Below are positions 1 to 64,000 of a DNA stretch of 64,000 nt, piece after piece. Position numbers and translations under genes: made by a program. This DNA comes from Bacillota bacterium (lineage in GTDB: Bacteria; Bacillota; SHA-98; Ch115), in the NCBI GenBank assembly GCA_013178415.1, contig JABLXA010000009.1, positions 1 through 64,000 of the forward strand, in the 5' to 3' direction. Under the pieces are notes generated by a model. It was not told the DNA's origin. It saw nothing but the letters and a program-made list of their open reading frames with translations, and searched no databases. Positions within the stretch are counted from its first letter, which is position 1. Every line of letters begins with the position of its first letter.

Positions 1-4
1 ATTT

Positions 5-12
5 GACCTCCC
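5..12 (-). promoter_or_regulatory. ribosome binding site of a gene lying beyond the left edge
   Basis: On the minus strand the window ends with GGGAGGTC followed by AAAT, a strong Shine-Dalgarno sequence whose start codon must lie just outside the window. Positions 1-245 are therefore the leader between dgkA and the next minus-strand gene. In B. subtilis that gene is cdd followed by era, but nothing here identifies it. The leader also holds a hairpin with stems GTGCGG/CCGCAC near 53-71 and another (AAGAGC/GCTCTT, 219-234) just after the dgkA stop codon. The hairpin after dgkA has no T-tract, so it is not a convincing terminator. Confidence 0.5.
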
Positions 13-245
13 TCGTTTACTCAGGCTTGCAGGTTTCGGTACGGACATATATGTGCGGCAAAGGCCCGCACAGGGGGCGGGGTTGGAAAATACCTAGCTG
101 GAAGGCGCTACCTGCGAAATATGGGTTTCAAATAAATCGGATGGGAATTACCGTTCTGATGAGATCAATGTGCAGTCGCGCGCGAAGGATGAAAATCCCT
201 TCAATCATTCGGCTGCAGAAGAGCGCCGGCTCTTTGCGATCTTGG

Positions 246-620
246 TCAAATCAGCCTTGATATAAAGGAAAAAATCCTGGCGCCCAAAATCAGATAACCT
301 ACGGCCACGGCATTCAGAGCGGAGACAAGAACAGCTGCCGCGGCTACATTTTTTGTGATCTCGGCAAGATGGTGATACCCAGGAGATAGGATATCCACGA
401 GGGTTTCTATGGCGGTATTTACGATTTCTAGTGTTATAACGAGGGAAATTGCGAAAAGGAGCATGGTGAGTTCCGCCCTATGGACGCCCAACAGGGAAGA
501 TAATAACAAGACCCCCAACGCAACGATAAAATGCACCCTCATGTTGCGCTGGGTCTTCAGGACATAAACTAGACCCTTTATGGCAAAATGGAAACTATCA
601 ATGATGTTCCTCGCCCTCAT
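246..620 (-). CDS. dgkA: diacylglycerol kinase / undecaprenol kinase (DgkA family)
   Basis: This is a 124-residue integral membrane protein of the prokaryotic DgkA family. In Gram-positive bacteria it phosphorylates undecaprenol, recycling the lipid carrier for cell-wall synthesis. Three hydrophobic segments are visible, at about residues 30-45, 50-70 and 92-115. The family signature glutamate and Asn-Thr-Ala-Ile-Glu stretch (LEIVNTAIETLVD, around residue 65-77) is intact. The length is typical. The gene overlaps the end of ybeY by 23 nt, as in the conserved ybeY-dgkA pair. No good ribosome binding site precedes the ATG, which suggests coupling to ybeY. Confidence 0.93.
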   Translation of the reverse strand: MRARNIIDSFHFAIKGLVYVLKTQRNMRVHFIVALGVLLLSSLLGVHRAELTMLLFAISLVITLEIVNTAIETLVDILSPGYHHLAEITKNVAAAAVLVSALNAVAVGYLILGARIFSFISRLI

Positions 621-1089
621 AATAAGATGCTCTGCCGTCTGGTAGCACCCGGGAGAGAAGGCGCTCTTCCGCCTCCCTCATTTCGGCCTTTTCCTCCTCT
701 GTCTCGTGATCATAACCAAGTAAATGAAAAAGGCCATGGGCAATTAAATATGCCAGTTCCCTGACAAACCCATGTCCGAAGGTCTCGCCCTGAGCCCTGG
801 CCATCTCTAGGGAGACCACTATATCTCCCAATAGAACCTCCTCATCATCGGCATCTCTGGTAGGAGAATCCATCGGAAACGAAAGGACATCCGTGGATGC
901 GTCCACTTGTCGAAAATCGCTGTTCAATAGCCGGATCCTATCGTTATCAACGAATGCGATACTCACCTCTATCTTTTCGGGGTCATACCCCTCCTGTTCG
1001 AGGCCCTTTTCCACCACTGAATTGACGATTTCCAGCTGCTCAGGGGTGAGGGTTACCTTCCGCTGTTCATCCGATATCAAAACAGGCAT
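598..1089 (-). CDS. ybeY: endoribonuclease YbeY (rRNA maturation factor)
   Basis: This is a 163-residue single-domain zinc-dependent RNase of the UPF0054 family. It takes part in 16S rRNA 3'-end maturation and ribosome quality control. The zinc-binding motif is complete: HGLFHLLGYDH, with histidines at about residues 118, 122 and 128. It is preceded by the conserved DVLSFP stretch at about 68-73. The start ATG lies 4 nt after the pgpH stop codon, with a purine-rich AAGGGG just upstream. It sits between pgpH and dgkA as in many Bacillota. Confidence 0.96.
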   Translation of the reverse strand: MPVLISDEQRKVTLTPEQLEIVNSVVEKGLEQEGYDPEKIEVSIAFVDNDRIRLLNSDFRQVDASTDVLSFPMDSPTRDADDEEVLLGDIVVSLEMARAQGETFGHGFVRELAYLIAHGLFHLLGYDHETEEEKAEMREAEERLLSRVLPDGRASYYEGEEHH

Positions 1090-1092
1090 ATA

Positions 1093-3291
1093 CTATGATT
1101 CGCCCCTTCCTTTTACTGTAGGAGATGAAGGATACTCTATCCTCGGATGAAATATGCCGGTAAGAATGCGCACGAATGCTTTTGCCACCTCATCCAGATC
1201 CCTGAAGGTGAGATCACACTGATCCAACTGCCCGGATGCAAGCAGATCCTTGATCATCTTCCTGACGAACCCTTCTATGCGACCTGGTGTAGGACGCGAT
1301 AGAGACCTTACACCCGCCTCCACGCAATCAGCCAGCATGACGATGGCCGCTTCTCTGGTCTGCGGCCTGGGACCGGGATAACGAAAATCGCTTTCATCAG
1401 GCATCCCATCCTCACTTGATTCCTGGGCCTTATGATAGAAGTATTTCACCAGGGTGGTACCATGATGCTGCATGATGATATCAATGAGAGATTGTGGCAA
1501 CCGATGAGACCTCGCTAGTTCAACTCCGTCCTTGACATGAGAAAGGATCACCAAGGCGCTGAGACTTGGCGAGATCTTATCATGAGGGTTATCCTGCACC
1601 AGCTGATTTTCAACAAAGAAATATGGCCTTTTGGTCTTTCCGATGTCATGATAATAAGCTCCTGCCCTGACCAGTAGGGTATCAGCACCGATTGCGCTTG
1701 CCGCAGCCTCCGCCAAATTCCCAACTATGATACTGTGATGATATGTCCCTGGGGCCTCGATAAGAAGACGCTTGAGAAGAGGCCTATTGGGATTGGACAG
1801 CTCGAGCAGCCTTATCGATGTCGTGATATGGAACAAATTTTCAAAGAAAGGGAGGATACCCACGGCCAGGATAGTAGAAAGAACACCATTGCCCAAGCCA
1901 AGGTAGCTGTGGGCCACCCAGTCAGGATTTTGAAAAATGAGCCCTACCCCTGCGATAGCGACGCTATTCACGGCACCCACTATAAACCCTGCCCGCACCA
2001 GGTCAGAGCGTTCTCCCACCTTGCTAACGGTGAACGCCGCGGCAATGGCAGTAATTGTTGAAACCAGAGTGCATCCCAGGTAATTGCCGCCTAGGATACC
2101 GGCTATAAGCCCGAATACAATACTGGTAATAATAGCAAGGCGGGGGTCAAAGATGACAGCGATCAGCATACTCCCGAAGGCGGTAGGAATCAACATCGAT
2201 GAGTAAGACCATGGAATTGACGATATTATGGCGATTATCCCCACTACAATGACAATGAGACTGCCCAGGAGAGAAAACAGACGAATATCCAGTAGTATGT
2301 CCCTTCGAAACTGATACAAATAAGTGGCGATGATACCTGTGAATATAAACGAGACTGCTGTGATACCGATAATCCCCAGGTAATTGACCTTCGAACCTAA
2401 TAGCCCCAGGTCCTTTAGAATCTCAATATGTTCTGCCGTCACGATCTCCCCACGTCTGACGACAGTTTGCCCTTTCAGGATCATGACAGGTTCCACTGAC
2501 GCTATGGCGTCTTGGCGCGCCTTTTCCACCTTGGTGGGGTTCAAAACTAGGTTTGGCCCGATCTGCGGCTCCACTATGGCTAGCGCTGCAGACAATAAGT
2601 CCCCCGATATTCCTGCGTCAGCCAATCTTTTCCTTGCAGATGCCTTTGCTTCAGGGATATTCTCTCGGCTTATCCGAGTCTCCCGCATTGTGGAGCCTGC
2701 TACCTGCCTGCTCGTGGCCCGGAGCGACTCCAGTTCGGCCTGGGACGCCCTGAGCAGCACGACGAGACTGGTCGCAGGCACCTCGATGCCGGTATCCTTT
2801 CGTATCTCATCTGAAAGATCGGCGGCAATGCGCCGTATGTCGCCCGGATATCCCAGCTGTGATCCTTGCGAAGGGGGTCCGGGCGTATTGACACTAGAAT
2901 ACAGCTTCCGTGTGGCCAGTATCTTGTCAAATATCTTATCTATTGTATCCTCTACATTGATGCTGGCCGCAGGGCTGATATCATAGTTTTGTGGGGCAGC
3001 CGTGGCATCCTTTATAGCCTGCTTTCCGGCGCTCTCCTGGAGCGCCAGTGTCCGGGGACGATTTGTGATATCTCTCTGAGCTTCGATATCAATTTTGCTA
3101 GGTTGACCGATTTCCACCTCGACTTTGCGCGGCAAAAGGTTTATTGAAAGCACGGCCACGATCAACCCCACCACCAATATGGCAGTTAAAGACATCTGAA
3201 GCCATGGATTGGAGACTATGTCCTTCCACCTAGTTATGAACACTGGATATTGAGTTTTGGGTTTACCGGGGTTTAGCTCAGGATTCACCAT
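1093..3291 (-). CDS. pgpH: 7TM-HD cyclic-di-AMP phosphodiesterase PgpH
   Basis: The protein is 732 residues, in the usual range for the family. An N-terminal membrane anchor (about residues 30-52) is followed by a large extracytoplasmic 7TMR-HDED domain (to about 310), seven hydrophobic segments (about 310-490) and a cytoplasmic HD domain. The HD signature YYHDIGKTKRPYFF lies near residue 555. Family members hydrolyse c-di-AMP to pApA. The start ATG overlaps the phoH stop (TTTGATGG) and follows GAGGAAGG. TTG one codon earlier and GTG one codon later are also possible. A DarA-like c-di-AMP receptor is encoded at 50282-50608. Confidence 0.93.
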   Translation of the reverse strand: MVNPELNPGKPKTQYPVFITRWKDIVSNPWLQMSLTAILVVGLIVAVLSINLLPRKVEVEIGQPSKIDIEAQRDITNRPRTLALQESAGKQAIKDATAAPQNYDISPAASINVEDTIDKIFDKILATRKLYSSVNTPGPPSQGSQLGYPGDIRRIAADLSDEIRKDTGIEVPATSLVVLLRASQAELESLRATSRQVAGSTMRETRISRENIPEAKASARKRLADAGISGDLLSAALAIVEPQIGPNLVLNPTKVEKARQDAIASVEPVMILKGQTVVRRGEIVTAEHIEILKDLGLLGSKVNYLGIIGITAVSFIFTGIIATYLYQFRRDILLDIRLFSLLGSLIVIVVGIIAIISSIPWSYSSMLIPTAFGSMLIAVIFDPRLAIITSIVFGLIAGILGGNYLGCTLVSTITAIAAAFTVSKVGERSDLVRAGFIVGAVNSVAIAGVGLIFQNPDWVAHSYLGLGNGVLSTILAVGILPFFENLFHITTSIRLLELSNPNRPLLKRLLIEAPGTYHHSIIVGNLAEAAASAIGADTLLVRAGAYYHDIGKTKRPYFFVENQLVQDNPHDKISPSLSALVILSHVKDGVELARSHRLPQSLIDIIMQHHGTTLVKYFYHKAQESSEDGMPDESDFRYPGPRPQTREAAIVMLADCVEAGVRSLSRPTPGRIEGFVRKMIKDLLASGQLDQCDLTFRDLDEVAKAFVRILTGIFHPRIEYPSSPTVKGRGES

Positions 3292-4316
3292 CAAACGCCT
3301 TCCTCACTCGAGGACTTATTACCTTCATATCGCTCATAGGCCCTGACGATCCTTTGCACAAGTTCATGCCTTATGACGTCCTGGTCCGTTAGATAGACGA
3401 ATTCAATTCCTTCAATGCCTTTCAATATGCCCTGGATTTCCGCAAGGCCACTGAACTGACCCTTAGGCAGGTCGATCTGGGTGAGGTCCCCGGTAACTAC
3501 CGCCCTGGAATTAAAACCTAAACGGGTTAGAAACATTTTCATCTGTTCATGTGTTGTATTCTGGGCCTCGTCCAGGATGATAAACGAATCATCCAGAGTA
3601 CGTCCGCGCATATAGGCTAGGGGAGCGACCTCGATGATACCCCGCTCCATATATTTTTGGAAGACATCCATGCCCAAAATATCGAAAATTGCATCGTAAA
3701 GGGGGCGAAGATAAGGGTTGACCTTCTCTTGAAGATCGCCGGGCAAAAATCCGAGCTTTTCGCCGGCTTCCACAGCTGGCCTCGTGAGGACCAGCCGGCT
3801 CACCTGTTTTGCCTTAAGATACGCTATGGCCACTGCCATGGCCAGGTAGGTCTTCCCTGTGCCTGCCGGCCCTATGGCAAAAACAAGATTTGATCTGTGC
3901 ATCGCGTCAATATAGCGTTTTTGACCGAGGGTCTTGGGCTTGATTTGCCTTCCCCTGACGGTAACCTGAACGACATCCGAAAGCAGCTCGTGCAAAGAAG
4001 TAGCGTCTCCTCCTTTTACAAGCTCAATAGCATACCTGGCGTCCCTTACATTCACGGAGTTGCCAGACCTGATTACTGCCTTCAGATCTTCAATCACCTG
4101 CACAGCCAGGTCCACATCTTCCCTCTTGCCAGAAACCTCCACCCCATTAGAATAAGGATAAACTTCTATATCAAAGGCGCTTTCCAGTGCCTTCAATATC
4201 TCATCTTGCCTGCCAAACAGTGTCTGGGCCTCCCTGACACTCTCTATAGGAACAACCACTGCTGACTCAGGCTTCCGGGAATCTTCCAAAACCTCGGCCT
4301 TATAGAGTCTCTCCAT
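3291..4316 (-). CDS. phoH: PhoH-like ATPase
   Basis: This P-loop ATPase of the PhoH family is associated with RNA metabolism; its exact role is unsettled. Walker A is GPAGTGKT at about residue 148-155 and Walker B is IILDEAQN at about 245-252. An N-terminal KH-like stretch lies at about residues 30-90. I placed the start at the ATG at 4316, which follows AAAGGAGAGAG; this gives 341 residues. The longer reading to 4349 has no ribosome binding site and would overlap yqfD further. The order yqfC-yqfD-phoH-pgpH-ybeY-dgkA matches B. subtilis. Confidence 0.94.
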   Translation of the reverse strand: MERLYKAEVLEDSRKPESAVVVPIESVREAQTLFGRQDEILKALESAFDIEVYPYSNGVEVSGKREDVDLAVQVIEDLKAVIRSGNSVNVRDARYAIELVKGGDATSLHELLSDVVQVTVRGRQIKPKTLGQKRYIDAMHRSNLVFAIGPAGTGKTYLAMAVAIAYLKAKQVSRLVLTRPAVEAGEKLGFLPGDLQEKVNPYLRPLYDAIFDILGMDVFQKYMERGIIEVAPLAYMRGRTLDDSFIILDEAQNTTHEQMKMFLTRLGFNSRAVVTGDLTQIDLPKGQFSGLAEIQGILKGIEGIEFVYLTDQDVIRHELVQRIVRAYERYEGNKSSSEEGV

Positions 4317-5595
4317 CAACTCTCTCCTTTCCTTGTTCCTTTGATTCATCTGCCCCCGATTCTTGCGGTTCCACGATGAAATCAGATTCTGTAATAGAGA
4401 ACCTCCGTGGGCTCCCTATATCTTCAATAACTTCGGCCACAATGCGGGCCGTAACAGTCCCTTTATCTGAATCTTGACTCACCAGCTCACGCTTAAATAC
4501 AGTGGTCACACCTTTAGGAATCTCCCTGTTCAATGCCTCCAGGGCTCCATGAAGCGCTTCGGCCGCTGCTTCTTCATAGCTTTTTTCCTCTTTCGTGCGC
4601 CTTACTTCAACCCAGGTCAACTTCTCGATCTCCACAGGTATCTTGAGACCACCGGGGCCAAACGAAAATCTGACGCGCTCTCGTTCCTCTTTATAATCAC
4701 GGAAATCGGCTGGGGGACGGCCCAATACTATCGGGCGTCCGAAAAACAGCGCAACAGCTCCACCTGACCTCCTCCCTGTGGGAATGAGACTCTCCCATCG
4801 CAGTTTTACAGTCTTTGTGCCTTCATACCAAACCCTCGCGCGAACTATGCCGTGTCCATCAACAATCTGAATATCTTCCCCATCCTTGTGGCCAGTCGCT
4901 AGCCGCCTCATGGCACAACCCTTGATAAGCACATCGCCCCGTTTCACGGTATCCCCGGGCCGGACCACCGGGATGCCAGCCAGTGTGATCATAGTCTCAA
5001 TAAGGCCGTCACGTCTTGCAACAACGTGCGTAAGCATATTATCATGCGGTACCAGCTTTTTCTCGGCGATTTCTATAACCAGTTTAGTGCCGCTGAGATG
5101 AGCCCCGGCCCAGGCGACCTCACGAACCTGCGCAAGTATGGACTTCTCTATCCTGCGCAGGTCTATGGTTCTCTTGAGCTTCCCCGGTATTACCCCTTCT
5201 TTGGCCACAACCTGAAGGATCCTCTGTTCAGGGACTTCTTTTTCCCCTTTGACCTCAATGAACCACACAAAGGACGAAAGCACATTGAGGGCTATCCCAA
5301 AGATCACAGCCCCCATGACAAAAGCCTTGCGTGACCATAGCCGACCCAAGACAAAGGGCAGGCCGGCCTCCTTTATGATCTCAGCTTCACAACCTACCCT
5401 CTCCAAAATCGGATCCATGTCAGCCAGATCCCTTGCGTCGATCTTTGCAACGATAAATCTATCACCTATTTTTTCGATGTCCCAGAGATCTATTCCCCTG
5501 GAGCAAGCAAGGTTTATACATTTCTCCTGGGCCCTTCCTTTGATTTTGATTATAACATAGCCTTTCAGATAAGGCCACAATCTGTCGAGCAGCAT
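4300..5595 (-). CDS. yqfD: sporulation protein YqfD
   Basis: This is a 431-residue membrane-anchored protein of the YqfD family, made during sporulation in the mother cell in B. subtilis. A cytoplasmic N-terminal part of about 85 residues precedes one strong transmembrane segment (about residues 92-113). A long extracytoplasmic region with a POTRA-like start (the VKGEKEVPEQRI stretch) follows. The C-terminal 50 residues are charged and low in complexity. The start is supported by GAGGAGGGGTGAACAG directly upstream. It lies 4 nt after yqfC and overlaps the start of phoH by 17 nt. Confidence 0.9.
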   Translation of the reverse strand: MLLDRLWPYLKGYVIIKIKGRAQEKCINLACSRGIDLWDIEKIGDRFIVAKIDARDLADMDPILERVGCEAEIIKEAGLPFVLGRLWSRKAFVMGAVIFGIALNVLSSFVWFIEVKGEKEVPEQRILQVVAKEGVIPGKLKRTIDLRRIEKSILAQVREVAWAGAHLSGTKLVIEIAEKKLVPHDNMLTHVVARRDGLIETMITLAGIPVVRPGDTVKRGDVLIKGCAMRRLATGHKDGEDIQIVDGHGIVRARVWYEGTKTVKLRWESLIPTGRRSGGAVALFFGRPIVLGRPPADFRDYKEERERVRFSFGPGGLKIPVEIEKLTWVEVRRTKEEKSYEEAAAEALHGALEALNREIPKGVTTVFKRELVSQDSDKGTVTARIVAEVIEDIGSPRRFSITESDFIVEPQESGADESKEQGKERVDGETL

Positions 5596-5599
5596 CTGT

Positions 5600-5932
5600 T
5601 CACCCCTCCTCTTGCCGGGGCCGGTCCGACATCCTGTGGCCTGAAATCATGTTGAAGGCGAGTGCTGAGATCTCGCCCTCAATTATCAGTTCATCTGCGG
5701 AGATCTTTCTCAGGGCAAGTCCGTGGCCGTCAACCCGAAGTTCACCAGTGGGCAGGCCCAGCCTCAATGTATCCTCGGTATACTCTATAAGGCCTCGATG
5801 ATTCTCAACGCGCAATTCTAAATTGCCGAAAAGTACAAGCCTGGGAAGATCAAGAACAATATCATGAGGGATATCTAGCGCCTCTGCGAAGCTCCTGCCA
5901 AGGCCGAATTTCTTGCGAGCTAGCCAGGTCAA
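5600..5932 (-). CDS. yqfC: sporulation protein YqfC
   Basis: This 110-residue protein belongs to the small YqfC/YabP-like family found next to yqfD in spore formers. It has the family's beta-rich core ending in a run of hydrophobic strands (LRKISADELIIEGEI). The first 20 residues are basic and the C-terminus is polar. The start appears to be TTG at 5932, about 11 nt after GGGAGG. Its position directly before yqfD supports the call. Confidence 0.85.
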   Translation of the reverse strand: MTWLARKKFGLGRSFAEALDIPHDIVLDLPRLVLFGNLELRVENHRGLIEYTEDTLRLGLPTGELRVDGHGLALRKISADELIIEGEISALAFNMISGHRMSDRPRQEEG

Positions 5933-6024
5933 GGCATATCCTACCTCCCATCGGACGACAAACCGTCCCCTTAAGAGACGCCAAATTGTCTCCTAAAAAA
6001 GGTATGCCTCTTCCCTCTTTATGA

Positions 6025-6597
6025 TTACCGGACTCCAAAAGCTTGTCTTCCTGAGCCCATAGGAGCTGCCCTCTTCGATCTTGGAGGAGAAAGGATCTCT
6101 CCTAATATAACTGCCGACGGAATCCCAGCAGGGCCCAGGAGGTCTACGATTCCCGGTGGGATAGCTTGGGGCTGCTCTGTCGCTGATACGGCATATTCTG
6201 CCCATGATCCTGCGGTCGAGGTATCATCTTTGAAGACATCAATAGTCCATTCCTCATCGATGGCGAGCTCAGAAGATACGCCCTCACCGGTCCAGGCCTC
6301 GCCTATCCCCATATCTCTTGTTGGTCTGCCGATGACGCCGTCATCGCGAATAAAACCACCACTTTCTGCACTTACAGCGCCTTCTCCTGCATCGGCAAGA
6401 CCTTCTTCCGCTTCTGCAAGACTGGCGCCACTGTCCGCAGAAATACTGCCTCCATTGCCTTCATTGGGGTGCATGGAGGTCTCTAAAGGTTCTGCCTCAG
6501 CAAGTCTCTTGAGCATCCCCCTGATCACAGGGAGGATTATAGCCACCGCGAGGTAAACAATGGCTATGAGGCTGATAAGGCCTTCAATGTTGACCAT
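6025..6597 (-). CDS. conserved hypothetical membrane-anchored protein between floA and yqfC
   Basis: The protein is 190 residues. One N-terminal transmembrane helix (about residues 5-27) is followed by an acidic, low-complexity linker rich in Gly, Ala, Glu and Ser (about 35-125). A short C-terminal hydrophobic/basic tail (IPSAVILGEILSPPRSKRA) could be a conserved docking motif. It occupies the place of yqfB in B. subtilis but does not resemble YqfB to me. The location right after nfeD-floA suggests a role at the membrane with flotillin or in the yqf sporulation unit. This is inference only. Confidence 0.7.
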   Translation of the reverse strand: MVNIEGLISLIAIVYLAVAIILPVIRGMLKRLAEAEPLETSMHPNEGNGGSISADSGASLAEAEEGLADAGEGAVSAESGGFIRDDGVIGRPTRDMGIGEAWTGEGVSSELAIDEEWTIDVFKDDTSTAGSWAEYAVSATEQPQAIPPGIVDLLGPAGIPSAVILGEILSPPRSKRAAPMGSGRQAFGVR

Positions 6598-6608
6598 CTT
6601 TTTCTATA

Positions 6609-7628
6609 TCACTCCCCGCTATCCTTGCTGAGCTTTGGCGGTTCCTCGCCGGGACGCTCCGGCTTTTGTGTCAGCCGTGAGATGGCTTCCCTCATCTGCG
6701 TATCAGCCAGGAGATTTTGGAGGTTGTAATAATCAAGCACTCCCAATTTGCCGCGCCTCAAGGCATCAGCCATCGCCTTCGGCACCTCCGCCTCGGCCTC
6801 TACGACTCGAGCCCTCATTTCCTGAACCATAGCCTTCATTTCCTGTTCACGAGCAAGAGCAGCAAACCGTCTCTCCGCGGCCTTGGCCTGGGCTATATTC
6901 TTGTCGGCCTCAGCCTGATCCATCTGCAGCCGGGCCCCTATATTACGCCCCACGTCCACATCAGCGATATCAATAGAAAGGATTTCGAACGCAGTACCAG
7001 CATCAAGGCCCTTATTCAGCACCGTGCGTGAGATCTTGTCCGGATTTTCCAGGACCTCCTTATGGCTTTCGGCAGACCCCACCGTAGTCACGATGCCTTC
7101 ACCAACGCGGGCTATGATGGTAGCCTCACCGGCCCCCCCTACGAGACGATCGATATTGGCCCTGACAGTAACCCTGGCTTTGGCCTTCAGCTCTATGCCG
7201 TCTTTTGCCACCGCAGCAACTACCGGGGTCTCGATGACCTTTGGATTGACACTCATCTGGACGGCTTCCAATACATTTCGCCCCGCAAGATCAATGGCCG
7301 CCCCACGTTCGAAAGTCAGGGAAATGCCCGCACGATGAGCTGCTATCAGAGCATCGACCACCCTATCGACATTCCCGCCTGCCAGATAATGGGCCTCAAG
7401 TTTATCGGCGCTAACATTTAGTCCAGCCTTGACAGCCTTTATAAGCGGTAATATGATCCTTGCCGGAGGCACGCGCCTGAGTCTCATTCCTATGAGATTG
7501 ATGATACCCACATGGACGCCGGCAGCTAAAGCCGAAATCCAGAGCCCTACCGGAATGAAACTCAGCAGGATCATCAGAAAGATGATCGCTAGAAAGACGA
7601 TCACCGGGAAAACGAGAAGGATATCCAA
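6609..7628 (-). CDS. floA: flotillin-like protein FloA
   Basis: This bacterial flotillin of the YqfA type scaffolds functional membrane microdomains. Starting from TTG at 7628, which follows AGGAGG with 7 nt spacing, it is 339 residues, close to B. subtilis FloA. Two hydrophobic stretches (about residues 3-50) form the membrane hairpin. The PHB/SPFH region and an Ala/Glu-rich C-terminal coiled coil ([22 protein letters not shown]) follow. It is directly downstream of nfeD, the usual NfeD-flotillin pairing. Confidence 0.95.
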
Positions 7629-7650
7629 GACACTCCCTCCTATCTGCCTC

Positions 7651-9111
7651 TTATTCACTATCCTCCTGTGGACGCACCATAAGTTTGCCACCTTCAGCAT
7701 GGATGACGGTTACGACGACACCACGAGGGATATATTCGCCTTCAGAAATAGCGTCTAGTTTTTTATCCCCTATGAGAATGACCCCTGCGGGCCTCAGGAC
7801 TGTCAGTGTCCTGCCCGTAGCCCCTAGATATGAAGCCCGCTCCTCAGAGGAGACATACCCCTCAGACTTCTCCTGTCTGTGGCTCAACACCAGCCTTCCC
7901 CAAAAAGGGGATCTTCCGAGCCTCGTGACGATGAATGCCCCTCCTGTGATGGTTATAAGAAAGGCGATGCTGATGGTACCCGCAGCTTCTGCCATGTCAT
8001 TGAAACTCATGAAAAGGCTCGCCAGAATCGCCAAGATCCCGGCAATGCCAGTAATTCCGAATCCGGGTATTGCGAAGAGCTCGATCAGCAAAAGGATGAC
8101 CCCGATCAGGAAGATCGCCACGGCCCACAGCCCTGCTATGCCTGCAATCACTCGGCCTCCAAAGAACAATGCCAACATCAAGGTGCCCAAGGTCCCGGGA
8201 ACGCCCCATCCCGGAGTGGTTATCTCGGCTAGAAGTCCAAGAAATCCCAATGCCAGCAAGAGCGAACTTACAACAGGGTCCGTTACAAATCTAGCTATCT
8301 TCTCAGATACTCTCACCGGGACAAAGATGATATCGCCGCCTGGAATATTGACTGCCTTCAGCGCCTCTTCGGGAGAGGAAGCTAAAGCATCTATGAACCC
8401 GACCTTCTTGGCCTTTTCAGCCGAGAGCGTCAATATCTTCCCTCTGTCTACAAGGCCTTTGATCTCTACATCAGCGTCTACCATGGCAGACGCGACCTTT
8501 GGATCTCGCTTGCGAGACTCCGCAGTTGCTTCAAATTCCCCCCTCAAAGCGGATATATTCTTTTCTTCGCGGGGTATTGTCTCTGCCGCCCCGATACTCG
8601 ACCCCGGGGACATCACAATTTTCTCACAGGCAAGAGCAATCAAAGCTCCAGCAGACCAGGCACGCCCCTTGATGAAAGCCACTGTAGGAATATCAAGGCC
8701 AAGAATCAAGTCACGTATCTCAGTAGCTGCATCGACTCTCCCGCCGAAGGTATCAATGCAGAAGACAATAGCTCTAGCATGTGCCTCTCGGGCTTGCCGT
8801 ATAGCCCGCTCTGCATAGGCAGCCAGACCGCCCTCTATATTGCCATGAATATACACGCCATAGATGGGCCCCTTGCTCGCCACCGGCGCGCCCTCACACA
8901 CAGGGTTCAATCCCGCGAAACTCCATCCTGCAGGAGAGAGACCAGAGGCAAACCATGATAAGAATACAGCCATAAAAAGTGCCCGGAAGATCCGGGCACT
9001 TTTCTTGCCTGTATATCTCATAATGTTTGCTGCATATGATCTTGCTAAGCCCTCTCCGGAGGAAGGGAGAAACATTGCTTTTCCCTCGCCATCATGTTCA
9101 AGGCAGCTCAT
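7651..9111 (-). CDS. NfeD family membrane-bound serine protease homologue
   Basis: This long-form NfeD (YqeZ-like) is 486 residues. It has an N-terminal signal/anchor helix (about residues 40-58), a ClpP-like serine protease domain ([21 protein letters not shown] onward) with the [10 protein letters not shown] nucleophile region, four transmembrane segments and a C-terminal OB-fold NfeDC domain. Family members partner with flotillins. I placed the start at the ATG at 9111, which follows GGGAGGAAAA 15 nt after the rpsU stop. The longer reading to 9237 would run through rpsU in another frame. Its 3' end lies 22 nt before the floA start. Confidence 0.93.
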
Positions 9112-9125
9112 TTTTCCTCCCGCCC

Positions 9126-9302
9126 CTAATGATATCTGCGCTTCCTGGCGGCCTCTGATTTCTTCTTTCGACGTACGCTTGGCTTCTCGTAATGCTCGTG
9201 TTTTCTGAATTCCGCCAGGATCCCTGACCTCTGGCACTGACGTCTGAATCTGCGCAACGCACTATCGAGGGACTCGTTCTTGCCGACCCGAACTTCTGCC
9301 AT
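9126..9302 (-). CDS. rpsU: 30S ribosomal protein S21
   Basis: The frame encodes 58 residues beginning [19 protein letters not shown] and ending in a very basic tail, the normal length and sequence for bS21. The ATG at 9302 is preceded by GGGGGGAGGGAGAGTCT. A sigma-A promoter lies just upstream at 9351-9380. The gene sits between mtaB and nfeD, with nfeD starting 15 nt downstream. yqeY, which follows rpsU in B. subtilis, is absent. Confidence 0.95.
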
Positions 9303-9350
9303 AGACTCTCCCTCCCCCCGTTGCTATATACCTTGCTGCATTACAAATAG

Positions 9351-9380
9351 ATTATACCCCAGCGGAAATCCGGGTGTCAA
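9351..9380 (-). promoter_or_regulatory. sigma-A promoter of rpsU
   Basis: On the minus strand TTGACA (9375-9380) and TATAAT (9351-9356) are separated by 18 nt. Both hexamers match the consensus. The TGA inside the -35 box is the stop codon of mtaB, so the promoter starts exactly where that gene ends. Confidence 0.85.
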
Positions 9381-10738
9381 TTGATAGCCGAGGACGCGTC
9401 AGATTTTGCGATACGACCTGTTACATACTCACTTGACGCTCGTATGACCTCCACAGGCAGGAAATCGCGAATCTCTTCGCCCCCACGTGGCACATAAACC
9501 CTCACATAGGTATCGGTGAGACCCTGTAATAATTGTCCCGGGCCTTCTTCCTCTATTAATATGCCATATTGCTTGCCTATCATGCTTTTATGAAACTTCA
9601 GGGAGAGTTCCCGGCCCAATTCCCGCGCTCGCTCGCTGCGTCTTTCAGCGACGGCGGCGTCCACCTGTCCTTGGAAAGTCGCTGCCCTGGTCCCCGGCCT
9701 TTTCGAGTACCTGAATACATGAAGGCGGCTGAATTCCATTTGCCTGACAAACTGGAGACTTCTTTCGAACCTCTCCTCGGTCTCCTGAGGGAAACCTACC
9801 ATGAGATCCGTGGTAATTGCGCATTCTGGTATATTCGCGCGTATTCGTTCTACAAGCGAAGCATAATCCTCGGGCGAATAAGGTCGCCCCATGAGTTTCA
9901 GGATTTCAGCATCACCACTTTGAAGAGGTATGTGAAGGTGGCGCGCAGCCTTAGGAGAGGAAGCCAGAACCTCTATAAGAGTCTGGTCAAGATCCATTGG
10001 CTCGATAGAACTGAGCCTGAGCCGCCATTCTCCCGGGAGCGCCAGTAATCTCTCGACAATGGCGGCAAGATCGATTTTTTTTCCGTCCCCGGAGTTTTCA
10101 TCGGCAGTACCAAGGTCCACCCCATAGAGCCCAAGATGAATTCCGACTAGCACTATCTCCTTGTAACCAACCCCTAGCAGCCTTTCAACCTCCGCAATCA
10201 CATCGCCCGGTCTCCGACTCCTGAGAGGGCCTCTCGCGAAGGGTACCCGGCAATATGCGCAGAACTGATTGCAGCCCTCCTGGATCTTCACATATACCCT
10301 GGTGCGCCTAGCCACCATATCGATAGGAGTCTCTTCAAATGCCCTTTGATCCCCCACAGGCTCCACTGCCACCAGCGGGCCGCCCTCCTCGCGGACCTTT
10401 TCAACAAGATCTGGTATCATAGATCTACCGCGAGTGCCCACAATCACATCGACACCCGGGATCTCCGAAATCTCCTCCGGCGCGACCTGAGCATAACAGC
10501 CGGTAACCACTACTACGGCATCGGGGTTACGCTTTCGCGCCCGCCGCACCAATTGCCGCGATTTATGATCGCTGGTGACGGTAACGGTGCATGTATTTAT
10601 ACAATATACGTCCGCCCTTGAGTCAAAATCTACTATTTTATACCCACGCTTTCGAAACGCGGCCATCAGTGCCTCGGTATCATATTGATTCACCTTACAT
10701 CCGAGAGTGGCAAAAGCGCAGGTTCTTGTTTCCTCCAT
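9377..10738 (-). CDS. mtaB: tRNA N6-threonylcarbamoyladenosine methylthiotransferase MtaB
   Basis: This is a 453-residue radical SAM methylthiotransferase that converts t6A37 to ms2t6A37 in tRNAs reading ANN codons. An N-terminal UPF0004 domain carries cysteines in LGCKVNQYDTEA, NTCTVT and TGCYAQ. The radical SAM motif CNQFCAYC lies near residue 155-162, and a C-terminal TRAM domain starts at about 385. Lengths and motifs fit MtaB (YqeV) rather than MiaB or RimO, as does its place after rsmE. Confidence 0.95.
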   Translation of the reverse strand: MEETRTCAFATLGCKVNQYDTEALMAAFRKRGYKIVDFDSRADVYCINTCTVTVTSDHKSRQLVRRARKRNPDAVVVVTGCYAQVAPEEISEIPGVDVIVGTRGRSMIPDLVEKVREEGGPLVAVEPVGDQRAFEETPIDMVARRTRVYVKIQEGCNQFCAYCRVPFARGPLRSRRPGDVIAEVERLLGVGYKEIVLVGIHLGLYGVDLGTADENSGDGKKIDLAAIVERLLALPGEWRLRLSSIEPMDLDQTLIEVLASSPKAARHLHIPLQSGDAEILKLMGRPYSPEDYASLVERIRANIPECAITTDLMVGFPQETEERFERSLQFVRQMEFSRLHVFRYSKRPGTRAATFQGQVDAAVAERRSERARELGRELSLKFHKSMIGKQYGILIEEEGPGQLLQGLTDTYVRVYVPRGGEEIRDFLPVEVIRASSEYVTGRIAKSDASSAIN

Positions 10739-10747
10739 TCGCGAAGA

Positions 10748-11533
10748 TCACCCACCAAGTTGGCCGAATTCATAAAGAACAGCTGCAATCACGGAGATGG
10801 CCGCTGTTTCGGTTCTCAGGATCCTCGGGCCCAGGCTTACGGAGATCCCTCCCGCATCCCTTATCATCAGCACCTCATCTCTTGTAAGTCCGCCTTCAGG
10901 GCCGATAAAACATACAACTGTACCAGGCACTTCAGGGGTCGTATGATCCCCTGTACACTCAAGCAATCTGAGCCCTTGTCTCAATCCCGCATTTTCCTCA
11001 AGCTCCCAGGGTACTATCCATATACAATCCGCGGCGGCGGGCGGTATATGTTTCCCGCGAATAGCCTCACTCAAATTGCATATATCATGTACAGCAGGAA
11101 TCGTGGCTCTGCCTGATTGTTTGGAGGCCTCAACAGCTATTCTGCTGAGACGGGCGACCTTTTTGGATGCGGCCTCCACATCCGGCCTTGCCACGGTTCT
11201 CTCTGTAATTACCGGATGAAAATGGGACACGCCCAACTCCGTTCCAGCCCGGACAATGATGTCCATCTTATCACTCTTTGGAAGGCCCTGAACAAGTATT
11301 ACATTGACACTGGGATCGCTTGTCCTTCTGCTGGCCGAAATGATGGCACAATAGACTTCATCCTGTGAAATCCGGGCAATCCGGGAAACATACTGGTTAC
11401 CATATCCATCGAGAATCAAGATCTCGTCGCCAGGACCAAGTCTCAACACATCTCTTAGATGCCTGACATCACCGCCAGTGATGACAGCGGTATCGCCAGA
11501 TATGGAATCCCTCGGGACGAAAAAACGCCTCAC
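10748..11533 (-). CDS. rsmE: 16S rRNA m3U1498 methyltransferase RsmE
   Basis: This 261-residue SPOUT-family enzyme methylates U1498 in the decoding region of 16S rRNA. The N-terminal PUA-like domain starts [10 protein letters not shown]. The SAM-binding knot includes [13 protein letters not shown] (about 205-217) and [13 protein letters not shown] (about 231-243), both classical. The GTG start overlaps the dnaJ stop by 4 nt (GTGA). prmA, which usually sits between dnaJ and rsmE, is missing here. Confidence 0.95.
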
Positions 11534-12687
11534 TGTGCTCTTCGCTCCCAGGCGTCCCTCATTTTATGAAAGAAGCCCTTGCTCTGGGCATCCTTCCCAT
11601 GAAGCGCAGCCAGTTCACGTAAAAGCTCCTTCTCCCTCGGGCTCAACTTCGTTGGTGTAACTACCATCACCTTTACAAATTGATCTCCCCGTCCAAATCC
11701 ACGTAAACTTGGGATGCCCTTCCCTTTCAACCGGAACGAAGATCCAGATTGGGTGCCCTCAGGAATCTTGAGCTTGGCAGTTCCATCCAGGGTCGGAACT
11801 TCGATCTCATCACCCAGGCAGGCCTGCCAATAATGGATTGGAACTTCACATATCACATCATTGCCTGACCTTTGGAAGATCTCGTGAGGAGCCACAGTAA
11901 TATATACATACAGATCTCCGCGCGGCCCGCCCCTGATTCCGGCGTCTCCTGCTCCTGCAATCCTCACCTTGATGCCGGAATCAACGCCGGCTGGAACCTT
12001 CACCTTGATCTTATGGCGTTTCTGAATCCTTCCGCGTCCCTTGCAGACGCCACAAGGGCTTGTGATGATCTTTCCTTCCCCACCACAACGAGGACAGGTG
12101 CGGAGGCTTGTGAAACTGCCAAATGGGATAGACCTGGTCTCGCCTACCTGGCCCCGACCATTACATATCGGGCAAGTCGATGGCTCTGTTCCCGGTGCGG
12201 CCCCGGTGCCGCCGCAATTGCCACACCCATCGAGCCGATCCACCTCTATCGTCTTCTCCACACCGATTGCAGCTTCTTCCAGTGTTATCTCAAGGTCATA
12301 TTGCAGGTCATTTCCGGGCTGGGGCCCCCGCCTTGCCGATGCGCCCCCGCGGATATCCCCGCCGAAGAACATATCAAAGATGCTGCCGACCCCAAACGGA
12401 TCAAAATCCCTGAAATCCCGGAATTCACCTTGGCCAAAATCAAAGCCTCCGCCCGCGCCAGCCTGATTGAAAGCATGACCAAATTGATCATACTTGGCCC
12501 GCTTCTCAGGATCACTTAGGACTTCGTAGGCTTCATTGATCTCTTTGAACTTCTCTTCAGCCTCTTTATTATTCGGGTTCAGATCAGGGTGATACTGTCT
12601 TGCAAGCTTGCGATAAGCCTTTTTTATCTCATCCTGGCTTGCATTCCTATCCACCCCGAGCACTTCGTAGTAATCCCTGCTGGCCAA
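11530..12687 (-). CDS. dnaJ: chaperone protein DnaJ (Hsp40)
   Basis: This type I DnaJ stimulates DnaK ATPase. The order is J-domain with HPD (YHPDLNP, about residues 34-40), Gly/Phe-rich region (about 75-125), four CxxCxGxG zinc repeats ([32 protein letters not shown]) and a C-terminal substrate domain. I placed the start at TTG 12687, giving [12 protein letters not shown], the usual N-terminus. A GTG three codons upstream is the alternative. It lies last in the hrcA-chaperonin-grpE-dnaK-dnaJ operon. Confidence 0.96.
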
Positions 12688-12711
12688 AGAGTCCACCGCC
12701 TATCTTCAATA

Positions 12712-12734
12712 GGGCCCGCACAATTCGCGGGCCC
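12712..12734 (-). other. GC-rich hairpin between dnaK and dnaJ
   Basis: A perfect 8-bp inverted repeat GGGCCCGC/GCGGGCCC with a 7-nt loop lies between dnaK and dnaJ. No T-tract follows on the minus strand, so it is more likely an mRNA stability or processing element than a full terminator. Confidence 0.55.
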
Positions 12735-12759
12735 CTTCAAAATTCCGATGCTCTATCAT

Positions 12760-14622
12760 TTACGACCGCTTATCATCATTGACTTCGCGGTAATCTCCAT
12801 CCACCACATCATCACGAGAGCCGCTTGCAGAGCGTTTCTCCTGATCCTGCGCCCCGTGGCCTCCGGTCCCGGCGCCGGGCCCGCCTGCCGCCTGCCCATA
12901 TATGGCTGAGGTAGCCTCGTGTAGAGCCTTGGTGAGTTCCTCCATTCTCTGGCGAATCCTGGCGGCATTCTTCTCTTGTAGAGCCGTCTTTAAATCGGCT
13001 TCAGCTTTCTGTATCCTGTCACGCCGATCCTGAGGAATCTTATCGCCCAGATCCTTGAGTGTCTTATCAACGCTATAGATCAGGCTATCTGCCGAATTTA
13101 TGAGCTCCGCCTCCTCACGGCGCTTCTTGTCCTCCTCTGCATGCATTTCCGCTTCTTTGACCATACGCTCGATGTCCTCTTTAGATACCCCCGACGGAGA
13201 GCTTATTGTTATCTTTTGCTCTTTCCCGGTTCCGAGGTCCTTGGCCGATACATTGACAATGCCATTGGCGTCGATATCGAACGCCACCTCGATTTGAGGG
13301 ACTCCCCTGGGAGCGGGCGGTATCCCGGTCAACTGGAACCTGCCGAGCGTGACATTATCTGCGGCCATCGGGCGCTCACCCTGGAGGACATGAATCTCCA
13401 CAGATGTCTGGTTATCGGCAGCAGTAGAAAAGATCTGTTTCTTGGTAACAGGGATCGTTGTATTCCGGTCGATGATCTTCGTGAATACTCCGCCCAGGGT
13501 CTCGATCCCAAGGGATAGGGGAGTTACGTCTAGCAGCAAGAGATCCCGCACCTCGCCTGTCAGGACACCTGCCTGGATTGCAGCGCCAATGGCCACGCAT
13601 TCATCAGGATTGACCCCCTTGTGCGGCTCCTTGCCCATAAGTCGCTTTATGGCCTCCTGGACTGCAGGAATACGAGTCGAGCCTCCCACAAGTATGACTT
13701 TGTCAATATCCTTGGGCTCGAGGCCTGCATCGGCCAGGGCCTGCTTTGTCGGACCCATGGTCTTCTCCACTAGATCACGAGTAAGCTCCTCGAATTTCGC
13801 TCGCGTAAGGGTCTCATCTAGATGCAGTGGCTGACCCGAGGAGTCCACAGAGATAAATGGCAAGTTAATCGTAGTGGTAAACAGCGTAGACAATTCTATT
13901 TTTGCCTTTTCAGCCGCTTCCGTGAGCCTTTGCATGGCGACCCTGTCTCGCTTCAAATCAACCCCTGTACGCTTGTAGAATTCCTGACACAGGTATTCCG
14001 TTATCTTCCTGTCGAAATCGTCTCCTCCCAAAAGATTATTCCCGTTTGTAGCCTTAACATGAAAAACTCCATCGCCAATCTCCAGAATGGAAACATCGAA
14101 GGTGCCTCCGCCAAGATCGAAAACCAGGATGGTGTGGTCGCCAGATTTATCAAGCCCATAGGCAAGAGATGCCGCGGTAGGCTCATTGATTATTCTCAAG
14201 ACCTCCAACCCTGCGATCCTGCCGGCATCTTTGGTGGCCTGCCTCTGGCTATCTGTGAAGTAGGCAGGGCATGTAATCACAGCCTTTTCGATTTTTTCTC
14301 CTAGAAAAGCCTCGGCGTCTTCCTTGAGCTTCCTGAGGATCATCGCCGAGATCTCCTGGGGGGTGTACTCCTTGTCATCGATTTTGACACGGTAATCTGT
14401 TCCCATCCTTCTCTTTATGGAGATCACCGTACGCTCTGGATTGGTAATAGCCTGCCTCTTGGCAAGCTGCCCCACCATTCTTTCACCCGTCTTTGTAAAA
14501 GCCACTACCGACGGGGTGAGTCGGCTACCCTCAGCATTAGGTATGACGCGGGGTTCCCCGCCTTCCATCACGGCAATAACAGAGTTTGTGGTACCAAGGT
14601 CAATGCCAACCACTTTCCCCAT
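12760..14622 (-). CDS. dnaK: chaperone protein DnaK (Hsp70)
   Basis: This 620-residue Hsp70 starts [14 protein letters not shown]. It has the ATPase domain with phosphate loops ([12 protein letters not shown], about 170-181), the [15 protein letters not shown] linker region and a substrate-binding domain with a helical lid. The C-terminus is Gly-rich and then charged rather than ending in EEVD, as normal for bacteria. It is transcribed from the CIRCE-controlled promoter upstream of hrcA. Confidence 0.98.
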
Positions 14623-14687
14623 AATTGTGATTCCTCCTCAAAACCTGCCTCATATAAAAGAATCGCATTGCGTGGACAATTCCAGTA

Positions 14688-15365
14688 TTACTGAGGTCTA
14701 TCCTGACTCTCACTGGGTGCGTCGGCCTCATTCTCATTAGCCGCCTTTCCACCCGTATTTTCTTCAGACTTCTTGGATACGATGACCAGGGACGGCCTCA
14801 GAACCCTATCACCGTACATGTACCCTTTGCGAACTTCCCGGACGACAGTTCCTTCCTCGACCTCATTATCGATAACCTGCTGCAATGCCTCATGAACCTT
14901 TGGATCATAGGGTTTCCCCAGGGCTTCGATCGGGGTCATGCCTTCCCTTTCGAGAAACTGGGCCACCTGTTTCTTTATGATCCCGATCCCTTGAAAAACC
15001 GGATCATCGCTTTTATCTTCCTTAACGAAGGCAAAGGCGGCATCGAGGTTGTCCAAAAGGGGCAAAAAGCTCCTCAAAACACTATCAGTAACGCCTCTCT
15101 CAAACTCTTTCCGTTCCTGCGCAATCCTCTTCTTATAGTTCTCAAAATCAGCTTGTGTGCGCTGCCAGCCGGCCAGATAATATTCCTTTTGTTTTGTTTC
15201 CTCTGCAAGCCGCGCCTCAAGGGAAGCAATCCGTGCCTCAATCGAATCAACCTTACTGGCAGGGACCTCTTTCGTCTCGCACTCGCCGGCCGCTTCCCCT
15301 CCTTCGCCACCATTCAACTCTTTATCCGGTTCACCCGATGACACGGTCCTTTCTTGATCCTCCAC
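14688..15365 (-). CDS. grpE: nucleotide exchange factor GrpE
   Basis: This 225-residue co-chaperone exchanges ADP on DnaK. An acidic disordered N-terminus (to about 45) precedes a long coiled coil (about 45-95), and the signature region includes FLPLLDNLDAAF. The beta-wing ends with GYMYGDRVLRPSLVIVS. It starts with GTG after GGAGGGTGGCCTT. It lies between the chaperonin gene (17 nt upstream) and dnaK. Confidence 0.97.
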   Translation of the reverse strand: MEDQERTVSSGEPDKELNGGEGGEAAGECETKEVPASKVDSIEARIASLEARLAEETKQKEYYLAGWQRTQADFENYKKRIAQERKEFERGVTDSVLRSFLPLLDNLDAAFAFVKEDKSDDPVFQGIGIIKKQVAQFLEREGMTPIEALGKPYDPKVHEALQQVIDNEVEEGTVVREVRKGYMYGDRVLRPSLVIVSKKSEENTGGKAANENEADAPSESQDRPQ

Positions 15366-15381
15366 AAGGCCACCCTCCCGG

Positions 15382-16926
15382 CTACTGAGATTGTTGTTCC
15401 TCTCTTTTCCTGATGATCTTGTCTATACGTAAAATGGCTTCGGCAACCTCGCCCGCTGCCTTGAGCGCATAGCATTTCACCAAGGTGGGGTCGAATATGC
15501 CGAGTTCGGCCATATCAACTATTTCCCCTGTATCACAATCAACCCCTATAGAATCTTTGCCAAGTCTTTCCTGGGAAGATACCGCCTGCTCCACCTTTTC
15601 TAGGGCATTAAAGCCGGCATTTGTCACTATTTGGGAGAGAGGGCGCTTTAAAGCATCAATCACGCAATCCAGACCATAGCCAACCATGCCGCACACAGTA
15701 TGCCTCAGTTTTTGAAGGGCCCGGGCCGCAGCAATCTCTATAGATCCTCCCCCTGGCACAATGCCATGTATTAGAGCAGCCTGCACAGAAGATGCAGCAT
15801 CTTGGGCAATACGTTCCCGTTCTCCGACTACCTCATCGGTCGCCGCGCCCACCAAAATGGTAGCCATAGGCTGGCCTGCTCCTCCAAGTATCTTGATATA
15901 GGAGAATCTTTCATCCTCTGATACGCTCTCGGCGTGCCCGAGATAGCTCCGGATCTCCTCCTTGGATCTTGAGAGAGACCTGCGCTTTATAGGCCGGGCA
16001 CCTGTATGCTCCGCAAGAGCTCGCATCTCCCGGGATGATACCCGTTCTATGGCCATGATCCCGGCATCGACCAGCGCCTCCTCTGCGACCTCCGAGATCC
16101 CCCGGCATGTCACGACCAATCCGATGTCCAGATCAATTATCTTCTGCAGGTTTTCTTTGAAACTTTCCTGTAGCTGTAGATATCTTCTGAATCCAGCTTC
16201 GGTGGAAAGGGCCTCGCTCTCAATTGGCTCCGGCTCCATGGCATCATCCAGGATCAGGATCCAGACATCCTTTTTGCTCCTGGGCATAGCCTTGTTCATG
16301 CGGCCCTTATCGATCACGACCCCCAGGAAGGCCTCGCTTGCGGCTCCCTCCTGGGCCATTATTATATCCCGAAGCCTGAAGGCCGGATCCCTCAGTTTTT
16401 CCTCTCCCACGAGACGCGCTGCCTGCAGCGCAAGGTCAGCCAGGTCCTGGCATCCTCTAGCCGATGTGAGTGCCACCTGTCGTAGCACATGGTCATCAAG
16501 CCCGCGGACTTGCCTGGAGCTCCTCTTTATCATCTCGATTGCAGAATCAACCCCCTGGCGTATTCCCTCGATGACGCGGGCTACCGGAACCCCTCTCGAG
16601 ATCTGTTCGACTCCGTTGGAGATCAGAGCTCCAGCCAAAATACTAGCAGTGGTGGTGCCGTCCCCGACCTCGTCCTGCTGGGCCTCAGCCACATTTATAA
16701 GCATTCGCGCGGCAGGATGATTGGCCTCCATCCGGCTCAGTATGGTACAGCCATCATTTGTGATCACAACGTCTCCGAACTTATCCACCAGCATCGTATC
16801 AAGCCCTTTGGGCCCGATGGTCCCTTCGACACTAGCTACTACAGCTCTTACAGCGGCAGAGTTCGTAATGAGTGCCGCCATGCGGTCATCGACTTGTGAT
16901 TCTTCTCTAGGTTCCTTTGAGGCCAT
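15382..16926 (-). CDS. group III (archaeal-like, thermosome/CCT-type) chaperonin
   Basis: This 514-residue chaperonin clearly belongs to the TCP-1/thermosome branch and not to GroEL. Visible family motifs are VEGTIGPKGLDTMLVD and the VTNDGCTIL-type nucleotide loop (VVITNDGCTILSRM), GDGTTTASILAGAL with catalytic Asp, and GIVPGGGSIEIAAARAL in the lower equatorial domain. Such group III chaperonins are known from a few Bacillota, where they also lie in the dnaK operon. No co-chaperonin gene is adjacent, as expected for a lid-containing type. The ATG follows GGAGGATGAGAC. Confidence 0.93.
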   Translation of the reverse strand: MASKEPREESQVDDRMAALITNSAAVRAVVASVEGTIGPKGLDTMLVDKFGDVVITNDGCTILSRMEANHPAARMLINVAEAQQDEVGDGTTTASILAGALISNGVEQISRGVPVARVIEGIRQGVDSAIEMIKRSSRQVRGLDDHVLRQVALTSARGCQDLADLALQAARLVGEEKLRDPAFRLRDIIMAQEGAASEAFLGVVIDKGRMNKAMPRSKKDVWILILDDAMEPEPIESEALSTEAGFRRYLQLQESFKENLQKIIDLDIGLVVTCRGISEVAEEALVDAGIMAIERVSSREMRALAEHTGARPIKRRSLSRSKEEIRSYLGHAESVSEDERFSYIKILGGAGQPMATILVGAATDEVVGERERIAQDAASSVQAALIHGIVPGGGSIEIAAARALQKLRHTVCGMVGYGLDCVIDALKRPLSQIVTNAGFNALEKVEQAVSSQERLGKDSIGVDCDTGEIVDMAELGIFDPTLVKCYALKAAGEVAEAILRIDKIIRKREEQQSQ

Positions 16927-17015
16927 GTCTCATCCTCCGCAGGTGGTTCTGATAATGCTAAAGAGCTAAGCGAAAACTTAACCCCTGCAGCTAGATCCAC
17001 GATTCGCAGACCAGT

Positions 17016-18086
17016 TCACCGGCGTGACTTTGCCAGCGCGCCACTCAGACTATCAGCTACGAATCCTACAAGGTTCACGATCCTGGAGTAATCCATTCTG
17101 GTTGGTCCGAGAATTCCAATGATGCCGGCCATATGGCCCCCTACTTCATAGGAAGCACTCACGATGGAGCATTCATGAAGCTCTTCTATAGCATTCTCAT
17201 GTCCGATCAGGATCTCAACCCCACCAGACGGGTTGATTCCCGTTAATATGTCGAACATGAGATCATCTTCCTCAAGGATGCTAAGCAATCCCTTTACCTT
17301 GGATATATCCTGAAATTCTGGCTGCGCCAGCATATTTACAGTGCCTTCCCGGAAGACTCGCTCTGTTCCCTTGTCATCAAGGGCCTTGAGCAAGAGCTCG
17401 ATGGCCTCCTGCGCCAGGTATTTATATCTTCTCAGTTCCCATTCGATCTCGTTAAGTAAAGTGGACCTCAAATCCTTTACAGCCTTACCATTGAGCCGTT
17501 CATTGAGATAATGAGTTATGCCGACGATCTCCTGGGGAGAGATGGTTCCAGACAGCTGAACTATCCGCGTATTCACAAATCCCGGCTCCGTTATCATGAT
17601 CACCAGGAGGCTATCTTCAGACATGGGAATGAGATCTATGCGCCTTATGACGCTCTCTCCGAATCTCGGCGAGATGACCACCACAGCCTGATTGGTGAGA
17701 CTCGCCAGAATCCTTGCAGTATGCTGGACAGTGGCCTCAATCTGCCCCTGTCTATGAGCGAGCTCCTGCAAGACTTTTCGTCTCTCGTCAGGTGAGAGCG
17801 GTTTTGCCTCCATTATGACGTCCACATAAAACCTGTAACCCGTGTCAGAAGGGATACGTCCACTGGAGGTGTGGACCTGGCAAAGATAGCCCTCTTCCTC
17901 CAGATCGGCCATCTCATTCCTTATGGTGGCTGGACTTATACCAAGATTGTACTTCCTGGCAATACTCCTCGAGCCCACAGGATCGGCTGTTGATATATAA
18001 TCGTCGACAACCGCCTGAAGTATGAGCTTTTTCCTCTCATTCATTTGACGAACAGGCTTTGCTCGACCCAAATCACTGCGTCCCAA
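17016..18086 (-). CDS. hrcA: heat-inducible transcription repressor HrcA
   Basis: This 356-residue repressor has an N-terminal winged helix (residues about 15-85, with GSRSIARKYNLGISPATIRNEMADLEE) and a C-terminal GAF-like/IDD region ending in GPTRMDYSRIVNLV. It binds CIRCE and its folding depends on chaperonin activity in known systems. Here the linked chaperonin is group III rather than GroEL. The start TTG follows GGGGTGAGAG, and the CIRCE lies 17 nt upstream of the gene. Confidence 0.97.
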   Translation of the reverse strand: MGRSDLGRAKPVRQMNERKKLILQAVVDDYISTADPVGSRSIARKYNLGISPATIRNEMADLEEEGYLCQVHTSSGRIPSDTGYRFYVDVIMEAKPLSPDERRKVLQELAHRQGQIEATVQHTARILASLTNQAVVVISPRFGESVIRRIDLIPMSEDSLLVIMITEPGFVNTRIVQLSGTISPQEIVGITHYLNERLNGKAVKDLRSTLLNEIEWELRRYKYLAQEAIELLLKALDDKGTERVFREGTVNMLAQPEFQDISKVKGLLSILEEDDLMFDILTGINPSGGVEILIGHENAIEELHECSIVSASYEVGGHMAGIIGILGPTRMDYSRIVNLVGFVADSLSGALAKSRR

Positions 18087-18102
18087 TTTCTCTCACCCCA
18101 CG

Positions 18103-18129
18103 TTAGCACTCTCACATGCGGAGTGCTAA
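18103..18129. promoter_or_regulatory. CIRCE operator (HrcA binding site)
   Basis: TTAGCACTC and GAGTGCTAA form a perfect 9-bp inverted repeat separated by exactly 9 nt, the textbook CIRCE. It lies between the hrcA promoter and the hrcA start, so HrcA autoregulates hrcA, the chaperonin gene, grpE, dnaK and dnaJ. Confidence 0.98.
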
Positions 18130-18141
18130 CACTCCTATTAC

Positions 18142-18170
18142 AACATAGCACCCTCCCTATATATTGTCAA
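18142..18170 (-). promoter_or_regulatory. sigma-A promoter of the hrcA heat-shock operon
   Basis: On the minus strand TTGACA (18165-18170) and TATGTT (18142-18147) are separated by 17 nt. The CIRCE starts 12 nt downstream of the -10 box, covering the transcription start. The TGA in the -35 box is the hemW stop codon. Confidence 0.88.
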
Positions 18171-19468
18171 GGGAGGACAAACTCGCGCATGGCTTCATTG
18201 GAGAGCATCAAACCCCGTCGTGTGAGAGATAGTACCTTTCCGTCCCACCTCGCCAGTCCAGATTCGACACATCTGGATACAGCACCCCCAAAGACATTCA
18301 TGATCCCTGTGCCGAATCGCTCATTGAAGGCGCTATCATCAACCCCATCTAGCATCCTGAGCCCCAGGATCATCACATCTGACATTTCTTCTTGCCGTGA
18401 GATGTGCCTGCATTCCGTGACAGCCTCACCCTTTTGAAGAATGAGTCTATGATACTCCTCGAGGTTATACGCATTATTAAACCTTTTTTGATCCATATAT
18501 GAATGGGCTCCTGCTCCAATGCCCAGATACGGATCGACTCGCCAGTATATCAGATTATGCTGGCACCTTCGCCCCGGTTGCGCGAAATTCGATAGCTCAT
18601 AATGCTCGAATCCCGCGGATTCGAGCAAATCCTTTGCCGTATAGTACATATCTACCTCGAGATCCTCGTCCGCCAGCTTTGCCTCACCAGCCTTTACTCT
18701 ATGATATAACCCGGTGCCTTCCTCGAGCATTAGCCCATATATAGAGATATGCTCCACATCAAGATCTATTGCCCTCTTCAAGGTTTCTTTCCAATCAGCC
18801 ATGGTCTGTCCCGGAAGAGCGTACATCAGGTCTATGCTGATGTTGGCGAATTCTTCTCTCCTGGCGAGCCGGATCCCCTCATATATCTGGGAAGCATCAT
18901 GAATCCTACCGATCCCGACAAGCAACCGGTCTTGAAATGCCTGGACGCCGAAGCTCAGTCTGTTGACCCCGAGCGCCCTCATCTCCCTTAATTTTACCTT
19001 ATCAACTGTACCAGGGTTGGCCTCGACGGTAAACTCTATTTCCCCATTTCCATGATCTTTCCCATCACCGCCAGCGTGTTCCAGGAAAGCGAGTCTTATC
19101 TTCTCAAGCACCTGACACAATTCCGATACACTGAGACATGTAGGAGTGCCACCGCCTACATATACCGTCCCCACGCGGCGTCCGGTTCGATTCAATTCTG
19201 CAGTCTGGTAATCTATTTCCCGACCCAAGGCGTCGAGATATTTGTCAGGATTTTCTCTTTCAAGAGGATAGGAATTGAAATCACAATAATCACATTTCTT
19301 TATGCAAAACGGGATATGAACATAGAGACCAACCTTTAGTCTACTTTGAGGACGGCCATAAAAGCCTCCTGTGGCACCTCCACCGTTCCCAATCGCTTCA
19401 TTCGCTTTTTCCCTTCCTTTTGTTTTTCCAGCAGCTTCCTCTTTCGTGTCACATCTCCCCCATAGCAT
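18167..19468 (-). CDS. hemW: heme chaperone HemW (radical SAM, HemN-like)
   Basis: This protein has the radical SAM motif [10 protein letters not shown] with GLYVHIPFC before it, then [11 protein letters not shown] and the VEANPGTVD stretch, and a C-terminal HemN domain. Relatives of this length are HemW heme-trafficking proteins and not coproporphyrinogen dehydrogenases. The first 45 residues are unusual. The only in-frame ATG/GTG/TTG lies at 19468, which makes hemW overlap the lepA 3' end by 133 nt. The true start may be non-standard near 19340. Confidence 0.9.
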
Positions 19469-21141
19469 TTCTGCAACACATTTTTTCTGAGAGCTGGCAC
19501 AGTCTCCCGTGCTATCACACTTGATCCTATGGCAGCCTGGATAGGGACTTCAAAAAGTTGACGGGGGATGATCCTCCTTAGCGTCTCAACAAGTTTACGT
19601 CCGCGCTCTTGTGCCTTTCCCTTGAATATGATACATGACAAGGCGTCCACAGGCCTGCCATTGAGAAGAATATCCAGTTTGACGAGATCTGACTCATAAT
19701 GGCCCTCATACTGATAATCTAAAGAAGCATACCCTCTGGTCTTTGATTTCAGCCTATCAAAGAAATCCACTAGGATCTCGGAAAGCGGCAGACGGTAGGT
19801 CAAAGTGACCCGGCTTTCGCTGATATACTCCATGCCCTTATAGATTCTCCGCCGTTCCTGACACAGCTCCATCACTGGCCCGATATAGTCCTTTGGGGCT
19901 ACTATCGTAGCCAGTACATAAGGCTCTGAGATGGATTCAATTTCACCTGCAGGGGGCAGCCTGGAAGGGTTGTCCACCATGACCACTTCGCCGTTCGTCT
20001 TGACCACCTTGTATACAACACCAGGCGCTGTAGTTATAAGCTCTAGGCCAAATTCTCTCTCCAGGCGCTCCTTGACTATATCCGCATGCAGCAACCCCAA
20101 AAATCCGCACCGAAAGCCAAACCCAAGGGCCACAGATGTTTCCGGTTCATATGAAAGGGAGGCATCATTTAACTTGAGCTTTGCAAGTGCGTCCCTAAGG
20201 TCTTCGTATCTCTCTGTGTCTGCAGGGTAGAGCCCACAAAACACCATGGGCCGTGCCTGGCGGTATCCAGGCAATGGGTCAGAGGCGGGCCTATCGACCT
20301 GAGTCATGGTATCACCCACGTGAAGGTCCGCCACATCCTTGATTCCGGATGCTACATATCCCACTTCCCCGGCTGATAATGAGTCTACAGGAGTCATATC
20401 TGGCTTGAAAACCCCGATTTCAAAGACCTCTGATTCCCTGCCGGTAGCCATCAACTTAATACCCATGCCTGCACGCAGGGTTCCCTCCATGACCCGTATA
20501 TATGCTATCACGCCTCTGTAAGAATCAAAATGCGAGTCGAATACCAACGCCCTGAGTGGCGCGCCTGGATTCCCTGAGGGAGCGGGTATCCTGCGCACGA
20601 TCGCCTCAAGAACCTCAGATATGCCTTCTCCTGTCTTGGCTGAGACCATTATGCATTCTTCGGGCCTTATGCCCGCCACATCCTGCAGCTCGCGTTGAAC
20701 CCTGACAGGGTCCGCATTCGGCAGGTCGATCTTATTTATCACAGGAATGATGGCGAGATCATTCTCGACTGCCAGGTACAAATTGGCGATGGTCTGAGCC
20801 TCTACCCCCTGGGATGCATCCACCACAAGCAAAGCACCTTCACATGCCGCGAGGCTCCTGGAAACCTCATAGTTGAAATCTACATGTCCTGGAGTGTCAA
20901 TAAGGTTGAGCTCATATTGGACGCCATCTCGAGAAACATATGGAATACGCACAGCCTTCGCTTTGATGGTGATGCCTCTCTCGCGCTCGAGATCCATACT
21001 ATCGAGGACTTGATCCATCATCTGACGTTCTGGTATGGCGCCGGTAAGCTCGAGAATCCTATCAGCCAGCGTCGATTTACCATGATCGATATGAGCGATT
21101 ATGCAGAAGTTTCGAGTGTTTTCTTGCTGCGGAGAAGCCAC
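19336..21141 (-). CDS. lepA: elongation factor 4 (LepA)
   Basis: This 601-residue translational GTPase can back-translocate ribosomes. G1 is AHIDHGKST (residues 16-24), G3 is DTPGH and G4 is NKID. The EF-G-like domains and the LepA-specific C-terminal domain (ending [20 protein letters not shown]) are complete. The GTG start follows TGGAGGTGCGTAGCGG. The gene order spoIIP-(two small genes)-lepA-hemW-hrcA matches other spore formers. Confidence 0.98.
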
Positions 21142-21280
21142 CCGCTACGCACCTCCAGGAAGCAAATATTACGGCGCCCTGAGCTGGAGCGAAGCCAGCG
21201 CAACACGGGCGCCGATGATTCCGCGCACATATTCATATTATAGCATTACGCACAGATAGCAGTAAATCAGCAGCTGACGT

Positions 21281-21712
21281 TCATGATGCCTCCTTCACGA
21301 ACAGCGTGAGTAAAGCCGCGACCATCCCCAACTGGAGTATGAACCCCCACGGAAAATCAAGCTTGCCATGAGGCAAAAGCCCACTGTGGGATGGGAAAAG
21401 CAGCCTCCTGCGCGGATTCGGGGGAAGATAGTCCTCGGGGTGAAAATGGGCCCATACAACTTCGATATCAGGGCTCATGCCGCCGATTCCGCCTGCCAGC
21501 ACTGAAACCCCGTATCCCAGTGAGACAAGGAGGAAGCCTATTGCTACAGCCGCCGCGACATCGAGGACTCCCCATTTAGTCTCTTGATAATCATGATGAG
21601 GCACCATATCTGCCAACGCATGGCTGGCACATCCGCCAAGGAATGCCACGACCGGATCCTGAGTTATCAGGCCAGCCGTGGCGCCAATGATGAAATGCGT
21701 AGTTGCGTACAA
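21281..21712 (-). CDS. small membrane protein, possible YdjM-like metal-dependent hydrolase
   Basis: The protein is 143 residues. It starts with MYATTHFIIGATAG and contains HALADMVPHHDY and SPDIEVV, with two or three hydrophobic segments. The spaced His/Asp residues (H6, H32, D35, H39, H40, D41) recall membrane-bound metal-dependent hydrolases of the YdjM/DUF457 type. This assignment is tentative. The start is TTG after GGGAGGGCCGGGGAG. Its 5' end overlaps the preceding gene by 122 nt in another frame. Confidence 0.6.
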   Translation of the reverse strand: MYATTHFIIGATAGLITQDPVVAFLGGCASHALADMVPHHDYQETKWGVLDVAAAVAIGFLLVSLGYGVSVLAGGIGGMSPDIEVVWAHFHPEDYLPPNPRRRLLFPSHSGLLPHGKLDFPWGFILQLGMVAALLTLFVKEAS

Positions 21713-22064
21713 CTCCCCGGCCCTCCCGCCCTCTCTCCATGAAAATGCTGCGAAATGCCCTCATTGAGGAGACAACACCTTGTCTTATTCTATTCGACAA
21801 ATTCGCTATGAGTTCCTTTAGCTTGTCCGAGCGGCCGACATCCAGATATATGCCAGCGTCATAGGCGCGTCCAAAAAGGATGACCCCGAGACTATCCGGG
21901 GGATCAAAAATGACGCCGGTGACAGGCGCAGGTCCTGGTAAAGGACGTAGATCCCTGATGCCGTGTTCTGCTACCCTCAAGCTGATGGTTAGAAATGCTG
22001 TCCAAATGCCGAATCCTATGATGACCATCATTCTTGTCCATTTTTCCGGGTGGGAGTCTTTCAA
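21591..22064 (-). CDS. hypothetical membrane-anchored protein downstream of spoIIP
   Basis: The frame has 157 codons. An N-terminal transmembrane helix (about residues 12-30) precedes an extracytoplasmic region with GVIFDPPDSLGVILFGRAYDAG and an amphipathic helix. The start is TTG about 8 nt after AGGGTG, 28 nt after the spoIIP stop. The last 40 codons run inside the next gene in another frame and look non-coding. The real protein may therefore be shorter, or a frameshift may have altered the end. I do not recognise a family. Confidence 0.5.
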   Translation of the reverse strand: MKDSHPEKWTRMMVIIGFGIWTAFLTISLRVAEHGIRDLRPLPGPAPVTGVIFDPPDSLGVILFGRAYDAGIYLDVGRSDKLKELIANLSNRIRQGVVSSMRAFRSIFMERGREGRGVVRNYAFHHWRHGWPDNSGSGRGIPWRMCQPCVGRYGASS

Positions 22065-22092
22065 ACCAGTATCACCCTATCAAATTCTCTCA

Positions 22093-23412
22093 TCATCTTA
22101 TCTCGAGGTCCTTCATAACCTGGCTCAAAACATCCGCAACCAGTTCAGCCGATCTCTCAGCTTCTTCTCTACTATTGTCTACAGATCCTATTTCAAGGAT
22201 GATAGAGCGTGGATGAAGGTGTTGATTCCACCGTCCATCCTGCCTCAGATCTATGCCACGGGAAAGGCCGGGATACATCTCCTCCATCTTGCCCTGCAAA
22301 TATCTTGCGAAGGCGAAGTTTTCCTGCCAGTTGGGGTGAGGCAGGCCGAAAGCATCGGTAGTTACTACGATAAACACCCGGGCCACCTTCTTGCCTTTGA
22401 TCTCAGCGGTAGTAACCTCAGGAGTCAAACCTGGAGAGGAATCCCGGTGCAAGTCCAGCACTATCTCTATAGATTGATTTTGCTTCAAATACTCCGCCAC
22501 TGTCTTGCTGGAATTGGCATATGCATCACGCCAGACGGGGTAATCATGAATCTTTCGAGAGTGAATCACCCCGATTCCGTAGCGTTCGGTGAGTACCTGG
22601 GCAAGGCGATCTCCTACTTTGATGACGCCCTCATCTTTTCCCCATACATAGTTTGCCCCAGACGTGGGGCGATAGGCCTCAGAACTATGGCTGTGATAGA
22701 TGAGCACGGTAGGCGGTCCCTGGGATCTCCTAAACGGCCGAAGAATGTCAAAACCGGGTTCATGCCCCGGTGGCCTAGAGCCTTCAGGGGAAGGCTCAGG
22801 AACGTCCGGCGACGGAGGTGAAGGCGGCGTGAGGATACCTTCTTTGGCGACCTTATCCCCCGGCCCAGGACCGTGGGCAAGCCTGGAGCCAGCGACAGGA
22901 AGGACCTTAACATCCTTGGGAAGTCCGCCACCAGGTAAAGAGAGGAAGGTCTTGAGGTCTGATGTCTTCACTCCCATGATCCCGGATAGGAACTTCAAGG
23001 TCCAAATTTTGAGGTTCGTCCCATCCCCGGCCCTGGCGGGATCCCCATTTGATGGAAAGGTCACCCGGCGGAGAACTGCGAGCCTCTCCTGGAGGAATTG
23101 ATCAAGACCCTTGATCTTCCCTGCTGGATTTCCGGCGGATTGTCTACCCGTTTCGAGATCTGGAAAGATGGAACCCTTCTTTTCCCCGGGCACTATAAGT
23201 TCTGTAAATGACCGTCCCGATATAGAGGTCAATAATGTCGAAGTTCCCAGAATCAAGACAAAAAAGAAAAGGGCCAACACACTCGGAATCGAGGGGCGTG
23301 ATGTCTGACGAAGGCGCCAACCCCTGCGAGCATTCCAGTTTCTGGAGATATTCCTCCGCCAATATCGAATGTGACGATTCCGCCACCGACGATTATATCC
23401 AATGGCACACAC
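22093..23412 (-). CDS. spoIIP: stage II sporulation protein P (SpoIIP)
   Basis: This is a 439-residue peptidoglycan hydrolase of the engulfment DMP complex with both amidase and endopeptidase activity. An Arg-rich N-terminus (to about 45) is followed by one transmembrane helix (about 45-65). The catalytic domain starts VLIYHSHSSEAYRP, with VLDLHRDS and IILEIGSVDNSREEA further on. The GTG start is 117 nt after gpr; an internal start near the transmembrane helix cannot be excluded. Confidence 0.95.
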   Translation of the reverse strand: MCAIGYNRRWRNRHIRYWRRNISRNWNARRGWRLRQTSRPSIPSVLALFFFVLILGTSTLLTSISGRSFTELIVPGEKKGSIFPDLETGRQSAGNPAGKIKGLDQFLQERLAVLRRVTFPSNGDPARAGDGTNLKIWTLKFLSGIMGVKTSDLKTFLSLPGGGLPKDVKVLPVAGSRLAHGPGPGDKVAKEGILTPPSPPSPDVPEPSPEGSRPPGHEPGFDILRPFRRSQGPPTVLIYHSHSSEAYRPTSGANYVWGKDEGVIKVGDRLAQVLTERYGIGVIHSRKIHDYPVWRDAYANSSKTVAEYLKQNQSIEIVLDLHRDSSPGLTPEVTTAEIKGKKVARVFIVVTTDAFGLPHPNWQENFAFARYLQGKMEEMYPGLSRGIDLRQDGRWNQHLHPRSIILEIGSVDNSREEAERSAELVADVLSQVMKDLEIR

Positions 23413-23529
23413 CTATGAATTCCCCCAGTAGGCAGACAGAATGCACATTAAAATGTCTATGCCCACCGGAGCCAGAATATGCCCTTCATGGGGATGATAC
23501 CCGCTAGCGGAGCCAAAGGCTGTCTTGAA

Positions 23530-24597
23530 TCAACTCAGGTATTCAAGCACCCTGTCCCAATCCATCTGCGGGTGAAGTGCAGCATTGAGTCCAGATGCAA
23601 CAACTCTCGCTATTTCCTCGATAATATCGTCTATCTCCTTGGGTGTCACCATCAGGGCACCCATATATGGCTGAAGGAGTTGCCTCATCAGGTGCTTCTT
23701 CTGATCTGGGGTGACGGATTGTATCATGCCAGGAGATTGCTGAGGCCCCCCCGCGGGCCCGACTCTAGAACCCATCGCAGCCGGCGTCTGCCCATATACA
23801 TAGTCTGCGCGCGGCGCCCCCGGCTGAATCTCTGCCAGAAGGTCCATAGCATCAGATACGATAGTTATCGCATCAACCACCGTAGGTATTCCTATGGCAA
23901 TGACCGGGACTCCAAGAGACTCATGGGTGATTCCAAGCCGTTTGTTTCCCACGCCTGAACCAGGCTGAATCCCAGTATCCCCCATCTGGATGGTCGTCCC
24001 AACTCGACTGGTTGAACGGGCAGCCAAAGCATCTATCACTATTACCACATTCGGCCTAATAGTATTCACGATCCCCCGGATCACCTCGCCGGTCTCCATG
24101 CCTGTGATGCCTAACACCCCGGGAGCTATGGCGCATACGGGTCGCATTCCACCCCGAAGCTCTTTCGGGGTCATTCCATAGAGATGCCTGGTGACAAGTA
24201 GTTTCTCTATGACCCTTGGTCCCAGAGCATCCGGCGTAGCCTGCCAATTCCCTAATCCGCAGCACATCACAGTGGCATCAGGTGGAATGTTAGCCAATCG
24301 ATTCAACTCGCGCGCAAATACTTGGGCTATCTCCTGCTGGATATCCCTGCTTTGGGAACGCAACTCCTGGGACTCGATGGTGACATAATTGCCCCGAAGT
24401 TTTCCCATGGCGCGCTCGCCCTGCTCATTTAGGATTCTCACGCGAGTTACTGCTGTATGCTCTGTTTCCTCCTCTTCCGAGATCACACCCGGAATCTCCC
24501 GCGTTCCCATCCGCGTGTATGCTAGGTCCCTTGCCTCGATGGCCAGGTCGGTCCGTGGATTTTCAAAATCGATTTCCATGGAATTGTCACGATCCAA
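23530..24597 (-). CDS. gpr: germination protease GPR (spore protease, peptidase A25)
   Basis: This protease degrades small acid-soluble proteins at germination. The N-terminus contains the RTDLA processing region, and the core holds GLGNWQATPDALGPRV and GDTGIQPGSGVGNKR, typical of the family. I chose the TTG at 24597 because it follows GGAGG with 8 nt spacing and lies inside the transcript of a sigma-G-like promoter (24620-24649). The ATG at 24615 would be at or upstream of the predicted transcript start. The product is 355 residues. Confidence 0.95.
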   Translation of the reverse strand: MDRDNSMEIDFENPRTDLAIEARDLAYTRMGTREIPGVISEEEETEHTAVTRVRILNEQGERAMGKLRGNYVTIESQELRSQSRDIQQEIAQVFARELNRLANIPPDATVMCCGLGNWQATPDALGPRVIEKLLVTRHLYGMTPKELRGGMRPVCAIAPGVLGITGMETGEVIRGIVNTIRPNVVIVIDALAARSTSRVGTTIQMGDTGIQPGSGVGNKRLGITHESLGVPVIAIGIPTVVDAITIVSDAMDLLAEIQPGAPRADYVYGQTPAAMGSRVGPAGGPQQSPGMIQSVTPDQKKHLMRQLLQPYMGALMVTPKEIDDIIEEIARVVASGLNAALHPQMDWDRVLEYLS

Positions 24598-24619
24598 TGA
24601 AAACACCTCCGCCATCCTT

Positions 24620-24649
24620 TAGGTTGCCCGGCACAGGTCCGCCTATTCA
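24620..24649 (-). promoter_or_regulatory. sigma-G/sigma-F-like promoter of gpr
   Basis: On the minus strand TGAATA (24644-24649) and CAACCTA (24620-24626) are separated by 17 nt. The forespore consensus is about TGAATA-N17-CATACTA, so the -35 matches fully and the -10 at 5 of 7. gpr is forespore-expressed in B. subtilis. Confidence 0.6.
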
Positions 24650-24650
24650 C

Positions 24651-24679
24651 TTGCAAGAATGGAGACATCATGCTAAAAT
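24651..24679 (+). promoter_or_regulatory. sigma-A promoter of rpsT
   Basis: TTGCAA (24651-24656) and TAAAAT (24674-24679) are separated by 17 nt on the plus strand, directly upstream of rpsT and diverging from the gpr promoter. Confidence 0.7.
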
Positions 24680-24718
24680 CAAAGGGTCGTCATTGATGCT
24701 GTAAGAGGTGAAGATGGG

Positions 24719-25018
24719 GTGGCAAACAAAAGATCCGCAGAGAAGCGGGCAAGGCAGACCATAAAACGCACGCTCAGAAATAGCGCAATCAAGTCCAAAG
24801 TAAAGACCAGTATCAGGAAATTCCTTGGAGCATTGGTAGACAAAGATCAGGCCAGGGCAGCGGAATTGTTGAAGCAGGCGGTAAAGACGGCAGACCAGGC
24901 CGCGGCCAAGGGTGTAATCCATGCGAATGTCGCAGCACGCTATAAGGCAAGACTGATGCGGCGATTCAACGACGCGTTCTCCGCTGCAGAAAAACAAGAG
25001 ACAGAGGCAGGGGCCTGA
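24719..25018 (+). CDS. rpsT: 30S ribosomal protein S20
   Basis: This 99-residue basic helical protein starts MANKRSAEKRARQ and carries the usual RRxxN pattern of bS20. The start is GTG, preceded by AGAGGTGA. It is the only conserved gene on the plus strand and lies between gpr and holA, as in B. subtilis. The final 8 residues (QETEAGA) are a short acidic extension. Confidence 0.97.
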   Translation: MANKRSAEKRARQTIKRTLRNSAIKSKVKTSIRKFLGALVDKDQARAAELLKQAVKTADQAAAKGVIHANVAARYKARLMRRFNDAFSAAEKQETEAGA

Positions 25019-25032
25019 TTTCGGGCCCTTTT
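25011..25032 (+). terminator. terminator of rpsT
   Basis: GGGCC (25011-25015) pairs with GGCCC (25024-25028) and is followed by TTTT. The stem overlaps the rpsT stop codon, and the structure lies between the convergent ends of rpsT and holA. Confidence 0.6.
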
Positions 25033-25034
25033 CC

Positions 25035-26051
25035 TCACTTTGAACGCGAGCATAGGGCGATCACCAGCTTCTCCAACGCCATCTGAGGAGGTATGCTGCC
25101 TGTCTTTATCTCAAGGTCGCAGTGAAAGGCCGCATGGATGGCATTCTCGAGTTCTATCGGCATGAAATTTTGCGCCTGCGCCAAGCACTTCCGGGTGGCG
25201 AAAAGGGACTTCCCCATGGCGGCGGCCATCTTCTGAACAGGCATCTTCTTTTGCTGGAGCAACTTGGCTTGAAGCACCGACCGCATCTGCCATACTATCC
25301 CCCCAAGGATCTTTATTGGCTCTTCTTTCATGCTTATCAAAGACCTAAGTCTTTCCAGCGCCTGCACACTATCACGCTTTCCAATAGCGTCCACCAGGTC
25401 GAATACCGTCGTCCCGATAGACTTCGCCACGATGGCCTCGATCTCTTCAGAGGTAATGACTCTCCTGGTAGAAAGCTTTCCGAGATAAGTGGCCAGCTTA
25501 TCGAGCTCTGTGGCCAGAAGTCTAAGATCGCAGCCTAGACTGTCAACCATTTTATGCGCCAAAGGGTAAGGAAGCTTGAGTCCGAGGCTCCCTGCCCTGC
25601 GGACGAGCCAGCTGGTTGCTTCGCCCTCGTAGAGTTTCTTGAATTCTATGACACGACCTATTTTTGAGACGGCCTTACGCGTCCCTTCGCGGATGGGCCC
25701 AGGCCCGGCCAATAAAAGCAATATATTGGCGCTAGACATATGCGAAGCCGCCTTCAGGAGCCTTTCGGCATCTGTCGCGCCTAGCTTGTCAAATTCCTTT
25801 ATTATAGTGACACGCCGTTCTGAGAAAACCGGCAATGCCATGACAGCGTTTATCATATCTTGCAGAGATGCCGATGCGCCATCGATGATGGCCAGATTAA
25901 ATTCCCGTATGGAGGCCTCCAAAAGCGAGTCGGCGAGCTTAGAAGATGTCTCATCTCGCAAAAAAGGTTCCTCGCCATAGAGGAGGTATACCCCGCTAGA
26001 TCTTCCCTTGCTTATCTCCTGGACTATATCAATGCCTGAGTCTGATATCAC
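25035..26051 (-). CDS. holA: DNA polymerase III delta subunit (clamp loader)
   Basis: HolA opens the sliding clamp. The N-terminal AAA-like domain contains GVYLLYGEEPFLRDE near residue 20, followed by VFSERRVTIIKEFDK. The C-terminal collar has the RSVLQAKLLQQKKMPVQKMAAAMG region. I placed the start at GTG 26051 (GGAGCTTTG upstream), giving 338 residues. The open frame extends to 26087 without a ribosome binding site. The gene overlaps the comEC end by about 23 nt. Confidence 0.92.
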   Translation of the reverse strand: MISDSGIDIVQEISKGRSSGVYLLYGEEPFLRDETSSKLADSLLEASIREFNLAIIDGASASLQDMINAVMALPVFSERRVTIIKEFDKLGATDAERLLKAASHMSSANILLLLAGPGPIREGTRKAVSKIGRVIEFKKLYEGEATSWLVRRAGSLGLKLPYPLAHKMVDSLGCDLRLLATELDKLATYLGKLSTRRVITSEEIEAIVAKSIGTTVFDLVDAIGKRDSVQALERLRSLISMKEEPIKILGGIVWQMRSVLQAKLLQQKKMPVQKMAAAMGKSLFATRKCLAQAQNFMPIELENAIHAAFHCDLEIKTGSIPPQMALEKLVIALCSRSK

Positions 26052-28638
26052 CAAAGCTCCACCGGACCTCCCTGATCTTTTGTCCATCTGATTCTATTAT
26101 AACTGCTCCTGATATGTCTGTGCGATAGATTCTTGATTTAATATCCTCCAATGCCCGGATTGTCCACTTCGATGGGTGCCCAAAGGGATTTGATCCCACG
26201 GAAATGATGGAATGAGTGGGCATGACCGCCCGAAAGAACTCCGGATTTGTCGCGCTGAATCCCCCGTGATGGGCGACCTTTAGCACCGTCGACCTGAGCA
26301 TCTGCTCATCAGAGGCTTCAGAAATCAGACGGCGCTGTCCTTCTTCCTCGATGTCGGCGGCAAAAAGGAAGGAATTTTTACCATGCATTAGTCTCAGCAC
26401 CATTGAACCATCATTTAGGGAAACATGCGGGGGAATTCTTTCCGGAGGGTGCAGCACATCGACTTCAACCCGGGGCCCCAGCTTTATCCGGGTCCCTTTC
26501 CTGGCCCTCATATATTTTGCCCCGGTTTCTCTTGCCTCCCTGAGGAATTCTTCATAAGACGGGGAGTCGCCGGGAAGTCCGACATCAATGATATAATCGG
26601 CCCCTACTTCTCTCAAGACAGCAGGCAGCCCCCCTACATGATCCTCATGAGGATGCGTCAAAACAACGACATCCAACTGGCTTATGCTGTATTCACGAAG
26701 GACTGACAGCACAGCTTCTCCCTCTGGATTTCCGCCATCTATCAACATGGTTCTCCGACCGGGCGCCATGATCAGAGCCGAATCGCCTTGCCCCACTGAA
26801 ATGAAGATCACCCTCAGCCTATCATAGAATGCAAGATGCCATATGATGGCCGCAATGATTCCAAAAGCCAGCACAGCGAGACATATCTTACGCAACCGCG
26901 CATTTAACGCAAACCGGTACACTCTATATTTCACAGTCCCGTAGCTGATGGTGATCGTAATCAGCCCGACATAGTGGGTTATAAGAAGCGCCGGAGGGAT
27001 GGTCCAGCGCACCAGGCCCCATCCCATCCAATCAAAGGGCCCCATAATGATGAGCGTTATAGCCTTCAAAATGAGACTATTGCCCAAATTCAATATGAGA
27101 CTTAGGTGTGGGGCAAAGGCGCCGATGACTCCGGACACCATCCCACTTATGAGCACTGCCTCCACAAGGGGCAGGATAAGTAGGTTTGAAAAGATCCCTG
27201 CAATGCTCACTTGATGAAAGTACCTGGATATAATAGGCCATGATCCTAGCTGAGAAGCAATGCTTACCGCGATCGGAGATGATAATCCCTTAAAGGGGCC
27301 AGGAAAAGATGACCTTATATATCTACATATCGGTCCCGACATAGTGATGATAGCCGCGGTCGTTACGAAAGACAGCTGAAATCCCACATCAAATAGTAGA
27401 AGAGGGTTACCGGCAAGAATCAGTAATGCCGCTAGACCCAGAAGATTGATTGAGTTCCCGTTCCCCTGGCCACCTAGGACCCCCCCAAATGCCATGATTG
27501 CCGCCCTGATGCAAGATGCGCTCATGCCCGACATGATGCAATAGCCCAGGCATACCATCAACAATACGGTGGCACGCAACACGCCTTTAAAGCCCAAAGG
27601 CGATATGGCAGATGAAACTGCCGAAACCACGAGACTCACATGAAGACCGGACACTGAAAAAATATGGGTTACACCAGCGGCTCTAAAGGCTTCTGCCATT
27701 TCTCCCGACAACCCAGCCTCGTTTCCTGCCGCTGTCATCCCCCTGCCAAATAAGATGGCAGAGAGCATTTCCCTCTGGGGAGAATCAACCCCGCGGGTGG
27801 CGCATATGAGGATCTTCTGGCGAATCCCATATACTGCCTTTATTATGGAATCGACATACTTCTTCACGCCACGCCCTTTGTTCATCTCCTGACGCCATTT
27901 CCCCGCGATGTGAAGAGATCCAGGCTGTGAAGAGGGAAGTGGAATCGGACTCTCATTGAGGTACATAACTCTTGTAATGCCCTGGCATTTGAGATATGAC
28001 CTCATATCGAATCCCCCGGGGTTTCTGGCGGGCAGCGGGCGAACGAGCCTGCCTGTCACCCTTACCTCATCACCATAGCCGAGGATTGGGCCATGAGCGA
28101 TCTTCCACCTCGCATCATCAACCGGGTTCGGCCCGCCATTTCGTCCAGGACTGCCGGCTCGGGAGGCCGTCTCGGCCTTGCGTCCATGAGCATGTTCATG
28201 ATCTTGATTGCGCCAGCGAATGAGCGCTTTAAATCTGTAAGACCCCCAACGGATCATGGCAGGAGCCTGCCGATACTTTCCAGAGGCGCTTTCCTCAGCT
28301 AGCAGCCTTGCTTCAGCGGTCATCATTAGATCAAAGGGAAGCGCCATATCTTGCCCTGCCAGATTTGCCTCCGCTAGCGTGAGACGCGCAATGCCAAGGA
28401 AGACCATCACCAGCCCAAAAAGATGTTCAGGGGATGCCGAGTATAGACGACCCGGCGATATACAAAGGACTCCAGCTACCGCACATGCAACCCCCGAAAG
28501 CGCCAGTGAATAGGCTAATAGTAAATCTGCAGACCAGGAGACCCTATATAGGGCCCCCCAACCTAGAACAATTCCCGCCGAAAAGAGGGCGCCCGCTATG
28601 AACAGGGGATGACGCATATAAGACAACCTGAAGCTCAT
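26029..28638 (-). CDS. comEC: ComEC/Rec2 competence DNA channel protein
   Basis: This 869-residue polytopic membrane protein moves single-stranded DNA across the membrane. It has an N-terminal hydrophobic segment and DUF4131-type OB region (to about 240). The competence domain with many transmembrane helices (about 300-590) includes HIFSVSGLHVSLV. The C-terminal metallo-beta-lactamase domain has VFISVGQGDSALI and LTHPHEDHVGG (about residue 655). It is complete, with all three parts present, and lies between comEA and holA as usual. Confidence 0.96.
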   Translation of the reverse strand: MSFRLSYMRHPLFIAGALFSAGIVLGWGALYRVSWSADLLLAYSLALSGVACAVAGVLCISPGRLYSASPEHLFGLVMVFLGIARLTLAEANLAGQDMALPFDLMMTAEARLLAEESASGKYRQAPAMIRWGSYRFKALIRWRNQDHEHAHGRKAETASRAGSPGRNGGPNPVDDARWKIAHGPILGYGDEVRVTGRLVRPLPARNPGGFDMRSYLKCQGITRVMYLNESPIPLPSSQPGSLHIAGKWRQEMNKGRGVKKYVDSIIKAVYGIRQKILICATRGVDSPQREMLSAILFGRGMTAAGNEAGLSGEMAEAFRAAGVTHIFSVSGLHVSLVVSAVSSAISPLGFKGVLRATVLLMVCLGYCIMSGMSASCIRAAIMAFGGVLGGQGNGNSINLLGLAALLILAGNPLLLFDVGFQLSFVTTAAIITMSGPICRYIRSSFPGPFKGLSSPIAVSIASQLGSWPIISRYFHQVSIAGIFSNLLILPLVEAVLISGMVSGVIGAFAPHLSLILNLGNSLILKAITLIIMGPFDWMGWGLVRWTIPPALLITHYVGLITITISYGTVKYRVYRFALNARLRKICLAVLAFGIIAAIIWHLAFYDRLRVIFISVGQGDSALIMAPGRRTMLIDGGNPEGEAVLSVLREYSISQLDVVVLTHPHEDHVGGLPAVLREVGADYIIDVGLPGDSPSYEEFLREARETGAKYMRARKGTRIKLGPRVEVDVLHPPERIPPHVSLNDGSMVLRLMHGKNSFLFAADIEEEGQRRLISEASDEQMLRSTVLKVAHHGGFSATNPEFFRAVMPTHSIISVGSNPFGHPSKWTIRALEDIKSRIYRTDISGAVIIESDGQKIREVRWSFGDIRLRH

Positions 28639-28641
28639 GGA

Positions 28642-29562
28642 TTAGTAAACCGTAATATACTGCCTCATGGCTTCAAGTTTCTTCGGCCCGATGCCGGGCA
28701 CATCCAACAGATCCTCGATAGCAGAGAATCTCCCATTGCGTGTGCGATATTCAATTATCCTCTCAGCTAGCACCGAACCTACGCCTTTAAGCTTCATCAA
28801 TTCTACCTTATTTGAAGTGTTGATGTTTATGATAGTCGATGCCCCATGCAAGGGGTCAGCCAGCTGCAGGCTATCGGCGACAGCACCCTGCTCTGACGGC
28901 CTCGCTCCAACGACGTCGCCTGATTGGGCAATGTGGCCATCCGGCTGGGACGCGGCGCCACCTAATCGGGGAACGGCGTCGACGCCACCATCAGTCGCCT
29001 TGGGGCTCCCAACGGCAGTGAACGAACCAGTCTTTTCGCTGCCTGAAGGCTTGCCTATAGCGGCGCTAGAAAAGCTCTGCGATCTTTGCGGTTTAGGTTT
29101 TGGCGGAATATAGACCTGCTGGCCATCGGATATAGGCAAGGCAAGGTTTACAGCATCAAGACATGCAGAATCAGTTGCTCCGCCCGCTGCATTCACTGCA
29201 TCATTGACTCTGGCAGAACTGGCCAGGCTATATACCCCTGGCCTTTTGACTTCGCCGCACACATGGACGACGATTTTCGTAGTCTCACCTGTCCCGGTAG
29301 TCTCACCCGTCCCGGCGAATTCCCCCATCCCGGCGGACTCATCCATTCCGGGGGGTTCACGCCTTCCGGTGGATTTACCCGCTCCGGAAACTTCCTTCGT
29401 TCCGGTAGCGCGGTTTTCCCCCCGGCCATTTGAATGCGCCACGACTGTAACCCCATCCCCGGTTGCATATACGGCCCGATAACCAAGCAGACCAAGTCCC
29501 ATAAAAGCTACTATGGAAAGGATCAACAGGACCTTCCTTTCCGGTCTAAAGAGGAAATGCAT
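28642..29562 (-). CDS. comEA: ComEA competence DNA-binding protein
   Basis: The protein is 306 residues, longer than most ComEA. A transmembrane anchor (about residues 10-32) is followed by a linker with imperfect 5-6 residue repeats (GMGEFAGTGETTGTGE). An SLBB domain (VVHVCGEVKRPGVYSLAS) and a second Ser/Gly/Ala-rich linker (about 165-245) come next. The C-terminal tandem helix-hairpin-helix includes LKGVGSVLAERIIEYR and VPGIGPKKLEAMR. The long linkers could reach through the wall. The ATG lies inside the leader stem at 29567-29624. Confidence 0.93.
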   Translation of the reverse strand: MHFLFRPERKVLLILSIVAFMGLGLLGYRAVYATGDGVTVVAHSNGRGENRATGTKEVSGAGKSTGRREPPGMDESAGMGEFAGTGETTGTGETTKIVVHVCGEVKRPGVYSLASSARVNDAVNAAGGATDSACLDAVNLALPISDGQQVYIPPKPKPQRSQSFSSAAIGKPSGSEKTGSFTAVGSPKATDGGVDAVPRLGGAASQPDGHIAQSGDVVGARPSEQGAVADSLQLADPLHGASTIININTSNKVELMKLKGVGSVLAERIIEYRTRNGRFSAIEDLLDVPGIGPKKLEAMRQYITVY

Positions 29563-29566
29563 AGCA

Positions 29567-29624
29567 AACCCCCATGGAGCCCAATCCGATTTCCTGCGCC
29601 AATTTGTCAGGCTCCATGGGGGTT
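29567..29624 (-). promoter_or_regulatory. perfect 15-bp inverted repeat covering the comEA ribosome-binding region
   Basis: Minus-strand arm AACCCCCATGGAGCC (complement of 29610-29624) and arm GGCTCCATGGGGGTT (complement of 29567-29581) are exactly complementary, with a 28-nt loop. The second arm contains the only G-rich Shine-Dalgarno candidate and ends 4 nt before the comEA ATG. Folded mRNA would hide the ribosome-binding region. A smaller hairpin lies just upstream (ATTCTC/GAGAAT). Confidence 0.65.
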
Positions 29625-29718
29625 ATTCTCGCTGAGAGAATCCCTTCCTTCATCCCCCGGCTAATCCTTTTGGGTGATTCCCGGCATGAAAAGATCCTTT
29701 GACCCCGCTAAGAAGGGA

Positions 29719-32211
29719 TTATATGACTATGTTCACTAGACGCTCAGGTACTACAAAGACGCCTTTGACGGGTTTATTTCCTATGAAACGACGCACCTTT
29801 TCCTGAGCTAGAGCCAGGTTGCGAAGATCATCTTCCTCAATACCTCGAGGGACCGTTATCCTATCTCGCACCTTTCCGTTCACCTGGATCACGATGGTCA
29901 TTTCTTCTGCCTTCAACGCCTCTTGACTGTATTGAGGCCATCTTTGCCGATGAACGCTTCCCGCTTTCCCCAGGCGTTCCCAAAGCTCTTCAGTCAAATG
30001 TGGGGCAAAAGGAGCAAGAAGTAATACAACTGTCTCGATAGCCTCACGTAGGACCGCGTCACTCAGGTCAGAGACCCCGTTCGAGGCTGCTTCAGCGCGG
30101 AAATCATAGATCGCGTTCACTAATTCCATTATGGCGCTTATCGCCGTATTGAGGCTGAAGCGATCCCTGATATCCTCGGTCACCTTTTTGATCGTGGAGT
30201 GCGCTTTAAGCCTCAGGAGCCGCTCTCTTTTTGTGAGCTTAGCTGGATCTATGCTCATGCCGTCAGAACCTGAAGAGCTATCTATGAACTCATTCACAAG
30301 GCGCCATACTCTGTTCAGGAATCTAAAGGCCCCCTCGACACCGCGCTCGCTCCATTCCAGGTCGCGCTCAGGAGGAGCTGCGAAAAGAATGAAGACTCGA
30401 GCCGTATCAGCCCCGTAATTGTTCATTATGTCATCGGGATCCACGATGTTGCCTTTGGATTTTGACATGGCCGACCCGCCGAGCGTAACCATGCCCTGAG
30501 TGAATAGCGCATTGAAGGGCTCTGTAAACTCTACGAGTCCGGCATCATGAAGCACCTTTGTAAAGAACCTGGAATACAGAAGGTGCATCACTGCATGCTC
30601 TATTCCTCCGATGTATTGGTCCACGGGAAGCCAGTAATCAACCTCATCTTTGACAAATGGCCCGCTGGTTGCGTGAGGCGAAGCATAGCGAAGGAAATAC
30701 CACGACGAATCCACAAAGGTATCCATGGTATCCGTCTCGCGCCTGGCAGCCCCCCCACACCTGGGACATGATGTATTCAAGAATCCTTCATGTCTAGCCA
30801 GGGGAGAAGGTCCTCCGGGCCTGAAATCCACATCTCTTGGAAGAAGCACCGGCAATTGGTCCGCGGGCACAGGCACAATTCCGCACCGATCGCAATACAC
30901 AAGAGGGATCGGAGCCCCCCAGTATCGCTGACGGGAAATGAGCCAATCTCTCAATCTGTATTGGACTTCCCTCTTTCCAATTCCACGCTCCTCCAGCCAT
31001 TCTATGATCTTATCCTTGCCTTCTTCGCTGGGCAATCCGGTAAAAGGCCCAGAGCCCACCATCACACCAGGATCAGAGTAAGCGACATCCATCGTATCCG
31101 GATGCAAGTCGACCCCTTTGCCGGGTTGTATGACTACTTTGATAGGAAGACCGTATTTTCGAGCAAATTCGAAATCCCTCTGATCGTGGGCAGGCACACC
31201 CATAACAGCTCCGGTGCCATATTCCATTAGGACATAGTTGGCAACCCATATGGGAATTCTCTCCCCATTCACCGGGTTTATGGCATATCTACCAGTAGGC
31301 GCTCCGGTCTTCTCTGCTATCATGCGCTCACGTTCAGTCCGGGGCATCCTCGCCTCTGCCAGAGCCTGGCACTCTCTGGCCTCCGGCCTTCCCTGCACCA
31401 ACTTCTCAACCAGTGGATGCTCAGGAGCGAGGACCATGAATGTCACTCCGAACAATGTATCAGGCCTTGTGGTGAATACTGTTATATTTTCATCAAGACC
31501 CTCAATTGGGAAAAAGAGCCTGGCGCCTTCACTCTTTCCAATCCAGTTCTGCTGCATAATCTTGACCCGTTCCGGCCAGCCCGGAAGATTCTCAAGATCT
31601 TTCAGCAGGCTATCTGAATATTGGGTGATCTTGAGGAACCATTGCTCAAGTTCCTTTTCCTCGACCTGACTGTGACAGCGCCAGCATTCCCCGTCAACCA
31701 CCTGTTCATTGGCAAGCACTGTCTGACAGCCGGGGCACCAATTCACTTTGCTCGATGCTTTGTATGCCAAACCTCGCTCATAGAAGAGCAAGAACAGCCA
31801 CTGGGTCCAGCGGTAATAATCTTCGTTGCATGTCGCCACCTCGCGGTCCCAGTCATAGCTTACCCCAAGACGCTTTAGCTGGTTTCGCATAAAGGCTATG
31901 TTATCATAGGTCCAGTCCGCAGGGTGAATACCATGCTTGAGCGCGGCATTTTCCGCAGGCAATCCAAAAGCGTCCCATCCCATTGGATGAAGCACATTAT
32001 AACCGTTCATCGTATGGAAACGAGCCACCACATCGCCCAGGGAATAATTCCTTACATGCCCCATGTGAAGGCGGCCTGAAGGGTATGGGAACATCTCAAG
32101 GCAATAGAACTTGGGCCTGGTATCATTCTTCTCTGTCCTGTAGATGCCATCCCTGGCCCATTTTTCTTGCCATTTCTTTTCGATTTCTGCAAAGGGATAG
32201 TGTTCCTCCAA
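29719..32211 (-). CDS. leuS: leucyl-tRNA synthetase
   Basis: This class I synthetase is 830 residues from the TTG at 32211, which follows AAAGGAGAGAAGCCACGA; the open frame upstream is leader. HIGH is present as HMGH ([15 protein letters not shown]), a zinc-like CPGC/CWRC pair follows, then the CP1 editing domain, and KMSKS is present as SAMSKSKGN near residue 555-563. Expression appears to be under a T-box terminator/antiterminator at 32272-32342. It lies between the tRNA-Ala gene and comEA. Confidence 0.98.
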
Positions 32212-32271
32212 TCGTGGCTTCTCTCCTTTCGTTTCAAAGAATAGGATGCGCGATGCCTGATAGACGATCTT

Positions 32272-32314
32272 AAAAAACAAAACCTTTCGCCCGGCATATG
32301 CCAGGGACGAAAGG
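32272..32314 (-). terminator. T-box terminator of the leuS leader
   Basis: On the minus strand a 7-bp stem CCTTTCG/CGAAAGG, continued by CCC/GGG after a bulged T, encloses the palindrome GGCATATGCC. TTTTGTTTTTT follows. The 5' arm contains CGTCCCTG, the usual 3' half of a T-box antiterminator, so the two structures exclude each other. Confidence 0.88.
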
Positions 32315-32342
32315 TCAAACTCTCGCGGTACCACCCTGATTA
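32315..32342 (-). promoter_or_regulatory. T-box antiterminator core of leuS
   Basis: The minus strand reads AGGGTGGTACCGCG (32324-32337), a full match to the T-box consensus. CAGGG pairs with CCCTG in the terminator arm, leaving TGGT to pair with the ACCA end of an uncharged tRNA. What is unusual is upstream: only 18 nt separate this motif from the CCA end of a tRNA-Ala gene, so Stem I is not in its normal place. Confidence 0.88.
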
Positions 32343-32355
32343 GCAAGATAGGAAT

Positions 32356-32431
<76 letters not shown>

Positions 32432-32573
32432 ATCTATCATGCTCACTCTTACGCTTTAACGCGCGTCACGCCAACGACTACTCGAAGCATCCCATGCCCC
32501 ATTCATCGCGAAGCTCTGAGGCGAGTATCCTCTTCATCGCACAGCAGGCATATAAAGATTTCAATGACCAGCG
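32432..32573 (-). promoter_or_regulatory. leader RNA upstream of tRNA-Ala, possible displaced T-box Stem I
   Basis: About 142 nt separate the predicted transcript start from the tRNA. The RNA contains GCGATGAAGAG, similar to the base of T-box Stem I, and ACTCG/CGAGT and GCAT-GGG-ATGC hairpins. I could not place a CUN specifier codon with confidence. It could be a Stem I cut off by the tRNA, or a plain tRNA 5' leader. Confidence 0.35.
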
Positions 32574-32579
32574 ATTCGT

Positions 32580-32608
32580 ATTATAGCCGAGAATATTCCT
32601 GATGTCAA
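32580..32608 (-). promoter_or_regulatory. sigma-A promoter for tRNA-Ala and leuS
   Basis: TTGACA (32603-32608) and TATAAT (32580-32585) are separated by 17 nt on the minus strand, a perfect consensus promoter. It is the only clear promoter between the radical SAM gene and leuS. Confidence 0.92.
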
Positions 32609-32677
32609 TACCACGCAGTCGCTGGGGTGCTGGAGTCGCTGAGTCGCTGGTGTAATTGAGCTCAGGGGAGAAAGGGA

Positions 32678-32753
32678 GGCATGGGACGCCCCTCGAGGCA
32701 TGGGATGCCCCTCGAGCCACGGGGCGCCCCCCGAATCACGGGGCGCCTCGGCT
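32678..32753. repeat. four tandem 19-bp GC-rich degenerate repeats
   Basis: Units start at 32678, 32697, 32716 and 32735. The first two differ by one base (GGCATGGGACGCCCCTCGA and GGCATGGGATGCCCCTCGA); the last two are more diverged. Each unit can fold (GGCAT-GGG-ATGCC or GGGGCGCCCC). A related sequence in opposite orientation lies at about 32481-32500, inside the tRNA leader. A short run of GTCGCTG motifs lies at 32617-32650. The array reaches the 3' end of the radical SAM gene and may act as its terminator. Confidence 0.7.
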
Positions 32754-34134
32754 AACTCCCTGCCACCCCTTGGGCATCCTCGACTTTTCTGTAATTCCGT
32801 GCCCATGCGCGATCAGCGATCTTGCCATATTCCCGCGCATATTCATCGAGTTCACCGGCCAAATCCGTGGTCACACAGTCAGCGCCTTCATGGGTAGGGT
32901 GCGCGCCGCAGAGGGAAACGACCTCGCGTAAAATGTGCGGATTATCAATGATCATGCACGGCCGCAAGTGATTTTCATTAAATGGCATGCGCTTCCTGAT
33001 TTCCGTAAAGAACGGGGACCTCAAGACATCCTTCAAGGTAGTATTTCTGATATTGTCTACAGCAAAATGCACAAACACGCAAGGCTCTATGTCTCCATGA
33101 GCGTTTATATGGAGATATGAGCGTCCTCCGGCTATGCATCCTGACACCAGCGGCCCATCATTCCAGAAATCCGCCACAAAGATGGGCTTATTCGTCCGGA
33201 AATAGAGCACCCGCTCGCGCATATAATCTCTTTGCTCCGGCGTACACATAAGGCTCATATCCGCATCCTTCCCCACGGGAACAAACGTGAAAAACCACCC
33301 ATAAAGGGCTCCCTTATCGATCAACATATCAATGAATTTATCGCTGCCTACTATATCAGTATTGTTGCGGGTATAGGTAGCAGAGAATCCAAAGACGGCT
33401 CCGGCCTCCCGCAGGTTATCCATGGCTTCCATTACCCTCTTGAATGTCCCCGGGCCACGCCGCGCATCAGTCTCCTTCTCAAATCCCTCCAGGCTAATGG
33501 CGGGTGATATATTTCCTAGATCCGTAAGCCTCTTCGCCATTTCCTTGTCAATCATGGTGCCATTGGTGTATACCATGAAAACAACATCATCATGTTTTGC
33601 ATAGAGATCGAGGAGATCCTCCCGCACGAAAGGCTCGCCCCCGGAGATGACTATGAAGTGAATCCCCATCTCCTTTGCCTCGCTCACCACGCGGTCGAGA
33701 ATCTCGAATTCCAACTCTGATTGTTTTGTGTATCTCCCGGCATAGCACCCCGTGCATCTAAGGTTGCACCTCATCGTAGGGCTCATGACAATAAGTGATG
33801 GCACATGCATTCCATTCTTCTTTGCGTACCTTTCCCGCTCTTGAAATCCAAGATATATCTCATTGACGAAAAGACCGACCATGCCCTTAGTACGGAAATT
33901 CGGGTGCATCTGTCTAAAACCACGCACAGCGTATCTAGTCCAGACATGATCCTTATTCTCGAAGTTCTGCCTCGCCAACCTGACCTGCTCTTTATGTCTC
34001 TGGGTCGGAGCTATGAGCTCAATGATCCGGGCCAGGGTGGCAAGATTGCGTTCGGGGTTCTTGGCCAAGATCGCCAAGGTCTGGTCGACCACCTGACTTG
34101 CCAGATACTTCTTCATGAGATCATAGGTCTTCAT
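32752..34134 (-). CDS. radical SAM protein of unknown substrate, SPASM-like
   Basis: The protein has 460 residues. About 115 residues of helical N-terminus precede the radical SAM core with CNLRCTGC (about 126-133) and ISGGEPFVREDLL. The C-terminal part has cysteines in SGCIAGGRS, EPCVFVHFAVDNIRN and LRPCMIIDNP, in the positions of auxiliary-cluster ligands, then CGAHPTHEGADC. The ATG follows AGGAGGAGAGCCTA. It lies downstream of a winged-helix regulator and two candidate micro-ORFs. It interrupts an otherwise conserved gene order. The substrate is unknown; peptide modification is one possibility. Confidence 0.85.
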   Translation of the reverse strand: MKTYDLMKKYLASQVVDQTLAILAKNPERNLATLARIIELIAPTQRHKEQVRLARQNFENKDHVWTRYAVRGFRQMHPNFRTKGMVGLFVNEIYLGFQERERYAKKNGMHVPSLIVMSPTMRCNLRCTGCYAGRYTKQSELEFEILDRVVSEAKEMGIHFIVISGGEPFVREDLLDLYAKHDDVVFMVYTNGTMIDKEMAKRLTDLGNISPAISLEGFEKETDARRGPGTFKRVMEAMDNLREAGAVFGFSATYTRNNTDIVGSDKFIDMLIDKGALYGWFFTFVPVGKDADMSLMCTPEQRDYMRERVLYFRTNKPIFVADFWNDGPLVSGCIAGGRSYLHINAHGDIEPCVFVHFAVDNIRNTTLKDVLRSPFFTEIRKRMPFNENHLRPCMIIDNPHILREVVSLCGAHPTHEGADCVTTDLAGELDEYAREYGKIADRAWARNYRKVEDAQGVAGS

Positions 34135-34167
34135 TAGGCTCTCCTCCTGTTTTTCAAGATATCGCCA

Positions 34168-34248
34168 TCAGACTTGACCGGAACAGATTCCATGAGCCAG
34201 AGACAATAATTCAATAAGTATTAATCCAGAGGTAAGGATTCCGACCAA
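34168..34248 (-). CDS. candidate 26-residue hydrophobic micropeptide
   Basis: The frame starts TTG five nt after GGGAGG, the best Shine-Dalgarno in this intergenic region. It encodes 26 residues, mostly hydrophobic, with a single Cys near the end (HGICSGQV), and ends 33 nt before the radical SAM ATG. Starting at GTG two codons earlier would give 28 residues. It could be a leader peptide, a membrane micropeptide or a substrate of the radical SAM enzyme. It may also be chance. Confidence 0.35.
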   Translation of the reverse strand: MVGILTSGLILIELLSLAHGICSGQV

Positions 34249-34336
34249 AATCACCTCCCAAAAAACCCAAAAATGCTACATGAAAAAGATCTACCCTTTT
34301 GATCCCCTTGGCCTATAAACTGGAAAGGTTCCATGG

Positions 34337-34435
34337 CTATAGCCGCCCCGACCTATAAATTGAAAACAGGAGCCCGATTCCGAATATGACGGCTATTGAA
34401 AACCCCATTTCCGCTACAGGGATCCCGATCATCAT
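34337..34435 (-). CDS. candidate 32-residue single-helix membrane peptide
   Basis: The frame begins MMIGIPVAEMGF, has a continuous hydrophobic stretch of about 18 residues and ends in a basic tail (YRSGRL), a plausible one-helix membrane protein. It lies 33 nt after the stop codon of the winged-helix gene. No convincing ribosome binding site precedes the ATG; a GTG 8 codons upstream is an alternative. With 34168-34248 it fills most of the 334-nt gap between two genes. Confidence 0.3.
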   Translation of the reverse strand: MMIGIPVAEMGFSIAVIFGIGLLFSIYRSGRL

Positions 34436-34468
34436 GACGCGAGAGCGAGAACCGGACACAGGTGCTGA

Positions 34469-35164
34469 TCATACATGCTGGGATACCATCTCCTTTACAA
34501 AATCGAACAGCAGCCTCCGATCTTCATCGCTGATGCGGTTCACATATTGTTGATACTTTTCTATGCATGAGGTTATCAGAGCCGAGGCATCTACATATCT
34601 CTTGGTCTGTGCCAGCAGGACGCCGAGCACGCCTCCCGCCAGTAGAGTAAGCGCGATACCCGGCTCCCCTACAGTAGATATAATACCTGAAATAGCTCTC
34701 AATCCTTCTGTTCCAATGAGCCTCGCGCATGCGAGCAGCAACACCACTGTATATGAACAATAAGTGAAGGGCTTTTCAATCCGACTCAGTTGATCCACCA
34801 AGGGTTTAAGCATACTCCAGTTGCCGGAAGAGTCAAATTCCTTCAAAAGGGCCGAGAGCCTCGTCTTGAATTCAGTCCAACCTTCCCCACTTTCAGCAGC
34901 TAGGGACGATTGTTGTGATACGATCTTCTCATCCCGAGGAACGAAGACAACCAATGACCGCCCCACGGCTCGTGCCTCCCCATTAACCACATATTCAGAA
35001 CGAGCCAGCCCGTTGCTCACCAATTTCTTCAACATATCATAGGCCGTCCATTTGCTTACGCCGAGGCTTCTTGCGATTTCCTCATAATGAACCGGCTCCT
35101 GTTTACTTTTATAGAGTCTACGAAGCTCTCTCAAAAAATCCTTGCTTCTCTCTGTGATCCTCAT
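34469..35164 (-). CDS. winged-helix transcriptional regulator with hydrophobic C-terminal half
   Basis: The N-terminal HTH (residues about 5-65: HYEEIARSLGVSKWTAYDMLKKLVSNGLA) resembles LexA/MarR-like winged helices. The middle is polar. The C-terminal half has two hydrophobic stretches (YTVVLLLACARLIG and GIALTLLAGGVLGVLLA) that could be membrane or packed helices. I placed the start at the ATG at 35164 after GAGAG; a TTG at 35188 without ribosome binding site is possible. It has its own promoter-like TATAAT and a structured leader, and is not part of the B. subtilis order. Confidence 0.75.
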   Translation of the reverse strand: MRITERSKDFLRELRRLYKSKQEPVHYEEIARSLGVSKWTAYDMLKKLVSNGLARSEYVVNGEARAVGRSLVVFVPRDEKIVSQQSSLAAESGEGWTEFKTRLSALLKEFDSSGNWSMLKPLVDQLSRIEKPFTYCSYTVVLLLACARLIGTEGLRAISGIISTVGEPGIALTLLAGGVLGVLLAQTKRYVDASALITSCIEKYQQYVNRISDEDRRLLFDFVKEMVSQHV

Positions 35165-35220
35165 AATCTCTCGCCGCAGCGCGGGCAAATACCCAATTAC
35201 TCATAGATGGACATATGGTA

Positions 35221-35284
35221 GTATAGCGCGCAGGACTGCGGCTGTCTTCCTTTCGCCAGCTAAAATCTACAGACCGGACTATAC
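35221..35284 (-). promoter_or_regulatory. structured leader element upstream of the winged-helix gene
   Basis: The 64-nt segment is closed by GTATAG/CTATAC and contains two internal hairpins (CGCAG/CTGCG and GCTG/CAGC), a small three-way-junction-like fold. It lies just downstream of an AT-rich -10-like TATAAT (35304-35309). I do not recognise a known riboswitch class. The stretch 35165-35330 holds nothing else I can name. Confidence 0.3.
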
Positions 35285-35330
35285 CCAAAAAAACCAAAAA
35301 TAAATTATACAAACGAAAAAATGCACAAGG

Positions 35331-35690
35331 TCATTGGGATTGCGATATAGATATAACTTTAGCCCCTCTCCAGAGCCGCTCAAGATCATAATATTGTCTT
35401 TCCGACTCGCCTAGAACATGCACTATGACATCACCATAATCCAATAATACCCACCCGCTTCCATCATCGCCCTCTTGATGATAAGGCAGGAACCCCTGTT
35501 TCTTGAGCGTATCACGAATAGCCTCAATGATAGCCGAAAGATGCGGCCTTGAAGTGCCACTTGCAATGACAAAATAATCCGCTATCGTTGACAGCTCCCG
35601 CAAATCCAGTATCGTCACGCCAATAGCCTTTTTCTCCGCAGCAGCATTTGAAATCTCGCGAGCTTTCATGCTTGAAAGCTCTTCCATCAC
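35331..35690 (-). CDS. rsfS: ribosomal silencing factor RsfS
   Basis: This 119-residue protein binds L14 and blocks subunit joining in stationary phase. It carries the family pattern VTILDLRELSTIADYFVIASGTS and GWVLLDYGDVIVHV. The start overlaps the yqeK stop by 4 nt, and yqeK-rsfS is the usual pair. The C-terminus (ISISQSQ) is short. Confidence 0.95.
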   Translation of the reverse strand: MMEELSSMKAREISNAAAEKKAIGVTILDLRELSTIADYFVIASGTSRPHLSAIIEAIRDTLKKQGFLPYHQEGDDGSGWVLLDYGDVIVHVLGESERQYYDLERLWRGAKVISISQSQ

Positions 35691-36286
35691 TCCACATCCT
35701 TTCCTTTTTCTGTGCCCCTGAGGCTGAGGAGAACACTATTCCTTGCAACCACTGCCCGCGGGTGAATCAACCCACTTCTCTTTATAAGATACCCCAATTT
35801 CTGATTCTGAGCCATGGTAAGGGCGACATCCAGATTAGACTTCACCGCCCGTCGAATGTCACTGACTCCCTTGTACGCCCGCCCGAGCTCAATACAGTCT
35901 GCGACATACACTATCTTCTCAAGAGGAGTCATATGCTCCCGGCCCGTAACATGAAATCTGATGGCATCCAATATCTCAGGGTCTTCTATCTCAAACTGGC
36001 GCCTGGCATATTCCGCGCCAAGCGGCCCATGAATCAACTTAGGCTCGGCCCTTTCTATTTCATCGAATACCACATGCCATTGCTCCGCCAACTTGAGAAC
36101 TACATCCTGCGGGAGATCTCTAGCGCAGTCATGAAGAAGCCCCGCAATCCTGGCCTTATCCATATCGACCCCATATCTCTCGGCAAGCTGCACGGCCATA
36201 TTCATGACCCCGATGGAATGACGATATCGGTGCGCCGTTACAAGTTTCCCAAGTCTCTCCGCCAATTCTGCCTCTGTCAGTCCCAT
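35687..36286 (-). CDS. yqeK: YqeK-type HD hydrolase (diadenosine tetraphosphatase)
   Basis: This 199-residue HD-domain protein has HSIGV (about 23-27) and LLHDCARDLP (about 51-60), with GPLGAEYARR and HVTGREHMTPLEKIVYVADCIE giving the remaining metal ligands. YqeK enzymes split Ap4A symmetrically. In this genome a Nudix domain that may also act on Ap4A is fused to IleRS. An 11-base poly-G tract forms a hairpin in its leader. Confidence 0.92.
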   Translation of the reverse strand: MGLTEAELAERLGKLVTAHRYRHSIGVMNMAVQLAERYGVDMDKARIAGLLHDCARDLPQDVVLKLAEQWHVVFDEIERAEPKLIHGPLGAEYARRQFEIEDPEILDAIRFHVTGREHMTPLEKIVYVADCIELGRAYKGVSDIRRAVKSNLDVALTMAQNQKLGYLIKRSGLIHPRAVVARNSVLLSLRGTEKGKDVE

Positions 36287-36396
36287 CTCACCTCACTATA
36301 TGGGGGGCAATGCCGAAAGCATACCCCCCCCCCCGCATGCCAACTCCCCGCAAAAATCCCGAATTACATTACACTAGGTACTTATGAAGATTATCT

Positions 36397-36648
36397 CTAC
36401 CTGCCCTGACGGGGCCTTGCCTCATTCACGATTATCTGCCTGCCGTTGACATCAGCCCCGTTGAGGGCTTCCATGACATGCTTGGCATCTGCGTCCTCAA
36501 CCTCAACGAAACCAAACCCACGAGACCTACCAGTCTCCCTATCCAGAATTACACGTGTGCTCTTGACCGTCCCATGCGCCGAGAAGATCTTTTCCAGATC
36601 CTCATCTGTGGTTGACCAGGGAAGATTCCCAACGTACAATGTCGTCAA
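36397..36648 (-). CDS. RRM-type RNA-binding protein
   Basis: This 83-residue single RRM protein has RNP2 LYVGNL near the start, RNP1 RGFGFVEV at about 43-50 and a short basic tail (EARPRQGR), like small bacterial/cyanobacterial RNA-binding proteins. I placed the start at TTG 36648, which follows AAGGAGG with 8-9 nt spacing and gives the canonical MTTLYVGN. The longer frame to 36717 would read through a terminator-like hairpin. It is inserted between nadD and yqeK. Confidence 0.9.
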   Translation of the reverse strand: MTTLYVGNLPWSTTDEDLEKIFSAHGTVKSTRVILDRETGRSRGFGFVEVEDADAKHVMEALNGADVNGRQIIVNEARPRQGR

Positions 36649-36674
36649 TACCGTCTCCTCCTTACCATTATTGA

Positions 36675-36712
36675 AATAAAAAGACCAAGGTTCCGAAGGA
36701 ACCTCGGTTTTT
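36675..36712. terminator. terminator-like hairpin in front of the RRM gene
   Basis: CCAAGGTTCC (36685-36694) and GGAACCTCGG (36698-36707) form a near-perfect 10-bp stem with a 3-nt loop. It is followed by TTTTT on the plus strand and by TCTTTTTATTT on the minus strand, so it could stop transcription in both directions. On the minus strand it lies 26 nt before the RRM ribosome binding site, either ending nadD transcripts or attenuating the RRM gene. Confidence 0.65.
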
Positions 36713-36784
36713 CCCAAAAATTAGCCTCGTCTGTAGTCTACCCAGGATAGATATGTTATTATCTGGTTTGGAAAGAAGAAACAT

Positions 36785-36997
36785 ATGCGACACAATCGAA
36801 ATCAGGTACCTTGGGATGGATATTGGACCTGGACCAACCACGGAGAGGAAAAATCTTTACCGGTCGCTGTCGTATCTGCAGGCCTCGTTATAGGTCACAT
36901 CGTGATCTCAGACCATGAAATCAAACGCGACCACTTTCAGGTACCTACCTTCCGGCCCCTTTCAAGATTACTATATCATACCTTCGGACGACAGTAA
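36785..36997 (+). CDS. doubtful 70-codon plus-strand ORF between the RRM gene and nadD
   Basis: The frame starts ATG after GGAAAGAAG. Its stop is followed by AAGGAG and a second short frame starting TTG (37014-37064, 16 residues). I do not recognise the product. The 36718-37055 stretch also contains a minus-strand promoter-like pair (TTTACT-N17-TATAGT, near 36968-36997) and two copies of CAGGTACCT. The region may be regulatory rather than coding. Confidence 0.25.
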   Translation: MRHNRNQVPWDGYWTWTNHGEEKSLPVAVVSAGLVIGHIVISDHEIKRDHFQVPTFRPLSRLLYHTFGRQ

Positions 36998-37055
36998 ATA
37001 AGGAGACGGAGTTGAAATTTATAGTATCTGACCGAAACCCGCAGGATCTGGATAC

Positions 37056-37706
37056 TCATACCTGATTCATGCATGCCTGTTCCGGGTTAATAGCTCTATA
37101 TAGGCCTGCCTTGAAGATATGGCTTTCGACGCTCTCAGGTACCAGGTATTTTATCGGTTTACCTTCCCTGACTCTCCTTCGTATATCAGTTGAAGATATT
37201 GCCAAGGCTGGCACCTCCAGGACATGAATGCCATTCGGGCATCGCTGCCTTATCCTGGAGACTTCCTCCTCAATCTTTTCGATCTGATATCCTGGCCTTG
37301 TAGCGGCGATAAAGCTACACTGTTGGAGAAGTTCATCCGAATCTTTCCAAGTGACTATCTCAAGGGTCGCATCGGCTCCGGTTATGAAGAAGAGTTTGAC
37401 GTGTGGACCACATCTTCTCTGAAATTCCCTCACAGTGTCTACTGTGTAAGAAGGCCCGGGGCGATCAATCTCCATACGGGATACACGAAAGTATGGATTC
37501 GTGGCTGTCGCTAGCACCGTCATAAGGTATCGATCCTCAGCCGGTGAAACCTCATAGGCCTTTTTATGAGGCGGACATCCGGATGGAACAAAAACCACGA
37601 CATCCAGGTCAAATTCGACCCTAGCTGCCTCGGCAGTAACGAGATGTCCATAATGAATGGGGTCAAAAGTCCCACCCATGATACCCAGACGGCCCACCGG
37701 CTCCAC
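37056..37706 (-). CDS. nadD: nicotinate-nucleotide adenylyltransferase
   Basis: This 216-residue enzyme makes deamido-NAD from NaMN and ATP. The nucleotidyltransferase motif [12 protein letters not shown] lies at residues 11-22 and the second motif [13 protein letters not shown] near 172-184. The gene lies 16 nt after obgE. The B. subtilis proBA-type genes often found here are absent. Confidence 0.96.
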
Positions 37707-37722
37707 CCCTCAAAAGCTCCCT

Positions 37723-38739
<1,017 letters not shown>

Positions 38740-38765
38740 TCACTCCTACCCGCTTCAGACTATAC

Positions 38766-38791
38766 GACCCCGTGGGAGCATCCCCGGGGTC
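38766..38791 (-). other. hairpin between rpmA and obgE
   Basis: GACCCCG and CGGGGTC form a 7-bp stem with further internal pairing (GGGA/TCCC). On the minus strand the T-run precedes the stem rather than follows it, so it is not a normal terminator. It lies 33 nt before the obgE start. Confidence 0.5.
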
Positions 38792-38810
38792 AAAAAAGAA
38801 CAAGCGCTGA

Positions 38811-39083
38811 TTATTCGGCAGCTACGACAGGAGCCGGACGAACGCTGACCCTCTTGCCATTCCTACCTGCCCTTTCAAAAGCAACGAAACCATCAGTCGT
38901 GGCAAATATGGTATCGTCCTTGCCAAGGCCAACATTGATCCCAGGCTTGATCCTGGTACCCCTTTGCCTGACTATTATGCTTCCTGCTGTAACGAATTGG
39001 CCATCATGTCTTTTAACTCCTAGTCGTTGAGCTGCGCTGTCACGCCCGTTCCTCGAACTTCCTACACCTTTTTTGTGTGCCAT
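38811..39083 (-). CDS. rpmA: 50S ribosomal protein L27 (no cleavable N-terminal extension)
   Basis: This 90-residue bL27 starts directly with [16 protein letters not shown]. Most Bacillota L27 proteins start with a short leader ending in FFA that the protease Prp removes; it is absent here. The gene prp (ysxB), normally between rplU and rpmA, is also absent, since only 41 nt separate the two genes. The rest of the protein is ordinary. Confidence 0.97.
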
Positions 39084-39124
39084 ACGGAATCACCCCCGTT
39101 TGTCTCCGTCCATCGCAAAAAGCA

Positions 39125-39493
39125 CTAACTTTGCGCTTCCTCCGGGACCGTCTCTACTACATCTTTATCGGCCTCTGAATCCGAGGTTTTGATTTTCTCT
39201 ATCTTGAGCACCGAGAATGGCTGACGATGCCCATAACGGCGCCTGTAGTTCTTCTTTGGCTTATACTTGAACACTAAGATCTTTTTGGATTTGCCCTGAT
39301 CTAAGACACGAGCCACGACACTTACGCCCGGCACTACCGGGTGCCCTACATTGACGCCATCATCGGTTCTCAATAAGAGCACCTCACCTAGCTCAACAGT
39401 GTCCCCCTTTTGCACGCCGAGTTTCTCGACCTTTATAACATCGCCTTCCTGCACTCTGTACTGTTTCCCGCCTGTCTTAAGAATCGCATACAT
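39125..39493 (-). CDS. rplU: 50S ribosomal protein L21
   Basis: The ATG at 39493 gives [18 protein letters not shown], the standard bL21 N-terminus, and a 122-residue product with an acidic C-terminal tail of about 20 residues. The open frame to 39559 is leader. GGGGTTGAG lies upstream. A consensus promoter and a structured leader precede it. Confidence 0.97.
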
Positions 39494-39617
39494 TGATCTC
39501 AACCCCTGATGAAATCTCGCTACGGTAGGGCACGCGACTCGCGTTTTGCAGCCCTCCATATGCGGCTATGGCATGGTACGCAAACCAACCATGCCAATTA
39601 AAGCATGGCACCAGCAT
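39494..39617 (-). promoter_or_regulatory. rplU leader RNA, candidate L21 autoregulatory leader
   Basis: About 120 nt of transcribed leader contain a hairpin CCATGC/GCATGG (39589-39608) and further GC-rich stems (GACTCGCGT region). Bacillota rplU genes are often preceded by an L21-binding leader; this position and structure are compatible. I did not match the full consensus. Confidence 0.45.
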
Positions 39618-39647
39618 ATTTTAGCACGGCGTACAAAATGATGTCAA
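39618..39647 (-). promoter_or_regulatory. sigma-A promoter of rplU-rpmA-obgE
   Basis: TTGACA (39642-39647) and TAAAAT (39618-39623) are separated by 18 nt on the minus strand. The TGA of the -35 box is the stop codon of rng. Confidence 0.85.
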
Positions 39648-41380
39648 GCATAGACGCCATTTGCGTCTGAACCGGATCCGATGGCGCTGTCAATGAGCCT
39701 GGCCCGGGCATAGGTCCTGAAAACTCTTGTTATCTCGACACGCGCCGTCGAGCCGACAAGCGCTCCTCCCCCCTCAACATCCACGATGTAGCCCTCCAGC
39801 CTGCAGATCCCATCCCTCGGGTTTGAAGCGTGGGGCTCTTCGATTTCCACATCTATGACATCACCCGCCTTGACAGGGATAGCCCTGGCCTCAACCTCTT
39901 CCTTGGTGCCTACAAATGCTATGTCTATGTCCTCCACATGCATGTCTATAGATCCCTTGACATAGATGAACTTGCCTGTCTCCTGCTCCACCCTGGCCAG
40001 GTTAGCGCCACCTGTGCCTATGAGCAATGATGCCACTGTAGGATGCACTTCTATCAGCATCGCAGGCTTCTTCGTGCTGCGAGCCACCCGTTTTATTTCA
40101 CGCTCAGCCCTAAGGGCAATGGTCTCCTCTGAGAGTACCCGCCCTCTTCCGTCACAATATGGACAGGCTCTCTCGAGTATATCCTGGAGGCTGGGGCGTG
40201 TCTTCTTCCTGGTCATTTCAATGAGTCCAAGCTGCGTAAAACCCAGGATGCTGGTCTTGGTCTTATCAGCCCTCAGCGCATCCTCAAGCCTTTGCAGGAC
40301 CTTTTTTCTATCCTCCTCAGAATCCATGTCGATGAAATCTATGATGATAATGCCACCTGCATTTCTGAGCCTTAGCTGGTGGGCGATCTCCGTGGCAGCC
40401 TCAAGATTCGTCTTCAAGACTGTATCTGCCAGGTTGCTGCTCCCGATATATCGACCAGTATTTACATCTATGCTGAGGAGGGCCTCGGTCTGGTCAAAGA
40501 TGAGGTACCCGCCGCAATCCAGCCATACCTTGCGTCTTAAGGCCTTATCAACTTCATTTTCAATACCATAAGCCTCGAAGAGCGAAATCCCATCATTATG
40601 ATAGAGCTTTACCCTGCCCGCGCGATGAGGGGATAGGATTCTGAGCAGTTCAATGGCCTTCCCATATTCAGCTGCATTATCTATTATCAAGGTGTCGGCA
40701 TTCTCAGAAAAGAGATCCCTTATGATCCTATATATCAGGTCATAATCTTGATGCAGCAGGCATGGCGCCTTGGCCCGCCTGCTGCGGCTCTGGATCCTCC
40801 TCCACAATTTGATGAGGAAATGGAGTTCCTGTATAAGATCCTTCTCGTCCCTTGATTCGGCCGCCGTTCGGACGATCAGCCCCATTCTCTTGGGTTTGAT
40901 GGAATGCGCAATTGCCTTGAGACGCGCTCTTTCTTCTTCGTCAGGTATGCGCCTCGATACCCCTATATAATCAACAGTCGGCATCAAGACCACGTATTTC
41001 CCTGGCAGAGTTATATGCGTGACTACCCTGGGACCCTTTGTCCCTATGGGTTCTTTGGCGACCTGCACTATGATCTCCTGACCCTCTCGAACTAGATCTC
41101 TGATCGATCTCGCTTTTTCATGGGGCATATCGTCAAATTCGCGTTCATCGGGACTCACTATGACATCTCCGGCATATAAAAATGCATTCTTTTCAAGACC
41201 TATGTCTATAAAAGCTGCTTCCATCCCCGGCAGCACATTTTCCACGCGGCCTTTATAGATGTTGCCAACATGTCGCTGGTGTCCGGCCCTTTCAACCAAG
41301 AAATCCACTAAAACTCCATCTTCAATTACAGCCGCCCTAGTCTCAGCGGCTTCAACATTTACCAATATCTCCTTTGGCAT
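39644..41380 (-). CDS. rng: ribonuclease G/E family endoribonuclease
   Basis: This 578-residue Rne/Rng protein has an N-terminal S1 domain (residues about 35-125), an RNase H-like/5'-sensor part and a DNase I-like catalytic core with LLSIDVNTGRY and IIIDFIDMDSEEDR (metal-binding Asp). The zinc link is CPYCDGRG, and a second OB/TRAM-like C-terminal region follows. It lacks the RNase E scaffold tail. It precedes rplU in many Clostridia. Confidence 0.93.
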   Translation of the reverse strand: MPKEILVNVEAAETRAAVIEDGVLVDFLVERAGHQRHVGNIYKGRVENVLPGMEAAFIDIGLEKNAFLYAGDVIVSPDEREFDDMPHEKARSIRDLVREGQEIIVQVAKEPIGTKGPRVVTHITLPGKYVVLMPTVDYIGVSRRIPDEEERARLKAIAHSIKPKRMGLIVRTAAESRDEKDLIQELHFLIKLWRRIQSRSRRAKAPCLLHQDYDLIYRIIRDLFSENADTLIIDNAAEYGKAIELLRILSPHRAGRVKLYHNDGISLFEAYGIENEVDKALRRKVWLDCGGYLIFDQTEALLSIDVNTGRYIGSSNLADTVLKTNLEAATEIAHQLRLRNAGGIIIIDFIDMDSEEDRKKVLQRLEDALRADKTKTSILGFTQLGLIEMTRKKTRPSLQDILERACPYCDGRGRVLSEETIALRAEREIKRVARSTKKPAMLIEVHPTVASLLIGTGGANLARVEQETGKFIYVKGSIDMHVEDIDIAFVGTKEEVEARAIPVKAGDVIDVEIEEPHASNPRDGICRLEGYIVDVEGGGALVGSTARVEITRVFRTYARARLIDSAIGSGSDANGVYA

Positions 41381-41467
41381 TCATTCGTGCCCCCTAAAAA
41401 CTTCCCTTTGGGAAACCTGAAGGTTGGGGCGCTAATTCTTGTTTCATGAGCACCTCATTCAAGAATC

Positions 41468-42172
41468 TCATTCACCCGCTTCCATCGGAGAGATCAGGTG
41501 TCCCTGTCTTTCCATGAAAAGACCGGTCCTTTCGATCGAATAGCCGAGGGGCCTGAAAGGACCAGTAAATATGGCATCTAAGACTTCGTCAGGCCGCACG
41601 CTCCCCCGATTACCCGTAGTAACAAGCATCTTGATAGATGGACATTCATCCGTCAATGAAAAACTGAGGCCGATGATCCTGGGCCTTATGTTTATTTTCT
41701 CCTCTATTGTGTCTTTGGCGCGAGTGACGAAAAACTCCCTTTCGCTCATCATCGAGGAAATGCTCTTTTCCACAAATCCGGCAAGCCCCGGATATGCTTC
41801 CTCGGGCGCTACTATCTGCGCAGTGTACTTGGCCACGTCGATCACAGCAGAAAGGGGTTTCCAATGCCATGGAATGATCCGCGCATCCAATACGCGCATC
41901 CCGGATGGAAGAGATTCGTTCATTCTCCTGCGAAATTCCTCTTCGGCGATCGACTGGTCAAGCTCAAAGTCGGCAAATTCCGAGGTACTAGATATCCCGA
42001 GGCCGAGCGCCGGCCCAAGGGAGATCTTCTGATGTGGGTGAAATCCCCTGGTGAGGGCCACTGCTATACCAGCCCTCCTGGCGGCACGCCCGATAGTGCG
42101 CATAAAATCAAGATGAGAAGTGAACCTTGCGTCCCCCTGTTTCGCCATTCTGGCACGTATCCTCATGGACAT
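41468..42172 (-). CDS. TIGR03936 family radical-SAM-linked protein (DUF2344)
   Basis: This 234-residue protein begins MSMRIRARMAKQGDARFTSHLDFMR and contains FHPHQKISLGPALGLGISS, typical of the family that is encoded or fused next to TIGR03960 radical SAM proteins. No catalytic function is established. The start abuts the stop codon of the upstream gene, implying translational coupling. Confidence 0.88.
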   Translation of the reverse strand: MSMRIRARMAKQGDARFTSHLDFMRTIGRAARRAGIAVALTRGFHPHQKISLGPALGLGISSTSEFADFELDQSIAEEEFRRRMNESLPSGMRVLDARIIPWHWKPLSAVIDVAKYTAQIVAPEEAYPGLAGFVEKSISSMMSEREFFVTRAKDTIEEKINIRPRIIGLSFSLTDECPSIKMLVTTGNRGSVRPDEVLDAIFTGPFRPLGYSIERTGLFMERQGHLISPMEAGE

Positions 42173-44077
42173 CTATACCTTGCCCCCAGTATATAGCTTG
42201 GGACTTGTCCTGAGAGTTGGGCAAACATCGCAACCAGTACAACGATCATATCGGCAATCGTGAGTGATCTCACCGCGTAAAGCTCGTCCATACTCTTCCT
42301 TCAGATAATCTTTACTTACGCCAGCGCTTATATGATCCCAGGGAAGAACTTCATCTAGCCCAATTGCTCTCGTTGCATAAAAATCAATGGAGAGCCCCAC
42401 ATCATTGAAGGCTGACCGCCATCTGTCGAGGCTGAATTCCTCACCCCATGCATCGAGACGGCTCCCAAGCTCCCAGGCCCGCATCAAGGCCTTGGACACA
42501 TTTCTATCTCCCCTTGAAATGGCCGCCTCCACAAGGCTCATTCCCGCGTCATGCCAATTAAGACTGATCCCCTTTCCAGTCAGGCGTCTCTTCAGAAATC
42601 CCTGTTTCCTGCGGAGTTCTTCGATCGGGACCTGACCGCACCATTGAAATGGAGTATGGGGCTTTGGAACAAATGACGCGACGCTTGCCGTGACCCTGGG
42701 AGATCTCCTGGCTTCACTGGATCCCTTTTTTCGAGAGTTCATTCCAAGCTCATGTACGGCCTTTGTCAGACGAACTATTCCTTCTAGGTCTTCATCTGTC
42801 TCCGTAGGAAGCCCGATCATAAAGTAGAGTTTTATGAGGTCCCAGCCCCCGTCGAAAGCCGCTCTGGCGGCCTCCATCAGGTCTTCTTCTTTAACGCCCT
42901 TATTTATAACATTTCGTAATCTCTGAGAACCTGCTTCAGGAGCAAAGGTAAGGCCTGTCTTCCTGCTTTTCTCTACTTCACGGGCCAGGTCAACGGAAAA
43001 AGAGTCTACACGAATAGATGGGAGAGAAATGGTTACCCCATGAGGGGTATACCGCTCTACAAGATCGTGCAGCACCTGGGCTGCACATGAATAATCCAGG
43101 ATGCTGAGCGCAGATAATGAAATCTCATCATATCCCGTATTCCTGTAGATCCTGCCTGCCAGATCAACGATGCTCTCTGGAGAGCGTTCGCGAACAGGTC
43201 GATATATCATTCCGGCTTGGCAAAATCTGCATCCCCTTGTACACCCTCTAAAAGCTTCCAGCATGGCGCGATCGTGGACCACCTCCATGAATGGCACCAC
43301 GAATTCATCTGGAAAGACGGCCTTATCAAGATCCTTCACAATCCTCTTTTTTACAACCTGGGGGATACCTGAAATCGTAGGCTCGACCCCTTTCAGCTCA
43401 CCTCCATCATCATATACCGGTCTATAATAAGACGGCACGTAGACCCCATCAATCTGACTCATCCTGCGGATTTTCTCACGGCGGGGCGCCCCACCCCTTT
43501 TCAGCTCCTTATAGCAGTCCACAATTTCGCCGACAATTTCCTCCCCTTCCCCTATCACGAAAAGGTCGATAAAAGGCCAAAGCGGCTCAGGATTATAGGC
43601 TCCCGGACCACCTGCCAGGACCAATGGATCATCCTCGCCACGCGCCTCGGAAGTAAGAGGTATGCCAGCTAGATCAAGCATATTGAGGATAGCGGTGTAG
43701 CTCAACTCATACTGAAGGGTGAACCCCACAAGGTCGAAGGAACGGGCGGGAACCCGCGATTCAAGCGAGAAAAGCGGGATTCCATGCTCCCTCATGGCAT
43801 CTTCCATATCCCGCCATGGCGCATACACCCTTTCCGCGCATGTATCACTCCGTTGATTCAAAATATAATAGAGTATTTTAAGCCCCAGGTGAGACATGCC
43901 TACATCATAGATATCCGGGAAGGCCAGGAGAAAAGTCACATCGCAATCTTCGTGCTTCTTCTTTATGACCCCCCACTCGTTTCCGATATAACGCCCTGGC
44001 TTGCTCACCTTCAGGAGCAAATCATCATTGAGAACCCTACTAATATCTTCGGCTGATAGAGAAGCCCCGTCTGCCAC
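42173..44077 (-). CDS. TIGR03960 family B12-binding radical SAM protein
   Basis: The protein has 634 residues. An N-terminal B12-binding-like region (to about 190) includes LAFPDIYDVGMSHLGLKILYYILN and a GGPGAYNPEPL loop. The radical SAM motif CTRGCRFCQAG lies near 272-282. A C-terminal region ends in a Cys-rich segment (CRYDRCTGCDVCPT). The substrate is unknown; RNA modification has been suggested for neighbours of rng and rplU. It pairs with the TIGR03936 gene. Confidence 0.92.
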   Translation of the reverse strand: MADGASLSAEDISRVLNDDLLLKVSKPGRYIGNEWGVIKKKHEDCDVTFLLAFPDIYDVGMSHLGLKILYYILNQRSDTCAERVYAPWRDMEDAMREHGIPLFSLESRVPARSFDLVGFTLQYELSYTAILNMLDLAGIPLTSEARGEDDPLVLAGGPGAYNPEPLWPFIDLFVIGEGEEIVGEIVDCYKELKRGGAPRREKIRRMSQIDGVYVPSYYRPVYDDGGELKGVEPTISGIPQVVKKRIVKDLDKAVFPDEFVVPFMEVVHDRAMLEAFRGCTRGCRFCQAGMIYRPVRERSPESIVDLAGRIYRNTGYDEISLSALSILDYSCAAQVLHDLVERYTPHGVTISLPSIRVDSFSVDLAREVEKSRKTGLTFAPEAGSQRLRNVINKGVKEEDLMEAARAAFDGGWDLIKLYFMIGLPTETDEDLEGIVRLTKAVHELGMNSRKKGSSEARRSPRVTASVASFVPKPHTPFQWCGQVPIEELRRKQGFLKRRLTGKGISLNWHDAGMSLVEAAISRGDRNVSKALMRAWELGSRLDAWGEEFSLDRWRSAFNDVGLSIDFYATRAIGLDEVLPWDHISAGVSKDYLKEEYGRALRGEITHDCRYDRCTGCDVCPTLRTSPKLYTGGKV

Positions 44078-44182
44078 TGCATTGCCTGCTCCTTCTTAAT
44101 GATATCTGCCTCTTATATTGATGTCGACGATTATATTGTATTATACCATAAAGGATATGGCCATAATGCCGCGGTGATATCT

Positions 44183-45064
44183 CTATAATAAACGATCGAC
44201 AGAGATATCTACGCCATACCGTGTCGCCCCAGAGATTATCGCGTCTTCCGACAGGATCCCCTTTACGCCGCCCACCTCATCCAAAACGAATATAACATGA
44301 TATTTGTGGGGTACGAAACGCCGGATTATAGCCATGAGATGCGTGGATCCCCGGACTGCCAGGGCCTCCACGCTCAACACGCGCTCCCTGTTCAGGGCTC
44401 CAATTTTCCTTACCAACTGCTTTGCCTGAGTGAATCCTGCTTGACGTCTCTCCTTTGTCACGGCACCGAGAAGAAAGATCGAAACTATTGGAGCGGTGAC
44501 ATTCAGCCATCCAAGAGCAAAGCCCACAATTGATAGAATAGCGAGCAGAATTGATAGAATAGACCCCACCCGGATCATGACAAAGGTGGCATCGCGTAAG
44601 CCCATATGAGGGACCAGCGCCGCCCGGAGAACCCGTCCCCCGTCCAATGGCAAAATAGGAAGGGCATTGAACGTAGCCAATGCTAGATTGGATTCTATCA
44701 TGAAATCCCAGATACCTTCAAATACTTTAAAATTTGACGCGCACCATATTCCGCCAAGCACCAGAAGGAGATTGGCAACGGGGCCGGAGAGCGCGACCAT
44801 TATCTCAGCTGCAGGGTCTATCTCTAGGGGATCCTGAAGGCGGGCAACCCCTCCAAATGGCAAGATCTCTATCTCATCAACCTTCATGCCATAACAAGAG
44901 GCGACGATAACGTGAGTTGCCTCATGTATCAGGACGATTCCAAAGATCAGGGCGATCTCCCACAGAAGCCCGGCCCATGCATAAACGATGAAAAGGACCA
45001 GGAAGAGGTTGTCAAAGGCTATGCGCACGCCTTGAATCTTTGCGAGCGTCATTGCCCAAATCAC
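44183..45064 (-). CDS. spoIVFB: site-2 intramembrane metalloprotease SpoIVFB
   Basis: This 293-residue M50 protease processes pro-sigma-K at the outer forespore membrane in B. subtilis. Several transmembrane segments are visible. The zinc motif HEATH is near residue 48-52, and the third ligand lies in NALPILPLDGGRVLRA near 132-148. A single C-terminal CBS-type domain (about 230-293) is the ATP-responsive part in known SpoIVFB. It follows spoIVFA and precedes the rplU region, as in B. subtilis. Confidence 0.92.
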   Translation of the reverse strand: MIWAMTLAKIQGVRIAFDNLFLVLFIVYAWAGLLWEIALIFGIVLIHEATHVIVASCYGMKVDEIEILPFGGVARLQDPLEIDPAAEIMVALSGPVANLLLVLGGIWCASNFKVFEGIWDFMIESNLALATFNALPILPLDGGRVLRAALVPHMGLRDATFVMIRVGSILSILLAILSIVGFALGWLNVTAPIVSIFLLGAVTKERRQAGFTQAKQLVRKIGALNRERVLSVEALAVRGSTHLMAIIRRFVPHKYHVIFVLDEVGGVKGILSEDAIISGATRYGVDISVDRLL

Positions 45065-45113
45065 CCTTCCTGGTGCGGATCAAAAAAGCGCTAACATCTT
45101 TCGGCTGGAATGA

Positions 45114-46106
45114 CTACCTCCTCTCGAACGAGGCTCTCTCAATGAACTCGAGAGGATTCACCGCCTTCCCATTGCGCCTGACTTCAAAATGCAAGTGTGG
45201 CCCAGTAGATAGGCCGCTGCTGCCAACCTCGGCGATTTTCTGTCCGGCAAACACTCGGGCCCCTCGCCTCACCATGAGCCTGGAACAATGGGCATATAGT
45301 GTCGCTATACCGTCATCGTGCTGGATCTCTACCAGGAGTCCATACGACCCTGCAAGCCCGGCCCTTGTTACACGTCCTGCAGAGGCCGCGACGACCGGAG
45401 TGCCGGGTTTCACGGCCACATCGATACCTTCATGAAACAAACGCTTCCTATATACTGGATGAATCCTCCATCCATATCCGTCAGTTATCTCACCCTGGAC
45501 AGGCGCGATGAATTCTGCCCCACGTTCGCGGGCCTTGTCCCCCGCCTCCGGCGATTTCGGCGGAGTTACGCGAATCTGAGATTGCTTGGGCTCTTCATGT
45601 TCCTCTTGAATTGCATGCTCCGACTCTGGAGATCTAGCGGCAGCCTGTAGCTGTGGCACCTCGGCAGACTGTGCCTGGCTCATGGCCTGGCTCATGGCCT
45701 CAGTGGGCCGGTCAGCGACCAGCCCACCACGATCGGGAAGGCTATGCGAACGATCGATAGCACCCGGCGGCTTCTCTGGCACCGGCGATGCTTTTTCTAT
45801 TGCCTTGCCTGCCAAATCTCCGGGGGCTTCATTCTGAGGAGGATTTGCCGCCGAATTGCCCCCGGGCATTATCCCTGCATCCGCTAAGTCCGGCCAAAGA
45901 CTATCCAGCTCAGCAGCTAGATAACTCTGAATCCCTCTTATTGATTCCCTATAGTCTGGTTCAAAACTTAATATATGTGAGATTTGATCAAGCGCCATCT
46001 TGGCCCATGGCGCATTTATCTCGCTTATTGCCCCGACTACTACGAAAATACAAAGTGAAACAAGGGAGTTTCTGAGCAAAGTCTTCTTGGACACTTCTCT
46101 CCCCAA
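45114..46106 (-). CDS. spoIVFA: SpoIVFA-like M23 peptidase-domain membrane protein
   Basis: The protein has 330 residues. It has one N-terminal transmembrane helix (about 9-30), a long low-complexity Pro/Ala/Glu/Ser linker (about 85-200) and a C-terminal LytM/M23 domain with HEGIDVAVKPGTPVVA and TGPHLHFEV. The zinc ligands (HxxxD and HxH) look intact, so it may be an active endopeptidase. Adjacent spoIVFB supports SpoIVFA identity, the regulator held by SpoIIQ/SpoIIIAH. A generic M23 peptidase is the alternative. Confidence 0.82.
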   Translation of the reverse strand: MGREVSKKTLLRNSLVSLCIFVVVGAISEINAPWAKMALDQISHILSFEPDYRESIRGIQSYLAAELDSLWPDLADAGIMPGGNSAANPPQNEAPGDLAGKAIEKASPVPEKPPGAIDRSHSLPDRGGLVADRPTEAMSQAMSQAQSAEVPQLQAAARSPESEHAIQEEHEEPKQSQIRVTPPKSPEAGDKARERGAEFIAPVQGEITDGYGWRIHPVYRKRLFHEGIDVAVKPGTPVVAASAGRVTRAGLAGSYGLLVEIQHDDGIATLYAHCSRLMVRRGARVFAGQKIAEVGSSGLSTGPHLHFEVRRNGKAVNPLEFIERASFERR

Positions 46107-46155
46107 CCCGAGAAATATGATTCAGGTTGCCTCCATATAGAGCATATTATGAGAT

Positions 46156-47397
46156 TTAGTGGAATATGCCCAGCTGGTTCACCCTTAATCTCACTTCTGT
46201 CTTTATTTCGACATTTGGAAACTCCATTTTCCATTGTTCTGGATCAAATTCGTCGGGGAATTGCCTTCTGACGTCCTCGCCCAGGCCCAGTGCATCGACA
46301 CGGAGGTCCTTCTGAAGCTTTCTGACAAGGCCATTTACTGTGCTTGACATGGTTTGTCTACATTTTTCCACGATCTGGGCATGGGTCTTATCCTTACCAG
46401 GAAGCAAATGTATGTCCTGCGCCTCCAAAACATTGCCTGTCGCGGACAGGTGAAGGGCGATCACATATCCCGTTTTGCCCCGCCTGACACTCCGGTATGA
46501 TTTCAAATCGAGAATCTGGACAACCACCTTTTTGTCATGCTCTATGGGAACACTTATCACAATATTTGCTCCCCGGCGGTTGCCCATGAGCCATCCAAAG
46601 GCGGTGGCGTCCTTGCCCTCGAGCCATCCAACCAGCCGTCCATCCTTGAAGACGCCGAACCCCGAGATCTCGAGCCGATCTTGTTCTTCCTTGGAGACGC
46701 CTTTCTGTCCGCCCCCGGCTGTGTCCTTGCCCTTTCCTTCGCCGCCCTTTTCCGGCTTTGCCCGGATGGCCCTGATCCGGGGGAGGAAGAGCTGCCTTGA
46801 TGGGGTATTGAGAAGCATATATGTCCTCCAGAGTTCCACTCTGAGAGACCTAGGCGTATCCAGACCATCTTTGTAAAAATAGCGTTCCAAGTAAATGACC
46901 TGAAAAAGCTCAGCAGGAGGGCTTGCCTCGATGGCATCAGCTGCATCTCCCTCTGATACCAAAACGGCAGCGGTACCATCCATAGCCGGGTGCCGGAAGA
47001 GCCCATCCAGCTTATCATCAATTCCTTTCCTGGCTAGTGATTCCCCAATTATCACTGACCTCAAGTGTCCCAGGTCGATAATCCTGTCAGTCTTCTCCCC
47101 CAGCAGCCCCAGGGTATCAGCGAAGGTCTCCGCCGAGGCGCTTATGATCTGCACCGCCGGACCCGCAGGCCCGCCCCCACCCCCGGCTCCTCCGCCAGCT
47201 ACCCCTCTCGGGATCGGGATTACTGCTTTCAACTTGAACTTTCCGCCTTTGTCCATATCGACCGCAAGGGCCGAAATGAACGCTCTATGATCCACCTCCG
47301 CGATGTCCCAACATCCGGATGAAAAGAGAGCTACACCCGCCAGAAAGATGAACATCACAATTAGACGCATGCGATAAGAAGTTGAAGCAAGATTCAT
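46156..47397 (-). CDS. Ger(x)C family spore germination lipoprotein
   Basis: This 413-residue C subunit of a GerA-type germinant receptor has a signal peptide with lipobox ALFSSGC (Cys near residue 28), then WDIAEVDHRAFISALAVD typical of the family. A glycine-rich insertion (GGGAGGGGGPAG) lies near residue 68-80. A second low-complexity charged loop (EKGGEGKGKDTAGGGQKG) follows, and the conserved C-terminal GerAC domain closes the protein. It is the last gene of the gerA-B-C operon. Confidence 0.93.
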   Translation of the reverse strand: MNLASTSYRMRLIVMFIFLAGVALFSSGCWDIAEVDHRAFISALAVDMDKGGKFKLKAVIPIPRGVAGGGAGGGGGPAGPAVQIISASAETFADTLGLLGEKTDRIIDLGHLRSVIIGESLARKGIDDKLDGLFRHPAMDGTAAVLVSEGDAADAIEASPPAELFQVIYLERYFYKDGLDTPRSLRVELWRTYMLLNTPSRQLFLPRIRAIRAKPEKGGEGKGKDTAGGGQKGVSKEEQDRLEISGFGVFKDGRLVGWLEGKDATAFGWLMGNRRGANIVISVPIEHDKKVVVQILDLKSYRSVRRGKTGYVIALHLSATGNVLEAQDIHLLPGKDKTHAQIVEKCRQTMSSTVNGLVRKLQKDLRVDALGLGEDVRRQFPDEFDPEQWKMEFPNVEIKTEVRLRVNQLGIFH

Positions 47398-48513
47398 TTA
47401 TCCTCCAACCTTGCCTTTATTCTTGGCTTTGACGCTGCCCCCGCGAAGATGCGCCGCCAATAGCGTGATCAGGGGCAAGACTATAGTCGTGATCCATCCG
47501 AGGGCCACATAAATATCGTCAAACGTATGAAATTCCATATAACTCCTTGGAAACATACTCATAAAGGTCCATGGCAGCAGTAAGGCGAACATCATGTGAC
47601 GATGGTGCTTCAGGCCAGCAAGCTCCGCCATAGCGACGCTGCTGAGGTAGAGAAATACTGTGGTACTCACTGTAGCCATTATGTGCCATGCCACTGTTGC
47701 AAAATAGAGGAGTTTCTCCACGGGAAAACCACTGAACCTGGTGATTCTGATAACGATCCAAAAAGGCCATAGGATCAGTTTGGCCACAGGCATTCCAAAT
47801 ACCATGACCGGATAGGCGAATGTCGGTGCAAAGAAAGCCGCGGCAGCCACCGTCGCCCAAAATGCTATGATGCCCCCCCTATGAGGGTTCGCCATATAAG
47901 GTTGGATCATATATAAAAGGGCAAACCCCCTGAACATATAGGCAGCGAACCAAAACTTCAAGGTCACATACTGACGCGCCGGAAATTTAAACACAGGCAG
48001 GAGATTGCGGAATTCAGCATGCTGTAATGGGGCAGTCAGCATGAACACAAGGAGAGGAATGAGAACCAGTGTCACAGCCTCCGTGAATCTAGAAAGCCTC
48101 TCGAGCCCGCCCCAGGCCAGGTAGGCCACGCTCAAAGCGCCGCCCAAAAAGATGGCAAGCACCGGGGTTTCGTAAAGGAGCGCGAGTCTCACGGCCCGGG
48201 CCATCAGGAAACTGTCATGTGCTCCGGCCACAAGGTACCAGATGGCAAGCAAAAGAGTGAAGATAAATCCCAGAACTCCGCCCATGGAACTCCGCGAGTA
48301 GCGAGCATATGTTTCCCCGGGAAATCGTCTGGCCAGCAGCGATGAGATCAATATCCCCGCAGTGGCCACAATGAGCCCCACGAGTATGAGCTGCCACCCG
48401 CCATATTCCAAGATCCAGTATGCCTTTGAAGGCTGTGTGAAGACGGGAGTAGAGATTGTCGTAATGAACACCAGGAGGAAAACCTGCCAATCAGAGACCT
48501 TGCCCTTATGCAT
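47398..48513 (-). CDS. GerAB/GerKB family germinant-receptor permease
   Basis: This 371-residue APC-superfamily membrane protein (endospore germination permease) has about ten transmembrane segments; the start KVSDWQVFLLVFITTISTPVF is typical. The B subunit binds the germinant in GerA receptors. It overlaps the A gene by 8 nt and directly abuts the C gene. Confidence 0.93.
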   Translation of the reverse strand: MHKGKVSDWQVFLLVFITTISTPVFTQPSKAYWILEYGGWQLILVGLIVATAGILISSLLARRFPGETYARYSRSSMGGVLGFIFTLLLAIWYLVAGAHDSFLMARAVRLALLYETPVLAIFLGGALSVAYLAWGGLERLSRFTEAVTLVLIPLLVFMLTAPLQHAEFRNLLPVFKFPARQYVTLKFWFAAYMFRGFALLYMIQPYMANPHRGGIIAFWATVAAAAFFAPTFAYPVMVFGMPVAKLILWPFWIVIRITRFSGFPVEKLLYFATVAWHIMATVSTTVFLYLSSVAMAELAGLKHHRHMMFALLLPWTFMSMFPRSYMEFHTFDDIYVALGWITTIVLPLITLLAAHLRGGSVKAKNKGKVGG

Positions 48514-50155
48514 TTCCCGGCCCCTTCCTGCGCGATGGGAGCCTTAGGGGTTTCCGGGTCCTGCGCCTTTTCCCGGGAGAGCCGGTGGAGGAACCCGGCG
48601 GCATGCGCTGATCATCGGAATGACCGGCCCCAGGCTGATCCCCTGGCCCACGCTTTTCGCTTTCATCCTGAAAGGTCCGGGGGCGCCTATCAAGCCTCCA
48701 CCACGGGGCTCTCCACAACATATCCTTCGCCAGGTCCCCTCCCCTGACCGGAGCCACCGGGCTCAGATATGGTATGCCAAAGGAATCCTGCATTACAAGA
48801 TAGGCCAGCAGGATTATGAATCCAAGGGTGACCCCGTAAAGGCCGAAGAACGCTGCCAGGAAGGAAAGTATGAATTTGGACATCCGCCACGCAAGGGCAA
48901 GCTCGTAGTTTGGCATGGTAAATATACCGATGGCTGTAGCTGCCACGACTATTATCATTATGTTGCTTATGATTCTTGCCTGAGCTGCCGCGGTCCCTAT
49001 AATCAGCCCACCTACTACCGTGGCGGATGCCCCTATATATGTCGGCAGCCTGCTGGAAGCCTCGCTCAACAGCTCCATAGCCAGGTCCATGAGAAAAACC
49101 TCCACGATGGCCGGATACGGGATACCCTCCCTTGATGCGGCTATGGCCAAAGCCATGCCAAGAGGGATTATATCTGGGTTCACTGCCGCCAGAGCGACAT
49201 AAAGCGATGGCAAGAATAGCCCGAGCGCCAAGCCGACGGTTCTTATGAGCCGAATGAAAGTCGCGGAAATCCATCTATGATAATAGTCGTCTGATGCTTG
49301 CATGAGGGTTGGTAACACTGCCGGGACAAGCAGCACAAACGGTGTATTGTCAGTTAGAACCGCTATCTGCCCCTGCAGGATCCCACCGGCTACCCTATCA
49401 GGCCTTTCAGTAGAAAGCCCCTTTGGAAAAGGCGATAGTGCAGGCTGAGACAATAGTTCCTCCAATGCCCCGCTTCCCAGGATCCGATCGGCCTTTATCG
49501 CTTTGATGCGCCCCTCGAGATTTGCAACCACATCCGCGTCAGCAACACCAGCGAGATACGCTATTGAAACATGGGTCTGGTTCCGGGTACCTACCTTGAA
49601 TGCCTTTATGATCAAGTCCGGGTCATTTATCCGCCTTCTCAATATGGCCGTATTTGTCCTGATATTCTCCGTGAAACTATCGCGAGGGCCTCGGACAGCT
49701 GGCTCAGATATGGGTTGCTGGACAGATCTCTGGGGCCATCCCTTGGTATTTATCATGAGGACCTTATCATGGCCCTCAAAAAACATTGCGGTGTTGCCGG
49801 AGAGAATATCAGAAAGGACATCGGCCACCTTATCCAGGGTCATGACCTCAGTCACCTGAAGTATATAATCTAAGACCACCTCAGGGACATCCTCAGGCCT
49901 CGCCTTCACCAAATCGTTTCTGGCTCTGTACATCAAAGACTCCAGGATATCCCGGTCGACCTGCACTTTATCTATCATGCCGTCGACCAGAACGGCAGCA
50001 GCCCGGAGATCTTTCCTACCAGCGACGTTGAATTCACGGATCAAAACATCACTACTGCGGCCGATGGTCTTTTTGATTAATTCAAGGTTTTCACCGAGCT
50101 TGGTTGAAAATCTCTCGGGGAATTCAGCCGGGGTCTGATCAAAACCCAATCCCAA
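48506..50155 (-). CDS. GerA family germinant-receptor A subunit
   Basis: A cytoplasmic N-terminal region (to about 270) contains SSDVLIREFNVAGRKDLRAAAVLVDGM. A membrane region with IPYPAIVEVFLMDLAMELLSEA and the GLIIGTAAAQARI stretch follows, then a Pro/Arg-rich tail (about 500-549). I placed the start at TTG 50155 after AAGGATGGA; the open frame reaches TTG 50212, which overlaps a terminator-like T-run. TGAATA at 50262-50267 followed 18 nt later by CAAGTATA could be part of a forespore promoter. The product is 549 residues. Confidence 0.92.
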   Translation of the reverse strand: MGLGFDQTPAEFPERFSTKLGENLELIKKTIGRSSDVLIREFNVAGRKDLRAAAVLVDGMIDKVQVDRDILESLMYRARNDLVKARPEDVPEVVLDYILQVTEVMTLDKVADVLSDILSGNTAMFFEGHDKVLMINTKGWPQRSVQQPISEPAVRGPRDSFTENIRTNTAILRRRINDPDLIIKAFKVGTRNQTHVSIAYLAGVADADVVANLEGRIKAIKADRILGSGALEELLSQPALSPFPKGLSTERPDRVAGGILQGQIAVLTDNTPFVLLVPAVLPTLMQASDDYYHRWISATFIRLIRTVGLALGLFLPSLYVALAAVNPDIIPLGMALAIAASREGIPYPAIVEVFLMDLAMELLSEASSRLPTYIGASATVVGGLIIGTAAAQARIISNIMIIVVAATAIGIFTMPNYELALAWRMSKFILSFLAAFFGLYGVTLGFIILLAYLVMQDSFGIPYLSPVAPVRGGDLAKDMLWRAPWWRLDRRPRTFQDESEKRGPGDQPGAGHSDDQRMPPGSSTGSPGKRRRTRKPLRLPSRRKGPGNA

Positions 50156-50213
50156 TCCATCCTTTTTTAGCGCAATGCTAGATTCCCTGCTGCGCGGCCC
50201 CCTTTCTCCCAAT

Positions 50214-50246
50214 AAAAAAGAGGACCGGCAGTATATATACTTGCCG
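50214..50246 (-). terminator. hairpin with downstream T-run between darA and gerA
   Basis: On the minus strand CGGC-A-AGTA-TATA-TACT-GCCG (50226-50246) forms a stem with one bulge, followed after 6 nt by TTTTTT (50214-50219). The gap makes it a weak terminator for the MFS-darA pair. Confidence 0.4.
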
Positions 50247-50281
50247 ACCCTCCGCCATCCCTATTCAGCGGTCTTTTCCCG

Positions 50282-50608
50282 TTAGATGTGTTCGAAGCGC
50301 TCCACGGAAAGAACGAAGATTATTGCGCCGCCCGTCTCTACATTTATCGGCATGGTAGGAGCGATGAACTGACCCTGTTCAGGGGTAAACTGTGGCGCGA
50401 CACGAGTTCTTCTGGGACAGGTCTCCCTGATCAAATCAATTACCTCATCGACCTTGCCATCCCCTGTCCCAATAAACAGTGTGGTATTGCCTTCCCTCAG
50501 AAAGCCTCCCGTGGAGGCGAGTTTTGTGGCGCCAATCCGCCGTTCCGCCAGAGAATCCAACAGGACGATACTATCGTTATCCTTCACAATGGCGATTATG
50601 AGTTTCAC
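50282..50608 (-). CDS. darA: PII-like cyclic-di-AMP receptor, DarA/PstA family
   Basis: This 108-residue DUF970 protein starts MKLIIAIVKDNDSIVLLDSL and has the ATKLASTGGFLREGNTTLFIG segment that carries the c-di-AMP-binding loops, then VEVGGAIIF-like VETGGAIIFVLSVERFEHI. It overlaps the end of the MFS gene by 4 nt (GTGA). It usually lies near tmk/holB; here it is next to a transporter and a germination operon. pgpH at 1093-3291 would degrade its ligand. Confidence 0.93.
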   Translation of the reverse strand: MKLIIAIVKDNDSIVLLDSLAERRIGATKLASTGGFLREGNTTLFIGTGDGKVDEVIDLIRETCPRRTRVAPQFTPEQGQFIAPTMPINVETGGAIIFVLSVERFEHI

Positions 50609-51972
50609 CTGCGTACCACCTCCCGTATCTTTATTTTAGGTCCCCTCAGGACGCGCCGTCCAAACTCGTGTAATGTCTTTTTGCCCGGGAGCTTGGTTTC
50701 CATGATTCTCCACAGCAAGACCATCGACATGAACCGGATGGCTGTGCATGTGTGAAACGTAGCATAAAGCCCGAACCTTTCATACCACATATTTCCGATA
50801 AAGGGAGCGATGAACGCGGCCCCGTTGAGCATGGCGTTGAATACCCCCGTCGCATTAGCTCTTTCTTCAGCCTTCGCATATGCCAGGAGCAGGTTAAATA
50901 CCGCAAGGTTCAACCCGCCTGTGAAAGCGCCTGCAGCCGCCTGAAGCAGCATAAGATAGAGATAATTAGGATAAATCACATAAAGAGATGTGAAGGCCGT
51001 AAGACCTCCCATGCAAATGAGCAGGACCCATCTTTCACCTTTGACATTGGATAGTCTACCCCAATAGGGATACGAAAGAACCATCACAAAGCCACTCACA
51101 ACCCCAAGCATGCCGATTATCTTGTTGGGTAGATGAAGCACATTTACGTGATAGATCGGCCACATCGCGGCAGTAAACCCAAAGCCACTCCAAAGCGCCG
51201 TGCAGCTCAAAGCAAAATACTTAAACTTCGCTCCAAATTCCGGATCGCCGGTCAGCGCCCGCACCCTATCCCGGAAGGTGCGAGTAAATCCCTTATTTGC
51301 CACATTTCCAAGATCAATTGTCTCTTTCAGGTATTTCAGGCCCACGAGGCTTATGACAAAGGCAAAACAAAACAGTAGTACATAGTTATATGGGAAACAG
51401 ATCAGATCAAGCTCGTAACCCGCTATGAACGTGGCAATGATCCCCGCAAATCCGACAAAGACATTCCTTTTGGCAAAAAGCTCGCTCCTCTGCCGCTCAG
51501 GGAATAGATATCCCATCATGTCCGTCCAGGCCAGCCCACATAACGCCGCAGGAATGGCTGAGAGGCTGAACAATAGCACAAATGCTTCTCCCTTGAATGC
51601 TGGCAAAAAGATGATGGTGACAAATGCCAGGTAGAAAAATCTATGAATCGTTGCCCAATGGAACACAAATGGCAATTTGCGTCTGTGCCGCTCAACATAT
51701 GGAGGACCCACAATAAACGTGACAACGTTCGCAAGCGCTGGAAGGGCGCTCAGCATACTGATCAGCAGGCTGCCGGCCCCCAGCGCGATGGCAAATACTG
51801 AGATAAAAGGATTTACAAGGCCAAAGGCAAAGTTGGTAGCCATGCCTTCGCCTGTGGTGGCGCGTAAATTCCACCTTACAACGCCAGGGGAGTGCTGTCC
51901 GCCCTTTCCTGACGACTCTCGATTACCGCATGCTGGTGATTGTTGGCCGCCCATATTCGCCTCAAAGTCCAT
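50605..51972 (-). CDS. MFS transporter of unknown substrate
   Basis: This 455-residue protein has about 12 hydrophobic segments beginning near residue 40 and a 40-residue polar Ser/Gly-rich N-terminus. A central cytoplasmic loop (FTRFRDRVRALTGDPEF) separates the halves. The pattern is that of a major facilitator permease. The substrate cannot be inferred. It is translationally coupled to darA. Confidence 0.8.
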   Translation of the reverse strand: MDFEANMGGQQSPACGNRESSGKGGQHSPGVVRWNLRATTGEGMATNFAFGLVNPFISVFAIALGAGSLLISMLSALPALANVVTFIVGPPYVERHRRKLPFVFHWATIHRFFYLAFVTIIFLPAFKGEAFVLLFSLSAIPAALCGLAWTDMMGYLFPERQRSELFAKRNVFVGFAGIIATFIAGYELDLICFPYNYVLLFCFAFVISLVGLKYLKETIDLGNVANKGFTRTFRDRVRALTGDPEFGAKFKYFALSCTALWSGFGFTAAMWPIYHVNVLHLPNKIIGMLGVVSGFVMVLSYPYWGRLSNVKGERWVLLICMGGLTAFTSLYVIYPNYLYLMLLQAAAGAFTGGLNLAVFNLLLAYAKAEERANATGVFNAMLNGAAFIAPFIGNMWYERFGLYATFHTCTAIRFMSMVLLWRIMETKLPGKKTLHEFGRRVLRGPKIKIREVVRR

Positions 51973-51982
51973 TTACCCGGCA

Positions 51983-52972
51983 TCAAAACACTATCCTGAC
52001 ATTGTCAAATGACGAATCCCAGCCAAAACCGGCGCTCTCCAGGCGAATGAACTTGAGACGAGCAGGACGCGGATTCAGAATGCTGAGATTGTACCTCCAA
52101 GTCGTCCAAGTATTGAGCTCCTGAAATTCAGCATAGGAGTTCAACCCTCCCTGAGTTGGGAGGTGATAATAATAGGCCCTCGCGAAAACGTGTTCCTTCC
52201 CGAGGCGATCGAGGTAGCCCAGCACCACCCTGGCTGGATAGATTTCCTTGTCTGTGTAAATATGCCTGGTGTAGTCCCCGAGCTTCACGTCCAATGACAG
52301 AAAGACAAGGCCATACGAAGGCACATCCATGTCAAGGGCCTGTTCCACCCAGGCAGCAGCGAGAGATGGATGAGGCACGCGCGAGATCGTCAAGGCGAGC
52401 CCCTTATCACCTTGGACAATACTGAACTTTGGTTCAGGAGCGCCGGGATCACTTGTCGAACCAGCCTTCCACGAGCCAAGGAGACTCCGATTTTCAAAAT
52501 CCCCATTTACCGGGACATCCCCACGTGCCGCTGGCTTTGACTGGGTGGTGAAAGTCCAGGCATAATCCGAGACCATCTCTTCCCCGTCCTTATCCCGGAC
52601 ACCTCTCTTTAACATGATAGTGTAAGTGGTACCATACTGTAGGGGCTTTGCCGGTATCAGCACCACCACTGAATCATTGTTCAGAAACTGCCAGCTGTCG
52701 GGGTAGATGAGGTTCAGAGAAGGAACAACCGTTACCGACTGGACGACAGTTGAACGATCCACAGGTTCGCTGAACATGATATGGATTCCGCTGTCAACAG
52801 GCACATATTTCATGTCCTGTGAAGGATAGACCTGCACCACCCGGGGAGGGCCGGCCTTAGGTGTAGCGCCTTCAGAGCATGCAACCTGGGAATTAAGGGA
52901 CAAATTGGCTACGAAGATTCCCATAACTACCGTCAAGATGACCATTAAAGATAATCTCTGTCGATTTTTCAT
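51983..52972 (-). CDS. exported protein with bacterial Ig-like (SbsA-type) domain
   Basis: The ATG at 52972 (GGGGGGTTCGAAA upstream) gives 329 residues with a signal peptide (MKNRQRLSLMVILTVVMGIF). Cysteine in QVACSEG lies after the hydrophobic segment but is not a clear lipobox. Residues about 45-145 form a Big_5/SbsA Ig-like domain (VVQVYPSQDMKYVPVDSGIHIMFS). The rest looks like a beta-sandwich ending YNLSILNPRPARLKFIRLE. The role is probably cell-surface or spore-coat related. The specific function is unknown. Confidence 0.75.
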   Translation of the reverse strand: MKNRQRLSLMVILTVVMGIFVANLSLNSQVACSEGATPKAGPPRVVQVYPSQDMKYVPVDSGIHIMFSEPVDRSTVVQSVTVVPSLNLIYPDSWQFLNNDSVVVLIPAKPLQYGTTYTIMLKRGVRDKDGEEMVSDYAWTFTTQSKPAARGDVPVNGDFENRSLLGSWKAGSTSDPGAPEPKFSIVQGDKGLALTISRVPHPSLAAAWVEQALDMDVPSYGLVFLSLDVKLGDYTRHIYTDKEIYPARVVLGYLDRLGKEHVFARAYYYHLPTQGGLNSYAEFQELNTWTTWRYNLSILNPRPARLKFIRLESAGFGWDSSFDNVRIVF

Positions 52973-53071
52973 TTTCGAACCCCCCGCGCTACTGCAGGCA
53001 TAGAGCCTGTTTTCCCGCCCCACACCCCACACAGCAAAGTGAAGACAGAACCCGCCTAATAGATCTTTCGC

Positions 53072-56000
53072 CTAAGATCTACATTTTCCTGCATAGAATC
53101 TTTGCCATACATCCCGCGCCAGACCTCCATCAAAGGTCAAGACCCTTTCGGCCTCATCTATTGGTACGAATTTCGCGACGGAAAAACCTTCATTGCTATT
53201 GAACCGTGGACCCTCATCGTCAAGGGGGGTCATAATGAACCAATGAACCTCCTTTGATACCCAGCTACCATCAGATTCCGAGATAAAGGAGTATTTGGTG
53301 ATGCCAGCGGGCCCCATGATCTCGCACTTGACCCCAGCCTCTTCCTCCACTTCTCGCAACGCAGCCATTTCGAGGCTTTCGCCCTCTTCCACATGCCCCT
53401 TTGGCAAGACCCATTCATTTCTGTGGTTCTTCAAGATAAGGACCTCATTGCCGCGAAGCACTACTCCCCCTGCGCTGATTTCATGTCGCCGCGGTGATGG
53501 GCCGAGTCTGCGGACTGCTAACAGAACCGGTTCCCCATTCAGATTCCATTCCCTTGTCAGGATTCCGTCTGGGCTTACCCCCTGTCCGTCAGAAGACTTT
53601 GAATGAACTGGATATATCCCTGCATACTCCAGAAACTCTGATAAAGTCTCGCCCATTATATAATCCCTGTATGCATCCACCGACTCCCGGACCAGGTCGC
53701 TTGACCAATATTGCACAGCGATCCGGTCTTCGATATTGAAATCAGCTTCCTTGCGCATAGCCTGGATCTTATTGATCATTTCTCTGGCAAGGCCCTCCTT
53801 CAGAAGCTCCGGAGAAATCCTGGTGTCCAGGATGACAGCGATGCCGCCTTCCTCTACCGATACATAGCCCTCTTTCTCCTTCGTTGATATGACAAGGTCA
53901 TCCTGCATAAGCTGCACCCTTTCTCCACCCTGGAGGTCAACATTCACTATCCCTTTTGTCTTGAGTTCCTGCACCAGGGATGCCCCGGGGATCTCCCTCA
54001 AGGCAGCCTGCACGCGGGGCATCAGCTTTCCAAGCCGTGGACCGAGGACATCAAATCTAGGTTTGACTTCAAATGATACAAATGCCGAAATGTCATCCGC
54101 AAACTCCAGTGCCTTGACATTGAGCTCGCCGAGGATGATGTCTCTGGTCCTCTCGATCTTGGCAATATTTTCGCCTTTAGCGACCACGGTGAGGCATGCA
54201 AGAGGTTGCCGGTTCTTGATATTCACCTTACTCCTCGCTGCACGGCCAAGGTAGACCACCTTGCGGGCGAGCTCCATCTCCTCCTCTAGCTCATCCGAGA
54301 TCAATGCCCCATCTGCCTCCGGATAGTCACATAGGTGGACGCTCTCAGGAGTTCCGGGCTGCGGGTGGGAGAGAACCAGGTTTTGATAGATCTCCTCGCT
54401 GATGAAAGGGACAAAAGGTGCCGCAAGCTTGCATAAAGCTGTCAAGGACTCATACAGCGTAAGGTATGCGGCAGCCTTGTCAGTGGTCATCTCAGGCCCC
54501 CAATACCGCTGCCTGGATCTCCTCACATACCAATTGCTGAGATCATCCAAGAAGGCCTCTATCTTTCTCGCTGCGAAAGATACATCATACTCGTCCATTC
54601 CCTCTTGGACCTCGAGGATGGTCCTATTGAGCCTGGAGAGGATCCACCTATCCATGATACTCCTTTCCCCGGCAGGGATATTATGGGCTCTCGGATCGAA
54701 ACCGTCGATATTGGCATAGAGAACAAAGAAGGAATATACATTCCACAAGGTCCCCAAGAATCTTCTCGAAGCCTCGCCGATGGCCTCTGGATAAAAACGA
54801 GTCGGTGTCCATGGGGCATTCACAGTATAAAGATACCATCTCATCGCATCTGCCCCATATTGATTGAAGATGCTCCAGGTATCTACCACATTTCCCTTAT
54901 GTTTACTCATCTTCAGGCCTTCCTTATCCAGGATATGGCCCAGGACCACCACATTTTTGTAGGGAGCCTGCCCGAAAAGGAGCGTAGAATTCACAAGTAA
55001 TGTATAAAACCAACCCCGTGTCTGATCAATGGCCTCTGTTATGAAATCAGCGGGAAACCTATCCTTGAAGGTCTCTTGTCTCTCAAAGGGATAATGCCAC
55101 TGGGCGTAAGGCATCGACCCGGAGTCGAACCAGGCGTCGATGACTTCTTTCACACGATGAGCATCTCCACCACATTCAGGACACCTTAATACGACCTGAT
55201 CTATATATGGCCGGTGGAGCTCAAGATGGTCGGGAAGAGATTTTGCCATGCGCTTCAATTCATCTATGCTCCCCACGCAATGTTGATGGCCGCAGCTATT
55301 GCAAATCCAGATATTCAAGGGCGTACCCCAGTAACGCTCACGGCTCACAGCCCAGTCCACCACATTTTCCAGAAAATTCCCCATACGACCATCCTTGATA
55401 TAATCCGGTTGCCAGTTGATGGATCTATTGTTCTTTATCAATTCATCCTTGACAGCTGTTGTCTTTATGAACCAGGAAGACCTGGCATAATAAAGGAGTG
55501 GCGTATCGCAGCGCCAGCAGAACGGATAGGTATGGAGATAATCTTCAACCCTGTAAAGCGTGCCGTCTTTCTTCATCTGCTGGATGATGAGGGGGTCTGC
55601 CTCTTTCACGAACATCCCTTTCCACGGGGTTACCTCGCTTGTGAATTTCCCCTCCACATCCACCAGCTGAACCACTGGGAGATCATATTCCAAAGCCATT
55701 TTCATGTCATCTTCACCAAAGGCAGGAGCAATATGCACGATCCCGGTGCCTTCCTCCAGTGTCACAAAATCGCCGGTGACCACATAGTAGGCTTTCTTGT
55801 CAGGCTTCGCGAACGGGAAGAGCGGCTCATATCGCATGCCCTGCAAAGACCGGCCCGGGAACTCATCGAGGATCTCATAATCATCTTTCAACGCTGAATC
55901 AAGGAGGGCTTTTGCCAGAATAAACCTCTCTCCGGTGCCCTTGAGCTTGACCTCCGCATAGTCAAATTGCCTGGATACAGCAAGGGCTACATTTGATGGC

Positions 56001-56689
56001 AATGTCCAGGGAGTGGTGGTCCATACGAGAAAATACGTGTCTTCCTTCCCTTCCACCCGGAATTTCACATATACTGAAGGGTCGGTGACATCCTCATATC
56101 CTTGCGCCACTTCATGGCTTGAGAGAGCAGTGCCACATCTGGGACAATATGGGACCACCTTATAGCCCTGGTAGAGAAGCCCTTTTTCCCAGATCTGCCT
56201 CAATGCCCACCATACGGATTCAATATAGTCATCAGTATAAGTAACATAAGCGTTGTCCAGATCGATCCAAAACCCGAGCCTCTCCGTCATCTTTTCCCAT
56301 TCGCGCTTGTATTTGAATACACTCTCCTTGCATTTCTCAACGAAACGACCAACGCCATACTTCTCTATGTCTGGCTTGCCGCTTATCCCTAATTCCCTCT
56401 CTACCTCCAGCTCCACAGGCAATCCGTGGGTATCCCATCCGCCCTTTCTCTCCACATAAAAGCCCTTCATGACTTTATATCTGAGAAAGACATCCTTGAT
56501 GGCCCGTGTGAGAGCATGGCCGGGATGCGGCATGCCATTAGCGGTGGGAGGGCCTTCAAAAAACACGAAACGCCCCCGGTCGCACCTGAGCTTCATACTC
56601 TTTTCAAATATTCCATTCTCTTTCCAAAAGGCCCCTATACGTTCCTCCATATCTGGAAAACTCACATCTGAAGGAATCTTCCTGAACAA
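53072..56689 (-). CDS. ileS: isoleucyl-tRNA synthetase fused to a C-terminal Nudix hydrolase
   Basis: From TTG 56689 (AGGAGG upstream, 8 nt) the protein is 1205 residues. Residues 1 to about 1065 are a full IleRS with FFEGPPTANGMPHPGHAL (HIGH as HPGH), WDTHGLPVE, the editing domain, KMSKHKGN (KMSKS) and the anticodon domain. They resemble the eukaryote-like IleRS2 form. Residues about 1067-1205 (53075-53491) are a Nudix domain with WVLPKGHVEEGES and a complete Nudix box, GX5EX7REVXEEXGV, at about 1098-1120. The Nudix part follows the normal IleRS end in frame and is most like Ap4A/mutT-type hydrolases. Confidence 0.95.
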   Translation of the reverse strand: MFRKIPSDVSFPDMEERIGAFWKENGIFEKSMKLRCDRGRFVFFEGPPTANGMPHPGHALTRAIKDVFLRYKVMKGFYVERKGGWDTHGLPVELEVERELGISGKPDIEKYGVGRFVEKCKESVFKYKREWEKMTERLGFWIDLDNAYVTYTDDYIESVWWALRQIWEKGLLYQGYKVVPYCPRCGTALSSHEVAQGYEDVTDPSVYVKFRVEGKEDTYFLVWTTTPWTLPSNVALAVSRQFDYAEVKLKGTGERFILAKALLDSALKDDYEILDEFPGRSLQGMRYEPLFPFAKPDKKAYYVVTGDFVTLEEGTGIVHIAPAFGEDDMKMALEYDLPVVQLVDVEGKFTSEVTPWKGMFVKEADPLIIQQMKKDGTLYRVEDYLHTYPFCWRCDTPLLYYARSSWFIKTTAVKDELIKNNRSINWQPDYIKDGRMGNFLENVVDWAVSRERYWGTPLNIWICNSCGHQHCVGSIDELKRMAKSLPDHLELHRPYIDQVVLRCPECGGDAHRVKEVIDAWFDSGSMPYAQWHYPFERQETFKDRFPADFITEAIDQTRGWFYTLLVNSTLLFGQAPYKNVVVLGHILDKEGLKMSKHKGNVVDTWSIFNQYGADAMRWYLYTVNAPWTPTRFYPEAIGEASRRFLGTLWNVYSFFVLYANIDGFDPRAHNIPAGERSIMDRWILSRLNRTILEVQEGMDEYDVSFAARKIEAFLDDLSNWYVRRSRQRYWGPEMTTDKAAAYLTLYESLTALCKLAAPFVPFISEEIYQNLVLSHPQPGTPESVHLCDYPEADGALISDELEEEMELARKVVYLGRAARSKVNIKNRQPLACLTVVAKGENIAKIERTRDIILGELNVKALEFADDISAFVSFEVKPRFDVLGPRLGKLMPRVQAALREIPGASLVQELKTKGIVNVDLQGGERVQLMQDDLVISTKEKEGYVSVEEGGIAVILDTRISPELLKEGLAREMINKIQAMRKEADFNIEDRIAVQYWSSDLVRESVDAYRDYIMGETLSEFLEYAGIYPVHSKSSDGQGVSPDGILTREWNLNGEPVLLAVRRLGPSPRRHEISAGGVVLRGNEVLILKNHRNEWVLPKGHVEEGESLEMAALREVEEEAGVKCEIMGPAGITKYSFISESDGSWVSKEVHWFIMTPLDDEGPRFNSNEGFSVAKFVPIDEAERVLTFDGGLARDVWQRFYAGKCRS

Positions 56690-56894
56690 CCCTGTTTCCT
56701 CCTGTCTATAAGAAAACTCTCGTCCGTCGGGACGAGAGTTTTTCATCGCGGCGCCATTCAGTTCCCCGCAGAATCTGCAAAGCCCGCACCACACGTCCGC
56801 CTACTGAGACCTCACACAATGACTGCAGCTATCTCGTACCTCGCGACCTGCACGTAGAATTATCAGACAATTCCAGCCATAATATTGGATTATA
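56690..56894 (-). promoter_or_regulatory. ileS leader with attenuator and degenerate T-box
   Basis: A TATAAT (56889-56894) starts a leader of about 190 nt. Just before the ileS ribosome binding site a perfect 13-bp hairpin (56713-56742) is followed on the minus strand by CTTAT, a terminator-like structure whose 5' arm contains CGTCCC. Upstream TGGCGCCGCG resembles the T-box TGGNACCGCG. It has a mismatch and would not pair with discriminator A, so regulation by tRNA is uncertain. No -35 match is convincing. Confidence 0.45.
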
Positions 56895-56924
56895 CAGTAA
56901 GTCTAACACAGGGTAATTCTGGAG

Positions 56925-57098
56925 TCAACTCTTCTTGGTTGAGCCAAATCGCGGAATGATCCTTTTGATAAAAGGAGTCTTTTGCGGCGCGGCCTCTGTC
57001 TTTTGCACAAGTGATGGTCCGAGTGAAGCGCCGCATTTCTTGCACGTCTCAGCCGAACTCAAGTTATAGGCACCGCAATCCGGGCATTTGATAGCCAT
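56925..57098 (-). CDS. small zinc-ribbon protein
   Basis: From ATG 57098 (GAGGAGGTGCAACC upstream) the protein has 57 residues. Two CxxC pairs (CPDCG and CKKCG, spaced 12 residues) form a zinc ribbon. A linker and a basic C-terminus (FIKRIIPRFGSTKKS) follow. There are no other domains. It may be a nucleic-acid or protein-binding adaptor; its role is unknown. A weak promoter (TTGTAA-N16-TATAAA, 57165-57192) lies upstream on the same strand. Confidence 0.75.
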   Translation of the reverse strand: MAIKCPDCGAYNLSSAETCKKCGASLGPSLVQKTEAAPQKTPFIKRIIPRFGSTKKS

Positions 57099-57289
57099 GG
57101 TTGCACCTCCTCGCACCGTTTATTTTAATGGGCCCAGAATGGGAACAGATATCTGGAATCCCCATTTATAGCAATTCGTCATAACATTACAAAATTCCTT
57201 CGTATTCTAAAAGGTCTCAATCCACGTCCAAATATTCCCTCACAAGCAGTATATGAGTCATTTGCAGATTTAGCTCGCAATAGAAGGAT

Positions 57290-57319
57290 TTCACTATTAT
57301 TCATAGAACTATGTATACT
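57290..57319 (+). promoter_or_regulatory. promoter candidate of the 73-residue plus-strand gene
   Basis: TTCACT (57290-57295) and TATACT (57314-57319) are separated by 18 nt, matching sigma-A at 4 and 5 of 6 positions. The gap 57099-57345 otherwise holds only the opposing candidate promoter at 57165-57192. Confidence 0.45.
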
Positions 57320-57345
57320 ACCCAAATCGAAAAGGAGGCGGTACT

Positions 57346-57567
57346 GTGGAATTGCAGGACATAAAAGGCGTTTTGCTCTTTACTATGGTCCCGTCACCTG
57401 AGGGTGAGGCAGGACGTGAAGCCAGCCTCGGCAATGAACCGTGCATCCCTAAAGAGGCGCTCATTGCGAAGGTCCATGAAGTCATCAGCCCTCAATATAT
57501 CAAAAATATTGTCATCTCCCGTAATGAGACTGAGCCCGCAAGCTTTTCCGTCGCGGTTGTAATATAG
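57346..57567 (+). CDS. 73-residue protein of unknown function on the plus strand
   Basis: The GTG start follows AAAAGGAGGCGGTACT, one of the best ribosome binding sites in the window, and a promoter candidate lies upstream, so translation is likely. The protein is soluble. It has a beta-type start (LQDIKGVLLFTMVP), a Gly/Glu-rich loop, a helix (IPKEALIAKVHEVI) and a terminal strand (SFSVAVVI), a compact alpha/beta pattern. I recognise no family. It stands alone between two minus-strand genes and converges with the lipoprotein gene 25 nt away. Confidence 0.65.
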   Translation: MELQDIKGVLLFTMVPSPEGEAGREASLGNEPCIPKEALIAKVHEVISPQYIKNIVISRNETEPASFSVAVVI

Positions 57568-57592
57568 ATTGCAACATAGTGGATGTATACAC

Positions 57593-58375
57593 TCAGGATC
57601 CTATAAGGTCCACTTGGATCATTGTTATGACTTTGACATTTTCGTCTCCATTATTGCCGGCCTCCGTCAACACCTCTGATCCCTGTAGCCTCACTACCCT
57701 GCCATTCAGGAAATGAAAAGTTCCCTGGTTCATGTAGGTCGATGTGGCGCCGTTATGCCTTCCTGTCCTGGAGACAGTATAATCTACCACGAACTGGAGC
57801 CCGCCCGACGTCTCACTCACACTTCGCAATGTGTATTTTCGTCTCTCGGCGAGGAATCTACCATCGGCGGCGCCCAGCAATTTGTCGTTTATTTCCCAGC
57901 CATCGCCCGGCGAAACTGGCCTTTCCGGAAGCATCACGCTAAAAAGCCAGATAGACTCTACTATCCTCTTGTCCCAAGGTCTCAAGCCTTCTGCCGATAA
58001 AATCCGGCCATTACGTGTCATGGTTATGGTATAACGAGTCCGGCCCAGGCTGCTTGCCTCACCGCCCTCTTTGACATGCGTGCCTGAACATGAAATAACC
58101 TGCTTTATCTGGTTATTAGACGCGGAAACGACCTCCACGGTCATTTCCTCCCGATAAAGATTCGCAGTCCTCTCTGAACCCCGATATACCGTCTCGCTGA
58201 TCAGCACCGAATATCTCAGGATTTCCTGGGGCTTGAGTTTGAATTCAACAACCGTCCCTTGTGCATTCCCCGTCTCCCGGCAAGATGCCAAAACCCCAAC
58301 GATCAGCAACGCCATAACCATTGCAGCCTTGAGAGGAGATGAGTTCCGCGTAAAGAAAACACGCAAAACCCGCAT
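57593..58375 (-). CDS. lipoprotein of unknown function
   Basis: From ATG 58375 (GGGAGGTAAATC upstream) the protein has 260 residues. A signal peptide ends in lipobox VLASC (Cys near residue 32). The mature part is beta-rich and begins GTVVEFKLKPQEILRYSVLISE, a pattern seen in secreted DUF6263-like proteins. It contains MTRNGRI and PGDGWEI segments. The open frame extends to 58510 without start signals. It lies downstream of hydA but with its own ribosome binding site and an 80-nt gap with nothing recognisable. Confidence 0.7.
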   Translation of the reverse strand: MRVLRVFFTRNSSPLKAAMVMALLIVGVLASCRETGNAQGTVVEFKLKPQEILRYSVLISETVYRGSERTANLYREEMTVEVVSASNNQIKQVISCSGTHVKEGGEASSLGRTRYTITMTRNGRILSAEGLRPWDKRIVESIWLFSVMLPERPVSPGDGWEINDKLLGAADGRFLAERRKYTLRSVSETSGGLQFVVDYTVSRTGRHNGATSTYMNQGTFHFLNGRVVRLQGSEVLTEAGNNGDENVKVITMIQVDLIGS

Positions 58376-58591
58376 TGATTTACCTCCCGCAAAACCGATA
58401 CTGCGAGGATACCGGCCTCTGCCAGAAGCTCTCTTTCCTATGCTAGCCCACGAAACTCCGCCATCTGACAGGCATAACCGGGCTGAGGGAATCTCAGGCC
58501 CGGTAGACACAAATCAGCTGTACATTATATTCGAGAGCCAGCGGCAAATTCCTGCTACCATGATTTCCCAAGAAATCCTTCTTTATGAAAA

Positions 58592-60322
58592 CTACTTAGG
58601 AAAACGCCCCCTGGCCACATATTTCGTATGCAGGAGCTCATGGGCTTTATGGCTCAACGGGCTGCCCAGAAATTCTTCATAGAGGGCCTTGACAGCAGGA
58701 TTGAGATGAGACTTTCTCAGCTTCATGCCCCGGTCTTCTCGGTAGATAGCCTCTATCCGTTTCGCCCTAATTTCGTCATCCGTTGGTATTGGCTGGCCTC
58801 CTCCGCCTATGCACCCTCCCGGGCAGCACATTATCTCGATGAAGTGATAATCAGCTGTACCGTCTTGAACCTTGTCCAGCAATTTACGCGCATTGCCGAG
58901 CCCGTGCGCCACCGCTACCTTGACTTTCATGCCATCCAGGGGCACGATCGCTTCCTTTACGCCGGTAAGGCCTCGGATCTCCTGGAATTCCAGATTGTCA
59001 AGTTCCCTATCTGTTACTACTTCATATACTGTCCTTAGAGCCGCTTCCATAACCCCACCTGTGGCCCCAAAGATGACTCCTGCTCCTGTGGATATCCCCA
59101 GAGGATCATCATAACCTTCTTCAGGGAGATTTTCAAGTTTCAATCCCGCGCTTCGGAGCATCCTCCCTAACTCCCGTGAGGTCAGAACCGCGTCAACGTC
59201 GACATGACCACTCGATGTCATCTCCGGCCTCTTTGCCTCAAATTTCTTGGCAGTGCAAGGCATTATGGATGTCACGAAGATATCCTTCGGGTCTATGCCA
59301 GCCTTCTGAGCATAATATGTCTTTGCTAGCGCGCCAAACATCTGCTGCGGAGACTTGCACGTCGAGAGATTGGGCAGAAGATCTGGATAGAAGTGCTCAA
59401 TGAATTTTATCCAGCCAGGACTGCATGATGTAATCAGCGGAAGGGGACCTCTATTCTTGAGTCTTTCCAGAAATTCATGGCCCTCCTCCATGATGGTAAG
59501 GTCCGCGGTAAAATCAGTGTCAAAGACCTTGTCAAACCCGAGGCGGCGTAGTGCCGCAACTAATTTCCCGGTGACCAAAGAACCTGGGGGCAAGCCTACC
59601 TCTTCCCCAACTGTAGCCCTCACCGCCGGGGCAGTCTGGACCACCACGTGCTTATTGGGATCCGCCAGCGCCTCATAGACCTCATTTGTTGAGTCTCGCT
59701 CGGTAAGCGCGCCGGTCGGGCAAACAAGAGTACACTGACCACATTGGGCGCAAGCCACTTGCCCTAGACTGTCGCCGAAGGCTGGGGCGATCATCGTTTC
59801 AAATCCTCGCTCGTTGGGCGCAATTGCAAAGACGGTTTGCACCTGAGAACATACACTCATGCACCTGCGGCACAAAATGCATTTATTGGGATTCCTGACA
59901 ATGGCGGGAGAGGAGGTATCTTTGGGAAATTCAATTCTCTCCCCTTCGTATTCAACTTCCCTGATTCCGAGACGCTCAGCAAGCTCCTGCAGCTCGCAAT
60001 TCCGATTGCGTTCACAGGTAAGACATTCGAGGGGATGGTTGGATATTATGAGCTCAAGGACTGTCCTCCTGGCCTCCCTCACCGCCGGGGTGTTGGTTCT
60101 TACCACCATTCCCTCGGCGACAGGGGTAACGCAAGATGCCTGAAGAGACTTGGCTCCCTCTATCTCAACCACGCAAATTCTACATGCCCCCACGACATTT
60201 ATGTCTTTAAGATAGCACAGGCTGGGAACATCGATCCCCGAGGCCCTGGCAGCCTCGAGCACAGAGGTTCCGCGGGGCACCGAAACCCTTTGACCATCTA
60301 TGGTTAACGTGACCATATCCAT
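58592..60322 (-). CDS. hydA: [FeFe] hydrogenase catalytic subunit HydA (HndD type)
   Basis: The protein has 576 residues. It has an N-terminal 2Fe-2S domain (CYLKDINVVGACRIC), a His-ligated 4Fe-4S site (NHPLECLTCERNRNC) and two 4Fe-4S clusters (CILCRRCMSVC, CAQCGQCTLVCP). The H-cluster domain has all three signatures: TSCSPGWIKF, MPCTAKKFEAKRPE and EIMCCPGGCIGGGGQP. The catalytic cysteines are all present, so it should make or oxidise H2. This is the group A trimeric/tetrameric NAD(P)-linked type. It is transcribed after hydB. Confidence 0.96.
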   Translation of the reverse strand: MDMVTLTIDGQRVSVPRGTSVLEAARASGIDVPSLCYLKDINVVGACRICVVEIEGAKSLQASCVTPVAEGMVVRTNTPAVREARRTVLELIISNHPLECLTCERNRNCELQELAERLGIREVEYEGERIEFPKDTSSPAIVRNPNKCILCRRCMSVCSQVQTVFAIAPNERGFETMIAPAFGDSLGQVACAQCGQCTLVCPTGALTERDSTNEVYEALADPNKHVVVQTAPAVRATVGEEVGLPPGSLVTGKLVAALRRLGFDKVFDTDFTADLTIMEEGHEFLERLKNRGPLPLITSCSPGWIKFIEHFYPDLLPNLSTCKSPQQMFGALAKTYYAQKAGIDPKDIFVTSIMPCTAKKFEAKRPEMTSSGHVDVDAVLTSRELGRMLRSAGLKLENLPEEGYDDPLGISTGAGVIFGATGGVMEAALRTVYEVVTDRELDNLEFQEIRGLTGVKEAIVPLDGMKVKVAVAHGLGNARKLLDKVQDGTADYHFIEIMCCPGGCIGGGGQPIPTDDEIRAKRIEAIYREDRGMKLRKSHLNPAVKALYEEFLGSPLSHKAHELLHTKYVARGRFPK

Positions 60323-60390
60323 ATCGTTCCCTCCATCTTCAAACCAATCACTCTAAGGTGTCTGATTCAACGTTAGAGGCCTGACGCCAG

Positions 60391-60415
60391 TGGCATAGCG
60401 CCGCTGGCGGATTTT
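60391..60415 (-). other. hairpin between hydB and hydA
   Basis: CGCCAG and CTGGCG form a stem around a 13-nt loop in the 99-nt gap. No T-run follows on the minus strand; it may tune expression of hydA against hydB. Confidence 0.4.
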
Positions 60416-60421
60416 CATAAC

Positions 60422-63400
60422 TCAGTCCTTTATATCACAGCGCAGGCACCGCATTGCTTCCTGGAGCGCGGCAGCCTCTGTAAAACCAAGCTCTACTTCC
60501 CTGAAACCTGGGTACCTGGCGCTGATATCCAGACTTTCGACCTTCTGCCTTGGCATCTCCGTCTCGATTATCTCACCGGCGAGCTCTCGTCCAAGATCGG
60601 GATGAGTCTCGATCACTCCATCACCGCCGAGATATTTGTCTATCTCCATGGCCGCGCATCTACCCTGGCCAATAGCGCCTATAACTGTATCCGGGCCCGT
60701 GACGCAATCACCGCCGGCAAATATCCCATCCGCTCCGGTGGCAAATGTCTTTGGATCTGCAAGGATTGTCGACCACCTTGTGGTCTCTATGCCGCTATCC
60801 CGGGGCACAAAGGAGATATCTGGTTGTTGACTGATGGCTGGGATGATAAGATCCACATCGATGATGAACTCGGAGCCGACCACCGGCGTGGGACGCCTAC
60901 GGCCAGTGCGATCGAATTCGCCCAGCACCATCCTGATACATTCCATATTGGTCACCTTGCCAGCCTTCCCCAAAATCCTTGATGGGGCCGTAAGGAAATG
61001 TATCCTTATGCCTTCCTTTTCAGCTTCCATGACCTCGTAGGGTTCCGCCGGCATCTCCTCACGCGTCCTCCTGTAGAGGATATGCACTTCTTTGGCGCCC
61101 AACCTGAGAGCGGTCCTAGCCGCATCGATGGCGGCATTCCCGCCGCCGATGACAGCGACCCGGCGAGGGACTCCGGTCCGCTGGCCAAGGTTGACCTCGC
61201 GGAGGAAATCTATGGCATTCACAACACCTTCGAGGTCTTCGCCAGGCGCACCCAGCTTCTGCCCGAGATGAGCCCCTATTGCGATGAATATGGCCTTGAA
61301 CCCTTGTTTCTTCAAGTCCTCCAGTGAGATATCTTTCCCGATCCGGGTATTCAGTCTGATATCCACGCCAAGGGCCTTTATAGTCTCTATTTCCGCCTCG
61401 AGCACCCTTTTAGGCAGCCTATATTCTGGAATACCCACGGCCAGCATTCCGCCCGCCACTGGCAGGGCATCGAAGACTACAACCTTGTGTCCCAGTCTTG
61501 CCAGATAATAGGCAGCAGATAGGCCGCATGGCCCGGCTCCGATTATGGCTACATTACTTGCCGCTGGGTTGTTCCGCTTGACGGGTGGCGCCATGGGAGG
61601 TCTTTTCATCTCATAATCAGCGGCAAACCGCTTCAGGGCGCAAATAGCCACCGGCTCGTCGATTTGGGCGCGCCGGCACTTTAGCTCACAAGGATGCGTG
61701 CAGACTCTCCCGCATATGGATGGGAATGGGTTCTTATCCCTGATCACGGTAACAGCGTCAGAATACCTTTTTTGCCTGATAAGACTGATGTATCTGGGTA
61801 CATCCACACTCGCAGGGCACGCATTTTGACATGGAGATTCAAATAGGCTTGCGCACACTGAAGCCGGACACTTATGATCCCGTATGTGGGCATCATATTC
61901 CTCTCTGAAATAGCGAATCGTGGTCAGCACGGGGTTAGGAGCAGTTTGTCCGAGGCCACATAAGGCAGTCTCCTTGATCCATTGTCCGAGTTTGATGAGA
62001 CGCTCCACATCGCCTTCTCGTCCCTGGCCCCTGGTGATCCTGGTCAGGATCTCCAGCATCCTCTTGGTTCCAATTCTACAAGGAGCGCATTTGCCGCATG
62101 ATTCATCCTGGGTAAATTCAAGGAAGAATCGTGCCAGGTCCACCATGCAAGTATCTTCATCCATGACTATGAGCCCACCGGACCCCATGATGGTTCCGAG
62201 TTCCTTCAAGGAATCATAGTCAACCGGCGTGTTCAAATACTCTTTGGGGATGCACCCCCCTGACGGTCCTCCCGTCTGGGCGGCTTTGAACTTCTTGCCT
62301 CCTGGTATTCCGCCGCCGATGTCATAGATGATCTCACCCAGGGTAGTTCCCATTGGAACCTCAACTAAACCTGTATTCCTGATCTTCCCTGCCAGGGCAA
62401 ATACCTTGGTTCCTTTGCTCCTTTCCGTCCCGATGGATGCAAACCATTCCGCGCCGTTCAAGATAATGGGGGGGATATTCGCGTAAGTCTCGACATTGTT
62501 GATCAAGGTGGGGCAGCCCCAGAGACCCTCATTGGCTGGGAAAGGTGGCCTTGGACGCGGTTCGCCGCGCCTTCCCTCGATGGAAGCCAAAAGCGCCGTC
62601 TCCTCCCCGCAGACGAAGGCCCCTGCGCCTACTCTTATTTCTATATCGAAATCGAACCCTGTCCCAAAGATATCATTGCCAAGGAGACCCTGCTCTCGGG
62701 CTTGCCCAATTGCGTGGGTGAGATGTTTTATCGCCAGGGGATATTCGGCCCGGACATATATATAGCCTTGATGCGCCCCGATGGCGTAACCTGCGATAGC
62801 CATGGCCTCCAGCACTGAATGCGGGTCTCCTTCAAGGACACTCCGATCCATAAAGGCACCGGGATCTCCTTCATCTGCATTGCACACCACATATTTCGGG
62901 TTCCCCTTAGCTTTGGCGCAAAACTCCCATTTCAGCCCCGTGGGGAAGCCACCTCCCCCTCTTCCGCGCAGCCCTGACCTTTTGACTGTATCAATGACCT
63001 CTTCCGGTGTCATTTTGGTAAGCACCTTGCCAAGCGCAGAATATCCATCAGAGGCAATGTATTCTTCTATGACGAGCGGATTTATTCGCCCCGTATTCCT
63101 GAGGGCCACGCGAGTCTGACGGTTGAAGAATCCCATCTCCTGGAAAGTAGGCACTGCGGCGCCGGTGACCGGCTCGGTATATAACAGGTCTCGTACTATG
63201 CGGCCCTTGAGGAGATGTTCCTCAGCGATCCTATCGGCGTCCGCAGGCTTGAGACGCTGGTACAGTACACCCTCGGGATATATAATCATCATAGGTCCCA
63301 GGTCGCAGGGCCCCATGCATCCTGTGACCACCACTTTTACTTCCTGTTGGAGTCCCAGGCGCTCCACGGCATCCAGGAGCGCAGTTTTTACCCCTTCACA

Positions 63401-63478
63401 GCCGGATGATAGGCACCCGGCCCCACCACATACCAGAACATGTGATCGAAAAAGATCCATACTAGAGCCTCCCTCCAT
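60422..63478 (-). CDS. hydB: HydB/NuoF-like flavoprotein fused to GltD/NfnB-like NAD(P)H oxidoreductase
   Basis: The protein has 1018 residues. The first half is HydB/HndC: a thioredoxin-like 2Fe-2S domain ([21 protein letters not shown]), the NuoF FMN/NADH core ([29 protein letters not shown]) and the 4Fe-4S site [10 protein letters not shown]...CGLG. From about 545 the usual ferredoxin tail is replaced by a Fer4_20 domain ([25 protein letters not shown]) and a GltD-type oxidoreductase with an FAD motif ([17 protein letters not shown]). The second nucleotide motif is [13 protein letters not shown] followed by [10 protein letters not shown], typical of NADPH-binding GltD/NfnB. Confidence 0.94.
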
Positions 63479-63929
63479 CCTCTGCCAAACGATCCCACCT
63501 GAGAAAGATTTCCGGCACTATATTGCCATTGACAATATGCTGGACAACAATCCGTCTCGCATCTTCCGGAGATACTAGAGGGTACCTTGTCACAGGCATA
63601 CCGGGACGGTTCACCACTACTATGGGCTCGGCGTTGCAGCACCCCATACATCCCGATCTTCTGATGACCACATCGTGAATATGTCGAACTGCCAGTTCAT
63701 CCATGATGGCATCAAATGCCTTATCTGCCGATGCCATGAGCCCGCACACCCCGAGTCCTACTGTTACCTCGGTACCCGCCCTGCCGCCTATGGGACTGGA
63801 ACGATTGAGCCTGGCCTTCAGCTCCCTGAGATCCGCGACACTCCGTAACACCCGCCCCATCTTGCGAGAACTGGCCAGCCGGAGTTCCGGTCCATGAGCC
63901 CTCTTCCAACGAGAAGCAGCATCTGGCAT
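63462..63929 (-). CDS. HndB-like (2Fe-2S) ferredoxin-domain protein
   Basis: This 155-residue protein has a thioredoxin-fold 2Fe-2S domain with cysteines in [15 protein letters not shown] and [17 protein letters not shown], the HndB pattern of NADP-reducing hydrogenases. A basic 45-residue N-terminus precedes it. The ATG follows GGAGGAATGAAAG. It overlaps hydB by 17 nt, so the two are coupled. HndB-type subunits pass electrons in HndABCD complexes. Confidence 0.88.
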
Positions 63930-63977
63930 CTTTCATTCCTCCTACCCCGAGAATAGAGGCGCCTACCCCGAGGGTTT

Positions 63978-64000
63978 TCATCCGTCTGATGGTGCTGCCT
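63978..64000 (-). CDS. 3' end of a gene entering from the right edge
   Basis: One minus-strand frame reads into the window and ends AAPSDG followed by TGA, 49 nt before the HndB-like start. By gene order it is probably the NuoE/HndA (HydC) subunit, but only seven codons are visible. An 11-bp direct repeat CTCGGGGTAGG lies in the gap. Confidence 0.3.

Follow-up and report, generated by a model that had tools for sequence, protein, structure and literature searches.

A Group III chaperonin gene of a known and common kind in the predicted HrcA-controlled heat-shock operon of a Bacillota bacterium

Group III chaperonin genes have been reported to sit in the dnaK operon, with one exception, according to the accessible portions of the study of Ch-CPN from Carboxydothermus hydrogenoformans, which also describes the Group III traits in the sensing loop and the inter-ring residues (PMC5635000). 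Both the arrangement and its control by HrcA have already been published, as far as the accessible sections of three articles show (PMC5635000, PMC5220055, PMC5904260), and the last of these states, citing Techtmann and Robb 2010, that both chaperonin types of Firmicutes are regulated by HrcA. In Bacillus subtilis, HrcA reacts to proteotoxic stress via feedback involving GroEL-GroES (PMC8957991, accessible part).

The window analyzed here, a stretch of 64,000 nucleotides of Bacillota DNA, contains an intact chaperonin reading frame (cpn3) that starts with ATG and has a GGAGG a few bases 5′ of this codon, as judged by eye. It lies within a run of genes (Table 1) in which hrcA and cpn3 are separated by 89 nt, cpn3 and grpE by 16 nt, grpE and dnaK by 65 nt, and dnaK and dnaJ by 63 nt. 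The dnaJ gene is named from its translation, in which the motifs are those of a J domain and zinc fingers. The RsmE-type and MtaB-type genes presumably correspond to yqeU and yqeV. The CIRCE in front of the run had no match in 100 shuffles, and the predicted promoter is located 12 nt upstream of it; we infer both this promoter and a single transcript for the hrcA-cpn3 operon. The reading frame, the profile matches, and the CIRCE scan confirm the original prediction that a thermosome-type chaperonin gene resides between hrcA and grpE, in one run of genes behind a perfect CIRCE.

Table 1. Coordinates of the genes and control sites around cpn3 in the window, and of lobe-IIB-like reading frames in related loci.
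Feature	Coordinates	Strand	Evidence
MtaB-type radical SAM methylthiotransferase	9377..10738	-	PF00919, PF04055, PF01938
RsmE-type 16S rRNA methyltransferase	10748..11533	-	PF04452, PF20260; 4-nt overlap with dnaJ
dnaJ	11530..12696	-	translation: J domain and zinc-finger repeats
dnaK, without the ~22-residue insert of the moved DnaKs compared	12760..14622	-	PF00012; alignment
grpE	14688..15365	-	PF01025, 148 bits
cpn3, Group III (thermosome-like) chaperonin, 514 aa	15382..16926	-	PF00118 (Cpn60_TCP1), 383 bits; 5x9u, 446 bits; Group III traits
hrcA, heat-inducible transcription repressor	17016..18086	-	TIGR00331, 346 bits (above cut-off); PF01628
CIRCE operator, perfect inverted repeat TTAGCACTC-N9-GAGTGCTAA	18103..18129	.	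0 mismatches
Sigma-70-type promoter match, TTGACA-17-TATGTT, TG before second hexamer	18142..18170	-	consensus scan, 10/12
Lobe-IIB-like ORF	L185:6629-6955		
Lobe-IIB-like ORF	L136:6640-6894		
Lobe-IIB-like ORF	L123:6616-6894		
Lobe-IIB-like ORF	L144:1696-1953		

Judged by its sequence, the protein encoded by cpn3 is an ordinary Group III chaperonin. Thermosome models of NCBIfam score ~310 bits, compared to 151 bits for the GroEL equivalog TIGR02348, a value far below the cut-off of 582 for that model. Among solved proteins, the closest by sequence is a reconstructed ancestor (9rwq, 615 bits), followed by Ch-CPN (5x9u), and the best archaeal thermosome chain reaches ~226 bits, with the others lower. 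The nucleotide-sensing loop is absent, with the window protein and 5x9u alike exhibiting a 6-residue gap relative to both archaeal chains, and Arg157 takes the place of Arg155 of Ch-CPN, at a position invariant in 15 alignment rows. With numbering by eye, Leu442 aligns with the inter-ring ball residue Leu439 of 5x9u, and three of the four socket residues are kept (Val113, Met414, and Tyr417), the fourth being changed from Lys109 to Arg111 in the window protein. The nucleotide motif GDGTT and the hydrolytic-type Asp in QDAASS are retained, and the lid region can be aligned with that of 5x9u. The thermosome scores, the match to 5x9u, and these traits bear out the Group III identity that was proposed for this gene of the hrcA/CIRCE operon.

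Assignment of the protein to GroEL (Group I) was rejected based on its TIGR02348 score, its 31% identity to the genome’s own GroEL (31-33% across the GroEL rows compared), and its placement in a quick tree. This tree compared Group III rows with just two from archaea and two from GroEL; 27 Group III rows fall on one side of a branch with a support of 69, which is not significant as evidence for Group III monophyly. A phylogeny placing the protein within GroEL would have refuted the original prediction; the window protein does not fall inside GroEL.

A Group III gene, whole or in pieces, was found in 128 of 398 sampled genomes of the phylum, and named carriers include Pelotomaculum, Sporomusa, Pelosinus, Heliobacterium, Desulforamulus, Thermincola, Carboxydocella, and Fervidicola. 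To describe the position of the gene, 170 loci were assembled (30 from the 398-genome search, 60 further loci, and 80 titled records), of which 148 were distinct after the removal of 22 duplicates. To be evaluable, a locus had to include, depending on the feature sought, 300 nt on the upstream side, 900 nt on the downstream side, or a stretch ahead of hrcA long enough to contain a CIRCE. By this measure, cpn3 is immediately preceded by hrcA in 145 of 146 loci and immediately followed by grpE in 137 of 146, and all 128 loci evaluable for the operator have a CIRCE (three mismatches or fewer) ahead of hrcA. Because these loci are related and were picked by similarity to the window, the counts are descriptive and do not represent independent tests. 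The original prediction held that a few Bacillota have a Group III gene at this position: the position stands, whereas “few” does not. The window gene is of a kind that has been described before and is widespread in the phylum: about one-third of the sampled genomes carry it, almost always immediately after hrcA, which corrects the impression of rarity.

Two of these loci are unusual in other respects. The sole upstream exception (L146) has the order cpn3-grpE-dnaK-dnaJ, and the 602 nt before its cpn3 (L146:1-602), which comprise a contig end and repeat-like sequence, contain no hrcA reading frame. In a one-contig genome (G015), a dinucleotide-like repeat, which reads IYIYIY in translation, divides cpn3 of locus L104 (~4700-6360) into two frames that overlap and encode 362 and 185 aa. 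Decay, a switchable frame, and a sequencing error are alternative explanations for this split.

The genome that contains the window also carries groES-groEL behind another perfect CIRCE, with GroEL on contig C7 and the operator ~0.4-0.5 kb ahead of groEL. The original prediction had called for a search for these genes, and both are present under CIRCE control. Among 80 of the 128 carriers, CIRCE sites occur in every genome and a second Cpn60 gene in 78. In the 25 of these genomes for which both positions were listed, each of the 32 GroEL copies is preceded by a CIRCE at a distance of no more than ~600 nt, as judged by eye. GroE regulation is therefore intact where it could be examined, and the Group III gene comes in addition to it.

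The two genomes with a single PF00118 match (G312 and G320) are both drafts. In G312, a contig breaks off at groES, which sits behind a CIRCE, and groEL thus probably falls in an assembly gap. In G320 (94% complete, 210 contigs; L036 and L071), the Group III chaperonin was found, but neither groES nor groEL was. We do not claim a Group III lineage that lacks GroEL, because one such draft in 80 fits incompleteness and because the sole available family mate of this genome, G274, carries a second Cpn60 gene. The second CIRCE of G320 precedes one gene with a DUF308 domain and two of the HSP20 type. Separately, a perfect CIRCE in G312 (L037:1501-1527) precedes by ~300 nt a gene whose translation contains a motif reminiscent of Cu/Zn superoxide dismutase.

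In nine distinct loci (L074, L106, L123, L136, L144, L145, L152, L171, and L185), grpE is gone from its place behind cpn3 and dnaJ, sought by tblastn with the window dnaJ as query, comes next. A long dnaK is present elsewhere in each of the nine genomes (truncated where its contig stops in G398), and grpE adjoins this moved dnaK in eight loci (L187-L194). No CIRCE was found near the moved dnaK in the available flank of L187-L194 and L198. An insert of ~22 residues is carried by all six moved DnaKs that were compared (L187-L190, L193, and L194; the comparison left out L191, L192, and L198), whereas the window DnaK lacks it. The dnaK of the grpE-less genomes looks as if it had been exchanged. 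Four of the grpE-less loci were included in the tree, where they group as a single clade and therefore may reflect one event. Beyond the window, its own genome has an open frame of 571 aa for another Hsp70-type protein, the second one (G000:C6:53976-55514).

Four of the nine grpE-less loci (L123, L136, L144, and L185) have a small ORF between cpn3 and dnaJ (Table 1). The four products, of 84-108 aa, resemble lobe IIB of DnaK alone, which is the lobe tilted by GrpE according to the accessible part of PMC8215388. All four align with the window DnaK within residues 187-280; three exceed the PF00012 cut-off, and the L144 product has no Pfam match. An AlphaFold model of the L185 protein has a mean pLDDT of 78, and its best matches are DnaK nucleotide-binding domains, with a TM score of ~0.7 by query length, so that the protein is predicted to adopt the fold of this lobe. 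Between the L136 and L123 frames, dN is 0.113 and dS is 0.406, with the reverse relationship in two shifted frames, such that the ORF looks like a maintained protein in that pair; these values come from one pair of related genomes, with dS saturating in more distant pairs.

It is a matter of guesswork what such a protein might do; it might titrate GrpE or make contact with DnaJ. A search of the phylum with the lobe-IIB alignment returned, among the matches listed, only frames of DnaK size or of at least 372 aa, and so gives no measure of how widespread the small protein is. Among literature titles, no paper on a free-standing DnaK lobe of this kind was found. This observation may be newer than the rest of those reported here, and the possible free-standing lobe-IIB protein of these relatives may deserve its own look.

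Whether the Group III chaperonin acts on HrcA can be weighed against these findings. The original prediction suggested that the linked chaperonin could assume the feedback role of GroE, and set a CIRCE-controlled groES-groEL operon in the same genome as one of the observations that would overturn this view. Such an operon is present, HrcA regulation can accordingly be explained without the linked chaperonin, and we do not uphold this part of the prediction. On this view, the Group III chaperonin, rather than GroE, would be the partner that sets HrcA activity by maturing HrcA and reporting the folding load. The hrcA-cpn3 pair is almost never broken, being steadier than the link to grpE (145 versus 137 of 146 loci) and persisting in the nine distinct loci from which grpE-dnaK left the operon, which speaks in favor of such a role. 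However, some gene must follow the first one of an operon even if the two products make no contact, and the grpE-less loci placed in the tree may represent one event in one clade. Moreover, GroE is present and CIRCE-controlled in the window’s genome, and the near-universal second Cpn60 gene and CIRCE-associated GroEL copies of the other carriers point the same way, making this proposal very unlikely. In an auxiliary role, the Group III chaperonin could serve as a second HrcA sensor beside GroE, with HrcA then reporting how heavily both chaperonins are occupied. The near-constant hrcA-cpn3 pairing, kept even in relatives whose insert-bearing dnaK lies elsewhere with no CIRCE found in the available flank, would fit such a role, which we nevertheless consider unlikely. 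Any action of the linked chaperonin on HrcA would give the heat-shock switch of these bacteria two chaperonin inputs, which the present evidence does not indicate. In the titles and abstract openings surveyed, no test of a Group III chaperonin as an HrcA partner was found.

A different question is whether an archaeal thermosome gene was recently and privately transferred into the dnaK operon of this genome. The sequence does resemble those of thermosomes, and an early archaeal transfer has been argued for Group III as a whole in the accessible part of PMC12696368. However, the nearest relatives found are bacterial, with 70% identity for a relative from the same family and 56-62% for many others, and they have the gene at the same operon position, whereas the archaeal chains compared are only 31-33% identical to the window protein. 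The composition of cpn3 also fits that of its neighbors (G+C of 0.541 versus 0.489-0.533 in seven other measured genes). A recent private transfer is thus extremely improbable.

We therefore favor the view that cpn3 encodes an ordinary Group III chaperonin and belongs to a heat-shock operon under HrcA control, which, although drawn from sequence comparisons, is very probably correct. By binding the CIRCE immediately 3′ of the promoter, HrcA would repress the operon. Upon stress, GroE would be drawn to other clients and HrcA would lose activity, by analogy with the route established in B. subtilis, and this operon would be derepressed together with the separate CIRCE-groES-groEL operon. The Group III protein would assemble into a double ring whose lid is built in, so that GroES is not needed, as demonstrated for the Carboxydothermus protein, and its ring may add folding capacity beside GroEL and DnaK-DnaJ-GrpE. 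Synteny suggests that cpn3 follows hrcA directly because a single operon has long been inherited in this part of the Bacillota.

The window thus contributes a further intact gene to an established family, whose closest described representative is Ch-CPN (PDB 5x9u/5x9v; accessible part of PMC5635000), at 44% identity and 446 bits. The two proteins have in common the missing sensing loop, the ball leucine, three of four socket residues, and a gene in the dnaK operon. In the quick tree, the Carboxydothermus protein is on a long branch, whereas the window protein, known from its sequence only, is among those of other Bacillota. With GroEL-GroES (Group I), the window chaperonin shares distant homology and ATPase motifs, but it differs in its low identity to GroEL rows and in scoring far below the GroEL cut-off. 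The known hrcA-grpE-dnaK-dnaJ operon, as described in the accessible part of PMC8957991, has the same gene order, with a CIRCE at its front and another at groESL. The window continues after dnaJ with the RsmE-type and MtaB-type genes, as the known operon does, but its dnaJ overlaps the RsmE-type gene with none in between, and it carries cpn3 inserted between hrcA and grpE.

Follow-up and report, generated by a model that had tools for sequence, protein, structure and literature searches.

The window, a 64,000-nucleotide stretch of contig JABLXA010000009.1, carries on its reverse strand one continuous open reading frame (53072..56794), in which an isoleucyl-tRNA synthetase (IleRS) runs into a Nudix hydrolase domain and ends with the stop codon at 53072..53074. 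The earlier note had described this passage as free of stops and frameshifts, and indeed the frame is unbroken and is matched by IleRS and Nudix domain models. The IleRS moiety (53489..56689, residues 1-1067 including the end linker) was delimited by Pfam, TIGR00392 and alignment. It contains a HIGH-type motif, NGMPHPGH (56516-56539), a KMSKS-type motif, KMSKHKGN (54890-54913), and an anticodon-binding domain, with DUF5915 as its C-terminal domain. Pfam gives 422.6 bits for tRNA-synt_1, 127 bits for Anticodon_1 and 175 bits for DUF5915, and the TIGR00392 (ileS) model scores 988 bits against a cut-off of 621.4. As judged from its sequence, this part is of the long, MupA-like (type 2) kind. It has the catalytic, anticodon and DUF5915 domains in common with type 2 bacterial IleRS and reaches 1066 bits with the MupA model; this falls short of the cut-off of 1900 bits, and the protein is therefore not MupA proper; the fusion also adds the Nudix domain. 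In the host genome (3.57 Mb, rated 100% complete), the fusion protein is the sole IleRS above cut-off, and its IleRS half is therefore probably essential.

The two parts are connected by the linker VRRLGPSPR (53489..53515, reverse strand), recognized from the alignment and from a low-confidence stretch of the structural model; its length in the host genome is about 6-9 residues. The C-terminal Nudix domain (53075..53488, residues 1068-1205) is supported by Pfam NUDIX, an AlphaFold2 model and fold matches. Its Nudix box, GHVEEGESLEMAALREVEEEAGV (53330..53398, residues 1098-1120), agrees with the consensus GX5EX7REUXEEXGU at every position, so that the full box reported earlier is borne out. The NUDIX model (PF00293) scores 63.3 bits on the fusion frame against a cut-off of 21.1 (E 3.1e-17, residues 1105-1215 of the listed 1240). 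The separate IleRS proteins of relatives end a few to a few tens of residues past the position where the linker starts. The tail beyond the conserved core is therefore about 138-146 residues long, in line with the extension of about 139 residues proposed before. Read by eye, the stretch just upstream of the Nudix domain shows no suitable in-frame start codon, paired with a ribosome-binding site, from which this domain could be translated separately.

The GTG listed as the start (56794) is unlikely to be the true one. A TTG at 56689 lies about 8 nt downstream of an AGGAGG and aligns with the points at which the proteins of relatives begin (MFRK/MFKK); translation probably begins there, and the protein would therefore have 1205 residues, not 1240. 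Before this probable start, 56713..56770 on the same strand holds a perfect hairpin and what looks like the remnant of a T-box (TGGCGCCGCG ... CTCTCGTCCC). The Rfam T-box model does not recognize this host leader. The leader of the fused gene in the only other genome sampled from the host family (G001) scores 72.5 bits with this model (E 1e-15), below gathering, and ileS of four relatives (G002, G003, G010 and G012) has a T-box leader at gathering score. Because the ileS leader of these relatives is a T-box, their downstream Nudix gene could rise with uncharged tRNA-Ile.

Directly downstream of the fusion gene, Pfam identifies a Big_5 domain protein (51983..53032, reverse strand). In relatives, the Big_5 gene follows the separate nudix gene; in one family, a gene for a YfcE-like phosphodiesterase, assigned by eye, stands between them (L046 4557-5114, L044, L052, L057 and L061). 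It overlaps the end of nudix in several genomes and is missing at that place in the window.

Among solved proteins, the sequences nearest to the Nudix domain are Thermus thermophilus Ndx1, an Ap6A/ApnA hydrolase (1vc8, E 3.5e-19), and the Ap4A hydrolase aq_158 of Aquifex aeolicus (3i7u, E 9.3e-18); a profile search gave 91 and 103 bits for these two ApnA hydrolases. The likeness to this characterized type covers the full domain in both sequence and fold, with 36-41% identity in the fold alignments. An AlphaFold2 model of the domain, made from a 14-row alignment, has a mean pLDDT of 94.1. The fold search ranks 3i7u and 1vc8/1vc9 at the top, followed by Chlamydia CT771 with hydrolysed Ap4A, and its matches include the Ndx1-Ap6A and CT771-Ap4A complexes as well as the human and C. 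elegans Ap4A hydrolases. Across 14 aligned homologues, the R-E-x-x-E-E catalytic core of the box does not vary, nor do Y66 and W83 of the domain, downstream of the box. In the sequence alignment, Ndx1 likewise has this Tyr and an EVHWF motif; it has the Nudix box and the following Tyr/Trp positions in common with the fusion domain. A model of the full-length protein, based on a thin alignment, reached a mean pLDDT of 61.8 and a pTM of 0.40, with a poor catalytic half; the Nudix domain and the IleRS C-terminal domain are each confident, separated by low-confidence residues 1058-1062 of the modelled sequence. The earlier suggestion that Nudix proteins with this motif often cleave Ap4A is supported to this extent: cleavage of Ap4A or a related ApnA would be the best homology-based guess for this domain. 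Homology is a poor guide to the substrates of Nudix enzymes, which counts against the ApnA assignment.

The class of the host was sampled with 17 genomes, in 15 of which the ileS-nudix pair could be read. The order ileS then Nudix was found in all 15, and in two the genes are fused. Both fused genes come from a small family of uncultured bacteria that resemble spore formers; the second fused gene is that of G001, which belongs to another genus and a separate assembly and encodes 1216 residues from the aligned start. Its linker is longer than that of the host and different in sequence. In the 13 other genomes with a readable pair, from two other families, an orthologous-looking Nudix gene follows ileS directly as a gene of its own. 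The ends of these separate genes often overlap or almost touch, with the stop/start arrangements AATGA in G004 and GAATGA in G006. In G008 the Nudix gene likewise lies downstream, after a larger gap. G016 gave no Nudix match, and there the ileS match falls at the end of a contig. In the separate Nudix protein of G008 (L039 1237-1788), the final part is preceded by a low-complexity insert, about 50 residues long and rich in Gly and Pro.

A stop codon between ileS and the Nudix gene in close relatives had been named beforehand as a sign that the fusion is a sequencing artefact. Such a stop is present in 13 genomes, but the artefact reading does not follow from it and is refuted by the fused sister genus: G001, assembled separately, shows the same fusion with another linker, and the host frame contains no frameshift or internal stop. 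The probability left to an assembly or sequencing error is negligible.

The Nudix domains of the two fused genes are 57% identical and keep their catalytic residues, and the IleRS parts differ by 24%. Over 138 codons, the Nudix domains differ at 50, 42 and 85 sites in codon positions 1, 2 and 3, respectively, with no stop. Since third positions change most, no stop has arisen and 57% of residues are identical, the comparison points to purifying selection on the Nudix domain, as expected of a working domain. Most simply, the fusion is a derived join, made once in the family, of an older ileS-nudix pair. In a deep Nudix tree, the Nudix genes of the class were not recovered as one clade, and one clade was not rejected either (p-AU 0.37); the history of an old pair therefore rests on synteny, and the Nudix gene may have been replaced at the same place during the history of the class.

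Beyond the class, a profile of its Nudix domains was run against 398 genomes of the phylum, and only the host and G001 have this domain in a frame of more than 600 residues. A wide spread of the fusion in the phylum, with this type of Nudix domain, is thus rejected (2/398 genomes). Two shorter candidates were also set aside: a 586-aa Nudix frame (L107/L164) seems to owe its length to a spurious extension upstream, and a 404-aa frame (L165) looks like a Nudix domain joined to a HAD-like phosphatase. Among the matches listed from a public reference-genome collection, the best 80 loci held no IleRS near this Nudix in other lineages. The literature searched held no description of an IleRS-Nudix protein. 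The domain combination is novel, and its parts are known.

Homologues of the Nudix domain were found next to other genes of tRNA charging. They adjoin argS in G033, G177 and G077 (argS loci L067, L203 and L220) and thrS in G395, G226 and G317 (thrS loci L202, L206 and L209), and also at L082 and L105. Among the loci listed, gatA is the neighbour in at least 19, and gatB flanks the opposite side in at least eight, the named records being Elusimicrobiota; there the Nudix gene lies between gatA and gatB (L095 3502-6864, L070, L071, L081, L098, L118, L124 and L139). At least four of the loci listed have a homologue between yvcK and whiA. Other homologues adjoin selB, ychF, UPF0182 and penicillin-binding protein genes, and many neighbours are unrelated. 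With one locus taken per family, an aminoacyl-tRNA synthetase gene is adjacent in five of 41 families outside the class, against about 0.8-1.6 expected from rough gene counts, a comparison that treats as independent families which are not, and that becomes far weaker if they share ancestry. These neighbourhoods are suggestive of a link between the Nudix homologues and tRNA charging.

Another candidate for Ap4A removal is encoded in some of these genomes. The window itself contains, on the reverse strand, a gene (35687-36286) with a match at 35738-36247 to YqeK (TIGR00488), a family of symmetrical Ap4A hydrolases (PMC10148737). YqeK is also encoded in G001-G003. Because of YqeK, the Nudix domain is not the sole candidate for Ap4A clearance in the host, and its role would be partly redundant. 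ApaH gave no model match in any of the 17 class genomes. Pointing in the opposite direction, six genomes of one relative genus, which keep the separate ileS-linked Nudix gene, were matched by neither the YqeK nor the ApaH model.

What can be read in the DNA is the fusion, with its intact Nudix box and complete synthetase, its conservation in a sister genus, and two neighbouring but unjoined genes in relatives. The substrate, the reaction and any benefit of tethering are what we infer. That the separate gene of close relatives is adjacent suggests that synthetase and Nudix work together. With moderate confidence, we propose that the fusion protein is a bifunctional enzyme that arose from two co-oriented neighbour genes, a type 2 IleRS and an ApnA-type Nudix hydrolase that would act on the ApnA made by the synthetase. 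Aminoacyl-tRNA synthetases are a recognized source of Ap4A, formed from aminoacyl-adenylate and ATP, and Nudix hydrolases split Ap4A to ATP and AMP (PMC10148737, PMC7705103). The IleRS half would charge tRNA-Ile. Like other enzymes of its kind, it would release some Ap4A when ATP attacks the aminoacyl-adenylate bound to it, and the tethered Nudix domain would split ApnA asymmetrically (Ap4A to ATP and AMP) at or near its source.

The closest known systems each differ from the fusion. Ndx1 and aq_158 are free-standing small proteins, whereas the Nudix domain of the fusion, a putative ApnA hydrolase, is the C-terminus of a synthetase. NCBIfam offers a precedent for the joining of IleRS to an enzyme domain of another kind, ileS_w_GNAT (NF040702), although that domain is an acetyltransferase and not a Nudix, and the model reaches 347 on the fusion against a cut-off of 1999. 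By its description, Bacillus NahA (YvcI) is comparable as a Firmicute Nudix that acts on a stress-related nucleotide, as the fusion domain may; it differs in being free-standing and in having (p)ppGpp as substrate (PMC7584652).

The most probable of the other explanations, though still rather unlikely, is a neutral fusion, in which the stop between two co-transcribed genes was lost and the coupling is no more than matched expression. The short intergenic gaps and stop/start overlaps of relatives such as G004 and G006 offer an easy origin for it, and the linkers of the two fused genomes differ in length and sequence. Against neutrality, the fusion is retained in two genera that have diverged in their IleRS parts as described and have kept the catalytic residues of their Nudix parts, and the pair stays adjacent throughout the class. 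The Nudix domain might instead be an alarmone hydrolase that turns (p)ppGpp into pGpp, as the Firmicute Nudix NahA does (PMC7584652), and would let the synthetase shut off, locally, the stringent response that a shortage of charged tRNA-Ile brings on. The T-box-like leader of the fused sister gene, through which expression would rise with uncharged tRNA-Ile, fits this idea, as does a Nudix protein encoded between yvcK and whiA (L163, G207), which is 44% identical to the domain in the window. The yvcI gene of B. subtilis lies in the same gene cluster as yvcK and whiA. However, the position of the L163 protein need not make it a NahA, and among solved proteins it is itself nearest to Ap4A hydrolases (3i7u, 6.2e-25). 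We regard an alarmone hydrolase as improbable.

Two further readings concern other substrates of the Nudix family. RppH of E. coli acts on both Ap4A and RNA 5' ends, and NpnN act as RNA caps (PMC10148737; PMC7044304), so that the two activities overlap within one family. The Nudix domain could accordingly be an RNA pyrophosphohydrolase of the RppH or YtkD type, acting on 5' ends or removing NpnN caps, and attached to an enzyme that binds tRNA. The NCBIfam models for RppH (27.4 vs 116) and YtkD (25.3 vs 154.4) nevertheless stay far under their cut-offs, and we consider this function very unlikely. Slightly less probable again is a nucleotide-pool sanitiser of the MutT type acting on 8-oxo-(d)GTP: the MutT1 and MutT models match weakly, and MutT1 folds appear in the fold search after the ApnA hydrolases, but every MutT equivalog in NCBIfam is far under its cut-off (MutT1 35.6 vs 475; mutt 20 vs 97.9). 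Moreover, the MutT1-like entry 9cxx in the fold list is described as a diadenosine polyphosphatase, so that a weak match of this kind does not separate the two activities.

A wider and more tentative picture is possible, which we hold to be less likely than not. One polypeptide would both make and destroy Ap4A, as a self-cleaning synthetase, or would tune another starvation nucleotide, and so set an alarmone level at an isoleucine-dependent enzyme; the Nudix subfamily repeatedly paired with ileS, argS, thrS and gatA/gatB might then be a housekeeping partner of aminoacylation. Whether the Ap4A from synthetases is signal or waste is a long-standing question. The natural fusion, together with relatives in which the genes are adjacent, offers a direct test of whether the removal of Ap4A at the synthetase is something cells require, and the recurring argS, thrS and gatA/gatB neighbourhoods offer further test cases. 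The locus is of moderate interest in that the Ap4A question becomes testable in one polypeptide.

Elsewhere in the window, the reverse strand encodes a 1018-residue NuoF-like protein (60422-63478), the C-terminal half of which is a glutamate-synthase-like FAD/NAD oxidoreductase. Its gene adjoins that of a group A6 [FeFe] hydrogenase (58592-60322, reverse strand), and the two proteins possibly form an electron-bifurcating hydrogenase.
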